The position numbers and the translations under genes were made by a program. 64,000 bases of DNA from Rhododendron vialii (lineage: Eukaryota > Streptophyta > Magnoliopsida > Ericales > Ericaceae), in assembly GCF_030253575.1 (NCBI RefSeq), contig NC_080558.1, forward strand, positions 40,079,111 to 40,143,110, in the 5' to 3' direction. The notes below the pieces were generated by a model. It worked only from the letters and a program-made list of their open reading frames with translations. It was not told the DNA's origin and ran no database searches. Positions 1 through 64,000 of the stretch are shown piece by piece (the stretch's first letter is position 1; every line of letters begins with the position of its first letter).

Positions 1-402
1 TTGACACGTAAGCACGCGAGGATAGTTGTGAGTGACACAAGGTTGTGGTCAAAGTTCAAGCTGCCTTGTTTGAGTAAATCCACGTGCTATCCTGAGGAGC
101 ATTACTTTCCTACACTCCTGAGCCAGTTGGATCCACGTGGGTGCATGCCAGCTACGCTCACCCACGTGGATTGGAGGGGGAGTCACGGCGGACACCCTCG
201 GACGTATAGTGCGTCTGAGGTGGGGCCTCGGTTGATCTTGGCCTTGAGAATGGACAAGCCTAGGTATGGTGGCGATGAGATCAACGGCTCTGATTCGTCT
301 TTAATTAAACGACACGACCCTTTCTTGTTTGCTAGGAAGTTCTCACCGGACTCGATCCATCCGTTGATGAGAATAGCATGTGACGTCATATTCAAAGATT
401 AG
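1..402 (+). CDS. Core-2/I-branching glycosyltransferase (GT14 family), C-terminal part, cut by window edge
   Basis: This is the last coding part of a plant GT14 / core-2/I-branching beta-1,6-N-acetylglucosaminyltransferase-like protein, a type II membrane enzyme family of the Golgi. Frame 1 is open from base 1 to a TAG at 400-402, so the upstream part lies outside the window; about 133 residues are visible. Family signatures are the segment LSKSTCYPEEHYFPTLL, then THVDWRG, then HPRTY, and near the end PFLFARKFSPD followed by a short tail ending in DVIFKD. The N-terminal anchor and most of the catalytic domain are missing only because of the edge. No frameshift is seen. A canonical AATAAA lies about 12 bases after the stop. 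The acceptor substrate cannot be inferred. In Arabidopsis a GT14 gene (At4g32290, from memory) sits next to the ANTH gene homologous to the next gene here. Confidence 0.88.
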   Translation: MTRKHARIVVSDTRLWSKFKLPCLSKSTCYPEEHYFPTLLSQLDPRGCMPATLTHVDWRGSHGGHPRTYSASEVGPRLILALRMDKPRYGGDEINGSDSSLIKRHDPFLFARKFSPDSIHPLMRIACDVIFKD

Positions 403-1445
403 GATGAAAAATCAATAAAATTTATAACCTCTTGTGGGGTAATTTAGTAGGTACTACAATTCCGCAAAAAATATGGGACGAACCCATGTTTTTTTTTTGT
501 TTCTATTAGACATAGCGACACAGTTATTTTGGAATAACGTGTACCTATTAACTCATGGGTTGAGTGTTCGGGCCAGCTTACGTGCACCTGAGTTTACATC
601 TCTACACAAGAGGATGGAGTATTATACCCAAAATCCTCTTCTGATTTGAAACATAATCAACAATCTATTATCTAATATTAAGAAAATACTATCGCAAAGA
701 AACTTGGTAAGAAAATATTTAAAATGAAGGTAAGAAAACAAAGATACAAAAAGTGCGGTTAGAGCTGACGCAAATATTGAAATCGTAATAAATCACTTTG
801 AGAATAAGAGCTTAACTCTCCTCTCGAGTTTGACAGTGACTTAGTCAGGAATATGTACCAGTTGGATCACAATGAAACAAACTTGGTATGACGAGAGCCA
901 AGCTCCGAGAATGACCCCACCCACCAACGAGTTGATGTTTGTTAGTGATGCGACAGGCTTGTATGTTGCGTCGTGGGAAATAAAGAGGAGTTTCATGCTT
1001 CCATATGGAATATATGAATCCATGCTGGCCTTGTACTTTGATAATTAGAAACATTCATTTTGTAGGGCTTGAATTTTAAACAGTTTGAGCAAAATATTTG
1101 TAGTTCATTCCTTAAATGTAGGTATTTGATCAAGTAACATGTGTCTTGTTTTATAATTTAATTTGCTTAAGAATTTAACAAAATAATTGTGTGATTTTCA
1201 TCAAGTATTTGCAAATATGCAATTGATATGGATCCTTTTTTAGGAATGATTAAAAGATTAATTCTTATAAAATAAATGATCCAAATCATCGAAGTGAGAG
1301 TTGGTATGAATCTCAAATAAAGTAGGTAACGTTCATCTGATTTTTGAGTGAGTTAACAAATATCCTTGTGTATGTGTGTATTTGAGTCCATGATTGAATA
1401 AATTGCATAAACGATAGTAGTTGTTTGGTTCAAGTAAAATCAAAA
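403..1445. other. 3' flank of GT14 gene; AT-rich, no gene seen
   Basis: AATAAA at 414-419 is a plausible poly(A) signal for the GT14 gene. The stretch near 550-600 (a 'gggccagcttacgtgcacct' phrase) resembles the conserved tail of Au-type SINEs in reverse, but is too degraded to bound. Nothing else coding was recognised. Confidence 0.4.
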
Positions 1446-1605
1446 GGGAAGTGATTTTGGCACTTTCCAAATTGATAACGACACTCTCAAAGGAGAATGT
1501 CTTTATTACTTTGGAGAGTGCTAAAATCAATCCCTATATAGAATTGATTTTGGCAATCCTTTAGAGAGTGTGGTTATCAATCTGAGAGTGCCAAAATCAA
1601 TTCCC
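1446..1605. mobile_element. MITE with long terminal inverted repeats
   Basis: Both ends carry the same sequence in opposite orientation: 'gggaagtgattttggcact' at the left and its counterpart 'gggaattgattttggcact' read inward from the right, each followed by a similar 'attgataac..acactct' segment. The interior (about 1515-1562) repeats the motif once more in inverted form. Length is about 160 bp and no protein is encoded. The TSD is not clear (A-rich on both sides). A related tandem copy lies at 11047-11150. Confidence 0.7.
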
Positions 1606-3065
1606 AAACCAAAATTATACAGTTGAGTCGGGCCACGTGCCCCTAGTGGTCTTTACATAGCTCCGCCTATGTGGAAAGAGAACTCCAGTTATGAGCGATT
1701 GCATTATTTCCGCGATTGCTTGGTCGGGCATTTGATATTTCGTTTACATCCGTAGAGTGCAGAAAGTAGCCCAATGTTCTAAAAATGGGACCAACCGTTT
1801 CAACCGGTCGAACCGCCAACCGGCCTTCTGTCCGGTTCGGTCGGACCGAGAAACCACTAAGTAGCCTAGATTTTTTAAAACCAGATTACCAGACTATATT
1901 CACAAAACCGCTAGCCTACGCACGCCTCGATTAATCCTAGAAGCTAATCCAACCGTTCACTAGCGAGTGCGTCATTTAAATCCAGAGCAGGTAGCCTACT
2001 CGCACTTGTCACTTGCTCTTTTTCTTTAGAATTTAGAGCATCTCACTATTTTTACTCACTCGAACTACAAGTTTTTTTTGCAAATGGAGTGAAGTACAGT
2101 TGGTGCCTCCCTTATACTCACATGCATATAGGCAGGGTTCGATTAACACTCATTCCCTCCCCAAGTCTCCTAAAATAGAATAGATTAGGATTAACGAACG
2201 GAAAAAAAAAAAACTAGACTAGTTTGGGATTTAGTTTTAAGCTCGTCAATGTAAGCTCTTCTTGGATAAGCGCCCATTAGTTAGAAGCCCAACTATCTTT
2301 GATCTCATTGTTCTACAAATCAAGTGAAAGGCCCATCGCAGTTCAAAAAAATAAAAAAAGGTGAAAAGCCCATCGGATTTCTAAACTCAAAAAAGAATCC
2401 CCCACTCATTTTGCAATAATTGTTTTGTTTTTGTTTTTTTTTTATCTTTAAAAACGCCCAAAGGGCGCAATAATTGTTTTGTTAAGAAGCTTCAATTAAC
2501 TCTTTTTTATTTTTGGTGAATAACAATGCCTAACTCGGGCGATTATTAATTAGGAGTATGTTCTCAGGAAGAGTATACATTCGAGACCTTTGTCCCCAAG
2601 TAGTCCGAGCCAGACCCGAGCTTTTGGGGGGACAGTACAGAGGGGAATCCTTAAAATGGAGCCTTTCACATTTTCAAGAAATAAAGTTCAACAAGATACG
2701 GAGTACTTGTTAACTCTAATAAAGATAAGTACTACTACTAATTGGTAAGGCCACAAGAACCGGAGTTGGAGGAGTTGCTGTCCCACTTTTAAGGGATAGC
2801 AATGTGTTGTCCCGACCAAGGGAGCCGTGCTCCGATTTCGCTTCGATGATCGGAAACGTTCACTTCGTAGAGCTCGTCGAGTTGAACAAGTATGAAAAAA
2901 ATCAATTCGATCGGATATCATTAGGTGCCTAGGTATTGGTCTGAACCCTGCTATTCGTACCAACCGATAGCATACCGATGGTGTACCGACAGGCACACAA
3001 GGCCCACTCTGGATCCCGCACAGATGATAGGGATCGAAATCTGAATGAAAAAAGAGCTGTGCTAC
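1606..3065. other. Intergenic, TE fragments only
   Basis: Around 1780-1860 is a 'caaccggtcgaaccg' style segment typical of the degenerate ends of plant DNA transposons; no partner end was found. The rest is AT-rich with homopolymers. No gene seen. Confidence 0.35.
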
Positions 3066-3325
3066 GTGCACAGCAGCGGTTTTCTCCCGCCTCGAGTCGC
3101 AAAAAGATAATCGGAGCCGCTCATTTTGTTCAAAATATGTCGTTTAAGGTCTCTGTAAAAAATGAGCTAAATTCTGAAGTGATTTTGGGTGTTTTGTTAA
3201 CGTCTCTAACGATATCGAGCGAAGCTCATTTTTTACAGAGACCTTAAACGACATATTTTGAACAAAATGAGCGGCTCCGATCATCTTTTTGCGACTCGAG
3301 GCGGGAGAAAACCGCTGCTGTGCAC
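3066..3325. mobile_element. Fold-back MITE with near-perfect 103-bp arms
   Basis: Bases 3066-3168 and 3223-3325 are inverted copies of each other with one mismatch seen (gataatcgg versus gatgatcgg), separated by a 54-base loop. Both arms carry a segment beginning 'gcggttttctcccgcctcga'. Weaker inverted similarity, including repeated 'gtgcacag' and A/T runs, extends outward to about 3045 and 3366. No transposase is present. Such a hairpin would fold into a long double-stranded RNA if transcribed. A diverged relative is the fold-back element at 9866-11016. Confidence 0.85.
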
Positions 3326-6300
3326 AGTTGTTGTGCACAGCTTGTTGTGCACATAGCTTTTTTGATGAAAAAATAAAAAATTGGATCGAACACCTTCACA
3401 TACCTGATTGAACTGATTTCTTACACAAACAATCGATATTTTTTTTTAATTATTAAACGGCTCAAACCATCCGTGCAGAACTTGAAATAGGCTCCGCGTG
3501 CCCGTCGGTACCCTTCGATACAGCCGTACGAGGGTGGTCGGTCCCCTCAGCTTTACTTTTGGTCCCCTTCTTCATTGAAACGAGTCAACAACTACTGCAG
3601 CATGGTGAAATAGGGTGCAACAGATCACCTGCCCCCCTGGGTGGTACCATTTAACCACCGACGTTGACTTTCAATCATTTGATATACATATATATAATTA
3701 AACAAATAACCTAAATGTGATTATTTTAGGCGATAAATACTCCATTCGTCTCAATTTATTTGTCCAACCTCAAAAATTTAACTTTTTTGGAAAACATAGA
3801 TTACACGTAAAAAGATATAACTTTCCACATTTATCCTAAAAAAGGATTAATTAAATTCTACATCCTAAAAAGTTCCTCACTTCAATCCATATACAACTTT
3901 GGATTATTTAGTTTAACTTAATCTGTAGAGCCCCTCTACAGCTCTTAGACACGCTTACGCACAAGATAAAATAGCCTCAACTATTTTTATCATAGAATTG
4001 AACTCAAGTCTTTAGGAGGACATAAATTCCTTATCGCGTATATACCACCAGGCCGGCCAACCCCTCGATGTTGGACCAAATAATTACTTGACAATGGCAT
4101 GTTTCTTTAGAATAAGCACTTTTGAAGCCTAACTTGATACTTTATGCTGCCTTTAAGCCTAAAATGATACTCACCTATCACCTTTGTTCCTTCAAAGGCA
4201 ATAATGAATTACTTTAACCTTCAGTGGACAAAATATCAAACTGGCTTTTTCATTAATTTATGACTCCCATTATGAAGTACTCTAAAGCAAGTTCCCTAGT
4301 AGGACATAATTTACCAAAACAAAGAAAAGGTTCCCTAGGCCATCAACTTTCTTCAGTGAAGGACTGAAAACAAAAGAGAAAGTTGAAGGCAATAGAAGAA
4401 AAGCTGAGAAAGGGGAGAAAAGAAGAAATTAAATATAGAGAAAATAGTTATTATGGTGATTATAAAATATTATAATTAGCACTTCAGTTTTATTTTGTCG
4501 CACCTCCTTTATTAAGAGGTTAAAGGCGAAAAAGAAAAAGGAGGGTAGGTGTGTGTGAAGTACTTGTATAAAATGGTGTGTGCACCTAATTACCTATGCC
4601 AATGAAACCAATGTGCTGAGGCAAGAAAGAGAGAACACAAATTTTGTGCGGTTTCGTTTACTTTGGGATGTAAACATACTCCACATGCAGTCGATCAATG
4701 ACTTCTACTAAAATAAAAGACAAAATGAATGCTCAAAGAAGCTACAAAGAAGAAGTTCTGCAGTAGCCTCTTTCAAATCTAACCAAGCCCCAAAGAACAA
4801 GAATCTCTCTCTCAAACCCTAATTGAAAACTCTAATATTTACTCTCCCACCAGATAATGAGCCCCCCCCCCCCCCCCCCAGTACAAATATTCATAGTTGA
4901 GTTCTTGCCTAACCAAATTTGGCCTTTAACCCTAACAAAACCCTAAAAACGAAGGAGGGTCCGAGACTTGCAGTTGTTTTCGGATTTCAATTTGTGTTCC
5001 ACCGTGCGACTACAGTCGGGACAAAGCTGCCTCAAATCGAGCTGACCATCACAAGGAGGGCGTGTCCCATGGTGAAACCCCCCGTTAAAGAGCAGGGATC
5101 TATCATATACACGCCATTCATCGCGATAAAGATGGTTGTGAACATCTTTTGGGGGGGGGGGGGGGGAAATGTGATTTTATGAGGATGTGAAAGTTGCACT
5201 TTTGTGACTTGGAAAATGTGTAATATATAGCGGGCACAAACGAGCCAAAGACACACATAACATAGCACAAAGCTACAAACATGTAATGTTTTGGGAATGG
5301 GAGGGGCGTCTCTCTTACTTTACAAAGGTCTAAAAACCCAATTTTCTAATGGACCTTTATTAAAAATGTTCATAGTATCTAAGTCCAATTACATCAATCG
5401 ACACTAAATAATTATGTCCAGAGTTATGTTTTGAAATTATCTTCTTATAGGATTGCTTCTTTTGCTTTTATGACGACGGAGAAAGCGTGGGGTAGGCAAA
5501 GGATGGGATTACTCTTTGGAAACCTGTGAACAGAAATCCATGGGCGGTCCTTCCACACAATTCCCATCAACCAAGACATGGCTTCGTTCGTTTTGGGGTC
5601 TCAGAATCCTTCGATGCGGTTTTCAATAAATTTTCTCTATCTATTTTTCTTCACTCATTACTTTCAAAAATCTTTCTCAAAATCTAAACCAAATAGGATC
5701 GTGTCTGCAACCATTCGATGTATGTGGACTCACATGCATCAAACTCCAGAAACAATTGTGTTCTTAGCATTGCTCTCCTCGATAGGGAGTCTATTTGCTT
5801 TCTATTTATTTGTTTTTTATTTTGCTCTCCAAGTAGAAGCATTTTTTATTTTTACAATCCTACAATACGAATAATGTTGCCCCAACACAACTCAACAGTT
5901 TTTAACCAAGCCCGCGTGGTCTGGAATTAAAGTCACATAAAGCTCATGTGAGTACGTAAAAGCATCTCTAAAGAATCTACAAAATAGTAACTAAAATTCC
6001 TAAGTGCAAGAATTGAGAGCGCGAGCTTATGTCATTTTGAAGAATTATGTGACTAAGCTCTGAACACTTGTTTAAATATTTTTTCTGTTTTCGGTAAATT
6101 TTTTGGTCGTATTTTACCCAATCCAGCTACTTCATCAACTTAATTTGAGCCTGAATTTATACATAGTTTGAAAAACGGACTTCAATGAGTTTGATAGTTA
6201 CAAGTAACCTAAACTTGAGAAATAACCCAAAATTATTTGACAATGCATCAAGCAACTCCAATCGGAGCTGTCAATTCCTCAGTAGCACCAACGATAGTCA

Positions 6301-6370
6301 AATTTGAAGTGAAAGAATACTCCAATGCCGATCAAAAGAAAAAAGAATACTCCCAGCCAGTTCCTAAGCG
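3326..6370. other. Intergenic, no convincing gene
   Basis: Contains a possible degraded reverse-strand tRNA-derived SINE at about 3920-4075, a C-run at 4863-4879 and a G-run at 5151-5166. Short open frames here show no recognisable domain and no splice-consistent structure. Confidence 0.35.
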
Positions 6371-6550
6371 GGGTGCTTGGCAGCGGTGTCGAGCAATCGA
6401 TCCGGCTATTCATCTTGGCATGGACAGTTCTGATCTAATCCGAGCGCATAAAAATCTAAATCATTCATCATCGCTCAAATTAAGATTCGAGTTATCGATT
6501 GCCGAGATGAACGGCCAAATCGGCCGTTCAGCACCGCTGCCAAACACACC
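6371..6550. mobile_element. MITE with inverted ends
   Basis: The left end 'gtgcttggcagcggtg' and the right end, read inward on the other strand, 'gtgtttggcagcggtg', form terminal inverted repeats. The next bases also pair (ctattcatcttggc against cgttcatctcggc). About 180 bp, non-coding. Similar 'agccgatc...gatctgagccgtc' wording recurs at 35860-36060 and 18630-18770, suggesting a dispersed family, but those copies are diverged. Confidence 0.55.
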
Positions 6551-6585
6551 TACTCAGCAGCATCTCCCAGTCCGCCGAGGGGGCT

Positions 6586-7071
6586 ATTTTTTTTTTTTTT
6601 GGAGGAAGAGCAAGAAATGTATTAATAATAATAAGGAAAGTACAACTGTGTTATCGCCGTTACAATAATGAAGACACGCCGGCGACGAGCGAAGACCAAA
6701 CTAAGGCTTAAGGAACAAAAAACAGCGTACTAATCTGCAACACATAAAAGACACAACTGCTATGCTATCGCCTGCAGATAAACGCCAACAAAAGGCCTAA
6801 GGACGTTGACGACAAGCGAAGGCCAGTAAAGGCCTAACGAACGGAACATAGTGTGAAAAGTGTGTGTAATGTGCTTGCGGCCACAACAAGTACAGACAAA
6901 TGCTTAAACTAATATAGCTAAAAGAAATCCACCACCGCTACACTACAAGCTGAAAACTTCTAACGAATCTAAAATAACGCAACCCAAAAGAACCCCAACC
7001 GATGTTAGCGTCCACCAACAACGAGCAATCAAAGCCAGATGAGCCCACCACATCAACCGAGAGCGACCATA
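6586..7071 (-). mobile_element. 5'-truncated L1-type retrotransposon tail with TSD
   Basis: On the reverse strand this ends in a poly(A) tail (T run at 6587-6600 on the given strand) after a UTR-like sequence with 'ttattattattaatacattt'. The flanks carry a direct repeat: ccgccgaggg followed by ct at 6572-6585 (with two extra G) and again at 7072-7083. Poly(A) plus a TSD longer than 10 bp is the signature of target-primed reverse transcription. No reverse transcriptase is left. Confidence 0.72.
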
Positions 7072-7740
7072 CCGCCGAGGGCTTTATGTGATGGGGACAA
7101 CACGAGCAGTTATGAAGGTTCCAGTCACTGAAGTTACCCATCAAAAAAAAGGTCGGAATATTTTTGGTGGTTGTGATTCCATGTGTTTTTTTGTGTGGAA
7201 GTATTTGTGCTATGTTTTGATTGGATTAATATTTTAAAAAGTTAAAGTAGTATAATCGTGAGATTACCCCAAAATCTATTTCGCTTTTTTATTTTTATTT
7301 TTATTTTGTCTTCATTCAATTTTTTTCGCATTTGTTAATTTTGTGTCAATTTTTTTTTTTATGAATTACTGTTTTTTCTTAATGAGAGAAATATAAAAAG
7401 TAAAACATTATATTGAAACTAATTTTTTTTTTTTTAAGTCAAAAGAAAAAACAGTCTCTTTGGGTCCAAATATCTCCCATCCTCGATTCCCATGAATTCG
7501 TAGTCATTAGGTCATGTCTCTCAAGATTCTCGTCATCCAGACCCCATTCATTTTAGAATTTTGGACTTTGAACTTTTTCTTTGCTCCAAAATTCAAATTC
7601 TAAAACAAACGGGTCCCATTGCCTAAAACTCAATATAGAACTTATAGAAGAAACAAACAAACAAAAAAACCCGCAAGGCGAAACAAAGAAATTTGGGTGA
7701 ATGCAATCTTGTGGCATTAGACAAATCATATCTCTACCTC
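7072..7740. other. AT-rich intergenic with a partial fold-back repeat arm
   Basis: Bases about 7290-7400 match one arm of the fold-back family seen complete at 33374-33781 ('tttttttcgcatttgtta'). No gene seen. Confidence 0.45.
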
Positions 7741-8180
7741 CAATGGGTTTGGATTGAAAAGTAGGATGACTTATTTTTTTTTGTCTTTATTTGAATTTTT
7801 TTGCGTTTGTTTGTTTTGCGTCAAACTTTTGTGACTTATTGATTCGTCTCGACGAAGGAAAAAAAAAAGAAGAAGAAAAGAAATGAGAAATTCGCTGTCG
7901 TTGCTAACTCCATTCTTTGTCTTCTCATTCGAAGCTCTAGAAATTGCCCTTCCAAAAATTCGTTGTCATAATTTTTTGAATAAAGACAAAAAAAATCATT
8001 AAGACAACCTTTTTTTTACTTATTCTTGTTTTTTTTTTTTTAAATTATGAGTTTTGATCAAATTTTTTATTTTTCCGATTTCTCTCGCCGAGAAGAATTA
8101 ATAAGTGACAAAAGTTTGACACAAAACTAACAAATGCGAAAAAAATTTAAATAGAGAAAAAAATTACTGTTTGACTTTTG
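7741..8180. mobile_element. Diverged fold-back element, family shared with 33374-33781
   Basis: The arm at about 7776-7870 ('ttattgattcgtctcgacga') and the arm at about 8070-8165 ('ctcgccgagaagaattaata') are inverted copies. Both contain the phrase about a 'caaatgcgaaaaaa' block also found in the element at 33374-33781. No coding capacity; boundaries approximate. Confidence 0.6.
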
Positions 8181-9865
8181 AAGCCAAATGAGTTTGGACA
8201 GGTGAATCCAAACAATAAATCCAATCTAGTTTTTTTTTTTTTCCAATATTGTATAAATTAGTGGAGGGTTAACGGAAAATTAGCAAATTAACAACTAAAG
8301 AGGGTTCCATATCTCTCTATAGACTCGGACGCCAAAACCTCTCTCTTGAAAGTCAAGGGGTACAACCAGATAAACTAGGCTTGGGGGTGTTTCCAATAGT
8401 CAATAATTTAAGGCTCACTTCTTGTTGAAAAAAACTCAAGTTATTTTCACTTATCAACAAGTTGTCGAAAAATGCCGAATTGTTTCCACTAACCAATAAA
8501 TTGTTGAAAAATTTATAGATTGTTGAGAGAGAGTTGTTAAAAAATCTCAAGTTGTTTTTACTAACAAATAAATTATAAATGAGATGCAAAACTTGTTTCC
8601 GAAAATTTTTGGTGGAAACATGGCTTAGGACACTTCAGTTCGCGTAACAACCATCATGAGCATTTGAATTCATATCATCAACAAAAGTTCAATTTTTTTT
8701 TTGTAAAAAAAAAAAAAATTCATTTTCAGAGGCTTCATTAGGATTATACTTCTTATTTATCCGTCAAATCACAATCAAGTTGGAAAGCCACTTTTTTCAC
8801 CAGGGACCAATCATATTCATAGCTGTATACTCCTCCGTCCGAATTTAATAATCTCTAGTTCAATCCTAACCGGATAAAAAATGAATTATATTTTTAAATT
8901 AGTAATAAATTTTATATCAAATATAGATCTTGTTTGATAGATCTTAATTAGTTCTATAAGACAATATTTTCAAAATTACATAAAATATTAGTATAAATTA
9001 TAAGATATAATCGATTGAAAAGTAATACGAACTCAAAAAAAAGACTATTCCGGACGGGGAAGTAGCTATTAGTCTTGACTCCTAGAATAAGAAACAATAC
9101 ATGTCAATTTCGGGGCTAAAATCCATCCTCCCTATTCCCAGATAGAAGAGTTTGGCTTTCAACTGATACGGACACCTCTGGTCAAACAAGAAACTCTCCA
9201 CAACATTTCAATGCATCACAGTTCCACCAATTCATTTCAAAAAAAAAAAAAACAGTTCTACCAATAAGTCTACGTACACTCCTATCGACCACTGCTTTCA
9301 CATAGGTATGGAGCCGATAAATATGTGAGAGATAAATGATCGGAAAGCAATCTATAAAAGTTTACGTAGCATTCCTATAGTTCCAATGTTAATACGTTTG
9401 AAACCAGAGTACTGGTGGAATGACCATTTTGTCCGATCCAACTCTACCCTCTCCGATCCCCGCCCCGAATAGGTTAACTAATTTACCAACTCATTTCCAA
9501 AACCAGACTTCACTCCATTTGGGCAAAACTTTTGACCCCAAACTGTAACTCAATTCGGAGAACAGAAGTCAAATGCTCCATCTTGTAAACTAAAGCTTTA
9601 CACAAAGTGACCAAAATATTAAATATTGGAGAGAATCAAACACTTTTAAGGGTAGTTTGAAACTTAATGCATGTGTGAAATATTCTTCGCATCCCTTCTA
9701 GGAATGAAGTATCTTGTAAGTCACTTCGGATACAAGAAAATATTATACCCAAAGAGGCAACAGCAAAGTAGTGACTGATCAAAAAAAAGTAGTGACTAAG
9801 CAAATGGTAGCTATTAGTATCCCACACAATTGTCTGGGAACCGTTAGTTTTCTTTGCCAAAAAAA
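8181..9865. other. Intergenic, no gene seen
   Basis: AT-rich DNA with homopolymers. A short direct repeat (aagtagtgact) flanks an A8 run near 9775-9800, resembling a tiny poly(A) retro-insertion. No domain or gene structure was recognised. Confidence 0.35.
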
Positions 9866-11016
9866 CCTATGGGTACATCATTTGGTGCAAGGATGGAAAC
9901 AAGGGAGGTCTAGTAGGGGTGGTAGCCACGACAAGAATTTTGAAAAATGCAATTATTACTTGTAAAGGAAAAAAATTATCCTCAACTTATATAGACTCGT
10001 CACCGCTAAATTTTTTTTTCTCTTATTTTGTGTTCTATACTAGTCATAAATTCTCTGTTTTTGTTCTTCAAGAAAGGAGACCCAAAATAGTATTCCAAAA
10101 CTAAATTCAGTGGGTCAAAGTAAAATAATATAAATGATGAGTTCTAATTAAGAAAAAAACTCCACACTTTAACCTAAAATAATTTATCATAAAATAACTT
10201 AACCTAAAAAATTAAACAAGTTAACCAAAACAATTGGCATTGTGCACGACTTTTGTTTAATGGACTTCCAGATTTCCAAATTTCCAATGCCGACACTATT
10301 CAGTAGTAGAATTTCAAAAAATTAAAAAATCATTTATCATTGCATGTTTTGTGTGGATTTCTTAAACTTCATTAGGAAAAAAGTTAGTATTCTTCAATTT
10401 TTCAATATTCAATTAAAGTTAGAGAAATTATTGAATGTTTTGAATCCCTTATTGAGTTTGTATTGAGCAATAGATGGTACTTGCACTATGTGAAAAAAAA
10501 AATGGCAGTTTTATTGATTTGTGTAAATTGATGTGGTAGGTAATCATGGTCAAGAAAACAATTGACTCATTCAGAAAAGAAGTGTTGAACACATATTGCA
10601 ATGCATCTTTTTATTTTTTTTAGTATACATTTCGCCACTGCTAAAGTAAAATTCTAGTTCCGTCCCTGATTTGGTGCACACCAAATGTACACCAGATTAT
10701 ATGGGACTCACCTTGGGGTCCCCACACAAAGGGCCGGAGCCGTTCAATTCATTTAAAACATGTTTTTAAGAGACCCTGTAAAAAATCAGTAAAAACTTGA
10801 TCGATTTTCACCTCTGAATTCGCAGGAACAAAAATTGAATGAATTAATCAAGCCATTACCGAATACCAAAATGAGCTGATTTTTTACAAGAACCCTAATA
10901 ATAATAATTTAAATAAATTGAACGGTTCAGATCATTAACTTGATACCCCGAAATGGGTCCCATGCATTGTGACATACACCAATGTGACAACAAATGGTGT
11001 GCCCATAGAGGGGCTT
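9866..11016. mobile_element. Fold-back element interrupted by a hAT insertion
   Basis: Left end (from about 9866, 'ctatgggtacatcatttggtg', resuming at 10677) and right end (about 10970-11016, 'tgtgcccatag' read in reverse) are inverted copies. Inner sequences also pair: 'gagccgttcaattcattta' near 10738 against 'taaataaattgaacggttc' near 10910, and 'ctgtaaaaaatcag' against 'ctgattttttaca'. The element is related in layout and wording to the hairpin at 3066-3325. The hAT at 9888-10668 lies inside the left terminal repeat. Confidence 0.6.
9888..10668. mobile_element. Non-autonomous hAT element (781 bp), TSD atttggtg
   Basis: An exact 8-bp direct repeat atttggtg occurs at 9880-9887 and 10669-10676. 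The left end begins caaggatggaaaca and the right end, reverse complemented, begins cagggacggaacta, matching hAT-type imperfect terminal inverted repeats. No transposase frame is recognisable inside. 8-bp TSDs and CA(G/A)GG-type ends are characteristic of hAT elements. Confidence 0.85.
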
Positions 11017-11046
11017 GTTTCTCATGGTAGTCTTGATTCCCGAAGA

Positions 11047-11150
11047 TGAGAGTGATTTTAGCACTCCCCAAATTGATAACTGCACTCTAAAAGAGGAGGA
11101 GAGTGATTTTAGCACTCCCGAATTGATAACTGCATTCTAAAAGAGGAGGG
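11047..11150. repeat. Tandem duplication of a MITE-end motif (about 52-bp unit)
   Basis: Two adjacent copies of a unit starting gagtgattttagcactccc, continuing to attgataactgca and ending aaaagaggagg. The motif is related to the ends of the MITE at 1446-1605. Confidence 0.7.
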
Positions 11151-12325
11151 TCAAAATCGATCCATATATATAGCACTACTATACTACACGTCAATTTGGA
11201 GCAGAAAGAGCTTCAAACAGAAGAGTTTGACAGTAAGTTTAGCTTCAACTGATCTGTACAACAGGTCAGACAAGGAATTGTCCTCAACGCATTCCAATTC
11301 AGACGCAGTGCCGAGTACTTACAGCTACACCTCTATGACAAGCCAAAATTAGAATTGTACTGATGGTCCTCTCACCAAACTCAAAAGAACATAAAACCAT
11401 ATTTGGCTCTATTCGTTTTTCTTTTTAACTTTGTTTTAGTTTTATTTTCTAATCATTATCTTATTTTTCTCTCTAATTATTGTCTTATTTCTCCCTTCAC
11501 CCACTACCCAAACTAGCCAGCGAACAAGGCCAACTTTGGACTTGGTTATGTTGTCCCTATCTCTCCCCTATCTTGTTCCTATCATCGAGACAATTCTTCT
11601 TGATTTCTTCTAATATAGAGTTTTCTCAACCAATCATAACCTTCCAATGACATAAAAATGCGATGAAAATCATGTTGTAGACACACTATTTGGCTTAGGT
11701 AAATCTTACAAGAGAAGAAGCTGAGGTTCCACGTCGCTGTAGCGATTAAAACTCAACCCATTACAAAACTAATCGACACATACAAAAGAAATGAATACAA
11801 CGAGTATAGTTCTAGTAACATAGGGTGTTTTCGGCACAATCAGTCGGTGAACGAAGGTACAACTTCACTAAGAATTGGTCGTTACCCTAGTGAATAGGAA
11901 ACAAACATCACATGGAAGAAATGAACAAGAGTCAAGTTCAAGTCACAGAGCATCTTTTTGGCACAATCACAGTCAAATAAAGATACAACTTTAGAAAGTG
12001 GAGTAAAATGTTGTTACCCTAATGGTTAGGAAGCAAGAATCACACGGGCAAAAATGGAAGATGCAAGAAAAATCCAAATATTACAAAACATGGAGAGACA
12101 TCATAATCGGATTACAAATCACCCAACATTCAAATCCCCTTATAAGCAATGATCTCTTAAGCTCATATTCCCTAGCCTCTACCCCATTGATGTGCACAAA
12201 GTTGCAGGAATAAGGTCGCAATAAAATACAGTGGAAGGAATAATAACCACAAGAAATGGAAACATTAAAGGAAACAAAAGAAGTAATAATGAACTATTTA
12301 TGGAACACAAGTGGGAAAAAAAAAA
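11151..12325. other. 3' flank of the ANTH gene, intergenic
   Basis: This holds the 3' UTR and downstream region of the reverse-strand ANTH gene whose stop codon is at 12326-12328. I could not choose a poly(A) site. No other gene seen. Confidence 0.4.
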
Positions 12326-14272
12326 TCAGTAAGGAGTAGTGTAGTAATACCCTGCCGGTGGTACTCCCATCCCGTTCACCGGAGGCATTCCATAAGGCAT
12401 CATCGGTTGAACTCCGGGAGTGTAGTATCCGCCACCACTGATCTTGGTCAAACTAGTTTGGCCTTGCATTCCATCCCTGGCATACTGTTGCCACACCACT
12501 TGCTCCTGAACAAGAAACTGTTGTTTCTTCTCCATATCTGACATTTGGACATAAGCAGGGGGAGGAATGCTCAATGATGCGGCGAATGGGTCCCCCCCAA
12601 CGGTCTGCACAGTTCCGTCGGGAGCGGGAAGAGCTAAAACGGGCGTCGCGCTCTTCCCTGCAGCAGGCAACGCCACACTGCTGGCGCTGCCGCCGCTCAA
12701 TTGGGCAGTGCTGACATGTTGCCTCACGATTCCCTGATCATAAATCCCGTTCAAGAGCAACGGATCAAACCCACCACCCAATGCCGCCTTCTGCTTGGAT
12801 AGATTACTCGCGGACTCCACCAAAGCCAATTCCCAATCGGCTTTACCGCTTTCTGCTGCGGGATTGTCCCAAGCAGAGTTTACTTCCGGCTCCCCATTTG
12901 ACGGAAAAGCCTCCCACGATCCATTCCCTTTATTCGTCGCAGGGCCTGCAAACAATGCCAAGGCCAATCTATTCCCCTGATCATCCGCGGTCATCGCCTC
13001 CTCCCTCAAATCCACCAAATCCCCCGTCTCTTGTTTCTGAGGCTTCGGAGCCTCTGGCTCAGGTGGCGGTGGAGGCGGAGGTGTGTAATTCTCCGGCGCT
13101 GGCAACGCCTTAATTTCATTCATATCTGGTACAGGCTCCTCCTCCTCTTTAACTACCGGTTGCTCTACTTTCCTCTCTGGGCTTTTCCCAGCCTTCGCCC
13201 TATCCCTCACAAACTCCTCCAAAGTCTCCAAAAGTTTTCCCGTAATCCTCTGCACTTCGGGGAACTCCGACGACCTAGCCACCCCCGTATCCTTACACCA
13301 ATTGTAAAACGCCACGAGTTCATCGATCTGTTTGGCAGCACTCACGTAGGCATCAAACGCCTTAACGCAATCCGAATACTCCATATCGAAAAACCGATCG
13401 AGCAACACTGCCAACACCTCGCATATATCAGCGTACAGCTTGAAGCTCTCTTTCACGACAGGGTACAACGCCACCAACACCATCCTGCTATTCTTTGCCA
13501 TACCCGTCGGCCTACAAGCCAACAACCTGTCCAAAAGCCTCTGTAAATGACCCATCTTTCCGAAAATCCTCTCCGGTTTCATGTCCCTCAACGGCGTGAT
13601 CACAACCACATCCCTCCTCTCGTTCTCCCTCACGTCTCCGGACGACCTCACCCGCCTCATCCCTCCTCCTCCATAGCTATCCTCCCTCGATTCGAAGTTA
13701 TCGTACTCGTATCCCCTATTAGGCGGGGACCGCCACCTCTCCTCCCTCGATCCATACCTCTCAAGCTCACCACCACCACCTCCTCCGCCACCACTCTGCT
13801 TCCTCTCATACAACATCAATTCGAGCTTCTGGTCCAGGAACAGCGCGTAAGTCCTAACAAAAGCCGAATTATCCCACGAATTCGAGTGGGCCTCGTCACG
13901 GAAATCCGACATGTTGAGCAACCTCGTCCCCCTGCGGGTGGCGTACATGATCTCCTGGTGGAACACGGGGTCGCCGTCGGCCAACAACCGGTGGACGAGG
14001 ATGAGGGTTTTTAAGGCCACGATCCAGTCCCTGGTCTTGCCCAGCCGCTTGGAAACGGCGGCAACGCACGCGGCGACGTACCCGCGCGAGTACGACGTCA
14101 GGTGGAGGATCTCCCTCAAGTACTTGTCGTCGGCTGGCTCGTCGTCGTGGCTGGTGGCCTTGACGATCGCCACCTCCAGCTCCGGCGCCATGTTGGACGA
14201 GACCTTGGCGATGCCGATGCTCGTCTGGTCCTTCACGGCGCCGATCGCCTTCCGGATCGTGCTCGGTGCCAT
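12326..14272 (-). CDS. ANTH-domain clathrin assembly protein (AP180/PICALM-like, At2g25430/At4g32285 type)
   Basis: This 648-aa protein is an endocytic adaptor: the ANTH domain binds phosphoinositides and the disordered tail recruits clathrin and partners at the plasma membrane and trans-Golgi. It starts MAPSTIRKAIGAVKDQ. The ANTH fold covers roughly residues 25-160 and continues at about 225-355; the conserved block with KTLILVHR at 88-95 is in the lipid-binding half. Between the two halves is a low-complexity insert with a run of eight glycines (161-168) and an Arg/Ser/Tyr-rich stretch, as in the Arabidopsis members. The tail has a proline run, acidic segments, LVDL, a DPF adaptor motif at 561-563 and a Tyr/Gly/Pro-rich end. 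Length and a single coding exon fit this clade. The first ATG is in the conserved N-terminus, so the start is secure. Confidence 0.95.
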   Translation of the reverse strand: MAPSTIRKAIGAVKDQTSIGIAKVSSNMAPELEVAIVKATSHDDEPADDKYLREILHLTSYSRGYVAACVAAVSKRLGKTRDWIVALKTLILVHRLLADGDPVFHQEIMYATRRGTRLLNMSDFRDEAHSNSWDNSAFVRTYALFLDQKLELMLYERKQSGGGGGGGGELERYGSREERWRSPPNRGYEYDNFESREDSYGGGGMRRVRSSGDVRENERRDVVVITPLRDMKPERIFGKMGHLQRLLDRLLACRPTGMAKNSRMVLVALYPVVKESFKLYADICEVLAVLLDRFFDMEYSDCVKAFDAYVSAAKQIDELVAFYNWCKDTGVARSSEFPEVQRITGKLLETLEEFVRDRAKAGKSPERKVEQPVVKEEEEPVPDMNEIKALPAPENYTPPPPPPPEPEAPKPQKQETGDLVDLREEAMTADDQGNRLALALFAGPATNKGNGSWEAFPSNGEPEVNSAWDNPAAESGKADWELALVESASNLSKQKAALGGGFDPLLLNGIYDQGIVRQHVSTAQLSGGSASSVALPAAGKSATPVLALPAPDGTVQTVGGDPFAASLSIPPPAYVQMSDMEKKQQFLVQEQVVWQQYARDGMQGQTSLTKISGGGYYTPGVQPMMPYGMPPVNGMGVPPAGYYYTTPY

Positions 14273-15060
14273 CGTCGGTCGCCGATCCGCCCTTCAGATC
14301 CGAAACAGACCACAGTAAATTAGCAACCATATTTACGACAACGACAAAAAAGGGATACTAGCAATGAATTAGAAACTAAAGTACATTCACCACAACAAAG
14401 TAAACTTCAACTTGTTGGATCAAAACTGATATAGATCCAAGTTAGATCATCCAACTAGTTGAATTTTACTTCATTCATTCTGTTTCTTTTTCGGGTTTGA
14501 ACTCGATCAAAAAAGAAACAGAATGAAATGCAATCACAAGTTCTTTTAAATCCAAATTACCTTAGATTTTCAAGAAAGACAAAACCAACTACAGTCTACA
14601 GAAGATAGATATCTTCCAGCAGCACAATGAAGGAAATATGGTAGTTGGATCTACCGTGACATTAATTAGGGTTTGAGCTCAAAAAATAGATAAAATGGTA
14701 TGGAATTACAAGTTTTTTTTTTGGAATCCAAAGTCTTTTTTTGGAATCCAAATTACCTTGCCAATCCAAAACAGACACAAAATTGGGAAACTACCGATAT
14801 TTTGATCGAAGTTGAATGTAGTAATTAAGATTTACTACTGGAAGATGGACCAGAAATGGAAACGAAATAAATTGGGATTTTTTTGAAAGATTTTGGGTAC
14901 CGTTGAATTGGAAGGTCTGGTTTGTAGATCTGTCGGAGAAACGACGGAGAGGAACAGTTGACTTTTCTTGTTGAGTTGGTCTTGTAACGGAGGTCAGGTC
15001 AGAGATAGCGGCTCCGCTGGCTGGAGTTTCTCTCTCTACTCTCTAGATTCTCTCTCAGGG
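14273..15060 (-). promoter_or_regulatory. 5' leader and promoter region of the ANTH gene, with a probable leader intron
   Basis: Read on the reverse strand, a CT-rich leader-like stretch (about 15060-14901) ends at a good donor (caacg|gtaccc; exon end 14901). An acceptor could be tctgaag just upstream of the ATG (exon resuming about 14291). Leader introns are common in this family, but this one is inferred from splice consensus alone. Inside it, 14476-14525 is a short perfect hairpin (cattctgtttcttttt and its complement). Confidence 0.35.
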
Positions 15061-16300
15061 AGCTTCGGTGAGTGGGATGGCGAGGGATAGAGAGAGAGAA
15101 ATTTGGAGGGGAAAGGTTGGGGTTGGAAATGGAAATAAAAGGTGGATTGAAGGGGTGGTTTGGGGTCCGGAAGGATCTGGGCCGTCGATCTGGGACCTAA
15201 TCGTAGCGGATGAGTCGGGGGGGTGTCGGAGTGAGGGCAGCTCCTGTCCAGTCTTCAAAAGTGTCCGGTCGGGTTCAGTTTTGTTTTGGACTTTTTTCGT
15301 GCCCACAATAATAATCAGAACTGTTCGTATCTTAGAGGTTGTTGAGAACATTATCCATGTGAAACAATCACATTGATCTAATGTCGTTCGGTATAGTTTT
15401 GAAATGTATTAAGCTCACATAGAATGTGTTAAACAACTTGCACACCGTTTTTTTTACAAGATTAATCCATTTCAGAACTATACCAAATGATATCGGATCA
15501 GTTTGATTTTTAACGACGCCAATGTTCTCGGCAAGTTATAAAAAGTGAACGATTCTAATTATTATTTTGGGCCCAAAAAGAGCCAACAAAGGGGCAAAAC
15601 TGGACAGGACTGGATGCAAAGACTTGACTGGAGAGGAGTTGCCCTCGTCGGATTGTGTGTGTCGATTACAGTTGGAGGGTTAAGTCAGGGAAGGAGGGTT
15701 TATACAGGGCTAGGGGTGGACCTATTTTATTAAGACATCCTAATAAGAACGGCCCGTTTGGACGAAGAATATGATTTTAGACGGATATAGAAAGAAAGTA
15801 GATTTGAGAGTGAATATGGAATGAAGAATGATATGTAAAAATAGTGAGTCTACCTCATAAGAATAGTAGATTTGTAATCGAGTATCTGGATGATTTTTTA
15901 AGAAGAAAGATATAGAAAGTAGATATAAATAGATAAGTTACCAAATGACTTAATTACCCCTAATTTATTATTTTAATGAAAAAATTAGATTAATTTCATT
16001 AAAATTAGAATAAATACATATTTATTGTTAATTGTGGGATAAAATAAATTTTTTTTTTGTCTTACAAATGTTTTTAATCATATTATTTATTAGAAAAATT
16101 ATAATTTTTTGAAAAAATTTTAAAAAATGTAATTGGAAAGTGATTTTTTTTTATAGAAAAAATACAATTCACATACATAGTTATGGCAAAAAATACAATT
16201 CACATATTCTCTTCACATATACCCCATCCCATCCCATATATGTGAGATATATAGGACCCCGACCCCATCCTCGTTTCTATTGTTTCTTTTAAAATAAAAA
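15061..16300. other. Intergenic, AT-rich; no gene seen
   Basis: Past the ANTH leader the sequence becomes strongly AT-rich (15780-16300). An apparent transposon edge ('cccgtttggac') lies near 15750, but no second end was found. Confidence 0.3.
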
Positions 16301-16309
16301 TAAAAATTC

Positions 16310-16390
16310 AATCCCACGGGTTCTTCTTCAACGCCGACATGAACAAGGACAAGGGTCCCTTCTTCTCCGACGCTGACAAGCTATGCAAGG
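16310..16390 (+). pseudogene. Exon-like coding fragment of unknown origin beside a microsatellite
   Basis: The GC-rich stretch reads on the + strand as ...FFNADMNKDKGPFFSDADKLCK and ends at a plausible donor (aag|gtacca, 16390/16391). Composition is clearly different from the AT-rich flank. I do not recognise the protein. It is followed at once by a (CTC)n(CT)n tract. Possibly a captured or broken exon; a similar arrangement is seen at 25200-25360. Confidence 0.3.
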
Positions 16391-16397
16391 TACCACT

Positions 16398-16416
16398 CCT
16401 CCTCCTCCTCCTCCTC

Positions 16417-16471
<55 letters not shown>
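16398..16471. repeat. Compound microsatellite (CTC)n(CT)n
   Basis: About eight CTC units run directly into more than twenty CT units. Confidence 0.95.
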
Positions 16472-16474
<3 letters not shown>

Positions 16475-17940
16475 GTCTCAACGTTTTCTTTTTGCCCTTG
16501 ATTTCGATCGAGTCTTTGGATGGAAGAGAGATTTCAAGGGCAAATGAGTCTTCCCATATCCCTGCATAACCAACGACAGGGATACCCCCATCGTTGCAAA
16601 TCCACCTGTGGGGTGGATTACAACTCCAAAGTCCCCAAATCCGACTGCAAATCGGGGAAAGTTTTTCCACTTCCAAAGACCGGACAAGAGGAGAAGCTGG
16701 ATTTTATTTCTGACCGCATCGCAAATCCGACTGCAAATCAGCCATCCAAACAAGTTGCAAGGGTAGTAGATAGTAATTTCAAAACACACCTGTGTTCGGA
16801 GTTGTTGGATAGTATTAGATCCACACATAGAAAAAGTCTGACGCAGTTGTGCTCAGAGGCATTATTGAAAAATTGTGTGCCTAGACTTCTTTCTATTATT
16901 ACCATATGAACGCGTAGGAGATATGGTGATTGAGATACTCTAGTAGTTATTTGTCACTTTCACTATTTTAAATTTTTATAAAATGATGAAAAAAGATAAT
17001 GTTAAAATTGGTTTTGTAAGGTCAAAATTTTATTTGCTCTAGAGTCGCGTACATTACACATGTTACAAAATCTTTATGCCCCGTGCATTTTGATAATACA
17101 AAATAGTTTTCGCACTATCACCACCCAAAAATTGTTTGTCTATTATTCACTATTTTTATATGTAATATGAATCTTGTGCAATAATCTTAATTAGTTAGAT
17201 TAAAAATATTAGTACTAATCTCAATTGGTTCTATTAAAAAAACTTCGAAACTTTGAAAGTCATTATAAATTATAATATCTAGATAATTCTTTTAAATGTT
17301 ACTATGAATGTTGAAATTGACTACGAATGGATGATTGGGACATTTGAGAGTTAGTCATTTTTTTGAAGTTCGAATTTTAAATTGTAAAGTATAGACTTTT
17401 CAATTTTCCTTCTCCCAGGAATCTGTAGAGAAGCCTTTATTTTGTTCAATCGCACATAATCTCTCTTGCCTCATAAATTTTCACAACCATACAAAGTCAA
17501 AACTTGGAGGTAAAGTGATTAGGAGGAAGATATGAAATTTTGCTTCGTAAAGAACAGAAAAGAAAATGAAGAAAAAACCCATTCTAATTTATTTTCAAAA
17601 TGAAGGTGAAAGGAAGCTAAAAAGGGCAGGTTGATAAATAAGGAGAAGAGAAAGAGAGCGTAAAATGATTTTTTGCACTTTATTCTCTTATAAATACACT
17701 TCAAAACATATCTTTTAGTGTTTATATTTACACCCAATGTAATTGTCAAATCACTCAAGATAACAAATTTTAAAGTGTATTTACTAAAAAATGGAGCGCA
17801 AATATTGTGTCACGAAAGAAATGAGTAGAATTACACTTTGAAAAATTACAAAAAAACCGTCTTTCACTGTGAAAAGACATATAGCCTTATAAATTATCAC
17901 AACCATACGAAGTCAAAATTAAGTCTCATACCAATATGTT
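16472..17940. other. Intergenic, no gene seen
   Basis: The open frames at 16480-16900 show no known domain. The sequence becomes AT-rich after 16900. Confidence 0.3.
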
Positions 17941-18170
17941 TTTTTTTTTTTTATCGGCAAAAGTAATAATTTGTTAGGGATAGGAGGAATGGATTTTCAA
18001 CAAAAAAAATGGGAAATACAACTTGAGGGACAAAATCCCAAACAACATCCTGAAGGCCTAAAATGTCCAGATAAAAACAAATACAGCTCATAATACCTAA
18101 AAAGCCTAAACAGCCCAAATCTAACAATAAACATCGGTCCAAAGAAAATCCAAAACCTATGTTTATTGGT
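17941..18170 (-). mobile_element. 5'-truncated L1-type insertion (about 230 bp) with TSD
   Basis: The direct repeat cataccaatatgtt at 17927-17940 recurs at 18171-18184. Between them, on the reverse strand, is a UTR-like sequence ending ttttgccgat followed by poly(A) (the T run from 17939). A long TSD plus poly(A) identifies a target-primed insertion; only the element's extreme 3' end remains. Confidence 0.82.
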
Positions 18171-18184
18171 CATACCAATATGTT

Positions 18185-19452
18185 TATTGGTCGAATTAAT
18201 GGTATTGAATCAATTAAAAGCCACCCATTAACAGTGACACCGTTGGATGGTTAGTTTGTGGTGGTGGTGCAATGAGGTAGGCCATAGCAGAGCCACCCAT
18301 ATTAGAGCAGGGGTATTTTTTATTGCCTGATTTGACAGTTTTTTTTTTTTTTTTGCCAATGTATTTAATTGTGTTCTTATCTCGTTGATTGTAGTCGTGT
18401 GATCAGTTATTTTTAAGAGATACAGAATGGCGATTTTGGAGTCATCATATGTAAATAACTGGTCGAGCCAAGTCCACCTATCGAGTTCACATTCGATTGC
18501 ATAAGAAGTGATTCATTGTCTTTTTTCATTCTATTCGTTGGAAATTTGTAATGCTGTCATTATTTAGTTACATAAAGCACAATAGACATGCCATAGCTAG
18601 TTTTACCGGGACTTCGGGAGTGCACAGCACCGTGTTGCACATCTCTGAGCCGTCGGACGATTCGACGGCTCGGATCTCATATCGACAATCAACGATCGAG
18701 AGCTGTTCATTATTGAGATGAGATCTGAGCCGTCGGATGCATGATCCGACGGCTCGGAGGCTGTGCTGCGCACATCACAACACCGCACCATCCCCCAATT
18801 CATATTACCGGGGCTAATGCATTTTATTTCTGCGCTGCACAGCATCATCTCCCAATTCGTATTACCGGGGCTAATGCATTTTATTTTATGACATGGTTGA
18901 CGCTCCAAGAAAATAGGTTAGCTTATCGGGTGCAAAATATATTTCTTGGGAACTAACGTTTGGTGGGAGAAATATTCAAAAATTTATGGAGCATGCGGTG
19001 GACTACCTCCGTGGGAAAAATATTCAAAAATTTATAATTCTATCGAGAAAAGATTCTTTGAACGTAACCGATAACAAAAATACAAGACTTGTTCCACTCT
19101 AGGTATACTTTGTAACCGATAACAAAAATACAAGACTTTTTCTACTTTTATTTGATACAACTAAATACGAAAATGTCAACTAGAAGTGTAGGAACCTTCA
19201 GATTTGGAGGAAGTGAGTACTTAATGGTTTAGAGATAGAGTTTCACTTGGTATACGAACTTCCACCTCGGGTTACATGTCGCATTCTTATGTATACCTAT
19301 TAAAGGCGAAGTGTTTGAGTCGATAAGGAGTCTATGGTCAGTCGAGTCAGGGAGTTGCAAGTATTTTTTTCGAGTAACATAAAATTCAACCACTTATACT
19401 CTATTTGGAACTTGAGGAAAGTAGAGGAAAAGAAAAGAAAGTGGGAGAAAAA
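18185..19452. other. Intergenic; a diverged inverted-repeat element at about 18605-18780
   Basis: Near 18605-18780 the phrases gagccgtcggac and gtccgacggctc face each other, and gtgcacagcac faces gtgctgcgcac, giving a degraded fold-back. A short direct duplication ('attaccggggctaatgca') lies at about 18805-18885. No gene seen. Confidence 0.45.
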
Positions 19453-19571
19453 GGTTGCTGATTTTGCCACTCCCTTTTTTGTTAACGCCCCTCCCCTGCA
19501 AGTGTATTTTTGCACTATACACTTGTAGGGGAGCGGCGTTAACAAAAAAAGGAGTGGCAAAATCATTTCCC
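19453..19571. mobile_element. Small hairpin MITE (119 bp), 8-bp imperfect TSD
   Basis: Arms 19460-19507 and about 19517-19564 are near-perfect inverted copies starting gattttgccactccc. The flanks are gagaaaaa (19445-19452) and aagaaaaa (19572-19579), a 7/8 match. The end motif (GG...GATNNTGCCACTC) is shared with the element at 36589-36759. Confidence 0.7.
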
Positions 19572-21978
19572 AAGAAAAATTAGAGAAAAAGTTTACTATT
19601 CACACAACTTGAATTAGTTATTTTCTTCGATTGAGTGTTTACAACACTCAATTGTGGTCATCCAAAAGTATTTTGGACGGTCAAAATGTTGATGAAACTT
19701 CTTCAGAAAAGAGTCAATTGTGACCGGTCATAATTAAAAACGAATCTCAGTCATTAATTATGCGAATAGACTTATGAGAAAAGACTCATTTTCTTCTCTA
19801 TTTCTCTCCAAACCAAACAATGCGATGGAAAATTTCTTAATTTTCCTTTCTTTTCATGTGTTCCAAGTTTCCAACTTCCAAGCAAAGGAAAAAATCAACC
19901 ATTTTATGCCAAGAATTTTTTCCTTCTGAGAGAGTGCTGCCTCTCACAACCCTTCTCTTTTCACAAGTCACAACACGACAGGTACACACTCTCGTTCAAT
20001 CTTTATATCTCATCGGCCCTACCCTACCTCTCTTCGATGTACACTCTCCGATAATCACCATCCAGCGATTTTGAAGCAAATTATTAGCACAAAGGGTCGA
20101 TGTATTTCCTAACCTGCACTTCCCCGTTTACAGTATCAAGTAAGTTTTGTTTTCAAATTTATATGCCTTTTTTGTTTATGAATTTCAGCTACAGAGGTTT
20201 TCTCATGATGTGTCGGTTGATTTTAGGGTTAGGGTTTCGTCTTGTGTTGGTAGTTCTATCTCTAATCCCTTTGACTAACTTGCTACCCAAAGCCAAAGGT
20301 GTGAGAGTGAACTGAAAATAAAAAGGCGGAATTTTTTATTTTGACTTGCCGCCATTGTTTTTTACCTGCAACTAGTTACAACGTGGAAACCCACGGAAGC
20401 CCGACATTCCAAACCTTGGAGGCCACCGGAGGGTTTGCCTGGTCGGTAACTTTAGGGCATCGGAATTAGTTGAGGTAAAAAAAGAAAGAGAGCCTGGAAA
20501 CCCTAATTTGGAGATTTTGATGCTTTTCAAGTTGAATTCTTATGCCATCCTGATATCTGCTTATGTTGGTATAGTTAAGCAATTTTCTGTATAGCCATAT
20601 TACATGTGGCGTTGGATTATTGGGTTGTTTCAGGGTTTTTTTTTCTTCATGATATTGTTCATGGAAAAGAAATTAGAAGCTACATTCCCTCTTTATAAGA
20701 TGATGATGGACATTCGAGCGAATATGAGTCTATACAATATGAATATCAAATGTTTATGGAATTGGACCTAAAAAAGCCATTCGGATTTGTTATCGACTAG
20801 GTATCAGCGGGAATATAAAGTAAAATTCACTTAATGTTGCTTATTTAGCATAGTTCCTCAACCGACCAAGTAACTTTTTTTTGTGGCTAAGTGATATCCT
20901 TTATTTGGGTTTGAAGGTCGCCCTGTGCTTAGTGCTGAAATCAATGATTGTATGCTTTGGCTGCATATTTATTGACCCATGTTTTGTTAGTTATGCATCT
21001 TAGAAATATTAGTATTATGGGTTTTGGATGGCCAATTGGTTGAAGTTTGAACTATTTATTCACTTTGTCACTTTATCTTTTAGTAGGACCCTTTACTTGT
21101 TCTCGCGAATTTTAATACTTTATGTAATTATGATATTTTTGTGAGACACCTCCTTGCTCACGCTTCCTCTCTTTTATGTGCACACATTATGTGGCGAAGG
21201 TTATTCGCTTAATCTTATGTCATTCTCTGGAAAAGGTTTTCTATGGAAATGTTTTTCGATAATGTTTTCTATCCAAAACAAATGGAGCGTAGGTTTCCTT
21301 TTCCTTTACTTCACTTTTTCTTGTGATCAACTTTCCCGCTCAACTTAACCGACGACTGAACGGAGCAATGGACATTCATTTGAGGTTGTTAATTTTGGGG
21401 TGTGGATTTGTGTTGGCTATGAAAGAGGTTGATTGCTTGGGTTTTGCTTGATGTGTTATCGTGGCCAAAGGTTCATCCATATGCTAAAACACGAGGATTA
21501 GTCCCCCATTTTAGGCTTCTTAATTTGCTATCATTGCTATTAAATGTTACCTATCCCACAGATGCTGTTTACACGTACGGAGTATCCTTTATGAGTTATT
21601 GTTGCTGTTATATTTTTAGTGAATATGAGGATTGTCAGTAGGAGGCTAGGTGCGTTGCTCTTGAACCCCCTTCTTGTTCTTCATATCAACATCTCAACCC
21701 CGTCCATATTCATATCGAATTGCAAAATCTCAATCCATTTCTTCTACTAGTTGCTTCTGAATGGCAAACTTATGAATTATCTGTCTTGTGCATCGAAGCT
21801 AGTAATACATATTTGATTCTCCCTCAGTTCCTAATTGTTGGTCCTCTTGGGGATTCCAACTTTTAAGGGAACATGTAATGATTACCTCGAAATTCAAATT
21901 TAATGACATCACTTCCACCAATATCGCTATAGTCTACCTTTTTTACAAATCTTTCTATTCACTCATGAGGGACACTTT
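19572..21978. promoter_or_regulatory. Upstream region of the RH47-like gene; possible untranslated first exon
   Basis: A candidate leader exon ends at 20139 with the strong donor atcaa|gtaagt, and would join to an acceptor at 22867/22868 (ttctgttgtag|gtgtc), giving a 2.7-kb leader intron. The sequence between is T-rich on the + strand, as expected for a plant intron. No transcript evidence is available, and the transcription start could equally lie nearer the ATG. Confidence 0.3.
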
Positions 21979-22677
21979 CTGCGTTCTAAATGGCAGTCAA
22001 GTCGGCCGCATAGGCACTTGGCGGCACCTTGCCGCCATGCCTATACCCCTAGGCGATTGAAATGGCGGTCTGGGATGCTTGGCGGGACTAAATTGAAGGA
22101 ATTGGAATAAAAGCGGTTAATATGTAATTTTACAAAAGCATATATACATATACTACAATTACATATTGGCCCACAAACCCAATTCACCGTCTTCCAAGTT
22201 CACAACAATCAAAACCCTAGCCCCTCCCAAACCCAATTCACTACAGGCGAGAACTGGTGTCCGATCGTCGTCGCTGACTCGCCGGTATGTCTCTCTCTCT
22301 CTCGTCTCTCTTCTCTCTCTCTCTCGCGCGCGTCTCTTTTCTCTCTATCTCTCCCTTCTCTGATCTCTCTCGTCTCTCTCGCGTCTGCCTCTTCTCCCTC
22401 ATCTCTCTCAGTATGCTTGTTTCTCACAGAGCCACAGACTCATAGGGTCACTTGGAAGTTGGAACCCCATTTAAATAACTAGTCTACTGTGTTTTAAAAA
22501 AACTTGGAACAGAAAACGGAAGACTGAAAATGGTGTCGGTGGCCTTACAATACGGCACAAAAGATTTATAATAATTTAAAAAAAAAAAAAGCCAAACGGC
22601 TTGGCAGCGCCTAGGCGGTCTAGGCGCTTGGCGGCGGGTCACCGCCCAACCAGCGCCAAGCGCCATTTAGAACACTG
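21979..22677. mobile_element. Non-autonomous hAT element (699 bp), TSD gacacttt
   Basis: An exact 8-bp direct repeat gacacttt occurs at 21971-21978 and 22678-22685. The left end starts ctgcgttctaaatggc and the right end, reverse complemented, starts cagtgttctaaatggc. Subterminal regions are rich in 'ggcgcttggcggc' and 'gccgccaagcgcc' repeats, as is usual for plant hATs. The interior has an aaaccctagcc...cgccggt leader-like segment followed by a CT-rich stretch (22287-22400), probably a remnant of a transposase 5' region; no transposase remains. Confidence 0.9.
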
Positions 22678-22918
22678 GACACTTTTGAAAACTCATCAAA
22701 CTTCTATTTCCCATTTTAGAAAGGACCAATATTTTGGAACATCCCAGAAAGGAATGGTGGACTAACAATTAGGAACGGACGGAGTATATAGCTATATTGC
22801 TGATCTTGAAAGCATTTTTATGTGGTCAAATTACAAGCTGTAATGTGGATTATGTTTTCTGTTGTAGGTGTCTAGGATCTGTGGATTTTTCCTATGCTAC
22901 TTGGATTAGCTGAACGGA

Positions 22919-24616
22919 GTGAAATTTTCTGTGTGTGGGACACTGCCAAAGATGCCAACTCTAGTCGCTGCAACACGGGTTCTTCTCCTTGCTGGTGACA
23001 TTTTACCTTTGAGAAGATTGTCCTTGGTTTCCAAAAGAGCTCCATTCTGCACTACTGTACGTTCCTTTAGCCAGGCTGATCGCGAGAATGGAACTCTCAC
23101 CCTTGCAAGCCTAGGGTCGAAAAGTGATTTCAAGACAACAAACAAGAGAAGGCCAAATAATCTTGCGCACTCAGAAGCTTCTATTGAGTTACAAAGAACT
23201 GAAGAGAAGGTGGTTAAAAGCAATGGAGTCAAGGAAGTTGGGGTAAAAAAATCACTTGAAATAGAAACGGCTCCTTTTGCCGCAAATTCATTTTCTGAAC
23301 TTGGCCTCCCACCTTTATTATTAGAAAGGCTCGGAAAGGAAGGCTTCACTGATCCAACTGATGTTCAGTCAACAGCAATTCCAGTGATTCTAAAAAATCA
23401 CGATGTCGTAATTCAATCATACACAGGTTCGGGAAAAACCTTAGCCTATCTTCTTCCTATTCTCTCCAAAGTGGGCCCACTGAAGATGAAGAATCACTTG
23501 AATGGTAATGAATCAGGGAGGAAAACAGATGTAGAAGCTGTAATTGTAGCTCCATCTAGGGAACTCGGAATGCAAATTGTGAGGGAATTTGAAAAGCTAT
23601 TAGGACCTGTACACAAGAAAATGGTGCAGCAACTCGTGGGGGGTGCAAATCGATCAAGGCAGGAGGATGCCCTTAGGAAAAACAAGCCGTCCATTGTTGT
23701 TGGAACTCCAGGGCGTATCGCAGAGATTAGTGCTTCTGGAAAACTCCACACTCACAGCTGCCAATTCCTCGTACTGGATGAAGTCGATGAGCTCCTTTCA
23801 TTTAACTTCCGGGTTGACATGCAACGAATATTAGAGCATGTAGGGAGGAGATCCGGGTCAGACCCGCGGGCTACCCGAGACCCACTTACTAGTCGGATCG
23901 AGCGTCAGACAATCATGGTTTCTGCAACAGTTCCATTTTCGGTGATGAGGGCTGCTAGGAGCTGGGCGAAAGATCCCCTACTTGTGCAAGCTAAAAGTGT
24001 TACATCTGTTGATTCTGTCCCACATTCTGAGCCCATTAAGTTGTCAGGAAATAGTTCCAGTACAAATTCATCCTCAAATTTGCCGACGGAGAGCCTTCCA
24101 CCAGCTCTGAAACACTACTACTGTGTTGCAAGGGTACAACATAAGATAGATACCCTGAGGAGATGTGTTCACGCGCTCGATGCGAAATCGGTGATAGCTT
24201 TTATGAATCACACGAGACAACTGAAGGATGCGGTGTTCAAGCTAGAGGCGCGTGGGATGAATGCCGCTGAGTTGCACGGAGATCTGGGCAAGCTTGGGCG
24301 ATCGACGGTTTTGAAGAAGTTCAAGAATGGGGAGGTGAGGGTATTGGTGACGAATGAGCTTTCAGCTCGTGGTTTGGACGTGGCGGAATGTGATCTTGTG
24401 GTTAATGTGGAATTACCGACGGATGCGATCCATTATGCGCATCGGGCAGGTCGAACAGGTCGGCTTGGAAGGAAAGGGACTGTGGTCAGTATATGTGAGG
24501 AGCCTGAAGTGTTTGTTGTAAAGAAGTTTCAAAAGCAACTTGGGGTTCCTTTTGAACCTTGTGAGTTTACCGAGGGGAAGCTTAATGTTGGTGAAGAAAA
24601 AGGGAAGTCCAGATGA
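22919..24616 (+). CDS. RH47: DEAD-box RNA helicase, mitochondrial RH47/ISE1 type
   Basis: An ATP-dependent RNA helicase of 565 aa in one exon. In Arabidopsis RH47 (ISE1, At1g12770) is mitochondrial and needed for embryo development and normal plasmodesmal transport. Motifs seen: Q-motif region with FSELGLPPLLLERL and PTDVQ (125-150); motif I SYTGSGKT (167-174); Ia APSRELG (211-217); Ib VGTPGR (261-266); II DEVD (287-290), the clade's variant of DEAD; III SAT (335-337); IV IAFMNH (426-431); V ARGLD (483-487); VI HRAGRTGRLG (508-517). The N-terminus (LVAATRVLLLAGDILPLRR) is basic and hydrophobic like a presequence. The second ATG (residue 12, base 22952) aligns better with the Arabidopsis start and may be the real one. 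The region 355-390 between the helicase lobes is Ser-rich and variable. Stop TGA is at 24614-24616. Confidence 0.95.
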   Translation: MKFSVCGTLPKMPTLVAATRVLLLAGDILPLRRLSLVSKRAPFCTTVRSFSQADRENGTLTLASLGSKSDFKTTNKRRPNNLAHSEASIELQRTEEKVVKSNGVKEVGVKKSLEIETAPFAANSFSELGLPPLLLERLGKEGFTDPTDVQSTAIPVILKNHDVVIQSYTGSGKTLAYLLPILSKVGPLKMKNHLNGNESGRKTDVEAVIVAPSRELGMQIVREFEKLLGPVHKKMVQQLVGGANRSRQEDALRKNKPSIVVGTPGRIAEISASGKLHTHSCQFLVLDEVDELLSFNFRVDMQRILEHVGRRSGSDPRATRDPLTSRIERQTIMVSATVPFSVMRAARSWAKDPLLVQAKSVTSVDSVPHSEPIKLSGNSSSTNSSSNLPTESLPPALKHYYCVARVQHKIDTLRRCVHALDAKSVIAFMNHTRQLKDAVFKLEARGMNAAELHGDLGKLGRSTVLKKFKNGEVRVLVTNELSARGLDVAECDLVVNVELPTDAIHYAHRAGRTGRLGRKGTVVSICEEPEVFVVKKFQKQLGVPFEPCEFTEGKLNVGEEKGKSR

Positions 24617-25046
24617 GTGAGGTAGGACATATTCTAAATTTCAAAACCATAATCAGTGTGAGAGAAATGATGAGGAAAAGCTTCCTTTGCTTTTGTTAAA
24701 GATGGGAATGTTTTATGCTAGTTATTGTTTTTCACTAATGTTTTATGCTAGTTGGCAGGACTAAGTAGTATGCAACATTTTGATTTGTTTCAATATCACT
24801 ATAAATAGTCTTTTTTATTGAGTTCGGGATTTCATTTTAGGTTCTCTACTAGTCACACCTCACAAGAGGTTGCAGTAATCTATATTAGAAGAGAGGATGG
24901 TGTGGCCCTAGAAAATACAGTTTGTCAGGATGGCTGAGATTGATTTTGAGCCTAGAGGTATGGTCTAAATTAATCTTAGCTGAGTCGTTAGATTACTGAT
25001 GTTGTCAACCAGTCTTCCGTAAGACTATATCGAAGATTCAAAATCT
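24617..25046. other. 3' UTR and downstream of the RH47-like gene
   Basis: Contains a short direct repeat (atgttttatgctagtt, near 24708 and 24738). The poly(A) site is not obvious. No gene seen. Confidence 0.4.
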
Positions 25047-25047
25047 G

Positions 25048-25088
<41 letters not shown>
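25047..25088. repeat. (CT)n microsatellite
   Basis: About 19-20 CT units. Confidence 0.95.
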
Positions 25089-25091
<3 letters not shown>

Positions 25092-25202
25092 CACCCCCGT
25101 TGCAACCCCTTCCTCCTCCCTTGCAGCAGCCCTTGTCCCGATCATACCCATCAAATCCTACCCTGCTCAGCCCATCACCACCGTGGGGTAGTTTGGCCAC
25201 CT

Positions 25203-25223
25203 CACCTCCTCCTCCTCCTCCTC

Positions 25224-25282
<59 letters not shown>
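25203..25282. repeat. Compound microsatellite (CTC)n(CT)n
   Basis: About eight CTC units followed by about 27 CT units, the same composite order as at 16398-16471. Confidence 0.95.
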
Positions 25283-25284
<2 letters not shown>

Positions 25285-25288
25285 TTTT

Positions 25289-25600
25289 TCTTGTCCGAGC
25301 CCAACGTCAACATTGCCGCCCACCATGGCAACATCTTCCCCTCTGGTGAGATCACAACCGGGAGCAATGGACAATGGGTATCCCGGAGGTCAAGCAAATC
25401 AAACTTTGATCCACGCTTTAAAGCTCATCCTTCCGAAATCCATGTTGAAAAATCGGAAACTCATCTTCATTGAATCCTGTTATGTACTTTTCATAATACT
25501 CATTTCTCTTTGTCGTTCTTATTTTGCAGGTGAAATTTCTTTGATTTGGTGATTTCCCATACCAAATGAGCCTCAATTGAGGTAAATAAGAACAATTTTG
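25289..25600 (+). other. Exon-like fragments of an unrecognised transcript
   Basis: After the microsatellite a GC-rich stretch reads SEPNVNIAAHHGNIFPSG and meets a donor-like ctctg|gtgaga near 25346. Further on, ttttgcag|gtgaaatttc (25530) and ttgag|gtaaataag (25581) look like an acceptor and donor. I do not recognise the product; this may be a broken gene or a non-coding transcript. Confidence 0.25.
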
Positions 25601-27854
25601 GTTTTCATTTTGTTTGTTTTGCTGTTAGTATGAGTTCTCTCCGTGTTCTTTGGAGTTAATCTTTTTTGCATATTTGTGCCACAACAGCATTTTAGTTAGT
25701 GACTTATTGTAGTTAGGGTTCACCTTTTGCATGCATTTTTAATTCAAGTCCATTAAGAACTTGAATTGTAGCTTCAGGTCAAGTGATATGTAGATTGTGG
25801 ACCATAAAATAAAGGAGAAACCATTTCTAGGTGATTTATTGCAGATTGTTACCAAATTGAAAGGATAGATGGATATGTATTTCAAGTTGAAAGATGCCAA
25901 CTTTGGAAAGGCACCATGATTGAGGAATTTGTTTGGTTCAATTATCTTCAGAGGAAACATTTAGTTTCTGAGAGGTTATTGTCATAAGTAGTATCCTTTT
26001 GTAACCTTATGTAACTTTTTTCTTTTAAGTGTGTAGCTCTTGCGTCTTTGTATACCATAATGAAATCGATGTTGATAATTGAAATGGTAACAGAGAACCA
26101 TTCCTTAATCCTTGCTTATATTTTGCATAGCTCGAAATACAAATTGGTCTATTTTCTTAAGTGAACACATTAGTTGAAGTTTGAAAAATGATATTCAACT
26201 GGGATGATCATATTGGAAGAATACTAGGCAATGATGTGCTTTTTTCTTTTTAAAAGAATGTGAGAAAAACTGGATGACGAATTGTGTAAATGAGTATTCT
26301 AACTGTGAGATTGTACTGTGTTCGTTAGAGTTGTGTAAGTTGGCACTGTCATCGGCCATGTGCATGTAGACACTCTTTCATTTGCTCACAAAGTATTGCT
26401 TTAGTGTTTCATCTTTGTATATGTGAGATTATTCTATATAGGTATTCTCTTGCTTTTGAAGATAGGAGTTGTGCAGAGTATGTAAGTGAAGAAATCATGT
26501 TAAGAGTGTAGCAAAATCTGGTGCATGGAAATGCAAGTAGCTTGAATATGTTTGGCATCAAGCCATGTTTGTAACTATTTAATTTGTTTCACTTTTACCC
26601 CCCTTTGGTACTGATTTTTGATTCCTATTAACCTTGACAATTTTATTGCCCAATAATGATCACTTATAGAAAGAATTGTATAGCTTCTTGCCAACTTCTT
26701 TCTCTGCTTTGTGTTGATTTTCTTTTAAATCACTTGCTACTCTTTTGTGTGAATTTTTTCTCGTTCCTTTTTGTGTAGGTGGTATGGATAGTTGTGTTTT
26801 GCGATAGTGGCCTAAATAAATAAAGAGCCACTCTCTCTCAAGGTGATCAAGGAAAAGAGTCAGATTTATTTTGTTTGATTTTAGCACTTTGCCTGTATGG
26901 AATTTTATTGGTACTGATGGAAAGGGTTTCTTTCATATTGCCCATAGGGGTGTTCCTAGCTTTTGAAAATTTCAAAATCAAGAAAGATGCGAAATATGAT
27001 TTAATCTAGACTCTATTGAATTTATAATTCTGTAGTCTATAAACGATGTTTACTGGCTTTTTTTTTATTAGACAGTGTTTACTGGCTTTGCATAATTTTG
27101 GTTTGGTGATGAGTTTGAATTGGTCATGGATGATCTTGATATTTTTTTTATTGGACAATGTTTACTGGCTTTGCATAATTTTGGTTTGGAATGGAGATGA
27201 GTTTGAATTGGTCATGGATGATCTGGATACTAGGCCATCGTTATGATTCTTCCCAATAACCTCATGGAATTGGCGGTGGATGGTGCTCCTTTTTCTACTT
27301 TCTTATGGTAGTAAATGGGGGTTTTTTTGGTCTCGGTTTGGAATTTTGTAAGTTAGTGTGTCATTTGTACATGAAACTTTCAGTTTCTAAAATTAGAAGT
27401 TGATCCTTTTTTTAACTGCAAACAGGAGTTGAACACTGATATTGGAAGATTATTCTCACATGGGTTTTTTGCTTTCTCGAAGGTTGGAAAGATTGTAGTA
27501 GACCATGTTTTCATATAGAACACCTAATGCTATTTTACAAACCCGTCTTAAGGTTCTATATCACCATGTTGTCGACGCATCTTGTTGCTCTACAATTATT
27601 ATTATTTTTTTGATAGGCTTTCTGCTATATAAATTGGCAAATAGTCGAGTTGCTTTCTCCCTTATTTCCCAAATCTGAATGCACTCTAGCCCTTCGGAGC
27701 GTATGGGACCAAGCTGATGTATGTCTTTTGGTTTTTGTGCAGGATGTTTTATGTCTGATAGTCCTAACTAACTACATGGCGGTGGGAGTGTTCCTTTATT
27801 CCCTGGGTAAGATTGTCTGATCATGAATTTTCTTCCCAGTTTGTGTGGTGGTTT

Positions 27855-28010
27855 TTATTTTATTTTATTGCAAATGGTAGGAGAAGGGGAGGAATAATCC
27901 CAACAAATACAAGGTGAACAACACCCACATGCAGATGGGGAGATTCAAACTCCTAACCTCTCTATGAGATGCAGGAGTCCTCGCAATGTGAGCTAGTCCG
28001 AGTTGGTTGA
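27855..28010 (-). mobile_element. Probable tRNA-derived SINE
   Basis: Read on the reverse strand there is a head with B-box-like ggagtttgaatctcc and a tail of repeated aaaat units (27853-27870 on the given strand). The size (about 155 bp) fits a plant SINE. No TSD was established. Confidence 0.45.
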
Positions 28011-30882
28011 GATACACATTTGGGAATTGTTTAATATCTACTTTCAAATTTTGGGATTCCTGAAACATCTCTAATGTGATCACCCGTGTTATTTTGAGTG
28101 TATTTGTGGCTATTACTTCGGTTGAAGTGTTTAGTTTTGGCCATGTTTGTTCAAGAATGGAATAGTACATTCTACTAATTTCCGAACCTGGCCATGGTTT
28201 GTTGGTTCTCCAGCACATGAGGAAGTTTGTTCTTTTTTCCTTGGGGTGTGGCGTTGGGAGGAAGTGGAACCAATTATGTGTTTACTTGGATTCGTTGCGA
28301 TGATGAAAAAATTTCAAGGACCATTAAGTTGAAACAGTAGGTTAAGTAGTTAACTCTATAGCACAGTTCATTGTTGGTTGGACAATGTTGCTTGGATATG
28401 CTTTTTATAATCTGACTTTGTGTTCGCTGTTGTGATACTGTAGGCCATGCAATCTTCATTAGTTTTTGACAAACATTTTATTTACTTTGTGCTTTCATTT
28501 TATTAGGTATGACTGACTTTGAAGATGGTAAGAATCTCAATGGAGATGTCGCTAGCTTCTCTGCATCTCACTGGACCGTCATCATTCCATTCGGTTACAA
28601 TGCAAGCTAGTAATACAGTTTCCAAGGCAGTTGATTAGCTTTAGGGCCATAGCACGCCAAAGTGTTCGTGTTTGTACCTATGCAAATGAGACTAGATCCT
28701 TGTATTCCGACACACCAGGAGGAAAGTTGCATTTGTAGCTGGAAAATACAACAGTTTCTCTGATCCTATTGTCCCCAAAAGGAATCGAAATGGACGTCTA
28801 GGATGATATTTTTCGATACTGTGACGGATGTTGCTTATTAAATCGGACCTGATCAAATGGATAATGTATAACTTGTGAAGCAAAAGTTGACCATGTACGT
28901 CTTGCACGCGATCATCTTGCTTTTTGAAACTAAACGGATATAGGTTAAGGGGATTCAGGCGTCTGTAAACACCTTTGATTTGTTAGCCGTTTTTGTGAGC
29001 TACCTAGAGATCATTCGCACTCTCTTATACTGTAGTTGATCCAGTTCTGTGAAGCTGGCAGAATTATAGCTTACGAGAAAATACTTACTCATTTCAGTTC
29101 AGTCGAGACAGCGATCCGACCGTACTCCATTGGCAACAAGAAGTGAAAAGACCACGGCTGATTCTACTAAAATGAGGCAACTTGAACATGCTTTTTTAGG
29201 CAAAGCTACAGTAAAGAGTTCGAAATAGAATAGTTTTGGCAGATTTTTTTGAAGAGTTTATTGGGCTTTCTATTCACATACCAGAGTGGTTCAAGAAAGC
29301 ACATACGGGGCAGATTCAATGTAAGATCAGGAGAGTTATGTGACCCAGCCGACCTTATAATAAATAATAAATATGTTAGTATTGTTATCGGAATGATTGA
29401 TGGTTCAGTGGTAAGGACTGGTTCATGTAAGGGGAAAGACAGATTCGAAACTTGTAGTCTACTCTGTTTATTTTTAATGCTCTAACAGTTCTTCTCTCCG
29501 TAATTTTTGGAAGATTTCTCTTTGCTTCATTTTTAATACTCTACAAGTTCTTCCCTCCATAATTTCTCAAAGATTTTCTGCGCAAATATATATACACAAT
29601 ATGTTTTAATGTGTTTGACTTAGTTTCAAAAAAAAATTCTTCCTGTAACTTAAAACTTATTTACTACGGAGTACTTTTTTTCATCTTTAGAAAATCGATT
29701 ATGTGTAATTATAGCATGCCATATATTTTTCTTTGTACTCTTAGCAAGTTTATTTTTTTATTGTTGTCCATTACATGATCTTAATTCAAACTTAACAATG
29801 TTACTACAAAGGTTTAATTTTATTTGAGTGATTTTATAATTTTCAATTATTGTAAAACATTATTGAGAGCCCATATTTGTACTTGAAATCTCTGGGGCAG
29901 TCTTGTACTCCGGAGGTGACCCATCTGTGTGAAATTCCTGGACCCGCCACTCCACATGCCAAAATGTGACCATCCATTGAAAACTGGAGAAACAAATAGC
30001 GTTGGCCGGTGTTTTTTTTTTCTTCCCCCCAAAACGATAAAAGACGATATTATTAATCCCAAGCAAAATACATCAAGTAGAAGACTTGTTCCTAGAAACC
30101 ACAATGGTGGGGACTCGGCCCAATGGCTATACTCCAAACCAAACAAACCTTTCACAGCCAAAAGAACACACACTTCACCATAAGCTTTGATTGAAATCAA
30201 ATGAAAAAAGTAAAAAGGAAAAAGAAGGGAGAAAACCCTCACCAAACCATCCTAATCCGTCACTGGTAAATACATTGCGACCACGACCACAATTTACGAA
30301 TCTCCGATGACCTCAGGATGCTAACCAAAACCATAACTATGAACGCCGACCCACTGGCGACTACGCGTTGGCGACGATGGAGGAGGACCTGCAGAGGAGG
30401 GATCGGTGATGAAGGGAAGCCAAGAGAAAAGAAAAGAGAGGTTAACCCAAGGAAATTCTCAAATCTGAAATCGAGAGAGAAAACCCTCACTAAAAATGAG
30501 GAGTTATCAAAAGCGAAAAAACCATCACTATGGAGGAAGAAAAAACATAACTATCAATATAAAACCCTAACACACAAACCACACACCCTGCCGCCGCCGC
30601 CGCGAGGGAGGGGAAGGAAGAGAAGAGGCCGCATGTCAGTGTTTCAGGGGAGTGATTTGTAAAACACAACTTACATGTATCTAATCTCTTAAGTTTCTAC
30701 TTTCCCGAAAAAGAAAAGAAAAACTTTTAAGTACCTTTAGCATTATATTGAGGAGTGAACAATTTTTAGTTCCTCTCATTTGAACAAACCAGATTAGCAA
30801 CAAATTTTTAAAAAGATTAAAAAAAAAAAGGGGTTTTCTAAAGGAGAAGAAATTAAATTTCGTCTTCTGTTTTGGTTTAGCG

Positions 30883-30884
<2 letters not shown>

Positions 30885-30938
<54 letters not shown>
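30885..30938. repeat. (AT)n microsatellite
   Basis: About 27 uninterrupted AT/TA units. Confidence 0.97.
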
Positions 30939-30939
<1 letters not shown>

Positions 30940-31840
30940 TTAGACTCAAATTATCTTATTTTCCCATCATCTCATGCCGAGACAAAACAAAAATTCATAA
31001 ATTTTGACCAACATTAGGGGGAAAAAAATGCATTTCGAGACATTTTATTCTAAAAATAAGATTTGAAGACATGCTAAAGTAAGGATAAGAATTGTCAGAG
31101 TTATAACTGAATGACTATGATTATACAGAAAACCTCAACCAACCTCAACCTTTTTTCATTTTTATTTATGTTTGTGTAGTTGAATCTTTAAAATGTGGAC
31201 GTATGGAAGTGCTCAGTTTCTGGCTTCCCAAATCGTTTGTGAGGACAGAATCGTCGGCTCCTCGGCGGTTATTCTCGGGTTCCAGTTGCTCTCGGGGTTC
31301 GCGTCGGCATCGAATTACTTGCTTGTCGTCTGGGTGGTGGCGGCCGTAAGTTGAGGGTAAGGGTGGAGGTGGCTGGTGGTGGTCTGGGCAAGCGGCTGGT
31401 GTGGTAGGAGGCAGCTGGTGTGGTTTGAGGGGCTGGGGTTCAGGCGATTGGTGGTGGTGGCTTGGGTTGGTGGAGGATGTGTGTTGCGGCAACGACGGCG
31501 GCAGTGCGTGCTTTTGCTGGTGTTTGGAAGAGATTTGGGCTTAGGGTTTGTTTTGGCTCTTTTTGGGCCAGGCCCATGTGGTTTCTAAATTTATTTTTGG
31601 GACCTGGCCTGTTGGGTGTTGGTGAGCTTTGACTTATTATTTTTTTCTTTTCATCCAACCCTTAGTTGGATTCCTCTTCTCCTCTCCCCCCATTTGATAT
31701 ACCCTTTGTTAAGTGTTCTTAGTAAAATTTGTGTTGCCTATAAAAAAAAATGTGGAAGTAAAAAACATAAGAGAGAGGGAGAGAGAGAGAGAGAGAGAGA
31801 GAAAGGTTATTTAATAAAATTCCAGATAATCATAGCAAGT

Positions 31841-31913
31841 GATCGCGTGGCCTAATGGATAAGGCGCTCGCCTCCGGAGCGGGAGATTGTGGGTTCGAGT
31901 CCCACCGTGATCG
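31841..31913 (+). tRNA. tRNA-Arg (anticodon CCG)
   Basis: A 73-nt cloverleaf without intron. The acceptor arm gatcgcg pairs with cgtgatc (one G-T pair), the D arm is gcc...ggc, the anticodon stem ctcgc/gcggg encloses the loop ctccgga with anticodon CCG reading CGG (Arg), and the T arm gtggg-ttcgagt-cccac is perfect. The A-box (tggcctaatgg) and B-box (ggttcgagtcc) promoters are intact, and a T-rich run downstream can stop Pol III. It looks functional. Confidence 0.96.
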
Positions 31914-32578
31914 ACTCTTTCTTGTTTTTTCACTCAAATTCTATCCTCTCATACTTTTCCTGGAGAGAGAGAGAGAGAGGAGCCCAATTGACATTCAAAT
32001 ATTTGGAGGGTGAGTAGGCCTATCGCAAGGTTCACAGAAATAGTCCAAAGTTAACAAACATGATTGTTTTTTTTTTTGAATAAGGAAAAAAAAAAAAACG
32101 AAAAAAGCCCAAAAAAACCCGAGAAACAACCACTAAAGATTGTAAGATTTTTTGTGCTTAATAAGCAAGATGATGGTGTTTAATGTTGCATTGTGATACC
32201 ATTTGACATTGACAAATGGTATCGATATAATTCCCGAAGGAACGATGCGCAAGCTCTCTAGCTTTTAGCTTTCTACTCAGTCTTACCTACAAACTCGACT
32301 AGCTTAGGCATCAAAGAAGCGTTGGCTAAAACCATTTCATTATATGTACAAACAAACATCTAGACCTAACAATCAATGCAGAATGAAGCAAAAAGTTTTG
32401 ATTGATTTATCATCACTCTAAAGTCTAAAGCCAAGCCAAGCAAGATTACATAATTAACTATGCCAAAGTGTCACAGCCACACTATTCTTCTGGTCAAGAA
32501 TTGCGTAATTCAACTGATTAAACCCTTGTTTTGGAACATGAAAGATTTTAGAAAGCGCAAATCAACAACTACAACTAC
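31914..32578. other. Intergenic; expected place of missing Aux/IAA 3' exons
   Basis: Contains a short GA tract at 31963-31979 and A/T homopolymers near 32070-32100. I looked on the reverse strand for the domain IV signature (G-D-W-x-L-x-G-D-V) and did not find it here or further down to about 28.7 kb. Confidence 0.45.
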
Positions 32579-33027
32579 CAAACTTGGTGATCAATGTGTC
32601 TGAAAGTGCCCGGGAAGAATGAAACAGTTGTAGATCGATCTTTCTTCCGGTTGGCACTCCCGCCATCGCCTGACCTCCACGTACGTGGAGTTTGATCCGC
32701 GGCTTCCCCTCTCAACCGTCCGATCTTCCATTATCCTCCCACCACCTTGCTGGCGATGCATTAGCTTCTTCCTCCATGACTTTATAGGTGGCCACCCCAC
32801 AACATGGTTTTCTGCTTCTTCTTCTTCTTCATTCCTGCCATTAGATCAGTTTGAAGTTTGATGAAAAATTAGGGTTTTCTCTTACTTCATAAAAATGGGA
32901 TTCGACCGCCTCTCTGTTTAATTACTAGCTAGACACATACATCACACTTCCATTATCAACAAATTCAGGGAAATTAGCAAATTTTTAAAAATTCATAACC
33001 AAACGCGTGCAAGTATTTTAATTATTA

Positions 33028-33165
33028 GTCTATTCTTTGGTTTTCGACCGCTTGGCGTCTTGCCTTCCTTTAGGTCTTGGATGGCTTTTTGCCGGTATAC
33101 CCTTGTTCCTTTTTATCTTTGCAATCCTTTATAAAGATTAATAAATTTTTTTACTTAGCAAAAAA
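33028..33165 (+). mobile_element. 5'-truncated L1-type insertion with 17-bp TSD
   Basis: The direct repeat aagtattttaattatta occurs at 33011-33027 and 33166-33182. Between them is a 3'-UTR-like sequence ending in a short A run. It lies in the intron of the Aux/IAA-like gene, antisense to it. Confidence 0.85.
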
Positions 33166-33373
33166 AAGTATTTTAATTATTACGTTTTTTTAATCTTATT
33201 TAATTCTTAGGTTGGTGGTGATGATTGAACGCATGATCTAATATTGTTGCCAAATTATGAATTGTTAATTAACCACCATTAATTCCTCTTTACTGCTTAT
33301 ACACTCGATATATCTGTGGTTGTGATTTGTTATGGAGTCGCATCAACAAATTTTTATTTTCCCTTTATCAACC

Positions 33374-33781
33374 AGATTAGGGTGAGTTCTCCCAAACTTA
33401 TACTCCTAAAAAATTAAGTTGGTTTTGTCCTTATTTGAATTTTTTTCGTATTTGTTAGTTTTGCGCCTAACTTTTGTGGATTATTGATTTGTCTCGATGA
33501 GAGGAATCGGAAAGTAAATTTTATTTTTTATTTTTACCCAACTATTTTGAGAAATAACCACTTTTTAGCAAAATAAGTTGAATTATTTTGCTAAAAAGTG
33601 GTTATTTTCCAAAATACTTGGGTAAAAGTATATATATATATTTTTTACTTTTCCAATTCCTCTCGTCGAAACGAATCAATAATGCAAAAAAGTTTGGCTC
33701 AAAACTAACAAATGCGAAAAAAATTCAAATAAGGACAAAACTGACTTAATTTCTTATAAGTTTAGGATAACTCACTCTAAA
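33374..33781. mobile_element. Large fold-back MITE (about 400 bp) in the Aux/IAA intron
   Basis: Two arms of about 200 bp are inverted copies meeting near 33575. The outer ends are gtgagttctcccaaactta and, in reverse, gtgagttatcctaaactta. Arms contain ttatttgaattttttt, caaatgcgaaaaaa and cctctcgtcgaaacgaatca blocks, and the centre is the pair aaccactttttagcaaaat/attttgctaaaaagtggtt. Copies of the arms recur at 7290-7400 and 7741-8180. No protein; TSD not resolved. Confidence 0.85.
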
Positions 33782-34099
33782 AGTGATCATAATAACAAGG
33801 AAGAGGCCTGGTACAATACACAAAAAGGATCCATAAAATTGCCCAGAAAAAAAAAATTGGACAGTCCAGATTCATTTAAAGTGAATCTTAACCAATCAGT
33901 TTTTTTTTTCTGAACAATTTCATGAATCCTTTCATTTTTGAACCAGGAAACTTAAGTACTGTCGCATTTTAGTGTTATTATCGATCTTTTGTATTGAAAT
34001 TACATATCTTAAAATTCACCTATGAATTAAATCGACCAATTCAAAAGCTGACAATGTAAATATCTAGGTAGACTAGTTAGTCATGGTGATAAATTTTGG

Positions 34100-34468
34100 T
34101 AGAGCTGCAAATGAGCCGATCAGTCAAGTCGGACGTGTTGAGACCAAATAATCGAGCTCAAGCTTGCCAATGTTCGTGAAATTCGAGCTTGATTCTAACA
34201 AATTAATATAAATGATCTGAACTCGAACAAATACAGAATTTTACACACACACACTTACACACACATATATATTGTCATGCTCACGGGCCTACTCTGGCCG
34301 AGGTTTGGCTAACTCGATCCAGCTCGGCTCAATTACAAAATCAGCCTAAAATTTCGGCTCGAGCTTGTTTATTAACTCAATGAGTCAAGCTCAAATTAAT
34401 TAACAAGTCCTCACGGAGCCGAGCCTCGAGCTACTTGCGAACGACTTGGCTCGTTTGCAGCTTTATAT
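34100..34468. mobile_element. Probable small DNA transposon (hAT-like ends)
   Basis: The left end tagagctgcaaatgagcc and the right end, reverse complemented, taaagctgcaaacgagcc are terminal inverted repeats. The flanks share attttgg (7 bp: 34093-34099 and 34471-34477). About 370 bp, non-coding, with internal 'ctcgagctt' repeats. It lies in the Aux/IAA-like intron. Confidence 0.6.
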
Positions 34469-34850
34469 ATATTTTGGTAATCACTTTTCTGTTTGTATAG
34501 GCATTACTCAGTTACGCAATTCAACTAAAATCAACTCACATGTCAGTGGTGAAAGAGGCTCCCTTTCTCTCTTCTTTGCCATCATCATCTTCTTCATTTG
34601 GCTGTCCATACCAACACAACAGAGACGACTTCACATTTCTATTACTATCCCCAGCAGCTACTTCCTCAAGATTGAGAGCCGCTTCGAAACTTCGCTTGTA
34701 GTAATCGTTTCCATGATCAAATTTTCTTCCCAAACAGCATTCTTTCTGATCATTCGGCTCGAACCCATTTCGGTTTCGGTCGAACCCTTCCAGTGGATTA
34801 GTACTATGGCCTGTTGGAATTAGAGGTAGACCAAGTACTTCAAGCTCCAT

Positions 34851-34966
34851 AACATATATATAGAACTGGAAACAAAGAACACCAGAATGAAAATGTGATC
34901 AAAAGCTCTACTCTATAAAAGGCTAGAGCTTTAGTTTGATTTTGTCCAATATTTATACACATGGTG

Positions 34967-35004
<38 letters not shown>

Positions 35005-36449
35005 CTGTCGGTGTTGAAAAATTTGTACTCCGTATGAAATTAGGACAGCAATGTAGGTGGGTCGCGAAAAAGTGGAGCATTGATTTGGATGTGCGGAAGG
35101 GTGAAGTACCCACCGTGTGAGGACCGTCGAGCCACTTCCAATTAAGTCTATCGATGGACCCCAAGGTATGGGGATGCTTGGGGATGCTGCCAAGCAGTAC
35201 TTGCATGCTGTGGCGGATGTAGAAATCTGACATAGTGAGAGTATCAATTTTTTTTGTTATCGTAATATAAGAATTACAGTTGAGCACATTCACACCAAAA
35301 TAATTTTAGCATTCATGATAAAGTAACAATTTTAAAGTATATATATGTATTTTAATAACCAGCTTCTTGGATAAACTTGCGCACCTCGACTATATGTGTT
35401 AAAACAAAATCATCACATGTTCATAATCTATTTTCTTATTATTAACAATACTAGTACAAGTTTCAGAGATCAAAAGTGTACAAATGCAACGTGCAGATTC
35501 ATATTGAGCATTACGCAAATGATCAGAGACGTTGAGGGAGTGGGGGAAAGAAACCTTGGTTCTGGCTGTGGGAGCCTGGGAGGATAGTTTGGAGCAGTGG
35601 TGTGGATTGTAAACGACGCTCGCAACGAAAGATTTTTGTTTTTCCTCCGAGGTACACACTATTTTCTAGTGCCAGGATTTTTGAAACAAAAAAATTACAT
35701 AGGGGAGTAGGGGGAGACTTGAACACACACACTCTTGTTTCCAAAGCCAACAACTTACCATTGCACCAAATGTTGCTTACCCACACATATTTGGCATTAT
35801 ATATATATAAAAATAAGAGGCCATGGGGACACGTGACCCCACGTGCTCCAAGGTGGGTCTGCCCTTGGCTGCAGGCTGCAGAGCGATGCAAAGCGGCTGA
35901 TTCAGCTACTCATCTCGGTGATCGATGGTTTGGATCATAGCCGATCAATGAACGATTTAGATTTGTATGCACTCAGATTTGATCTGAGTCGTCCGTGTCG
36001 ATATGAACAGCCAAATCGGTCGTTTTGCACCCGCTCGGCAGGGAGTTGCACGGCAGCATCCCAGGGTCTTGGATGATATTGGGGGTTTGAATTCGATAGA
36101 ATCCGAATTTGCTCCGACGAGAAAAAAATTGTATTGGATTCGACACCCGACTTTTGCGAATTCAGTTAAGTAAGCTCGAATTCTAATTCGAAAAATTGGA
36201 TAACCAATCCGATTCGTGTAACCAATTCCAATCGATCACTTTCATCCCTTGAAATTAATTACGTAAAAATATAAAACACTCCAACAAATCAAACATCAAA
36301 TTGTGGGATCGGATTCGTGCATGGGTTGGATAAGTTTTCGGATTTCCGGAATTGGATTGCAACAGATCGGATCCGAATCTAATCTAGTTAGTTGACAAGC
36401 TTAACTCACTTGTGTTCTAAGTTCATCATTTTTTGAAAACTACTTATCT
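34851..36449. other. Upstream of the Aux/IAA-like gene; repeats, no gene seen
   Basis: A (GT)(GA) tract lies at 34968-35003. A reverse-strand tRNA-derived SINE is likely at about 35690-35800 (gcaatggtaagttgttggct as A-box region, gttcaagtctccc as B-box). A diverged MITE related to 6371-6550 lies at about 35860-36060. No gene was recognised. Confidence 0.4.
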
Positions 36450-36457
36450 GACATACT

Positions 36458-36563
36458 AATTGGGAGTGCTGTCCCGCTAGCTAATCTTGCTTTGGATGAT
36501 GTTCGGTTCTTAGATCGGATTCTTCGTTAATAAAATCTTCTCTTTCTGTGGAAAAAAAAAAAA
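36458..36563 (+). mobile_element. 5'-truncated L1-type insertion with TSD gacatact
   Basis: gacatact occurs at 36450-36457 and 36564-36571. The insert ends with an A12 run after ttctctttctgtgg. About 106 bp, non-coding. Confidence 0.75.
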
Positions 36564-36588
36564 GACATACTGATTCACTATTAATATT

Positions 36589-36759
36589 GGCCAATGATAA
36601 TGCCACTCCCCTTTTGTCTTTTAGTTATGTGAATTTACTAATTTACCCCTCAATGCAATAAACTTTTCACAAATGCATGGACTATTATGTAAATTCATAC
36701 ATTACGATACAAAAAGTGGAGTGACATTGATAAAAAATAGAGTGACATTATCATTCCCC
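36589..36759. mobile_element. MITE (171 bp) with 8-bp TSD ttaatatt
   Basis: ttaatatt occurs at 36581-36588 and 36760-36767. Ends are ggccaatgataatgccactc and, in reverse, ggggaatgataatgtcactc. 8-bp TSDs fit a hAT-mobilised MITE. Same end motif as 19453-19571. Confidence 0.8.
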
Positions 36760-36832
36760 TTAATATTCTACTGTGTCAAGGGAAATAAAAGTTGTGTTTG
36801 CGCGAGTTCTACATTACAAACAGTTATATGAC

Positions 36833-37049
36833 CAAGGTTTTGAATACCGTACCGGCTAGGTACATACCGTTCGGATTTATCACTATTAGTGTTAGTTTTC
36901 CACATAAAAAAATTTAGCGTATACATGCACATAAACCAGTACTATTCGATATATGTCGATATTTGAGTCAGAACGAAATTGGAGATGTAGGGGATTAGAT
37001 TTGGTCAATACATGTACATAAACCAGCTGGTACAGGATTCAAAACCTTG
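36833..37049. mobile_element. Small transposon with 23-bp inverted ends
   Basis: Left end caaggttttgaataccgtac and right end, reverse complemented, caaggttttgaatcctgtac. About 217 bp, non-coding; the flanks tatatgac and aatacggc are only a poor 8-bp match. Related wording appears at 47900-48090. Confidence 0.65.
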
Positions 37050-37828
37050 AATACGGCCCATTGGAAAATGTATTGGATCAAGAACAATAAAGAGATTTCC
37101 ACAACACAAATTCACTCTAAGTAATTTGATTGAGGTAAGGAGGTTGATAGATAAAGGGAATCATACATTGAAAAACAAGAATAAATGCGAGATTTTTGAA
37201 AATGCGAGATTATGTGTACAGAAAAATGGTATTTTTTGTTATTATCAAAAGTCAACCAAATCCCCGAAAGTCTTACATGAATGCTTATTTATAGTCGAGG
37301 GGACCTCAAACATACTACCCCTTCCGTCTGGATTTCATGATCCTATGTAGGAGTTCATGTCACTTTTCAAACGATTATTTCTTATAATTTATAATGTTTT
37401 ATGTAATTTTGAAAACATTTGTCTTATAGAACTAATCGAGATCTTTCAAATAAAATCCATATTGGATATAAAATTCATTATTAATTTAAAGATATAACTT
37501 ATTTTTTATCCGGTTAGAATTGAACGATGGATTATTAAATCCGGACGGAGAAAGTAGAAAAGAAGATAACGAAAAGTAATACTTGCCAATCAAGCCCAAC
37601 TAAACAAATGAAGGAAATTACCAAGGAAAATTCTAAAATCAGCCCAATGGACTGACAATAATGACTATATGAATGTGTATTAAGGGTATAAAAAGTACAC
37701 AGAAATACATATTTTTTCTGTCTTTTAGTGTGTTTATCGTCAACCCACTGGGCTAACAATAGCAAAACCGAATTACCAAAGCGGAAGATGAGAGAAGCTG
37801 AATCTCACAAATTACTACGAAGAGAATA
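37050..37828. other. Intergenic, no gene seen
   Basis: AT-rich DNA without recognisable protein or bounded repeat. Confidence 0.35.
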
Positions 37829-39535
37829 AATTTTTCACGGACCTCCGTGTATAAGGGAGGGGTCCGCCCAACCAATTAAAAGAAGACAGCTCAACTTTTG
37901 CTCAGGTTTGCCACGACAATCGGTTTTTTTTTTTTTTTTTCATTTAGGATTTTATGGAGCAAAATTTGATTATGAGAGTATAAGAGAGACATAATTTAAC
38001 TATGATACTTTAGAATAATATAATTAGAATAACAAGATCTTTGCATCGGTTCAAACGGATTGAAAATTGAAGTACTTAACTTTTTAACCATATTTTTTAG
38101 TAATATATAAATAGTCGACAAAAATTAAGTAATCTAATTTTTAATCTGTTTGAATCGGTGCGAAAATCTTATTATTTTGATCATATTATTCTAAAGGAAC
38201 ATAATTAACTTTTATCTTTAGGACTCTCATATAATTAAGTATCTACTCTTTGTTTGAGACTCTATAGAGCAGAAACTTGATTATAAGAGTCCTAAAGACA
38301 ATAATTAATTATGACCCTTTAGAATAATATGATCATAATAATAAAATCTTCACACCGATTCAAAGGGATTAAAAATTAGAGCACTTAATTTTTGTAGACT
38401 ATTTATATATTAAAAAATATGGTTAAAAAGTTAAGTGCTTCAATTTTCAATCCGTTTAAACCGGTGCAAAGATCTTGTTATTCTGATCATATTATTATAA
38501 AGTGTCATAGTTAAATTTTGTCTATTGAGCTCTCATAATCAAGTTTCTGTTACATAGAATCCTAAATAAAAATAAATAAAATTGCTGATTGTCCTGACTC
38601 AAAGCTAAGCTGTCTTCTTTTAATTGGTTGGACGGACCCTCCCTTGCACACGGGTCCGTGTAAAATAAAAAGTGCTATAGGTTCACCGATGTTGTACACC
38701 ATATGTACACCACCTATGTAGCAACTGACATGATGCAGCAATGGCCCCACCTCTTCTATTTTCCAATTCAAAATTTCACCAAAAAGTTACCGGGAATTTT
38801 GACCCAACTTTTAAACTCAAACCCACACCACTGATTACCCACCTGACTTTTACTCTTACCTCACCCCATTTACACCTGCCACCGTCTACCACCACCACCA
38901 TCGACGCCGGCAACCACCACCACCATCGACCACCATCAAGCCACCCCAATATTTTCAATTCAAATTGTCACCCACAAGTGCCGAAAAATCAGAGGAAAGA
39001 AGACCCAATTTTTGCCCCAAACTTGCCTCCACCTGACATTTTTTCTCAATGAAGCATGAGAAACTTTTCCTTCATCAGCATGAGAAACTTCCGGCCAAAT
39101 TTTCTTCTGAAATGGTAATTTTGTTCAGGTCCAGGTTTTCAAAGCCCTAAGTTTAGAAAAGCCCTAACTTTAGAGTAACCCTAATTTCAGAACAGAGGAT
39201 GTTTTTGAAAAATTATAGCAAACTGTTTTGTATTAAAATACAGAAATTTAAGAAAGAAACAGAAAATGGGGAAGATTAGTTGGAAAAAATAAGTGATTTC
39301 AAACGTTTCAGATCAAGCCGTCTAACTTCGAGTTTTTTACCTCTACAAGTTTCATTCAATTTTGTTGGACAAGTGCAACAATCGGATTCGATTTTGTAGA
39401 GAGACTGAGAGAGATGGGAGTCGCAGAGAGTGGTCGCCTGCGTCAATGGTGATGGTGGTCGGCGGCGTCGAGGGTGGGAGGTGAAAATGGGATCGATGAT
39501 GGGAGTAAAAGTGAGTCAACTCGGGAGGGTGTTGG

Positions 39536-40930
39536 CAGTGCCGGGCCCGACCTTTGGGTTGTCCAAGCCTGACATTCCACTTGGTTGCCCACTAGTGTTA
39601 AGTATATAAAAAAAAAATGACATACAAGCAAAAAAAAAAAATTTTGACATACAAGCAAAAAAAAAACAAGATTATATTGTCTATTTAGCTTAAATTACAT
39701 CACCTGGGTATAGTGCTTTATGATTAACACGATCCTATTCAAAGAAAATAACTTCTCCTTGCATTTGTTGAAGCAAATTTTTCAATTATTAAATCATCAT
39801 ACTTTAACTTATCTAAGTACTTATTTTCAATTGATATCATAGTCAATCCACATAATCTCTCCTGTGACATGATATTCTGAAGATAAGTTTTTGTCAACTT
39901 CAACTTCGAAAAACTCCTCTGAGCCGAAGCAACTATGATCGGAATAGTCAACAAAATCCGATAAGCAACCCAAATCATTTGGAAACCGCCATCTTTCCAA
40001 TAAGACCTTATAAAATCAAGAATGTCCATCGATTTTGTTACTTCTATCGGCAATATTGTTTTCAAATATCTAAGTTTTTGGAATAACTCCTTCCCGTGAA
40101 TATCAACATGTTAATTGTATTCAAAGAAACTTTATAGTTTAGTGCAATACTCCATCAATTGCTCTTCAGCAACACTCTTAAATTTCACGTTAAACAAAAG
40201 TCCAACGATTGCTTCTTAAAGTTCAAATTGCTCAAACCGGTCCTTAAGTGATGCAAGAGCTTGATCTATGATACGGAGGAAATAAGAAAATTTTAAACGA
40301 TCTTCCAATGATAGACTTTTATTGGCATCATCTCCCACATCCTCATCAAATTGCTTCTTTCTTAATTTGAACAACTCTTTTTTTTTTTTTTGCAAATACT
40401 GGTTCAAAACAAAGTAGCGTGCGAATATGAAATGAATCACATTTCATACTTATTTTTTCTTATAAATCAGCATTGTTCTTAACTTCTTCACAGAATCAAA
40501 GTAAGGGTTTACACCAGGTAAATTTGGGGGCAAATCAGAGTAAGGGTTTCGCACAATCCCGTCTCTTCTCATTTTGGCTATAGCGTCCTTTTTCTTTTTT
40601 TCTTCTTATCTGATAGCCCTCTTAATTTTCTCTCTTAATAATTTACCCTCCTAATTTTTTTTATATCTGTTATTTACCCTAGGTATAGAAAACCTCTCTT
40701 TGCCCTCCCAATTTTTTTAAGTATCATAATTTTTTTAAAGTGGGTGGAAACCATACATATTTACTTTTTCAAAAAAAATTTGTACAAAATTTTTTGGATG
40801 ATAACCCTAAATATATTTTTCGCTGAATTTCTATTTTTTTTTGTATACATACTCTTTTTTTTTTTGTTACCCCTTGCCGGGGGGTTGCCCAAGCCGGCCG
40901 GCTTGCGGGGCTTACCCCTAGCCGGCCCTG
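39536..40930 (-). mobile_element. Decayed hAT transposon (1.4 kb), TSD ggtgttgg, inside the MULE
   Basis: An exact 8-bp direct repeat ggtgttgg occurs at 39528-39535 and 40931-40938. The left end begins cagtgccgggcccgac and the right end, reverse complemented, cagggccggctagggg. On the reverse strand it still encodes transposase remnants (see 39739-40440). Interior and ends both carry 'gggttgtccaagcc'/'ggcttgggcaacccc'-type subterminal sequence. Confidence 0.88.
39739..40440 (-). pseudogene. hAT transposase remnant with C-terminal dimerisation domain
   Basis: Two reverse-strand open segments remain. The downstream one (40065-39739) contains the hAT C-terminal dimerisation signature: IPIIVASAQRSFSKLKLTKT, then MSQERLCGLTMISIE. 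The upstream one (40440-40216) has RYFVLNQYLQ and DRLKFSYFLRIIDQALASLKDRFEQF, matching the region before it in zinc-finger-MYM-type hAT transposases. They are separated by stops or frameshifts and the catalytic N-terminal half is missing, so the element cannot be autonomous. Confidence 0.85.
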
Positions 40931-41101
40931 GGTGTTGGGTTTGGAACTGAGTTAGTAAAGTTGGGTCAAAATTTTCGGCAAAATGGTGAAAATTTGAATT
41001 GAAAAATAGAAGAGGTGGGGCCCATTACTGCACCATGTCAGTTGCCACATAGGTGGTGTACATCACCGGTGCATCCATAACACTTTTGGTGTAAAATTTG
41101 T

Positions 41102-41290
41102 TCTTTTTTTTTTTGATAATCAATAGGGTGGGGGGCGACCAAGGTAGCAACTCCACCCTAAGGGTGACCATAGGGGCTCCCGACCCGCTGTGGAATGTCC
41201 AGTTGAGCCATAGCTACCGTCCGGAAAGACAAGCCGTCGCCACGGCACCACCTGGTGCATAGCGGCGAGAAATCCCCCTCAATTACAAAA
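41102..41290 (-). mobile_element. Possible poly(A)-tailed retro-insertion
   Basis: On the reverse strand a GC-rich UTR-like sequence (cgccgctatgcaccaggtgg...cccaccctattgattatc) runs into an A11 tail (T run 41105-41115). No TSD found. It sits directly at the outer edge of the fold-back element. Confidence 0.4.
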
Positions 41291-42436
41291 TTGAAAAGAT
41301 GTATCCTAAACCTAATTGTGAATTACGGATAACTACAAAAATCGCTAATTCTTACTGACCAAGTAAATATGAAAAATCAAAATCAAATCAAGTCAAATCA
41401 GGAAGCTAAAACTCTATACTGCGCGCGCCTAGTCCTATAGTTGCATAATTCCTAACACGATAGCAAATATCAAAAATTAAGTAAATTATTTTCATGTTTA
41501 AAAAATATTTTCCCAAATTCCCTTCTGCATCATATATAGATTCTTATAATTAAAGCATAGTTCTCACTGCTCCTAATAGGAAATTCAAGACCGTTAGGTT
41601 TTCTTTAAGACCATTAGGTAACTAAAAGTAAATTTAGATCAACAAAAGTGGGTAATTAATTTGGACACGTTTTGCTAATAAAGTTTCAATGTTTGTTCGA
41701 AAGAGTCAAAAATGGTGGATTATTGCTCTTAATTACTAATTTCTTCGACCAAACATCCTTTGCCACATCTAGTCATTGTCATGATTTTAATTTTCTTTTA
41801 ACTCATCATCAATCAAGAAACATTAGACTCCAAGCACAATGATGCCTAATCATCACATTTTGTTTCAAATAACGTTGTGGATTGAAACTCCTTCGGTATC
41901 ACGACTCTCTCTCTCTCTCCTCACACATCACAAAATATCTCCAAAAACTTGCCAAAAGTAGCAAGTATTTCATAAAAGAAAAGTTGAAAAAGGTTATCAA
42001 AAACGCAGAAATTCCCAGGCAGTACTGGTACTGGCAAACTCACTAAGCTTCAATGGGCTGGAAAAACCAATCTTTGGAGAGCGGGTACCGGTACTGGCCA
42101 ACTCCCAGTACTGATACTGAGTTGACAGATTTCTGTTTTTGATCTGCACTTGGTCCGAATGGCCCCACGACTAAGCACCTCTCGCCACTCAATTAAACAC
42201 CCGTCGGGACTTGGTGGAGAGCCGCCATGCGACCTCGGATACTCGGATGCTTCCAAGAGTGATCCATGATGATAAAAACCGCCTTAGTTCCATGTTTTAC
42301 CTGAAACTAACAAAAAGCAACCTTACGTGCAATATCGAATAAAAACGATAACATATTTACACAAATGCTACAAAGTAGAGGACTTTAGACACCAAAATTA
42401 TACAATCTTGGTCGCTTATCAATGACCAAGTTGTAA
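41291..42436. other. Intergenic, no gene seen
   Basis: A short repeat of ggtactggcaaactc / ggtactggccaactcccagtactg near 42020-42115 is the only structure noted. Confidence 0.35.
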
Positions 42437-42790
42437 GAGAATCTCCAACCCTTAACATCAAATTGGGGATGTCAAATTTTTTTTTGAAGGCTGATGTGGC
42501 ATTTTGGCATTTTCAATTTGACATTAAAACCTTCTCTTCAATTCTTATGTCAAATTCTATTTATTTGACATTAAATTATCCCTCTCCAACCCTTATGCCA
42601 AAATATAAATGGTCATTTTTTGAAATTTGGCATGGAGGAGGGTGGCTGTCAAAGTTGGCATGAAAAGACTTGCCTTCAAATCCACGTGTATTTAGCATTA
42701 AATAAGACTATTAGGTTGAATTGAATTTTGGTGTCATTTTTACCGTTAAGATGTCCACGTAAGAATTGATATCTCCCATTGGAGATGCTC
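42437..42790. mobile_element. Tourist-like (PIF/Harbinger) MITE, 354 bp, TSD taa
   Basis: taa occurs at 42434-42436 and 42791-42793. The ends are gagaatctccaaccc and, in reverse, gagcatctccaatgg, the GAGCATCTCCAA motif of Tourist-like MITEs. Interior has repeated 'caaattggcat'-like segments; no protein. Confidence 0.82.
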
Positions 42791-42806
42791 TAAGTTACTT
42801 AGATTA

Positions 42807-43640
42807 AACGCTAAAAAAATGTGTTGATACATGTGAACAGTTGATCAAACTTCTCGGAGATACCCGTCAACCATGCCATGATGCATTCAACCATCCTACC
42901 ATTCAAACCTCCCCTGATAATGCTAATTCATTATATATATATATTGGAACTGTTCAAGGGACACCCAAAAAAATACCTAAAAAAACACATCAAATCTCAA
43001 TCTCATAGTTCCCGATCAAATTTTATGATCCAAACCGTTCAATGTGTGCAGAATGTGATTTTAAGGATGTCCGCGTGAAATATATATATACACACACATA
43101 CACGGGGCGGTTCTATGGACAACCAATTAAACACCTAAAAAAATATCCCAAATCACAATCTCATAATTTCCGATCAAATTTTTATGATCCAAACCGTTCA
43201 ATGTGTACAGAATGTGATTTTACAGGTGCCGGCGAGAAATTAGCAAAAAGTATGACCAGGAAGTGCTTGTTTTGAGCAGTTTTTAATTGAATCGTTCATC
43301 AAATCTAGGCTAAAAATTGCTCAAATCAAGCTTTTCCCGATCTTAGATTAAACGCTAAAAAAATGTGTTGATACATGTGAACAGTTGATCAAACTTGTCG
43401 GAGATACCCGTCAAGCCTCCCTTGATAATGCTAATTCAAACTTGTCGGGAGTTGGCTAAAAATTGCTCAAATCAAGCATTTTCGATCTTTTTTTTTTGCT
43501 GAATTCTCTTGCGGGTACCCTCAAAATCACGTTCTGATCACATTGAGCAGCTCGGATCATAAAAATTTGATCGAAAACTATGAGGTGTTTTTTTAAGTGT
43601 ATAATTAGTTGTTCCCGGAACTGCCTTATATATATATTAT
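42807..43640. repeat. Duplicated and inverted transposon-end segments
   Basis: A segment with aaatgtgttgatacatgtga and acagttgatcaaact occurs at about 42807-42870 and again at 43348-43415. A second motif (tatgatccaaaccgttcaat, gtgcagaatgtgatttt) occurs directly at about 42946-43080 and 43102-43245, and inverted at about 43510-43627, so 43102-43627 looks like a MITE with long arms next to a partial copy. No gene. Confidence 0.65.
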
Positions 43641-46009
43641 ATATATATGAGAGCCGTAACGACCCACTTTAGCTGACTTGCGAACTATTCGCCTAATCAC
43701 GTGACTCAAAAGATTAATCCTTAAATTAATAGCAGCTGGTGGATGAATCCTTATATATTATCCTTCTTTTATTTTCCCCACTGATGTGGGACAACCACAA
43801 GTTGGGTTCTCACATGAGCATTCTTTTGATCTCATGCAGATCATAGCTAGTAGCATTGATTCTTAACACGAGTCTTGATTTCCTTGGTTACATATAATAG
43901 CCATGGATTCTTTTGGTCTGAGATAAGTCCAACAAATCCACCCCAATGATGGAAATTTGAAAGGGACAGGGAGTGAAGTTGGGGGTAAAAAAGAACCCTA
44001 GACAAAGCAGCCAACAAGATCCATACGTTTTGATACATGTTTTGTTCTTTTTCATTCCAAATAAATGTGATCATAACAGACCATAGATGTTGTACTGTTT
44101 GTTTGAAACTTTGTCAATCACACCCTTGTGATGTTCACATGGTAGCCAACAGGGAATGGGGCATGCAAGTACTTTCCAGCCCCCACATAACTTTTAATTT
44201 GGTTTCATATATAATATATAGATTTGCGTACGTTCAATCTTTGAACATATATACATATTTAAATTGTGTCTCTACCAACATTAAGCTGGCAGGTTCAAAA
44301 CAACTACTTACATATGATTTACCAGAGAGCGCGAAGCCAAGATTCAAGAATAGCGGAGTCAAATTGGAAAGAAATCATGCTCATTTCATTGCCGTTAGGT
44401 CTCGTCCCTTAATGGTAAGGGGCAGTAATATAGCTTCATTGTGGTCTTTGGAGCAATTTTCTTATACTTGGGGGGGTCAAATGTGTAGAATACCAATTAT
44501 CAAATTCTGAAAAAAAAAAAAAAAAAAACTGAGTAATGAACACAATATGTCCCATTGGTAGATGCTGGATCACATTCACACGTGAAATGGAACCTAACAA
44601 CTAAAATTGCTCCAACCATAACATCCATAGCTGAGCTGGGTGTTATAAATTTCCAACCCATTAACAGCAATGCCCCACCTTTCACTTTCACTGCTCCTCC
44701 AATTTCTCAGTCTGTCTCGACAATCAATGGTCTGAATTTTAAAAAAATTCTTCCCCTGTAAGAGTTTTTCAAAATTCGAACCGTCTAAAATACTTTTAGA
44801 CGGTGAAATTGAGTGTAGTGAAGAGAGGATGAAAAGGAGCAGAAGGCGTAGACTTTTTGACCCACGAACAGGTACTGTGTCTGGGAATCCAATCCCAACC
44901 CTTTTTGACTAAGTTGAGTACCGATCAACTCCATGATGATTGGAAAAAGAAAATGTTACAATTCACTCTCGCTTCAATTTGATTGAGAGCATCTTATCGT
45001 GGCCTTGTTTGGTGACCATGTTAAGAGTAGTGATTATTCTGTTCTCTTGCCATGGAGCACCGTCACATGGTGCGCTCTTGGATCATTCTCTATCACATCA
45101 CACATTGACATGGAAGCCATACTTTGTGGTACAACTCTCCCCAATGTGTGATGGAGAGAAGTCTCATGGAGCATTTAATAATTTTTTATCATTAAGGGGC
45201 AAGTAATAGTTGGTGACTATTTTGTTGCGTGAGAAAATTTAACATTTCCCACCTTATAGCTTGTTATACAAAACCCACCAAGTTCCTTTTCACTTGATCT
45301 CCTTCACCATTACTATGAAAGAAAAATCCACGAGGCAGCAATCAGAGCTTGAACTGATCGTGAGGCATCATGTCTGGTGGTGAAGTTTTTAAATAACGTT
45401 GGTGGGAACTCTAACAGTTGAGGTGTAATGGTATCAAGAATATCGAACAATATACAACAGATAATGGGTGTCGTGGTGGTGAATTTTAAAAAATCATTTT
45501 GGCACATTTAAAAAAATTGAGCGGTGAAAAAATCACCCAATAATGGTCGAATATCGGTTGTAAGACCATGAATCGGAAATGGACCGATACATCATGAGAA
45601 TCGGCCGATACACATGTGATTTTTTCCATCACTGGTATATCAAAATGTAACGGTATCGGAAAGCAAAAATACATTTCGTAACGGCCGATTTTTAAAACCT
45701 TCCTGGTGATACACCCTAAATTACACGGCCTACTTCTATCTGATCAACTTTTTTCACTATTGTAAGAATGCATGGTGGCCCAAGTGCTTAATTGATTTGC
45801 TTTGAATATATGGGATGCTCTTTTGTAGCCCCAAAAAGATGAAAGAGCATTCATGGTCTTTATATCTCAAAGGGGTCCCCCAATATTCTAGGGCTCAAAT
45901 CCTCCCAAGTTGGAGAGCAGTACCCTTATTAAAAGAGGCTTCCCCCTTTGGCTTTCAAGATAAGGAACCACCATGAGATATAGATGAGAGACCCATACTG
46001 CAATTTCAG
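43641..46009. other. Intergenic, no gene seen
   Basis: AT-rich. Near 45560-45710 there is a degenerate 'atcggccgataca' segment resembling a transposon end. The open frame at 44037-44510 has no recognisable domain. Confidence 0.35.
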
Positions 46010-46190
46010 GCTATTTGCAAGGGTTTGTCTTTTTAAGGTCTCAGGTTCGAAATTCCTCAGGTATTATCAAGTCTTTTGAAGCCAGTTCATACGGAACTTT
46101 ATTCCGGCTTTAATTGGGCTTTCCGTAAATTAATAGTGAAATTGGGCTCTCAGAATTAGTCGAGATACACATAAATTGGCCCATACACCG
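46010..46190 (+). mobile_element. SINE, Au-like
   Basis: A tRNA-type B-box (ggttcgaaattcc) is followed by gccagttcatacggaacttt, ggctttaattgggctttccg, ctcagaattagtcgagatac and ggcccatacaccg, wording I associate with the plant Au SINE family. Ends and TSD were not resolved. Confidence 0.6.
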
Positions 46191-46445
46191 AGATGTTAGG
46201 GTCATTGATGGATTTTGTCCCACAAATCCCCTTATCAGGAGCCAAGTACTGCATATGCGTGATCCGCACGTGGGCAACATTGCCATAGCTCAAGATAAAA
46301 CTTCTCTCTCATTAAGGTTGGAACTACCTTACAATAGGCCCCATCGTGGTCATTAGTTAGGTTACGATTGTAACGTGGTGTGGAGTCTGATGCTACTGTA
46401 CACCGAGTCATACGTACTATCCTAGCGGAATTTCTTAAGGAAAAT

Positions 46446-46583
46446 TCTAAGTGCAAAGAAAACGTACCCGGAAAATATCCTGAAAGGGTAAATCAATGGT
46501 ACAGATTCACTTTGAAGTGCATTTGTACCATTGATTTGTCTTTTCGGGATAATTTTCAGGTACATTTTCTTTGTATCTAGCAC
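46446..46583. mobile_element. Hairpin MITE (about 138 bp)
   Basis: Left arm (gtgcaaagaaaacgtacc ... gggtaaatcaatggtac) and right arm (gtaccattgatttgtctttt ... ggtacattttctttgta) are inverted copies with several mismatches and a short loop near 46505-46525. Confidence 0.75.
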
Positions 46584-47365
46584 TCCTCATTTCTTAATGG
46601 TGACTCTAGCTAGTAGGCATTTTAGTTTAGGATAACTCCGACATAACTCTCTTATTCTTTCGTCATTGAAAATTGATCGTAGCTACCATGGATGTAGGCC
46701 GAACCATATAAAAATTGTTATTTCTTGTGTGAAATTTATCATTTGAAGCTCATTTTGATGTTTCATTAGATTCAAAAGAAGATTAATGCTTTGGTTCATG
46801 AATCCGTCCGTTGAATCCTTTATTTAAGTATCATTGTTTGGTTTAGTTCCTTCCTTCTTCTTCAATTATTGTTTGCACACTAATCCAAGCTGCCATTTTT
46901 GTTTGGTTAATTCTTACTAAACATGAAACAAGACTCAGGGGTTTCAACTAAAAGTTTTTGTCTTTGTGCTAATGACAATAGTTAAGTTACTTTCTCAAAA
47001 TTTTATTTTAGTCGATCTATGCGAAGAGAATGGGTTGCCTAAAAAAAGCTTTGGTGGATAGATTGTGTGTAGAGATTCGGACACAGATTATGACCGGACA
47101 TAGATTGTGTACATGGACCCCACAAAAGAATATGAGACCCACGTGCATTTGCACAATTCGAGACACAACTGTGTCTACGTAGATGCATTTAGATCTAGAT
47201 CTATGCAATCTGTGTGCGCAACATTGCTCAGACAACTATACTCCTACTAGTTTGTAGTCACTTTTGCCAGTCCTTTCCAGCTCATGAATGTTGGACCTCA
47301 ATCTGATGTTTCGTCCAAGGTATCAGCTAGAGCACCGATGTTTCTACGGGCACAGTACGTATCAG
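46584..47365. other. Intergenic, no gene seen
   Basis: No coding region or bounded repeat recognised. Confidence 0.35.
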
Positions 47366-47886
47366 CAGGGCTGGCCCTAGGCGGTCCTGGGCGTAGACCC
47401 ACTAGGCGACCGTCAAAGGCATTCTGTTTTGGGTCAAATAATTGGACCCCCAAATCGTAAAATATTAGGTATGTGTAATATTTTACAATCAGGATAATGT
47501 AGCCTGGTGGTAAGCAGCGAGTTTCTAGATTAGGAGCTCACGAGTTCAATTCTTATCTCTTTTGTTTTTAATGAAAAATTTTAGAGTGTGTTTGATTTAC
47601 AAAGGCTTCGAGTGTCTAGAATAGGAGCTCGCGAGTTTGATTCTTATCTCTTTTGTTTTTAATGTAAAATTTTGGAGTCTGTTTGATTTAGAAAGGCTTC
47701 GAAAACGACCCTTTAGAGTGTCGAACGCCTGACCTATAGTTCTAAAGGTTTGTTTAACTACATTGCCGCCGAACTACAAGCTCCACTTGTTTCTTCGATC
47801 GAAACAAATAATTAATATACTAAAAAGTAAAAGGCCCCATTTTTAAAACCCCGCCTAGGGCCTCAAAAATCTCAAGGCCGGACCTG
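47366..47886. mobile_element. Non-autonomous hAT element (521 bp) with internal tandem duplication
   Basis: The left end is cagggctggccctaggcgg and the right end, reverse complemented, caggtccggcc..tagggccctaggcggg type. The flanking 8-mers are cgtatcag (47358-47365) and cgtactag (47887-47894), 6/8 identical, so the insertion is old or imperfect. Inside, a unit of about 105 bp (cttatctcttttgtttttaa, tttgattta, aaggcttcga) is present twice in tandem (about 47520-47605 and 47610-47705). Confidence 0.75.
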
Positions 47887-49319
47887 CGTACTAGTGCCAA
47901 TGAGATAATGTTCAAATTTATTGCTACTAGTGTTGTTTTCACATATTGCTACTAGTGTTGTTTTCAAATTAATCTGGTATCGGTCTAGCCATACCGATCA
48001 ATATTTGAGCCGAAACAGAATCGCAGTTCTACTACCGAACTTGCTAAAAAACAGTATGAGCCGGCGAGTACTGCACAAAATTCAAATCCTTTGGTTTCGT
48101 CAGATGCAAAGTCAGAGACTAGTATCTGGGTTCATGAATCAAGTTATATTCATCCTCGATTTGATGGTCTAATTCTAATAGTAGCTTTCATGCATGGGAC
48201 CAACCAGATAAATGTTTTCGCGATCAGTACAGGCATAGAACAAAAGCTCCAACACTCTGCTTACCATATATTCCCTTACTAAATTCATGAATCTAGACCT
48301 AAGTTTGACCCTCGAAAATATTTTACTTTTGAGTTCAGATTAATGGTAAGTACAAATTAATAGTTCATTATTACAATAAAACATTTCATTTTGTCATTCT
48401 CTCCTCCTGTTTTTTGCACACCTTCGATAAGTCATGGATTGGTATCCACTAAATATTACTCCCTTCATCCCTATTTAAAGGACCACTGTTCCATTTTGGC
48501 CATTGGGTTGTCACAAAAGGGTTTCCAACCCTCCAGTCCGGTCTGGGCTCATCTCAGACCCAAATAATGATATATGAACTGCTGGGCTCAAAGGTCCCGC
48601 TTACAAAATTAATCAAGCAAAAGATTAGCTTGATTGAACATCATTAAAATCCCAAACTATTACGCCCCATTAGGCCTTTACTCCAATTCCTCAGCTAAAA
48701 AAAAAGGTCTGTTCAAACTAGAAAAAGGAAAAGCCCAGAATTTTTTTCCTGGAAAAACTGAATTGCCAAATCTAGTTGTATCTTCTCTCACACACAACTC
48801 TGAAAAAATCAGTCTTGTTTGGATGTCAGTTATCACCGCTCCATCTTTTTCACATATTTTATATTCTATTGACCTTTTCCAAAGCTCATCAATACTGTAG
48901 TATTTATGTAGCTATAAATCTGGTTTGGTAACAGATTTTAAGCCAAAACTTATACCAAAAAACCCAAGTGAGAGGTAACTAGTTAGATGTATGACGAAGG
49001 CACTGGAATCATGGTAGAGCTGCTACAAATTTCCAGTCAATTGGCTATATTTCTCGTATGTATTCCCAAAGTCGATTTCCAACCATAGCATGAGAATATC
49101 AATCTAACATGTAAAGCAAAGAGAATAGAAAAATATGTCTAAAATGCCTACTGTGCCTCCAGCCCCCCATCTTTCCACAACAAAAGCATGACGATTCCCC
49201 GAATCAATTAGGCTCAAACTTCTTCGTAAGTAGAGTGCTTATACCCAGTATATCTCCTTCCAAAAAGCCGTGACCATCAAATCAAAAACTGTGGATTCCT
49301 AATGAAGCAGCCTTAGCAG
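47887..49319. other. 3' flank of the UGNT1-like gene; no other gene seen
   Basis: Near 47925-47960 a 32-bp direct repeat (ttgctactagtgttgttttc) and transposon-like wording related to 36833-37049 are seen. The 3' UTR of the reverse-strand transporter must begin at 49319 and continue down, but no poly(A) site could be chosen. Confidence 0.4.
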
Positions 49320-52300
49320 TTACTTCCCTATGAGCTTATAGTATGCATACAAGCCCGAACCAATAAAACCAAGCAACTGCCCCAAAACATTCAACTGCAA
49401 GGTAAACCAATCAAACTATCTCTTAAGAGCAACACTCGAAAACAGAGTTCAAAGTGATAAAAACGAAAAGTCCAGATAACAGTGCCATTTAGAGATACAG
49501 AAAGTGAAGTTCACACTCACAAAGTCAAATGGAAGCCCACCGAACAACATCCAGCCAAGTCCAATGGTGAAAAGATCCTACAGCAATAACAACAACAACA
49601 AAAAAAAAGGAACTGAGCGTTTGTTGGACTTTGAAAAGCAAGGATTATAAGGACCTATATCGAACAAGAAAATAAATGAACTCCAGGAACCGTGCCACTC
49701 AGAGATTTCTTTTACATCCTTAGCCATCTTACTGCACAGCTTCGCCCAATCAAATCAATCAAACTTCAAACCAATTTCACAAAATCAAGCCACCTCTCAC
49801 TCAATTCCCTACATATTGTCCAAACTTCACTTCTTCTTCTTTTGTTGAAAAAGAAGTTTCCCAGTTTAACCAAAGTGGTGAACAGCTAAACAAGTTTTAT
49901 AGGGTGACCCTAATTGACTACTTTAAACCCTTCCCTTCATTGGCTTATCTATCACAAACCTAAAAGCATGGCAACAAAAAAGCAGTATTTCGGTTTTCTT
50001 TGTATTTTGTAGCCCTTTTCAAATTCTTGGTTAACTTTGGCAAGCAATCCTCTGAGTGTCCACATGCACACTGTGAGTTTCACCGTATTGCATAAGACAA
50101 TCCATTTATCTTCTCATTCCAAATTTCCAATTGTAGAGCATCTCATTTCAGGTCAAATAGCTCTAGCATTCTTGGAGCAGTGTCACTTGTTTAGGTTGAA
50201 AATGATCTAGTTGCATATTCCGTAGGGTAATATTACCACATTAATGTGCAAGTTTGTCAAGACTTTGGTCACATTTGGGAAAATTGTGCATGCCATAAGG
50301 AAAAGCCGCGGGTAAACAAACCTTCAAGTTGCCACAAATGGTCTGCGTGAGTGCTGAATTGAGAGTTGTGTTCAGGAATATACTATAATTCAAGAAGAAG
50401 GCCAGTATGCAGGATAGAAGCAACACAACCTGCAATTGACGATACAGAAATAAATCAGCAAAAGCATTACCTTTAGTTACAGCATCATTGTAATAACTAA
50501 GATAGAAACAAGTGCATAAAAATACAAGCACCCACAAGGAATGAATAACTACAGTTTTGAGTTACACATAATTTAGGCATAAAAGATGGAAAGATTACCT
50601 GAACTTCTAGTAGAATATCACTCGTCAATGATTGATGACTAAACAAATGAAAACAAAAAAACTAGAACTGTCCGATGAATTTGCAAATCTGGAAAAAGTC
50701 AAAACACTTTAATTTTTCAATGCAATTGCAAAGGTTTATACTTGTTTCCTTTAAAATAGGTTCTACAAAATGAAAAAGGACTATGCATTGACTTCGGAGA
50801 AACAAGATTACTTCTCGGATTTCAACTATCTGCCATCACTATAGTCATGATTCTAGAGTCAATGATGTTGGAATGACTGGCTGTCAATATCGGATGGATG
50901 TGGTCGAGATTCGAGGAAGGCGTTCAAGTTTTGGTTTGGGTCCGCAAGTTGCCCAGTTGTCAATATCAGATGGATGTGGTCGAGATTCGAGGAAGGCGTT
51001 CAAGTTTTGGTTTGGGTCCGCAAGTTGCCCGGTTGTCAATATCGGATGGATGTGGTCGAGATTCGAGGAAGGCGTTCAAGTTTTGGTTTTGGTCCGCAAG
51101 TTGCTTGCAGTCAAGAATGTGTTCAAGGAACAAGTAGGTTGTGATGAGAGTATCATACAGAGAGAACAAGATGAAGGAAGAAGAAATAAGATAGACCTGG
51201 TGAATACATAAACCACATGATCTAAGCTAAAACTGAAGATGTGAAAACATATGCTCAACTCATCGCATTAGACATTGATAGGGAACGAAAACGTTATTGA
51301 ACAAACTTAAAGACAGTTCCCTCCGTCATCACATTAGACATTGATAGGGAACGAAAATGTTATTGAACAAACTTAAGGACGGTTCCCTCCGCAATTGTCA
51401 GGAACTTTAGGGACCTATGAAGCACCCAAACTCCTAGAGGTCAGCGTGTCCCTGTTTCGAACACAAGGACTCGGGGACACGGCAAGACATGCTATGTGAC
51501 ATGTCCATTAAATTTAACTAATCTTTTTAGGGGACAAGGTGGGGACATGGGAGGGACACGTATAGGGACACGGCGGGGGTTAAATATATTGAGTTTGGAT
51601 ACCGCAAACTAATTCACTTCTAATGAATACTCTCACTCGTACACAATACAAGGTTACACGAGTACTCACTCAATCACACACAAAACACCTCTCACTTACA
51701 TTTGAGAGCCTTCTTCACTCATACTTACACACTCACTCACTCACACCTTGAGCGTTTCTGACGCAGCGGAATTCACAAAGAGACTAGTTAGCGTACTAAT
51801 CCAAACGAGATAAACAACTCGTCGCAACGAGCAAATCTTGCGCACAAGAAAGAAAGAGAAAATCTCTGCAATATTATTAATCAAAAGCTACATAAACCCT
51901 AAGTTACAAACCTTTATATAGGCCGAAACTCTAGAAACCCTAAAAATAAACTTGGAAATTAAAAAGTCCCAGAATTTGGGGCTTTTCCTAAAATTGAAAA
52001 CGGGAAAGAAAAACAAGACTTTCCCAAAAAGAATCAACTTAAAAGGAATTACGATCTAAGAGTTATTAACGAAACAAATCTTTCCTAAAACGGCAAAATA
52101 ACGCAATAGAAAGCCTAAACGAATGAATCGGGCCGAAAAACACCATTCATCATCAACCTTTACGGTTAATGAGTATCGACTGGAGCGCGAAAATAAGTCA
52201 GCCCACCAAGTTTGGGCCTATTCTGAGCTCGTCCGAATTTAGCCGATTTGGGTAATCTGAAATTAAACACCGTTTAGACTTCCGGGGTTTGGCTCGGTCC

Positions 52301-55300
52301 AGCTGATCATGGAATTGGGCCTCCACGTGTTCTACATCAGTTTCTCTCGCGCACTCTAACCAAGTGGGCTCTCATCTCCTATTTATACGGAGCCTCGGAA
52401 GTTTCAAGGCAAGAACATCTCTAGACTAGTTTTAGAAGTTTCCAGAGAAACACTGAAGACTCCATCACAATGTCGAGGATTCTGGAAGATTCAGGAAGGT
52501 TCCAGCATGCCCCGGAACACTCCAGAGAAGTCCGGACGAGTCCGGAATATTCTAGTGAATTCTAGAGAAACCTGGAACATTTCTGGAATACTTCAGTGTC
52601 TGTGTCTAGATGTACAATTTCATGGCCAAACATATAATCAGGTCACAGTTTTCTAGACTCAAATCAAACAGATGAATAACCTGGTGCATATCTTTCTTTA
52701 GTTACCGATGCAACATGAAGTAATCAGATTTAAGACCATACAAAACTTCAGATCTACAGAGAAAATCTGAAAGGAAATGCAAAGGGTAGTCAACGACGAA
52801 AAATGCTAGTACAATTTTGAAATAGATAAAGAATAACCAATTTGCAGGCACATATAGAACTCTAATGCGGCAAGAAGTACAGGTCAATTATGAACTTTAC
52901 AAAGCTTCAAGTGATTGATTAGAAAAAGAGGTGCAGAAGGTAAATAAGGATATAGAATGCTAGTATACTCATTAATGAAATTATCAAGCAAAATATAATG
53001 TCTCCCCTTGTTGAAAATCTGCATGATATAGGGCGCAATTCTATGTTTTTCATTTTTGATAAGTGAGACGTGAAACTGATGTCAGAGCCTCTTGCCCACA
53101 AGGAACAATATGCCGATTATCCTAGTCAAGTTAGCAAATGAGCATAGAACTCTCGTATGCAAACTATGAAACTCCTACTGAAGATCACAAATTACCAGAA
53201 ACCCAGGTGAAAACAAATATGGAAAATTCAATGTCAACTCCAAGTCACCCCTGATAAATGTCCAGAACAGTAAAAACGGCCCGCATATTATTCCTGTATC
53301 AGAAAGTAAAATGGTATTATCTTATAGTTCATGAGTTAGAATCATACTAAGATGTTTTGAAAGAGAAGATAATCAAGTCCACATGACATTCTTTTGTTTC
53401 AGCTCTTTTTTTTTTTTTTTTGGTACATTTTGTTTCAGCTCTGGTAACATACCATTGCACCACATAAGTCCAAAGCTATTGAGGCCGCTAGATTTACCTG
53501 CGAAAAATGAAAGTATCAACAGTGAAAAGGAGGACCATCAAGCTACTGAAAAGGGTCTTCCAAACAGAAGAAGTATTACCTATGCGGGCTATGGTTGCCA
53601 GATATATTGCAGTAGTAATGTTGGCTAAGAAAACAACAGCATAGCCATAGGAATCAAATGATAAGTCTCGAGCTCCCGCAATAAATGCACCAAGAACGAT
53701 CAATGCCACACTGATATCACCTTAACGTTTTGGTTACATGGAGGAATTAGAATCATAACAATTTAAACGATAGCAACATGACTTCATGTGAAAAAGAAAA
53801 CGTCAATCACAACTTTAATTATCAAAGCCAAAGATGCTATGCACCATGATTAACTGTAATGGAGGAATTAGGGACATTATAACCCAAGCAAGTTTTCATA
53901 ACAATGGGGGTAAAAAGGAAGATAACTTGTCAAGTGATCCAAAACTAACCTGCTAGGCACTCGATTGACTATTTAAAGTACCAAAAGCTAAAAAGGTTCA
54001 CAATTCATAGGAAAATGGTCCTAGATGTGAGAGTAACTGGGAAAAACTCAAAGATGTGTCAATTCCAAGGGGGACTCACACAAGATAGTTGGAACTTGGA
54101 ACCCACCAACCAAATGGGTATTGTAGTGGGCCGAATATTTTGGTTCAGTCAGACTCAATACACTCGGCAGAAGGCCATGCTTAGTCCTTCGATTCTGTCT
54201 AATCAAATCAAGTCGAGCATCGGACTTTTAGGTTCGGATGCCAGAATTGGCGGTGGAAAAGTTCGGATATGAAGTATCCAACTGCCGAACTATACTAGGG
54301 TCAACACTCTACTCCTCAAGGTTTGTGCTTTTAGGTTCAGTGGACTCGCACAGGCCAACTCATCCACGTGAGCCTAACCGCCTTGCTCCCTACGCCAGCT
54401 ATGACATCACCTGGAGCGGCTAGGGCACGAGATGGGCACGAACGCACATGGGTGACAACTCATGCACATGCACGATAACGCCCTTATCCGGTAAGTCAAG
54501 CATGACGTCAGCCGGGGCAGTTTTTGAGCGTGTGAGGCATGCGCTGGATTGGAAGGCAAGCCAAGGAGGTCTATATAAAGGCAAGGATGAAACCCTAGAA
54601 CGGTACGCAATCTTCACCTCTCTAAACCCTAGTGCTTCTTCCTCCTACACTTTCTAACTAGATCGTTGGAGGGCCTTTTCGGTCTCCGACCGGTCTGGCC
54701 CTTAGTTGCACAATGCTTGTGGAGATCAAGCAAAAGGCTAGGCGAACCCATCCATCCGAACCAGAGGCTCAGGTGAGGTTAACCGATCTTGATCGATAAC
54801 CCCACAGGTATCAATGAAGGTTATACCAGAGTCACTTTCAAGATATTTGGGTTTAGGTATTGCCAGACAATCATTTGTTGCTTGTTTTTTGGTTGTTTCT
54901 TTGATACATTAAAGAGAGAGTATAATGCATGTAATTTACAACGTATCAGAAGATGCCAACGTACATGATTTCCATAAATGTACAAGATAACTGAGCCTCT
55001 CATTTGACTTGTCCTCGGTTCACCTTTATAGTATTGCACTCAGTCTTTAATTGATAACAGTGTCTTCTCGGTAGATCTGTGTTTGCAAATTTACCCAACC
55101 CATCCTCGGTGGGTAGGGCTAGGTTCCTCGTTCCTCGAATAAGATAAACATTACTCTAGCTGTAAAACCACATATTTTTCACCGGTAGACTACTTTATGG
55201 GCATATTTACCATATAGCCCTGCGTGCAGACGTAGTAGTCAAGAAGAGAGACATGATAGTAGCGGATAGTCGGGCAAGGGGAAAAGGAAGACCTAAACTG

Positions 55301-58300
55301 ACTTTGGATACCACGATACGGAAGGACTTGGGCTTACTATATCTAAGTGAAGAGGTAGCTCTAGACAGAGCTAAATGGAAAAATAGGATTCATGCAGCTG
55401 ACCCCAATTGATTGGGACACAAGGCTTAGTTTGGTTTGGTTTGAGACTACTTTATGGACATTGCACCAATATGTTTCGTGTTTTAGGTAAATATTTCCAT
55501 CTCCAACAAAAGTATCATTATACACTGACCTTTAACATATCATAGCTTGGTTATGTAAAGGCAAAAACAACAAAATTGCACGTACATGAATATTTGTCCA
55601 TGGAATAGTGTTGAAAAGAAGCTATAGTTATGCTTAAAGACAACGATGGTCTCAACTCTCGTTGGATTTTGTTACGTTTGAAAAGCATAGTTCAAATGAG
55701 ACAAGCTTTTAGCATATGATAGTACACTCCCTGATGCCACGACATATGAGGCTATGACGACAAGACCTTTTCGGCCAGCCGATCTGAATTGGCTCTCTGT
55801 CCTATCCTTCTACAAGGTAAAAGTCAGGGTCTGCAAATCCTCTTAGTCATTAACAAGAAGATCTAGCAAATTATTTGGAAGGAAAACAAAAAGGGCCCTG
55901 AACATGCATATGTAAGTCCTTGCATTGTATTGAAAAGTAATTCATCATCCAAACTTCGTGGGGATTAGCTTGGAGAGAGGCTCATATTTATAGACCTTGA
56001 CTAGAGGTTCGATGGGAATCATTTGAGGTGAGGTTCAAGAAGAAATCCTTGAGCCACAATCTAAAGGAAGTTAACTACAATGGTAAGTGTAAGTATAAAT
56101 CCTTTTCATAATCCTGAAATTATGTTTACTACTCATATTCAGCTCTCCAGAACAACCAATCAAGTGCATTCACAAAATTAACAGTACAAAAACCTTCATT
56201 GAGCACAGTTTAGAGACGGAGTCAAATAACATTTTGCATTTAAATTGCTTGAATTAAATCTTCAGCATCTTCTGATGACCAACAGGATATACACTTGGAG
56301 AAGGAGGAGTTATAAAGGCCAGTTTACCTTCCAACAACAGAAGACGTGTACTTCTGCCCTGCCAAGACAGCCTCAACAACCATTGCGAATACCACGGTTG
56401 TCCTCCTGAGGGTGGTGTACATGGGTACGTTTACTCCGCGGACAGACTCCATGGTAGCTAGCTTTCAAGGATGAAGAAAACATATCGGTAGCTATAAATT
56501 ACTTACAACCAGATTGGCAACTCAAAAATCCACCAAAAGAAAAGCTTATATGGTGAACTATGTGGACTTTGTACCATATAAAGCAAATAAGTCACTGCAA
56601 GGGGTAGGGTATGGATCAATGTCTTCAATGGAACAAATGTTGTGGACTTGTCACTGATACTCAAGGATTCACCCCCGCCGAAGGAGATAAGCTTCCAGCG
56701 TCTTAATGCAAAAAGAAAAGCACATGAGCATATCATCTGCAGCAACAGGTCAGAACACATGTTAACATAGACCATCACATTCGCAAGGGTCCATCCTGAT
56801 CAGTGGAAATAAGATGCTGTAGTAAAAAAAGACAAAAACTTAAGGAACAAATACAGAAGACCAATAAAAAAAACTGAAGGCTCGAGATTGCAAAATTATG
56901 AAAAGCTAAAGGTTTAGTGGTGAAGGATCTATTGCTTAGTCAGAAGAAGCATATTCACCTACTAGAAAACAAAAAAGATGAGTCAAACAGTGGTGGTTTG
57001 CTTAGAAACTAATATTATGTGTATCAAAAATACTTGTATCAACATGTCAGCACAATAAGTGGACAAATATTCAATAGGTATTGAGTTAGAAAACAACAAC
57101 TGTGAGAATATGAGAGCAGCAACTTCTGAAAATCGCATTCATTGCCTTCCTACCTGGAGGAGAGTGATGACATTGGCACTTGGGAAGCTATATGAAGAAA
57201 GAGCTGCTTTGTTGAACAAAACCAACAGCACTGCAAATGGAAAAGGGGTCATAACATAATGAAGACAAAAGAGGAAACATCAAGAGTAAAGGAATAACAA
57301 TAAGGCTTAAGCATAAACGATATGCTGAATTAAGGAAAGCAAGTTTTCTTAGGGGTGGGGGCATCGATGATTGACCTAACTGAGTTTCTATCAAATGAAA
57401 GATCTACCTCAAAATTTATCATGGATTAATAATCATACCAATCCCTCCAAAAATTCTTTTACTTGCAAATCAAGCTCATGTCAGTTAACCTACAAGCATA
57501 TAAGAGAAATCATGCATCTAGAATCTTAAGCACATTAACTGTATCGCATTCAAGTGCTTTCTTGATGCAAGCTAACTTGATGTATCCCAGTAGGTAGCAG
57601 ACTAGCAGGTCTCTAGGGTTTCAAGTCCAGTAGACAGCAATACGATTCTCCCAAAAGCAGGAGGGTGAGGAATGAAGGCCAGGTGCAATGCCGACAATTA
57701 ACCACCAAAAGCCCACATTCCACGAAAGAAAATGTGAAACATTAAAGCCATACTCGCATCTGTCATAATGAGAAATTACAGAATTTGTACAACGGATCAA
57801 GCTAATTGGACCACTGGAATTAGCAAAACCATTTATACAAGTACAGCCAATGTTGCTTTGAATCGTAGCCCGGGAGTGGAGAGTGAAGTTGAAATGACAT
57901 TAGCAAAACCTAGGAAACTAAAAGTATTTTCATTTCTAAATGATATGGTAGAGCCTACAAGTTCTTTCGGCCATCAAGATTGGGTGATCCACCTCCATGT
58001 CGAGCACTGGATTGGCCTGGAGCATCACATGCTTAGCACACACATAGTGCACCATAGAAACATTGCAATCTTAGCACCTACATCAGTCCAACATGTTTAT
58101 CAGCTGAGAGAAACTTCATTTTATTATTCTCTTGGCTAGATATTCATTTATTCGCCTTTCCTAGTGCATTTCTCCTTCTCTGAGCAAAGGAAACTCTACT
58201 TAAATTAAGCTAGGAGTTCATAGATTTTCGCGACAATTCCTGATAGAAGGTCCAAAAGGAGTGCACTTACGCTACCAGTTAAGATTGGTCATGGTAGAGA

Positions 58301-59986
58301 TAGAGGCAAGTGTAAAAGTTTGTAACCACAGCAAACCTCATCGCAACTGCAATGGCAGATAGCACAAATTGAAAACTGTGATAGATCAAAGAGAGCACAA
58401 GGCTAAATTGTGATCAGTGATCTAATGATCCATGTGAACCATTCGACGTTTTTAGACATTTTTACACTGGCAGTGCCAACTTATTCACAGGGTTACGACA
58501 ACTTTGTAACTGGTAACCTTGCTTCCTTAGTTCATACCCATATCAGTCCATCACAAAAGAAATACTCCCTGATATTTACAACTTTCAAGATACTAAACGG
58601 GCACCAAGATCAAGGGAAAAGTGTAAGCAGGGAGGTGACTTCTTGAACGAATTATTACATATAAAGCAACAAATAAACACATGACATGTAGAAGATTATC
58701 TCAATCTTCTAATGCTTAGAAAGCAATAAGGTATAATCAGATTGAATACATGATTTGATTTTCTTAGAGTACGAGCAAAACACAGGATATGTACTCCCTA
58801 GAAGTAGAGGTGCAAACCGGACTGCTCCTAAAATCCTTGAAGATTTGAGAGAACACAGCACTAAGCAAAAAACCTTCACCGGTGAATTTTAAATTGCCAT
58901 TTCAGCTTTTGTGTAAATGTGTACAGTGATGATTTTCTCTTAGATGCGCCTTTCAAATAGACACTGGAAGCAACAACTGATAAGCTCCACACATTTGAAT
59001 ATAAACATCTGAAACAATCACCAGAACCTATTCCAACATTTCATGTTCTGTTCTTCAAAAACCTAATTCTATGAATCAAACAACCATTTGCTAAGACAAT
59101 CAGTAAGGTATAATCTGATTGAATACATGATTTGATTTTCTTAGAGTAGGAGCAAAACACAGGATTTGCACATACTAGAGAGTAGAGGTCCAAACCGGAC
59201 TGCTCCTAAAAGATTTGACAGAACACAGCACTAAGCCAAAAACCTTCACCGGTGAACTTTAAATTATTATTTCAACTTCCGTGCAAATGTGAGAAGTGTG
59301 AAGATTTGCTCTTTGCTGCACCTTTGGACGGAACAACTGATAAGCTCCACATATATGTCGGTGAATGAAAACATCTAAAACCGTCACCTACTAGTAAAAC
59401 AAGGCGCCAAACCAATACCCTGCTATACCGTCAACATCGAACAAAAACTACTCCAACATAACATATTCTGATATTAAAAAACCTAATTCTATGGATCAAA
59501 TAATCATTCCCTAAGACATTCATAAATCCGATTCACAGATATAGTCCTCCAATTAGTCACATAATCCTTCATCACGCCCATGCGCTCTCAATTCTCGCTC
59601 TTGCACGTTTTACTAGCTCGGGATGTTTTTGTTTTGCAAGGCGCTTTCACACTCACTCTCGCGCTCCCGCACGCACATTATGTGACTTCGGTCCTCCATA
59701 AGAAGCCAAACAATTCTCAGACGAATCGATCAGGAAACAAGCAATTAAAGAAAACTCGAATAACTGGTTCAAATCACGAAACACAGGCACATCAAAAATC
59801 TACCCAAGAAAATCAACGTAGTTTCCACTCTCATAATCGATATGGTTTTAGGTTCGTACCAGCGCAAGACATGTAAGATATGGCGGCGTAAGCACCTCGC
59901 TTAGTCATTCCAGATCCTTTGAAGAGCCTCTCGTCTCCTCCTCCTCCTTTTGAGGGATCTGATACAGGTAATTCCATCTTGTTCAT
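49320..59986 (-). CDS. UGNT1: UDP-N-acetylglucosamine transporter, UGNT1-like (ten exons, 337 aa)
   Basis: A multi-pass nucleotide-sugar transporter of the DMT/KT family; Arabidopsis UGNT1 moves UDP-GlcNAc into the Golgi for N-glycans and sphingolipids. Exons on the reverse strand: 59986-59860, 57230-57154, 56736-56575, 56461-56328, 53710-53580, 53497-53453, 53293-53196, 50429-50322, 49577-49521, 49394-49320. All junctions are GT-AG, phases agree and the total is 1014 nt. The protein begins MNKMELPVSD, has MTKRGAYAA, then LVLFNKAALSSY, FVPLKTLIHTLPL, SVRGVNVPMYTTLRRTT, LGAFIAGARDLSFDSYGYA, SSGLNSFGLMWCNG, LNTTLNSALTQTICGNLKD and ends AYYKLIGK. Introns 1, 4 and 7 are each 2.6-2.8 kb and hold TEs. 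The second Met (59977) is an alternative start. No defect was found. Confidence 0.96.
50882..51108. repeat. Tandem repeat, 76-bp unit, three copies (UGNT1-like intron 7)
   Basis: Units start at 50882, 50958 and 51034 with tgtcaatatc(g/a)gatggatg and contain tcgaggaaggcgttcaagtt. Copies differ at only a few bases; the last is slightly shorter. Confidence 0.95.
51261..51392. repeat. Tandem repeat, 66-bp unit, two copies (UGNT1-like intron 7)
   Basis: Units start at 51261 and 51327 with cat.c.cattagacattgat and contain gggaacgaaaa.gttattga and acagttccctccg-like sequence. Confidence 0.93.
51759..52339 (-). mobile_element. Solo LTR (581 bp), TSD gtttc, nested
   Basis: The element reads TGATGTAGAACACGTGG... 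to ...CCGCTGCGTCA on the reverse strand. The 5-bp direct repeat gtttc occurs at 51754-51758 and 52340-52344 on the given strand. Inside is a TATA box (CCTATATAAAGG, near 51920 on the reverse strand) followed by a leader-like stretch, as in an LTR promoter. No internal retroelement domain is present, so it is a solo LTR. Confidence 0.86.
52430..52605 (-). promoter_or_regulatory. Heat-shock element array in LTR
   Basis: Alternating TTC/GAA units with 2-bp spacing are dense here. The best cluster (52480-52502) has five perfect alternating units (TTCnnGAAnnTTCnnGAAnnTTC). Others: GAAGTTTCCAGAG near 52435, GAATATTCTAG near 52544, and TTCTGGAATACTTC near 52581. Three or more alternating nGAAn units are the binding requirement for heat-shock factors. 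A TATAAATAG box lies about 45-100 bp downstream on the reverse strand. Confidence 0.7.
53407..53427. mobile_element. Minimal poly(A) retro-insertion with 15-bp TSD
   Basis: ttttgtttcagctct occurs at 53392-53406 and 53428-53442; between them is only a T run plus ggtaca. It lies in intron 6 of the UGNT1-like gene, about 10 bp from the exon 6 donor. Confidence 0.7.
54122..54806 (+). mobile_element. Solo LTR (685 bp), TSD ggtat, in UGNT1-like intron 4
   Basis: The 5-bp repeat ggtat occurs at 54117-54121 and 54807-54811. The LTR starts TGTAGTGGGCC and ends AACCCCACA. A TATA box (gtctatataaaggc, near 54571) is followed by an aaaccctag..ctctctaaaccctag leader. No internal domain on either side. It is antisense to the host gene. 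Confidence 0.9.
55240..55445 (+). mobile_element. LINE (RTE-like) 3' end fragment
   Basis: The + strand frame reads RGKGRPKLTLDTTIRKDLGL, then SEEVALDRAKWKNRIHAADPN and a stop: the conserved C-terminal tail of plant RTE/L1-type ORF2 proteins. It is followed by ttgattgggacacaaggctt and a (ttggt)n tail (55427-55441). Only the last part of ORF2 remains. It lies in UGNT1-like intron 4, antisense to the gene. Confidence 0.82.
58725..59525. repeat. Tandem segmental duplication (about 380 and 420 bp) in UGNT1-like intron 1
   Basis: Unit 1 (58725-59103) and unit 2 (59104-59525) share aaggtataatc.gattgaat, gaacacagcactaag, aaaccttcaccggtgaa, acaactgataagctccaca and aaaacctaattctatg. Copies are diverged by scattered substitutions and small indels, so the duplication is not recent. 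Confidence 0.9.
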
Positions 59987-60180
59987 CGATGAACTCGACG
60001 CCATCTACAGATCTTTTCAAATCTCTCTCTAAAAGACAAATTTCTCTCTCTTGACTGGGTATGTAGTGTTGTGGTCGGAGACTCGGAGTGTTCAAAGATG
60101 GGCAGGCCAGGCAGGCGGGGTGGTATCTGGTACAGGACGGGGAAGATGCTCTCTCAGCCGGTCGCAAGCGTCTTCGGTTA
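59987..60180 (-). promoter_or_regulatory. 5' leader region of the UGNT1-like gene
   Basis: The first ATG of the transporter is at 59986. Upstream on the reverse strand an ATG at 60167 opens an 88-codon frame (ending 59901) that overlaps the transporter start in another frame; if the transcript begins upstream of 60167 this would act as an upstream ORF. Leader is GA/CT-rich. Confidence 0.35.
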
Positions 60181-61032
60181 AGGGTGTGTTTGGACGGGAG
60201 GGATATTTCATGTAACGGTTATATTTATATATGCCCTCTCTCACATTGACTTGGACCATAGTGGGAGGAGGAACGAAATATTAGTCCGGTTTATTGGTGT
60301 ATTTGCTCCTCACACAATAGACTAGGGTTCGATCTTTGTTCAAGCTGTAATAAAATAATTTCTTGTGTATTTGTTAGTCCTGACAGGGATGATGTGCCTT
60401 TGATTAAATCGAGGAAAAAATTAGTTGAGATGCGCGTCACAAACACCTCTAACGGTCAAATTCAAGAAATAAATAAATAAATGACCTTTTGTCACTAAAT
60501 AATACTCCTGCAATGCACACCCTTCTCTGGTACGTGCATGATATGCACTTCTTAATTACTATTTTGAATTCATAATATTTTGCATCAAAATTCTTTAACT
60601 TTAATTTGGAATTCATTCAATTTTTTATATAGAAATAATAATTTCTTAACTATGTTTTTAGCATACATATTGAGTTCAGTGTGCGTGGGACTCATCCCTA
60701 TTGTGAGTGAGTGAATGTAAGTGTTTGTGTGTGCTTAAATACTTATGGAAATGTTTTTCGCAACACCAAAATCGATATTTAAGCATTCCTTCAGCCGAGA
60801 AAACAAATTAAGGCTCCATTTGTTTTGATGTAAAATGTTTTCCAATAAAATATTTTATCTATTTTTCGGTGTTTAGTTGTATAAAAACTAAGGAAAATAA
60901 TTTTTATTAATTGGATGAAAATGATGTACTTTTAAATCTTCCGTAAGTTATTTTTCCAAAATGAACCCACTGCCTTTACTGCAATTCTAACTGCTCAGTT
61001 TTTTCGATCGTCAATCCGTAGTCACGTTCAAC

Positions 61033-61070
<38 letters not shown>

Positions 61071-61594
61071 TTCCCTCGTTTAAGCCCTCTTTCTACACTA
61101 CATATTTTGTCGATTTTTGAAAATAATTTTCATGTGCTAACCAAACGCCAAAAAATAAAAATTTTGAAGTTTGTTTTGCTGAAAAAATATTTTACATTGT
61201 AACAAAACCTAAAAGTTACGAGAAAAAACAATGAAACGAAACAATTCAAAAATCGTGCTATGTTTGGATTGGTATTTGAAATTTTTTTTAAAAAATAGTA
61301 TGGATAATAAGTGAAGAGAGACAAAAAAAAAAAAAAGGTTAAAAATAGAAAGAATCTAGAGATAATTTTTTTAAAAGTTCTTTTTGAATCGTAAAAGACA
61401 ACAAGGCATTATGACCGTAGAGATTTTTTTATGCCCCACATAAAATGGAAGCATTTTCGTGATCACAATCTCATCATCGTTCTTTTGTGTGGCATACAAT
61501 GAGATAACACCAATCCCCACCCCACACAAAAACCAGACACACCACCACCATTCCACTCCTACACCACCACACTCACACCCCCAAAACAGCCCCT
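60181..61594. promoter_or_regulatory. Shared upstream region between UGNT1-like and ATP synthase b' genes
   Basis: Divergent promoter region of 1.6 kb. It includes a SINE-like segment at about 60295-60450 (B-box-like gggttcgatctttg; attagttgagatgcgcgtca), a (CT)n tract at 61037-61067, and a CAC/CCA-rich leader just before the b' start codon. A gagataac I-box-like site is at 61500-61507. No other gene seen. Confidence 0.4.
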
Positions 61595-62227
61595 ATGGCC
61601 AACATGATCATGGCCTCCTCCAAAACCTTAATCCCCCCTCCCTCCCCCACCCCTACCTCTAAACCCAAATTCCAATTCCCCCAAATCTCCTTCTCCAAAT
61701 TCCCCAAACCCCAAATCCCCAAACTACCCCTCTCCTCCCTCGCCGCTGTCGCCGCCGCCTCCCTCGCCTCCGCTCCCCCCTCCCTCGCCGAAGAATTCGA
61801 GAAGGCCGCCCTCTTCGACTTCGACCTCACCCTCCCCATCATCATGGCCGAGTTCCTCTTCCTCATGTTCGCCCTCGACAAGATCTACTACAGCCCCCTG
61901 GGGAACTTCATGGACGAAAGGGACGCGGAGATCAAGGAGAAGCTTGCCAGCGTGAAGGACGCGTCGGAGGAGCTGAAGCAGCTGGAGGACCAGGCGACGG
62001 CGGTGATGAGGGCCGCGAGGGCGGAGGTCGCGGCCGCGCTGAACAAGGCCCAGAAGGAGGCCCAGGAGGAGCTGGAGGTCAAGCTGGGCGAAGGGAAGGC
62101 GAAGGTGGAGAAGGAGCTGGAGGAGGCCCTGGTTAAGTTGGAGGCGCAGAAGGAGGAGACCATTAAGGCTCTTGATTCCCAGATCAAGGCGCTCAGTGAG
62201 GATATTGTCAAGAAGGTCCTCCCTGTC

Positions 62228-62230
<3 letters not shown>
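61595..62230 (+). CDS. ATPG: ATP synthase subunit b' (CF0 subunit II), chloroplast, nuclear-encoded
   Basis: A 211-aa peripheral-stalk subunit of the thylakoid CF1-CF0 ATP synthase, holding the catalytic head against the rotating c-ring together with plastid-encoded subunit b. The first ~65 residues are a Pro/Ser/Lys-rich transit peptide ending in an Ala-rich thylakoid-targeting stretch ([17 protein letters not shown] before EEF). A single membrane helix follows at about 78-97 ([20 protein letters not shown]), then the conserved [16 protein letters not shown] turn and a long charged coiled coil rich in Ala, Glu and Lys to the end (KVLPV). Size and order match Arabidopsis At4g32260 (PDE334). 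One exon, no defect. GC content is far above the flanks, probably from the Ala/Lys/Glu-rich composition and codon bias. Stop TAA at 62228-62230. Confidence 0.97.
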
Positions 62231-62268
<38 letters not shown>

Positions 62269-62417
62269 ATTGTTGTGTCTTAGTTCTGGTGTAAAATGTT
62301 TTATAGATGGGCTGATATTGTGTTCTTGAGATGCATTCTTGTAATCGAGATTAAATAAATTGAAAATACTACTTTGGATGCTGCCACATTCTGTTGATGT
62401 TGTCTCCCCTTGTTTAA
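62231..62417 (+). other. 3' UTR of the b' gene with (CT)n tract
   Basis: A (CT)n microsatellite (62231-62267) starts right at the stop codon. A possible poly(A) signal is aataaat near 62354-62360. Confidence 0.5.
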
Positions 62418-62774
62418 GAGCATCTCCAATCCACCTCTATTTCTCTAAAATAGAAAATGGATGTGACACATTGAGGGGAGATTTTATAATTTATTCTCTT
62501 TTTTCTTCACTTTTTGTAATTTTTGAAAGAATTTTTGAGGGACCCACCGTCCTTTTTAGAGTTTGGTCCTCTAAAAGTAAATTTGGTCCTCTAAAAATAG
62601 AGGATCAAAAGTAAATTTGGAGTACAAAATTCCTCCAAAACTCTAAAAAGGACGATGGGTCCCTCAAAGATTCTCCCAAAAAGTACAAAAAGTGAAGAAA
62701 AAATGAAATAAATTACAAAATCTCCCCTCAATGTGTTACATCCATCCTCTATTTTGGATGGATTGGAGATGCTC
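62418..62774. mobile_element. Tourist-like (PIF/Harbinger) MITE, 357 bp, TSD taa
   Basis: taa occurs at 62415-62417 and 62775-62777. Ends are gagcatctccaatcca and, in reverse, gagcatctccaatcca (identical over 16 bp). Most of the element folds on itself (ggggagattttataattta paired with its complement; ggacccaccgtcctttttag paired with ctaaaaaggacgatgggtcc). No protein. Same family type as 42437-42790. Confidence 0.93.
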
Positions 62775-62777
62775 TAA

Positions 62778-63295
62778 GAGCAAGTTTACCGGTGGATAGG
62801 TATACTATCTTGTGAACAGTTTACAATTTTACTTTAGCTATCAACTTTTTCTTTCACAATTACACAAATATTATCTATTTTACCTAACACCAATTAAAAT
62901 ATACATTTTTCCACTCTTCTCCTTTTATCTTTATTGTTTATTTATTGTGAAGGAGAGAGTTGAAACAATAAAATAATGAGTAGATTGTGAACAATTCTTA
63001 GGCAAAAGAAGCTAAGAACCATAGACAAAGGAATTTTACCTTATTGTTTACCTATGCTGCTATAGCTGAACATTTCTCACTTTGGTGAGCTAAAATAGCT
63101 ACAACGGTAGTTTACCTATGCTGGTAAACTTGATCTATTGTTTATATACTCCATATGTGTAGAAGCTGTAATTTCTTGAATGGAGATTGGGTAATTGGGT
63201 AACATGTATCCAATTCCTTGTTAACTCATGGTGGTTAATGTATTTGAATCTGCATCAAATTGGGTCTTGTATAACTTTGAGCTATTGAATGCTTC
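62778..63295. other. Intergenic, no gene seen
   Basis: Near 62790-63130 'tttacc..tatgctggtaaac'-type inverted words hint at another decayed MITE, not bounded. Confidence 0.35.
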
Positions 63296-63303
63296 ACTCC
63301 ATG

Positions 63304-63639
63304 CAGAGCTCGTCTTGACAGTTTGGGGCCTGTGGCGAATTTTTTAGATGGGGCCTTACTTTTTCCTTTTGGACTTGTATACTGGTTGCTAGAAAAAAAA
63401 ATTTGAGCTATATGTTAGGTACTAAAAACAGTTGGGGCTCTAATTTTTGCACTTTTTGGAGGGGCCTCTAGCCCTAACCAGGGTTCAAGCCCCGTCATGG
63501 GCGATTGTGGGTTCAAGGCTATGGACAGCCTATGAATCTCTTGTGGACTAACTTTCTGACTCCCCTAACGCAGCTGATATATAACGTGTGGCCAAAAAAA
63601 AAAGGCTGCGTCTTGGGCCTTAGCCCAGTGTCGGCTCTG
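63304..63639. mobile_element. Non-autonomous hAT element (336 bp), TSD actccatg
   Basis: An exact 8-bp repeat actccatg occurs at 63296-63303 and 63640-63647. Left end cagagctcgtcttgac, right end reverse complemented cagagccgacactggg. Inside, 'gcgattgtgggttcaaggc' and an A10 run resemble a tRNA-derived or L1 tail captured by the element. No transposase. Confidence 0.88.
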
Positions 63640-63647
63640 ACTCCATG

Positions 63648-64000
63648 GCCTTGTGTCGAGTACCTCCACTAACTCAATTGACAAAGCATATGTACCAACT
63701 ATTTGGGATCCTAAGTTCGTGAACGACTCCAGCTCAGCCGGTACAAGCGACTCATTTTGCTAAAGAACATGCTCGAGAGCAAACTTTTTGTCCCGTTTAG
63801 TAATTGAGTTGGCTCGAGTATACCTAGCTCAGCTTGAGTAGGATCGTGAACACAATGATCTGTTTATTGAATTTTACTCGTGGTGAGATATGCCTTAACT
63901 TCTGTTATGTGTTTGCCTGTGTTTGATGTAAACATAACCAGGGCTTAGTTTTGCTTTCCAAGTTTGAGTTTGAGTTTGAGATCAAGCTTGGTGGTTTAAA
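63648..64000. other. Intergenic to window end, no gene seen
   Basis: Words such as ggctcgag and gctcagcttgag suggest a transposon edge like that at 34100-34468, but no paired end is inside the window. Confidence 0.3.

Follow-up and report, generated by a model that had tools for sequence, protein, structure and literature searches.

In the window analysed here, a stretch of 64,000 nucleotides, a UGNT1-like nucleotide-sugar transporter gene occupies the reverse strand, and all coordinates given below refer to features on that strand. Its coding span (49320..60004) consists of 10 exons with GT-AG borders, which join into an intact open reading frame of 343 aa. The two best-scoring homologues of the protein belong to Rhododendron, namely R. 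molle (92% identity) and R. simsii (84%). Several homologues are named UGNT1 and many others sugar phosphate transporter or hypothetical protein, and a Pfam TPT match was obtained (E=6e-13). Nothing useful came from Pfam when three exon frames were submitted singly, nor from a PDB search in which the query was a pair of exon pieces joined together. Intron 7 (50430..53195, 2766 bp), bounded by the end of exon 7 at 53196 and the start of exon 8 at 50429, hosts a composite of repeats that includes an LTR rich in heat-shock elements (HSEs). The 10-exon chain bears out the original prediction that this LTR lies in intron 7, in sense orientation to the gene.

The recognisable part of the LTR (52340..52591) comprises a U3 region with the HSE array, a TATA box and the predicted start region, and is 66-79% identical to its relatives. 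At 52480..52502 it carries five perfect alternating TTC/GAA units, GAACCTTCCTGAATCTTCCAGAA, the only perfect HSE of at least three units in the 64,000 bases. Over the 253 bp of 52380-52632 there are eight adjacent TTC/GAA pairs, spanning 52398..52588, four of them within the five-unit site. TTC and GAA are abundant in this region, which might suggest that the array is a chance product of its composition; however, neither eight pairs nor a run of five was reached in any of 2000 dinucleotide shuffles (the count of 24 TTC/GAA trinucleotides was reached in one), and relatives of the LTR carry arrays at the same place. A chance origin, rejected on these grounds, has in our view almost no probability. 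The TATA box, TATAAATAG (52379..52387), has its first base at 52387, which is 93 bp downstream from the array, and the usual TATA spacing would place the start of transcription at about 52355. In sequence terms, heat-responsive LTR promoters are expected to hold a perfect HRE of at least three units, and here there are five. The dense array and the TATAAATAG that follows it are therefore as first described.

The same is not true of the ends of the element, proposed as TGTTTGG...CCAAACTCA. Our searches assigned the LTR to an old family, represented by about 30 degenerate places (those listed, hence a lower bound), with TG...CA termini and short inverted ends, TGTTGAG...CTCAACA. Since relatives with a readable 3' end extend to CTCAACA or a near variant of it, the LTR in the window must end at 51587. 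Its remainder (51587..51753), ending ...CCAAACTCAATA, corresponds to a stretch that is continuous in the un-nested relative L004, and its right terminus, which reads CTCAATA, is the only one recognisable. The left 41 bp (52592..52632), claimed as the LTR start, could not be recognised as such: compared with the LTR starts of six relatives, they did no better than shuffles for five (108 to 554 of 1000 reached the score) and marginally better for the sixth, L003 (3 of 1000). Truncation or replacement of the LTR start is probable. The family ends, the left-end shuffle test and the continuity of the surrounding MITE described below led us to reject the proposed ends, and because the true end is at 51587 and the left 41 bp are unrecognisable, what had been called a solo LTR is better described as a 5'-truncated LTR fragment within a MITE fragment. 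Comparison with L004 and L002 marks TATTT at 51582..51586 as the probable right-hand copy of its 5-bp target site; L004 has TATTT on the left side of its LTR as well, and the corresponding place in L002 is TATTG. By eye, the flanks read TATTT/TCTTT in L004, TATTG/TATTT in L002, GATTC/GATTT in L050 and ATTGT/ATCGT in L057, while many copies have no clear target-site duplication (TSD).

A second LTR interrupts the first, as had been predicted. This nested solo LTR (51759..52339, 581 bp, TGATGTAG...GCGTCA), in the same orientation, is flanked by exact TSD copies GAAAC at 52340..52344 and 51754..51758, is 97.1-97.6% identical to the seven loci compared, and is younger than the HSE LTR. Its relatives occur in LTR-spaced pairs; at two of them, L014 and L017, AGTGGTATCAGAGC follows the LTR, and an internal ORF of L014 encodes Retrotrans_gag, Ty3_capsid and zf-CCHC domains. 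Together with the TG...CA termini and the 5-bp TSD, this Ty3-type gag/capsid assigns the nested LTR to Ty3/Gypsy, among the solo LTRs of which it is nothing special. It contains a polyadenylation-like AATAAT at 51878 and no perfect HSE of at least three units.

The outer element is the right half of a hAT-like MITE (51415..51586, 172 bp), ending ...GGGTGCTTCATAG. This half is repeated in the genome: of the 40 matches scored, 39 lie elsewhere, and 24 of these have their start precisely at the LTR border. Each of the 11 MITE copies read runs uninterrupted through the LTR insertion point, 10 of them being close to TTGCATATTTAACC, and this empty site supports a 5-bp duplication by the HSE LTR. As in other hAT-like MITEs, terminal repeats (CTATGTAGCACGGACAC...GTGTCGGTGCTTCATAG) and 8-bp TSDs mark the relatives of the outer element. 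Both ends could be located in eight of these; judged by eye, the TSDs are exact in four (L063, L067, L070 and L072) and near-matching in L062, L065 and L071. A TSD of 8 bp points to hAT. Unlike those elements, the copy in the window carries an LTR inside and retains only its right terminus. Its left half is unrecognisable, and the 300 bp of intron upstream of 52632 gave no match to it (the score was reached by 342 of 500 shuffles). The LTR-in-MITE junction is present, on one or both sides, at three loci besides the window: the right side is common to the window, L002 and L004, and the left side to L002 and L003, with L004 sharing it over only about 25 bp. No clean 8-bp TSD was seen around the composite in L002. 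It is conceivable, yet in our opinion improbable, that the MITE spread the LTR as a ready heat enhancer to several loci, including intron 7, where it would still respond to HSF; if so, heat switches would have been dispersed by a DNA transposon and not by retrotransposition.

The HSE array is a trait of the whole LTR family. Among 17 copies (the window and 16 fetched loci), a run of at least three units is found in 11, and one of four or five units in six, for example four in L079; in six of the 17 such a run begins 130-136 bp from the LTR start. There is no clear sign of selection keeping the array in the family, as column conservation is 0.765 at HSE half-sites vs 0.664 elsewhere, a one-column shift still gives 0.735, and TTC/GAA comes fifth among 29 trinucleotide classes. 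An earlier measure against the window (360 of 398 core bases identical vs 1253 of 1673 others) was dropped as biased, because the cores had been chosen for their intactness in the window. A pattern search with the 5' end allowing two mismatches was swamped by chance (112 matches, 100 of them listed, vs 170 for the reversed control), and only exact hits and a pair on C5 were followed. The exact match C10:34164364 holds just the first ~35 bases of the LTR. The C5 pair (11441801 and 11446571) resembled an LTR pair in its similar starts, its short HSE runs and a spacing of 4.8 kb. It was rejected as such, since the similarity continues upstream of the start (385 bp at 77%) and the two are therefore a duplicated segment, not LTRs with these ends.

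As for a full-length parent, a genome pattern search found no exact junction between the longer 3' end of the family and a tRNA-Met primer site (PBS). The one match of a short end with such a site, C3:8114964, is unrelated: adjacent HSE pairs are absent from it, and its sole match is to a MITE locus, over 63 bp, not to the family. Among the family places listed, which are lower bounds, no same-strand pair is 3-20 kb apart, the nearest being 30 kb apart, on C3. A full-length element with the originally predicted ends, the lack of which had been named as counting against the prediction, was found in neither the PBS-junction nor the paired-place searches, both non-exhaustive. The LTR nature of the element consequently rests on its termini, the TATA box, the approximate 5-bp TSDs and the comparison of filled and empty MITE sites.

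The anatomy and nesting of the composite, its orientation and the family-wide HSE array are plain from these comparisons, and from them we infer an order of insertion events. An old, low-copy HSE LTR would have entered a hAT-like MITE at a TATTT site, the resulting LTR-in-MITE composite would then have reached several loci, by MITE transposition or by some other kind of duplication, the intron 7 copy would have lost its left end, and later a Ty3/Gypsy LTR would have inserted about 16 bp downstream of the predicted start. A strong HSE array, wrongly placed ends and a nested LTR, taken together, suggest a leftover HSF-binding promoter or enhancer. The reading we favour, and hold to be reasonably probable judging from the sequence, is that of a decayed HSE LTR in a MITE fragment, broken by a Gypsy LTR, with residual promoter or enhancer activity under HSF. 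On heat, the five-unit site may be occupied by HSF trimers, which would bring Pol II to the TATA box. A transcript from ~52355 would enter the nested LTR within ~16 nt and would most likely terminate there or shortly beyond, giving a short non-coding RNA; the five-unit site could alternatively act as a weak intronic enhancer, and DNA methylation may silence the LTR. A heat response is plausible on sequence grounds, exons 8-10 are unlikely to be made into a useful transcript from the LTR, and the effect on the UGNT1-like gene is likely to be small. Of the interpretation originally given, the LTR-type promoter, its strong array, sense orientation and place in intron 7 stand, while the ends do not.

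That interpretation went further and envisaged an ONSEN-like, heat-activated solo LTR whose transcripts read through exons 8-10 or alter splicing of intron 7. The five-unit HSE with its TATA box and the sense orientation agree with it, and new ONSEN insertions can supply alternative start or termination sites (PMC12112155, cited from an excerpt). However, the nested Gypsy LTR beginning about 16 bp past the predicted start should cut such transcripts short, donor-like sites, even with a loose motif, are only two (172 and 44 bp before exon 8), and the ends first assigned are not those of the LTR. In addition, the UGNT1-like translation has a single in-frame ATG in exons 8-10, 34 codons before the stop, so an in-frame product would have at most 34 codons. 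The case for readthrough is weakened accordingly, and we regard it as unlikely. It may also be that the array is an inert relic, left by a family that formerly responded to heat, and is now methylated, unbound and without effect on the gene. The family is old, given the 66-79% identity noted above, no intact copy of it was found in the PBS-junction searches, its HSE bases give no clear conservation signal, and 7 CpG were counted in a 260-bp stretch of the LTR. Against this stand the perfection of the five-unit site and the observation that, in Brassicaceae, induction is strongest where 4P sites are predicted (PMC5059998, cited here and below from excerpts). An inert relic is to be taken seriously, even if we rather doubt it.

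Comparison with known systems bears on the residual activity proposed in our favoured reading. ONSEN/ATCOPIA78, an HSFA2-activated Ty1/Copia element of Arabidopsis, likewise has an LTR with a perfect HSE of at least four units (PMC3907296, PMC5059998, both from excerpts). The likeness concerns the mode of working, which here would be HSF recruitment. Unlike ONSEN, with one 4P and one gap site, the LTR of intron 7 has several HSE pairs, belongs to a family for which no full-length copy or coding region was found, and is a fragment inside a MITE, broken by a nested LTR. According to the excerpts, the presence of predicted 3P and 4P HREs in LTRs of Brassicaceae correlates with induction by heat, and one heat-element LTR drives a neighbouring gene; predicted HRE strength is not always matched by response, as in B. 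rapa ROMANIAT5, and none of 16 ONSEN fragments or solo LTRs of A. thaliana is reported there to have a functional HRE or heat response (PMC5059998). The 3' LTR of ROMANIAT5-2 in A. thaliana resembles ours in that both carry heat elements and influence, or might influence, a host gene; it lies upstream of APUM9 and is heat-responsive in a reporter (same excerpts), whereas the LTR described here is intronic and truncated, with a predicted heat response.

The heat-element LTRs treated in the excerpts are Brassicaceae Copia families (PMC5059998). In a plant remote from these, probably a Rhododendron, there is now an old LTR family that bears a dense HSE array, together with many other five-unit HSEs: genome-wide there are 67, the site in the window being one, vs 5 for the reversed-pattern control. 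If LTRs with five-unit HSEs respond to heat, recurrent gain of HSEs by LTRs would be a wider rule. Some of the five-unit HSEs in the genome are found in same-strand pairs spaced like LTRs, and one such pair sits in LTRs that agree at 855 of 856 positions.

The UGNT1-like gene lies on the reverse strand, and its exon chain comprises 10 exons, all bordered by GT-AG, whose translation gives an intact frame of 343 amino acids with a Pfam TPT match (E=6e-13). Among the best 120 of 901 protein relatives, the two top-scoring were both from Rhododendron, R. simsii at 84% and R. molle at 92% identity, a further protein encoded on a short contig was also 92% identical, and several others carried the name UDP-N-acetylglucosamine transporter UGNT1. 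These relatives make a Rhododendron, or a plant near to it, the probable source of the genome. According to the exon chain, intron 7 runs from 53195 to 50430 on the reverse strand. Two short tandem arrays were also noted in this intron, one of three copies at 76-bp spacing (50874-51104) and one of two copies at 66-bp spacing (51260-51391). The sole Rfam match above the gathering score within the window was a tRNA gene on the + strand (31841-31913).

Intron 7 harbors an LTR fragment with a dense array of heat-shock elements (HSEs); the array had been described in the original prediction and proved to be real. Scanning the whole window for TTC and GAA units that alternate perfectly at five-base spacing revealed the five-unit site at 52480-52502 as the only run of at least three units in 64 kb. 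Furthermore, 24 TTC/GAA trinucleotides fall in the region 52380-52632, where 8 pairs are adjacent and up to 5 units follow one another in a single run; these values were reached by 1, 0 and 0 of 2000 dinucleotide shuffles, respectively. The adjacent pairs occupy 52588-52398, half of them (4/8) within the five-unit site, and the TATA box TATAAATAG begins downstream of them, at 52387 on the reverse strand.

The HSE region had at least 8 further matches (66-79% identity) in the genome (532.6 Mb, 13 contigs, with the window on contig 2). Using relatives as queries brought at least 23, 17 and 9 matches. These counts overlap, and the queries, the window, some split copies and one MITE piece are among them; with overlaps merged, our tally of the places listed comes to at least about 30 for the family. 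Relatives share the 5' end TGTTGAGAGTCATCACC and the 3' end GTCCAAACTCAACA, with variants. In a survey of 17 copies (the window and 16 loci reaching U3, with the LTR start estimated for L008, L040 and L053), runs of at least 3 units were present in 11 and runs of 4 or 5 units in 6, while L002, L032, L051, L042, L059 and L040 had no run of at least 3. An additional copy located through its exact 5' end, L079, carries a four-unit run. The presence of such runs across relatives shows that the array is inherited within the family. Three copies (L005, L006 and L033) share the same flank within a stretch of about 220-230 kb of contig 13 (24064814, 24193367, 24286298); they represent a local segmental duplication and thus are not independent. 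The conservation figures give no clear sign that selection maintains the array: among 11 copies, half-sites of HSE pairs were 76.5% identical between the other copies vs. 66.4% elsewhere, columns shifted by one reached 73.5%, and TTC/GAA ranked 5th of 29 trinucleotide classes.

The element is older and more broken than originally proposed, and its borders had been misread. The sequence CCAAACTCA, taken as the right terminus, is actually internal, since the relatives finish with CTCAACA; the window LTR, reading CTCAATA there, therefore terminates at 51587. From 51587 to 51415 follows another repeat, for which 40 of 100 candidates were scored; of the 39 apart from the window, 24 start exactly at the LTR border. 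In all 11 copies read, this repeat continues uninterrupted across the LTR position, i.e., an empty site, with a sequence close to TTGCATATTTAACC in 10 and more diverged in L072. Its terminal repeats read CTATGTAGCACGGACAC / GTGTCGGTGCTTCATAG, and among eight relatives with both ends located, inspection by eye found exact 8-bp target site duplications (TSDs) in four (L063, L067, L070, L072) and near-matches in L062, L065 and L071. It is therefore a hAT-like MITE, the class being assigned by TSD length. At the filled sites, the LTR lies between TATTT and TCTTT in L004 and between TATTG and TATTT in L002, consistent with TATTT having been duplicated as a 5-bp target site. The right LTR-MITE junction is common to the window, L002 and L004; the left one is common to L002 and L003, and L004 has about 25 bp of the same. 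The simplest reading of these junctions is a single LTR insertion into a MITE, followed by copying of the composite, whether or not by MITE movement. The left 41 bp of the window's copy had no recognisable LTR match to relatives apart from a marginal one with L003, and the intron sequence preceding them bore no likeness to the MITE.

The HSE LTR is itself interrupted by a nested LTR of 581 bp (52339-51759, reverse strand, the same direction as the gene) with GAAAC at either side. Its search yielded 803 candidates; among the 40 scored, the 39 besides the window were 92-98% identical. Several share a strand and are separated by about 5.17 kb, the arrangement of LTRs in full-length elements, and AGTGGTATCAGAGC comes after the LTR in L014 and L017. 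Given this sequence and the Retrotrans_gag, Ty3_capsid and zf-CCHC matches in the internal frame of L014, the nested LTR is assigned to Ty3/Gypsy. Within it lie a TATATAAAGG of its own (51920) and an AATAAT (51878).

The Arabidopsis Copia element ONSEN (ATCOPIA78) offers a precedent for heat activation. HSFA2 binds the heat-responsive motif (HRE) of its LTR in vitro, and activation requires HSFA1 factors and is strongly lowered without HSFA2 (PMC3907296). In Brassicaceae LTRs, predicted 3P and 4P HREs accompany heat induction, with exceptions, while in A. thaliana all 16 of the fragments or solo LTRs of ONSEN lacked a functional HRE and a heat response (PMC5059998). On that scale the window site would count as 5P, in a fragment, and considering these precedents HSF binding to it is plausible. 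Useful output into the UGNT1-like gene is not plausible, and the originally suggested transcripts through exons 8-10 are not favored, because the nested LTR would be met at once, about 16 bp past a start position estimated from TATA spacing. Moreover, a loose motif picks out only two donor-like sites in the downstream sequence, at distances of 172 and 44 bp from the start of exon 8, and exons 8-10 contain a single in-frame ATG, 34 codons before the stop. Most likely, the HSE LTR would yield short RNAs that are non-coding or act as a weak enhancer, and it would do neither if methylated.

Regarding five-unit HSEs elsewhere in the genome, the pattern GAANNTTCNNGAANNTTCNNGAA occurs 67 times vs. 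5 for the reversed control. By our count of the listed sites, there are 12 same-strand pairs at most 20 kb apart, four spaced 9.8-9.9 kb and three 2.0-2.5 kb. One 9.8-kb pair (L073 and L074; 16788630 and 16798443 within C13:16788100-16798900) lies in LTRs identical at 855/856 aligned bases, each holding a five-unit HSE, with GACCC at both sides and ATTGGCGCCGTCTGTGGGAA beyond the upstream copy. At E 1e-4 these LTRs did not match the family in the window, and the three other 9.8-9.9 kb pairs share their HSE core in the pattern listing. Together they probably constitute a young family of LTRs with HSEs, not related to the window's own. The listed titles and abstract openings of literature on HSE-bearing LTRs in Rhododendron and on heat-element LTRs in general contained no report of these elements.

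A second group has the core GAAGCTTCTAGAAACTTCTAGAA (exact in 11/67 by our count) and includes L075 (C7:18860300-18861000) and pairs on contig 9 near 14.31 Mb and contig 10 near 15.43 Mb; some of its sites form same-strand pairs at 2.0-2.5 kb. L075, a piece of a 2.5-kb pair, has a CTATATAAAC box near the HSE on the opposite strand. Finally, a duplicated segment on contig 5 near 11441800 and 11446570 (L076, L077, L081-L084), without a match to the window family past about 30 bp, has copies 73-77% alike; they bear a TGTTGAGAGTCAACACC-like stretch, as at the start of that family, and their HSEs run to 3 and 4 units.
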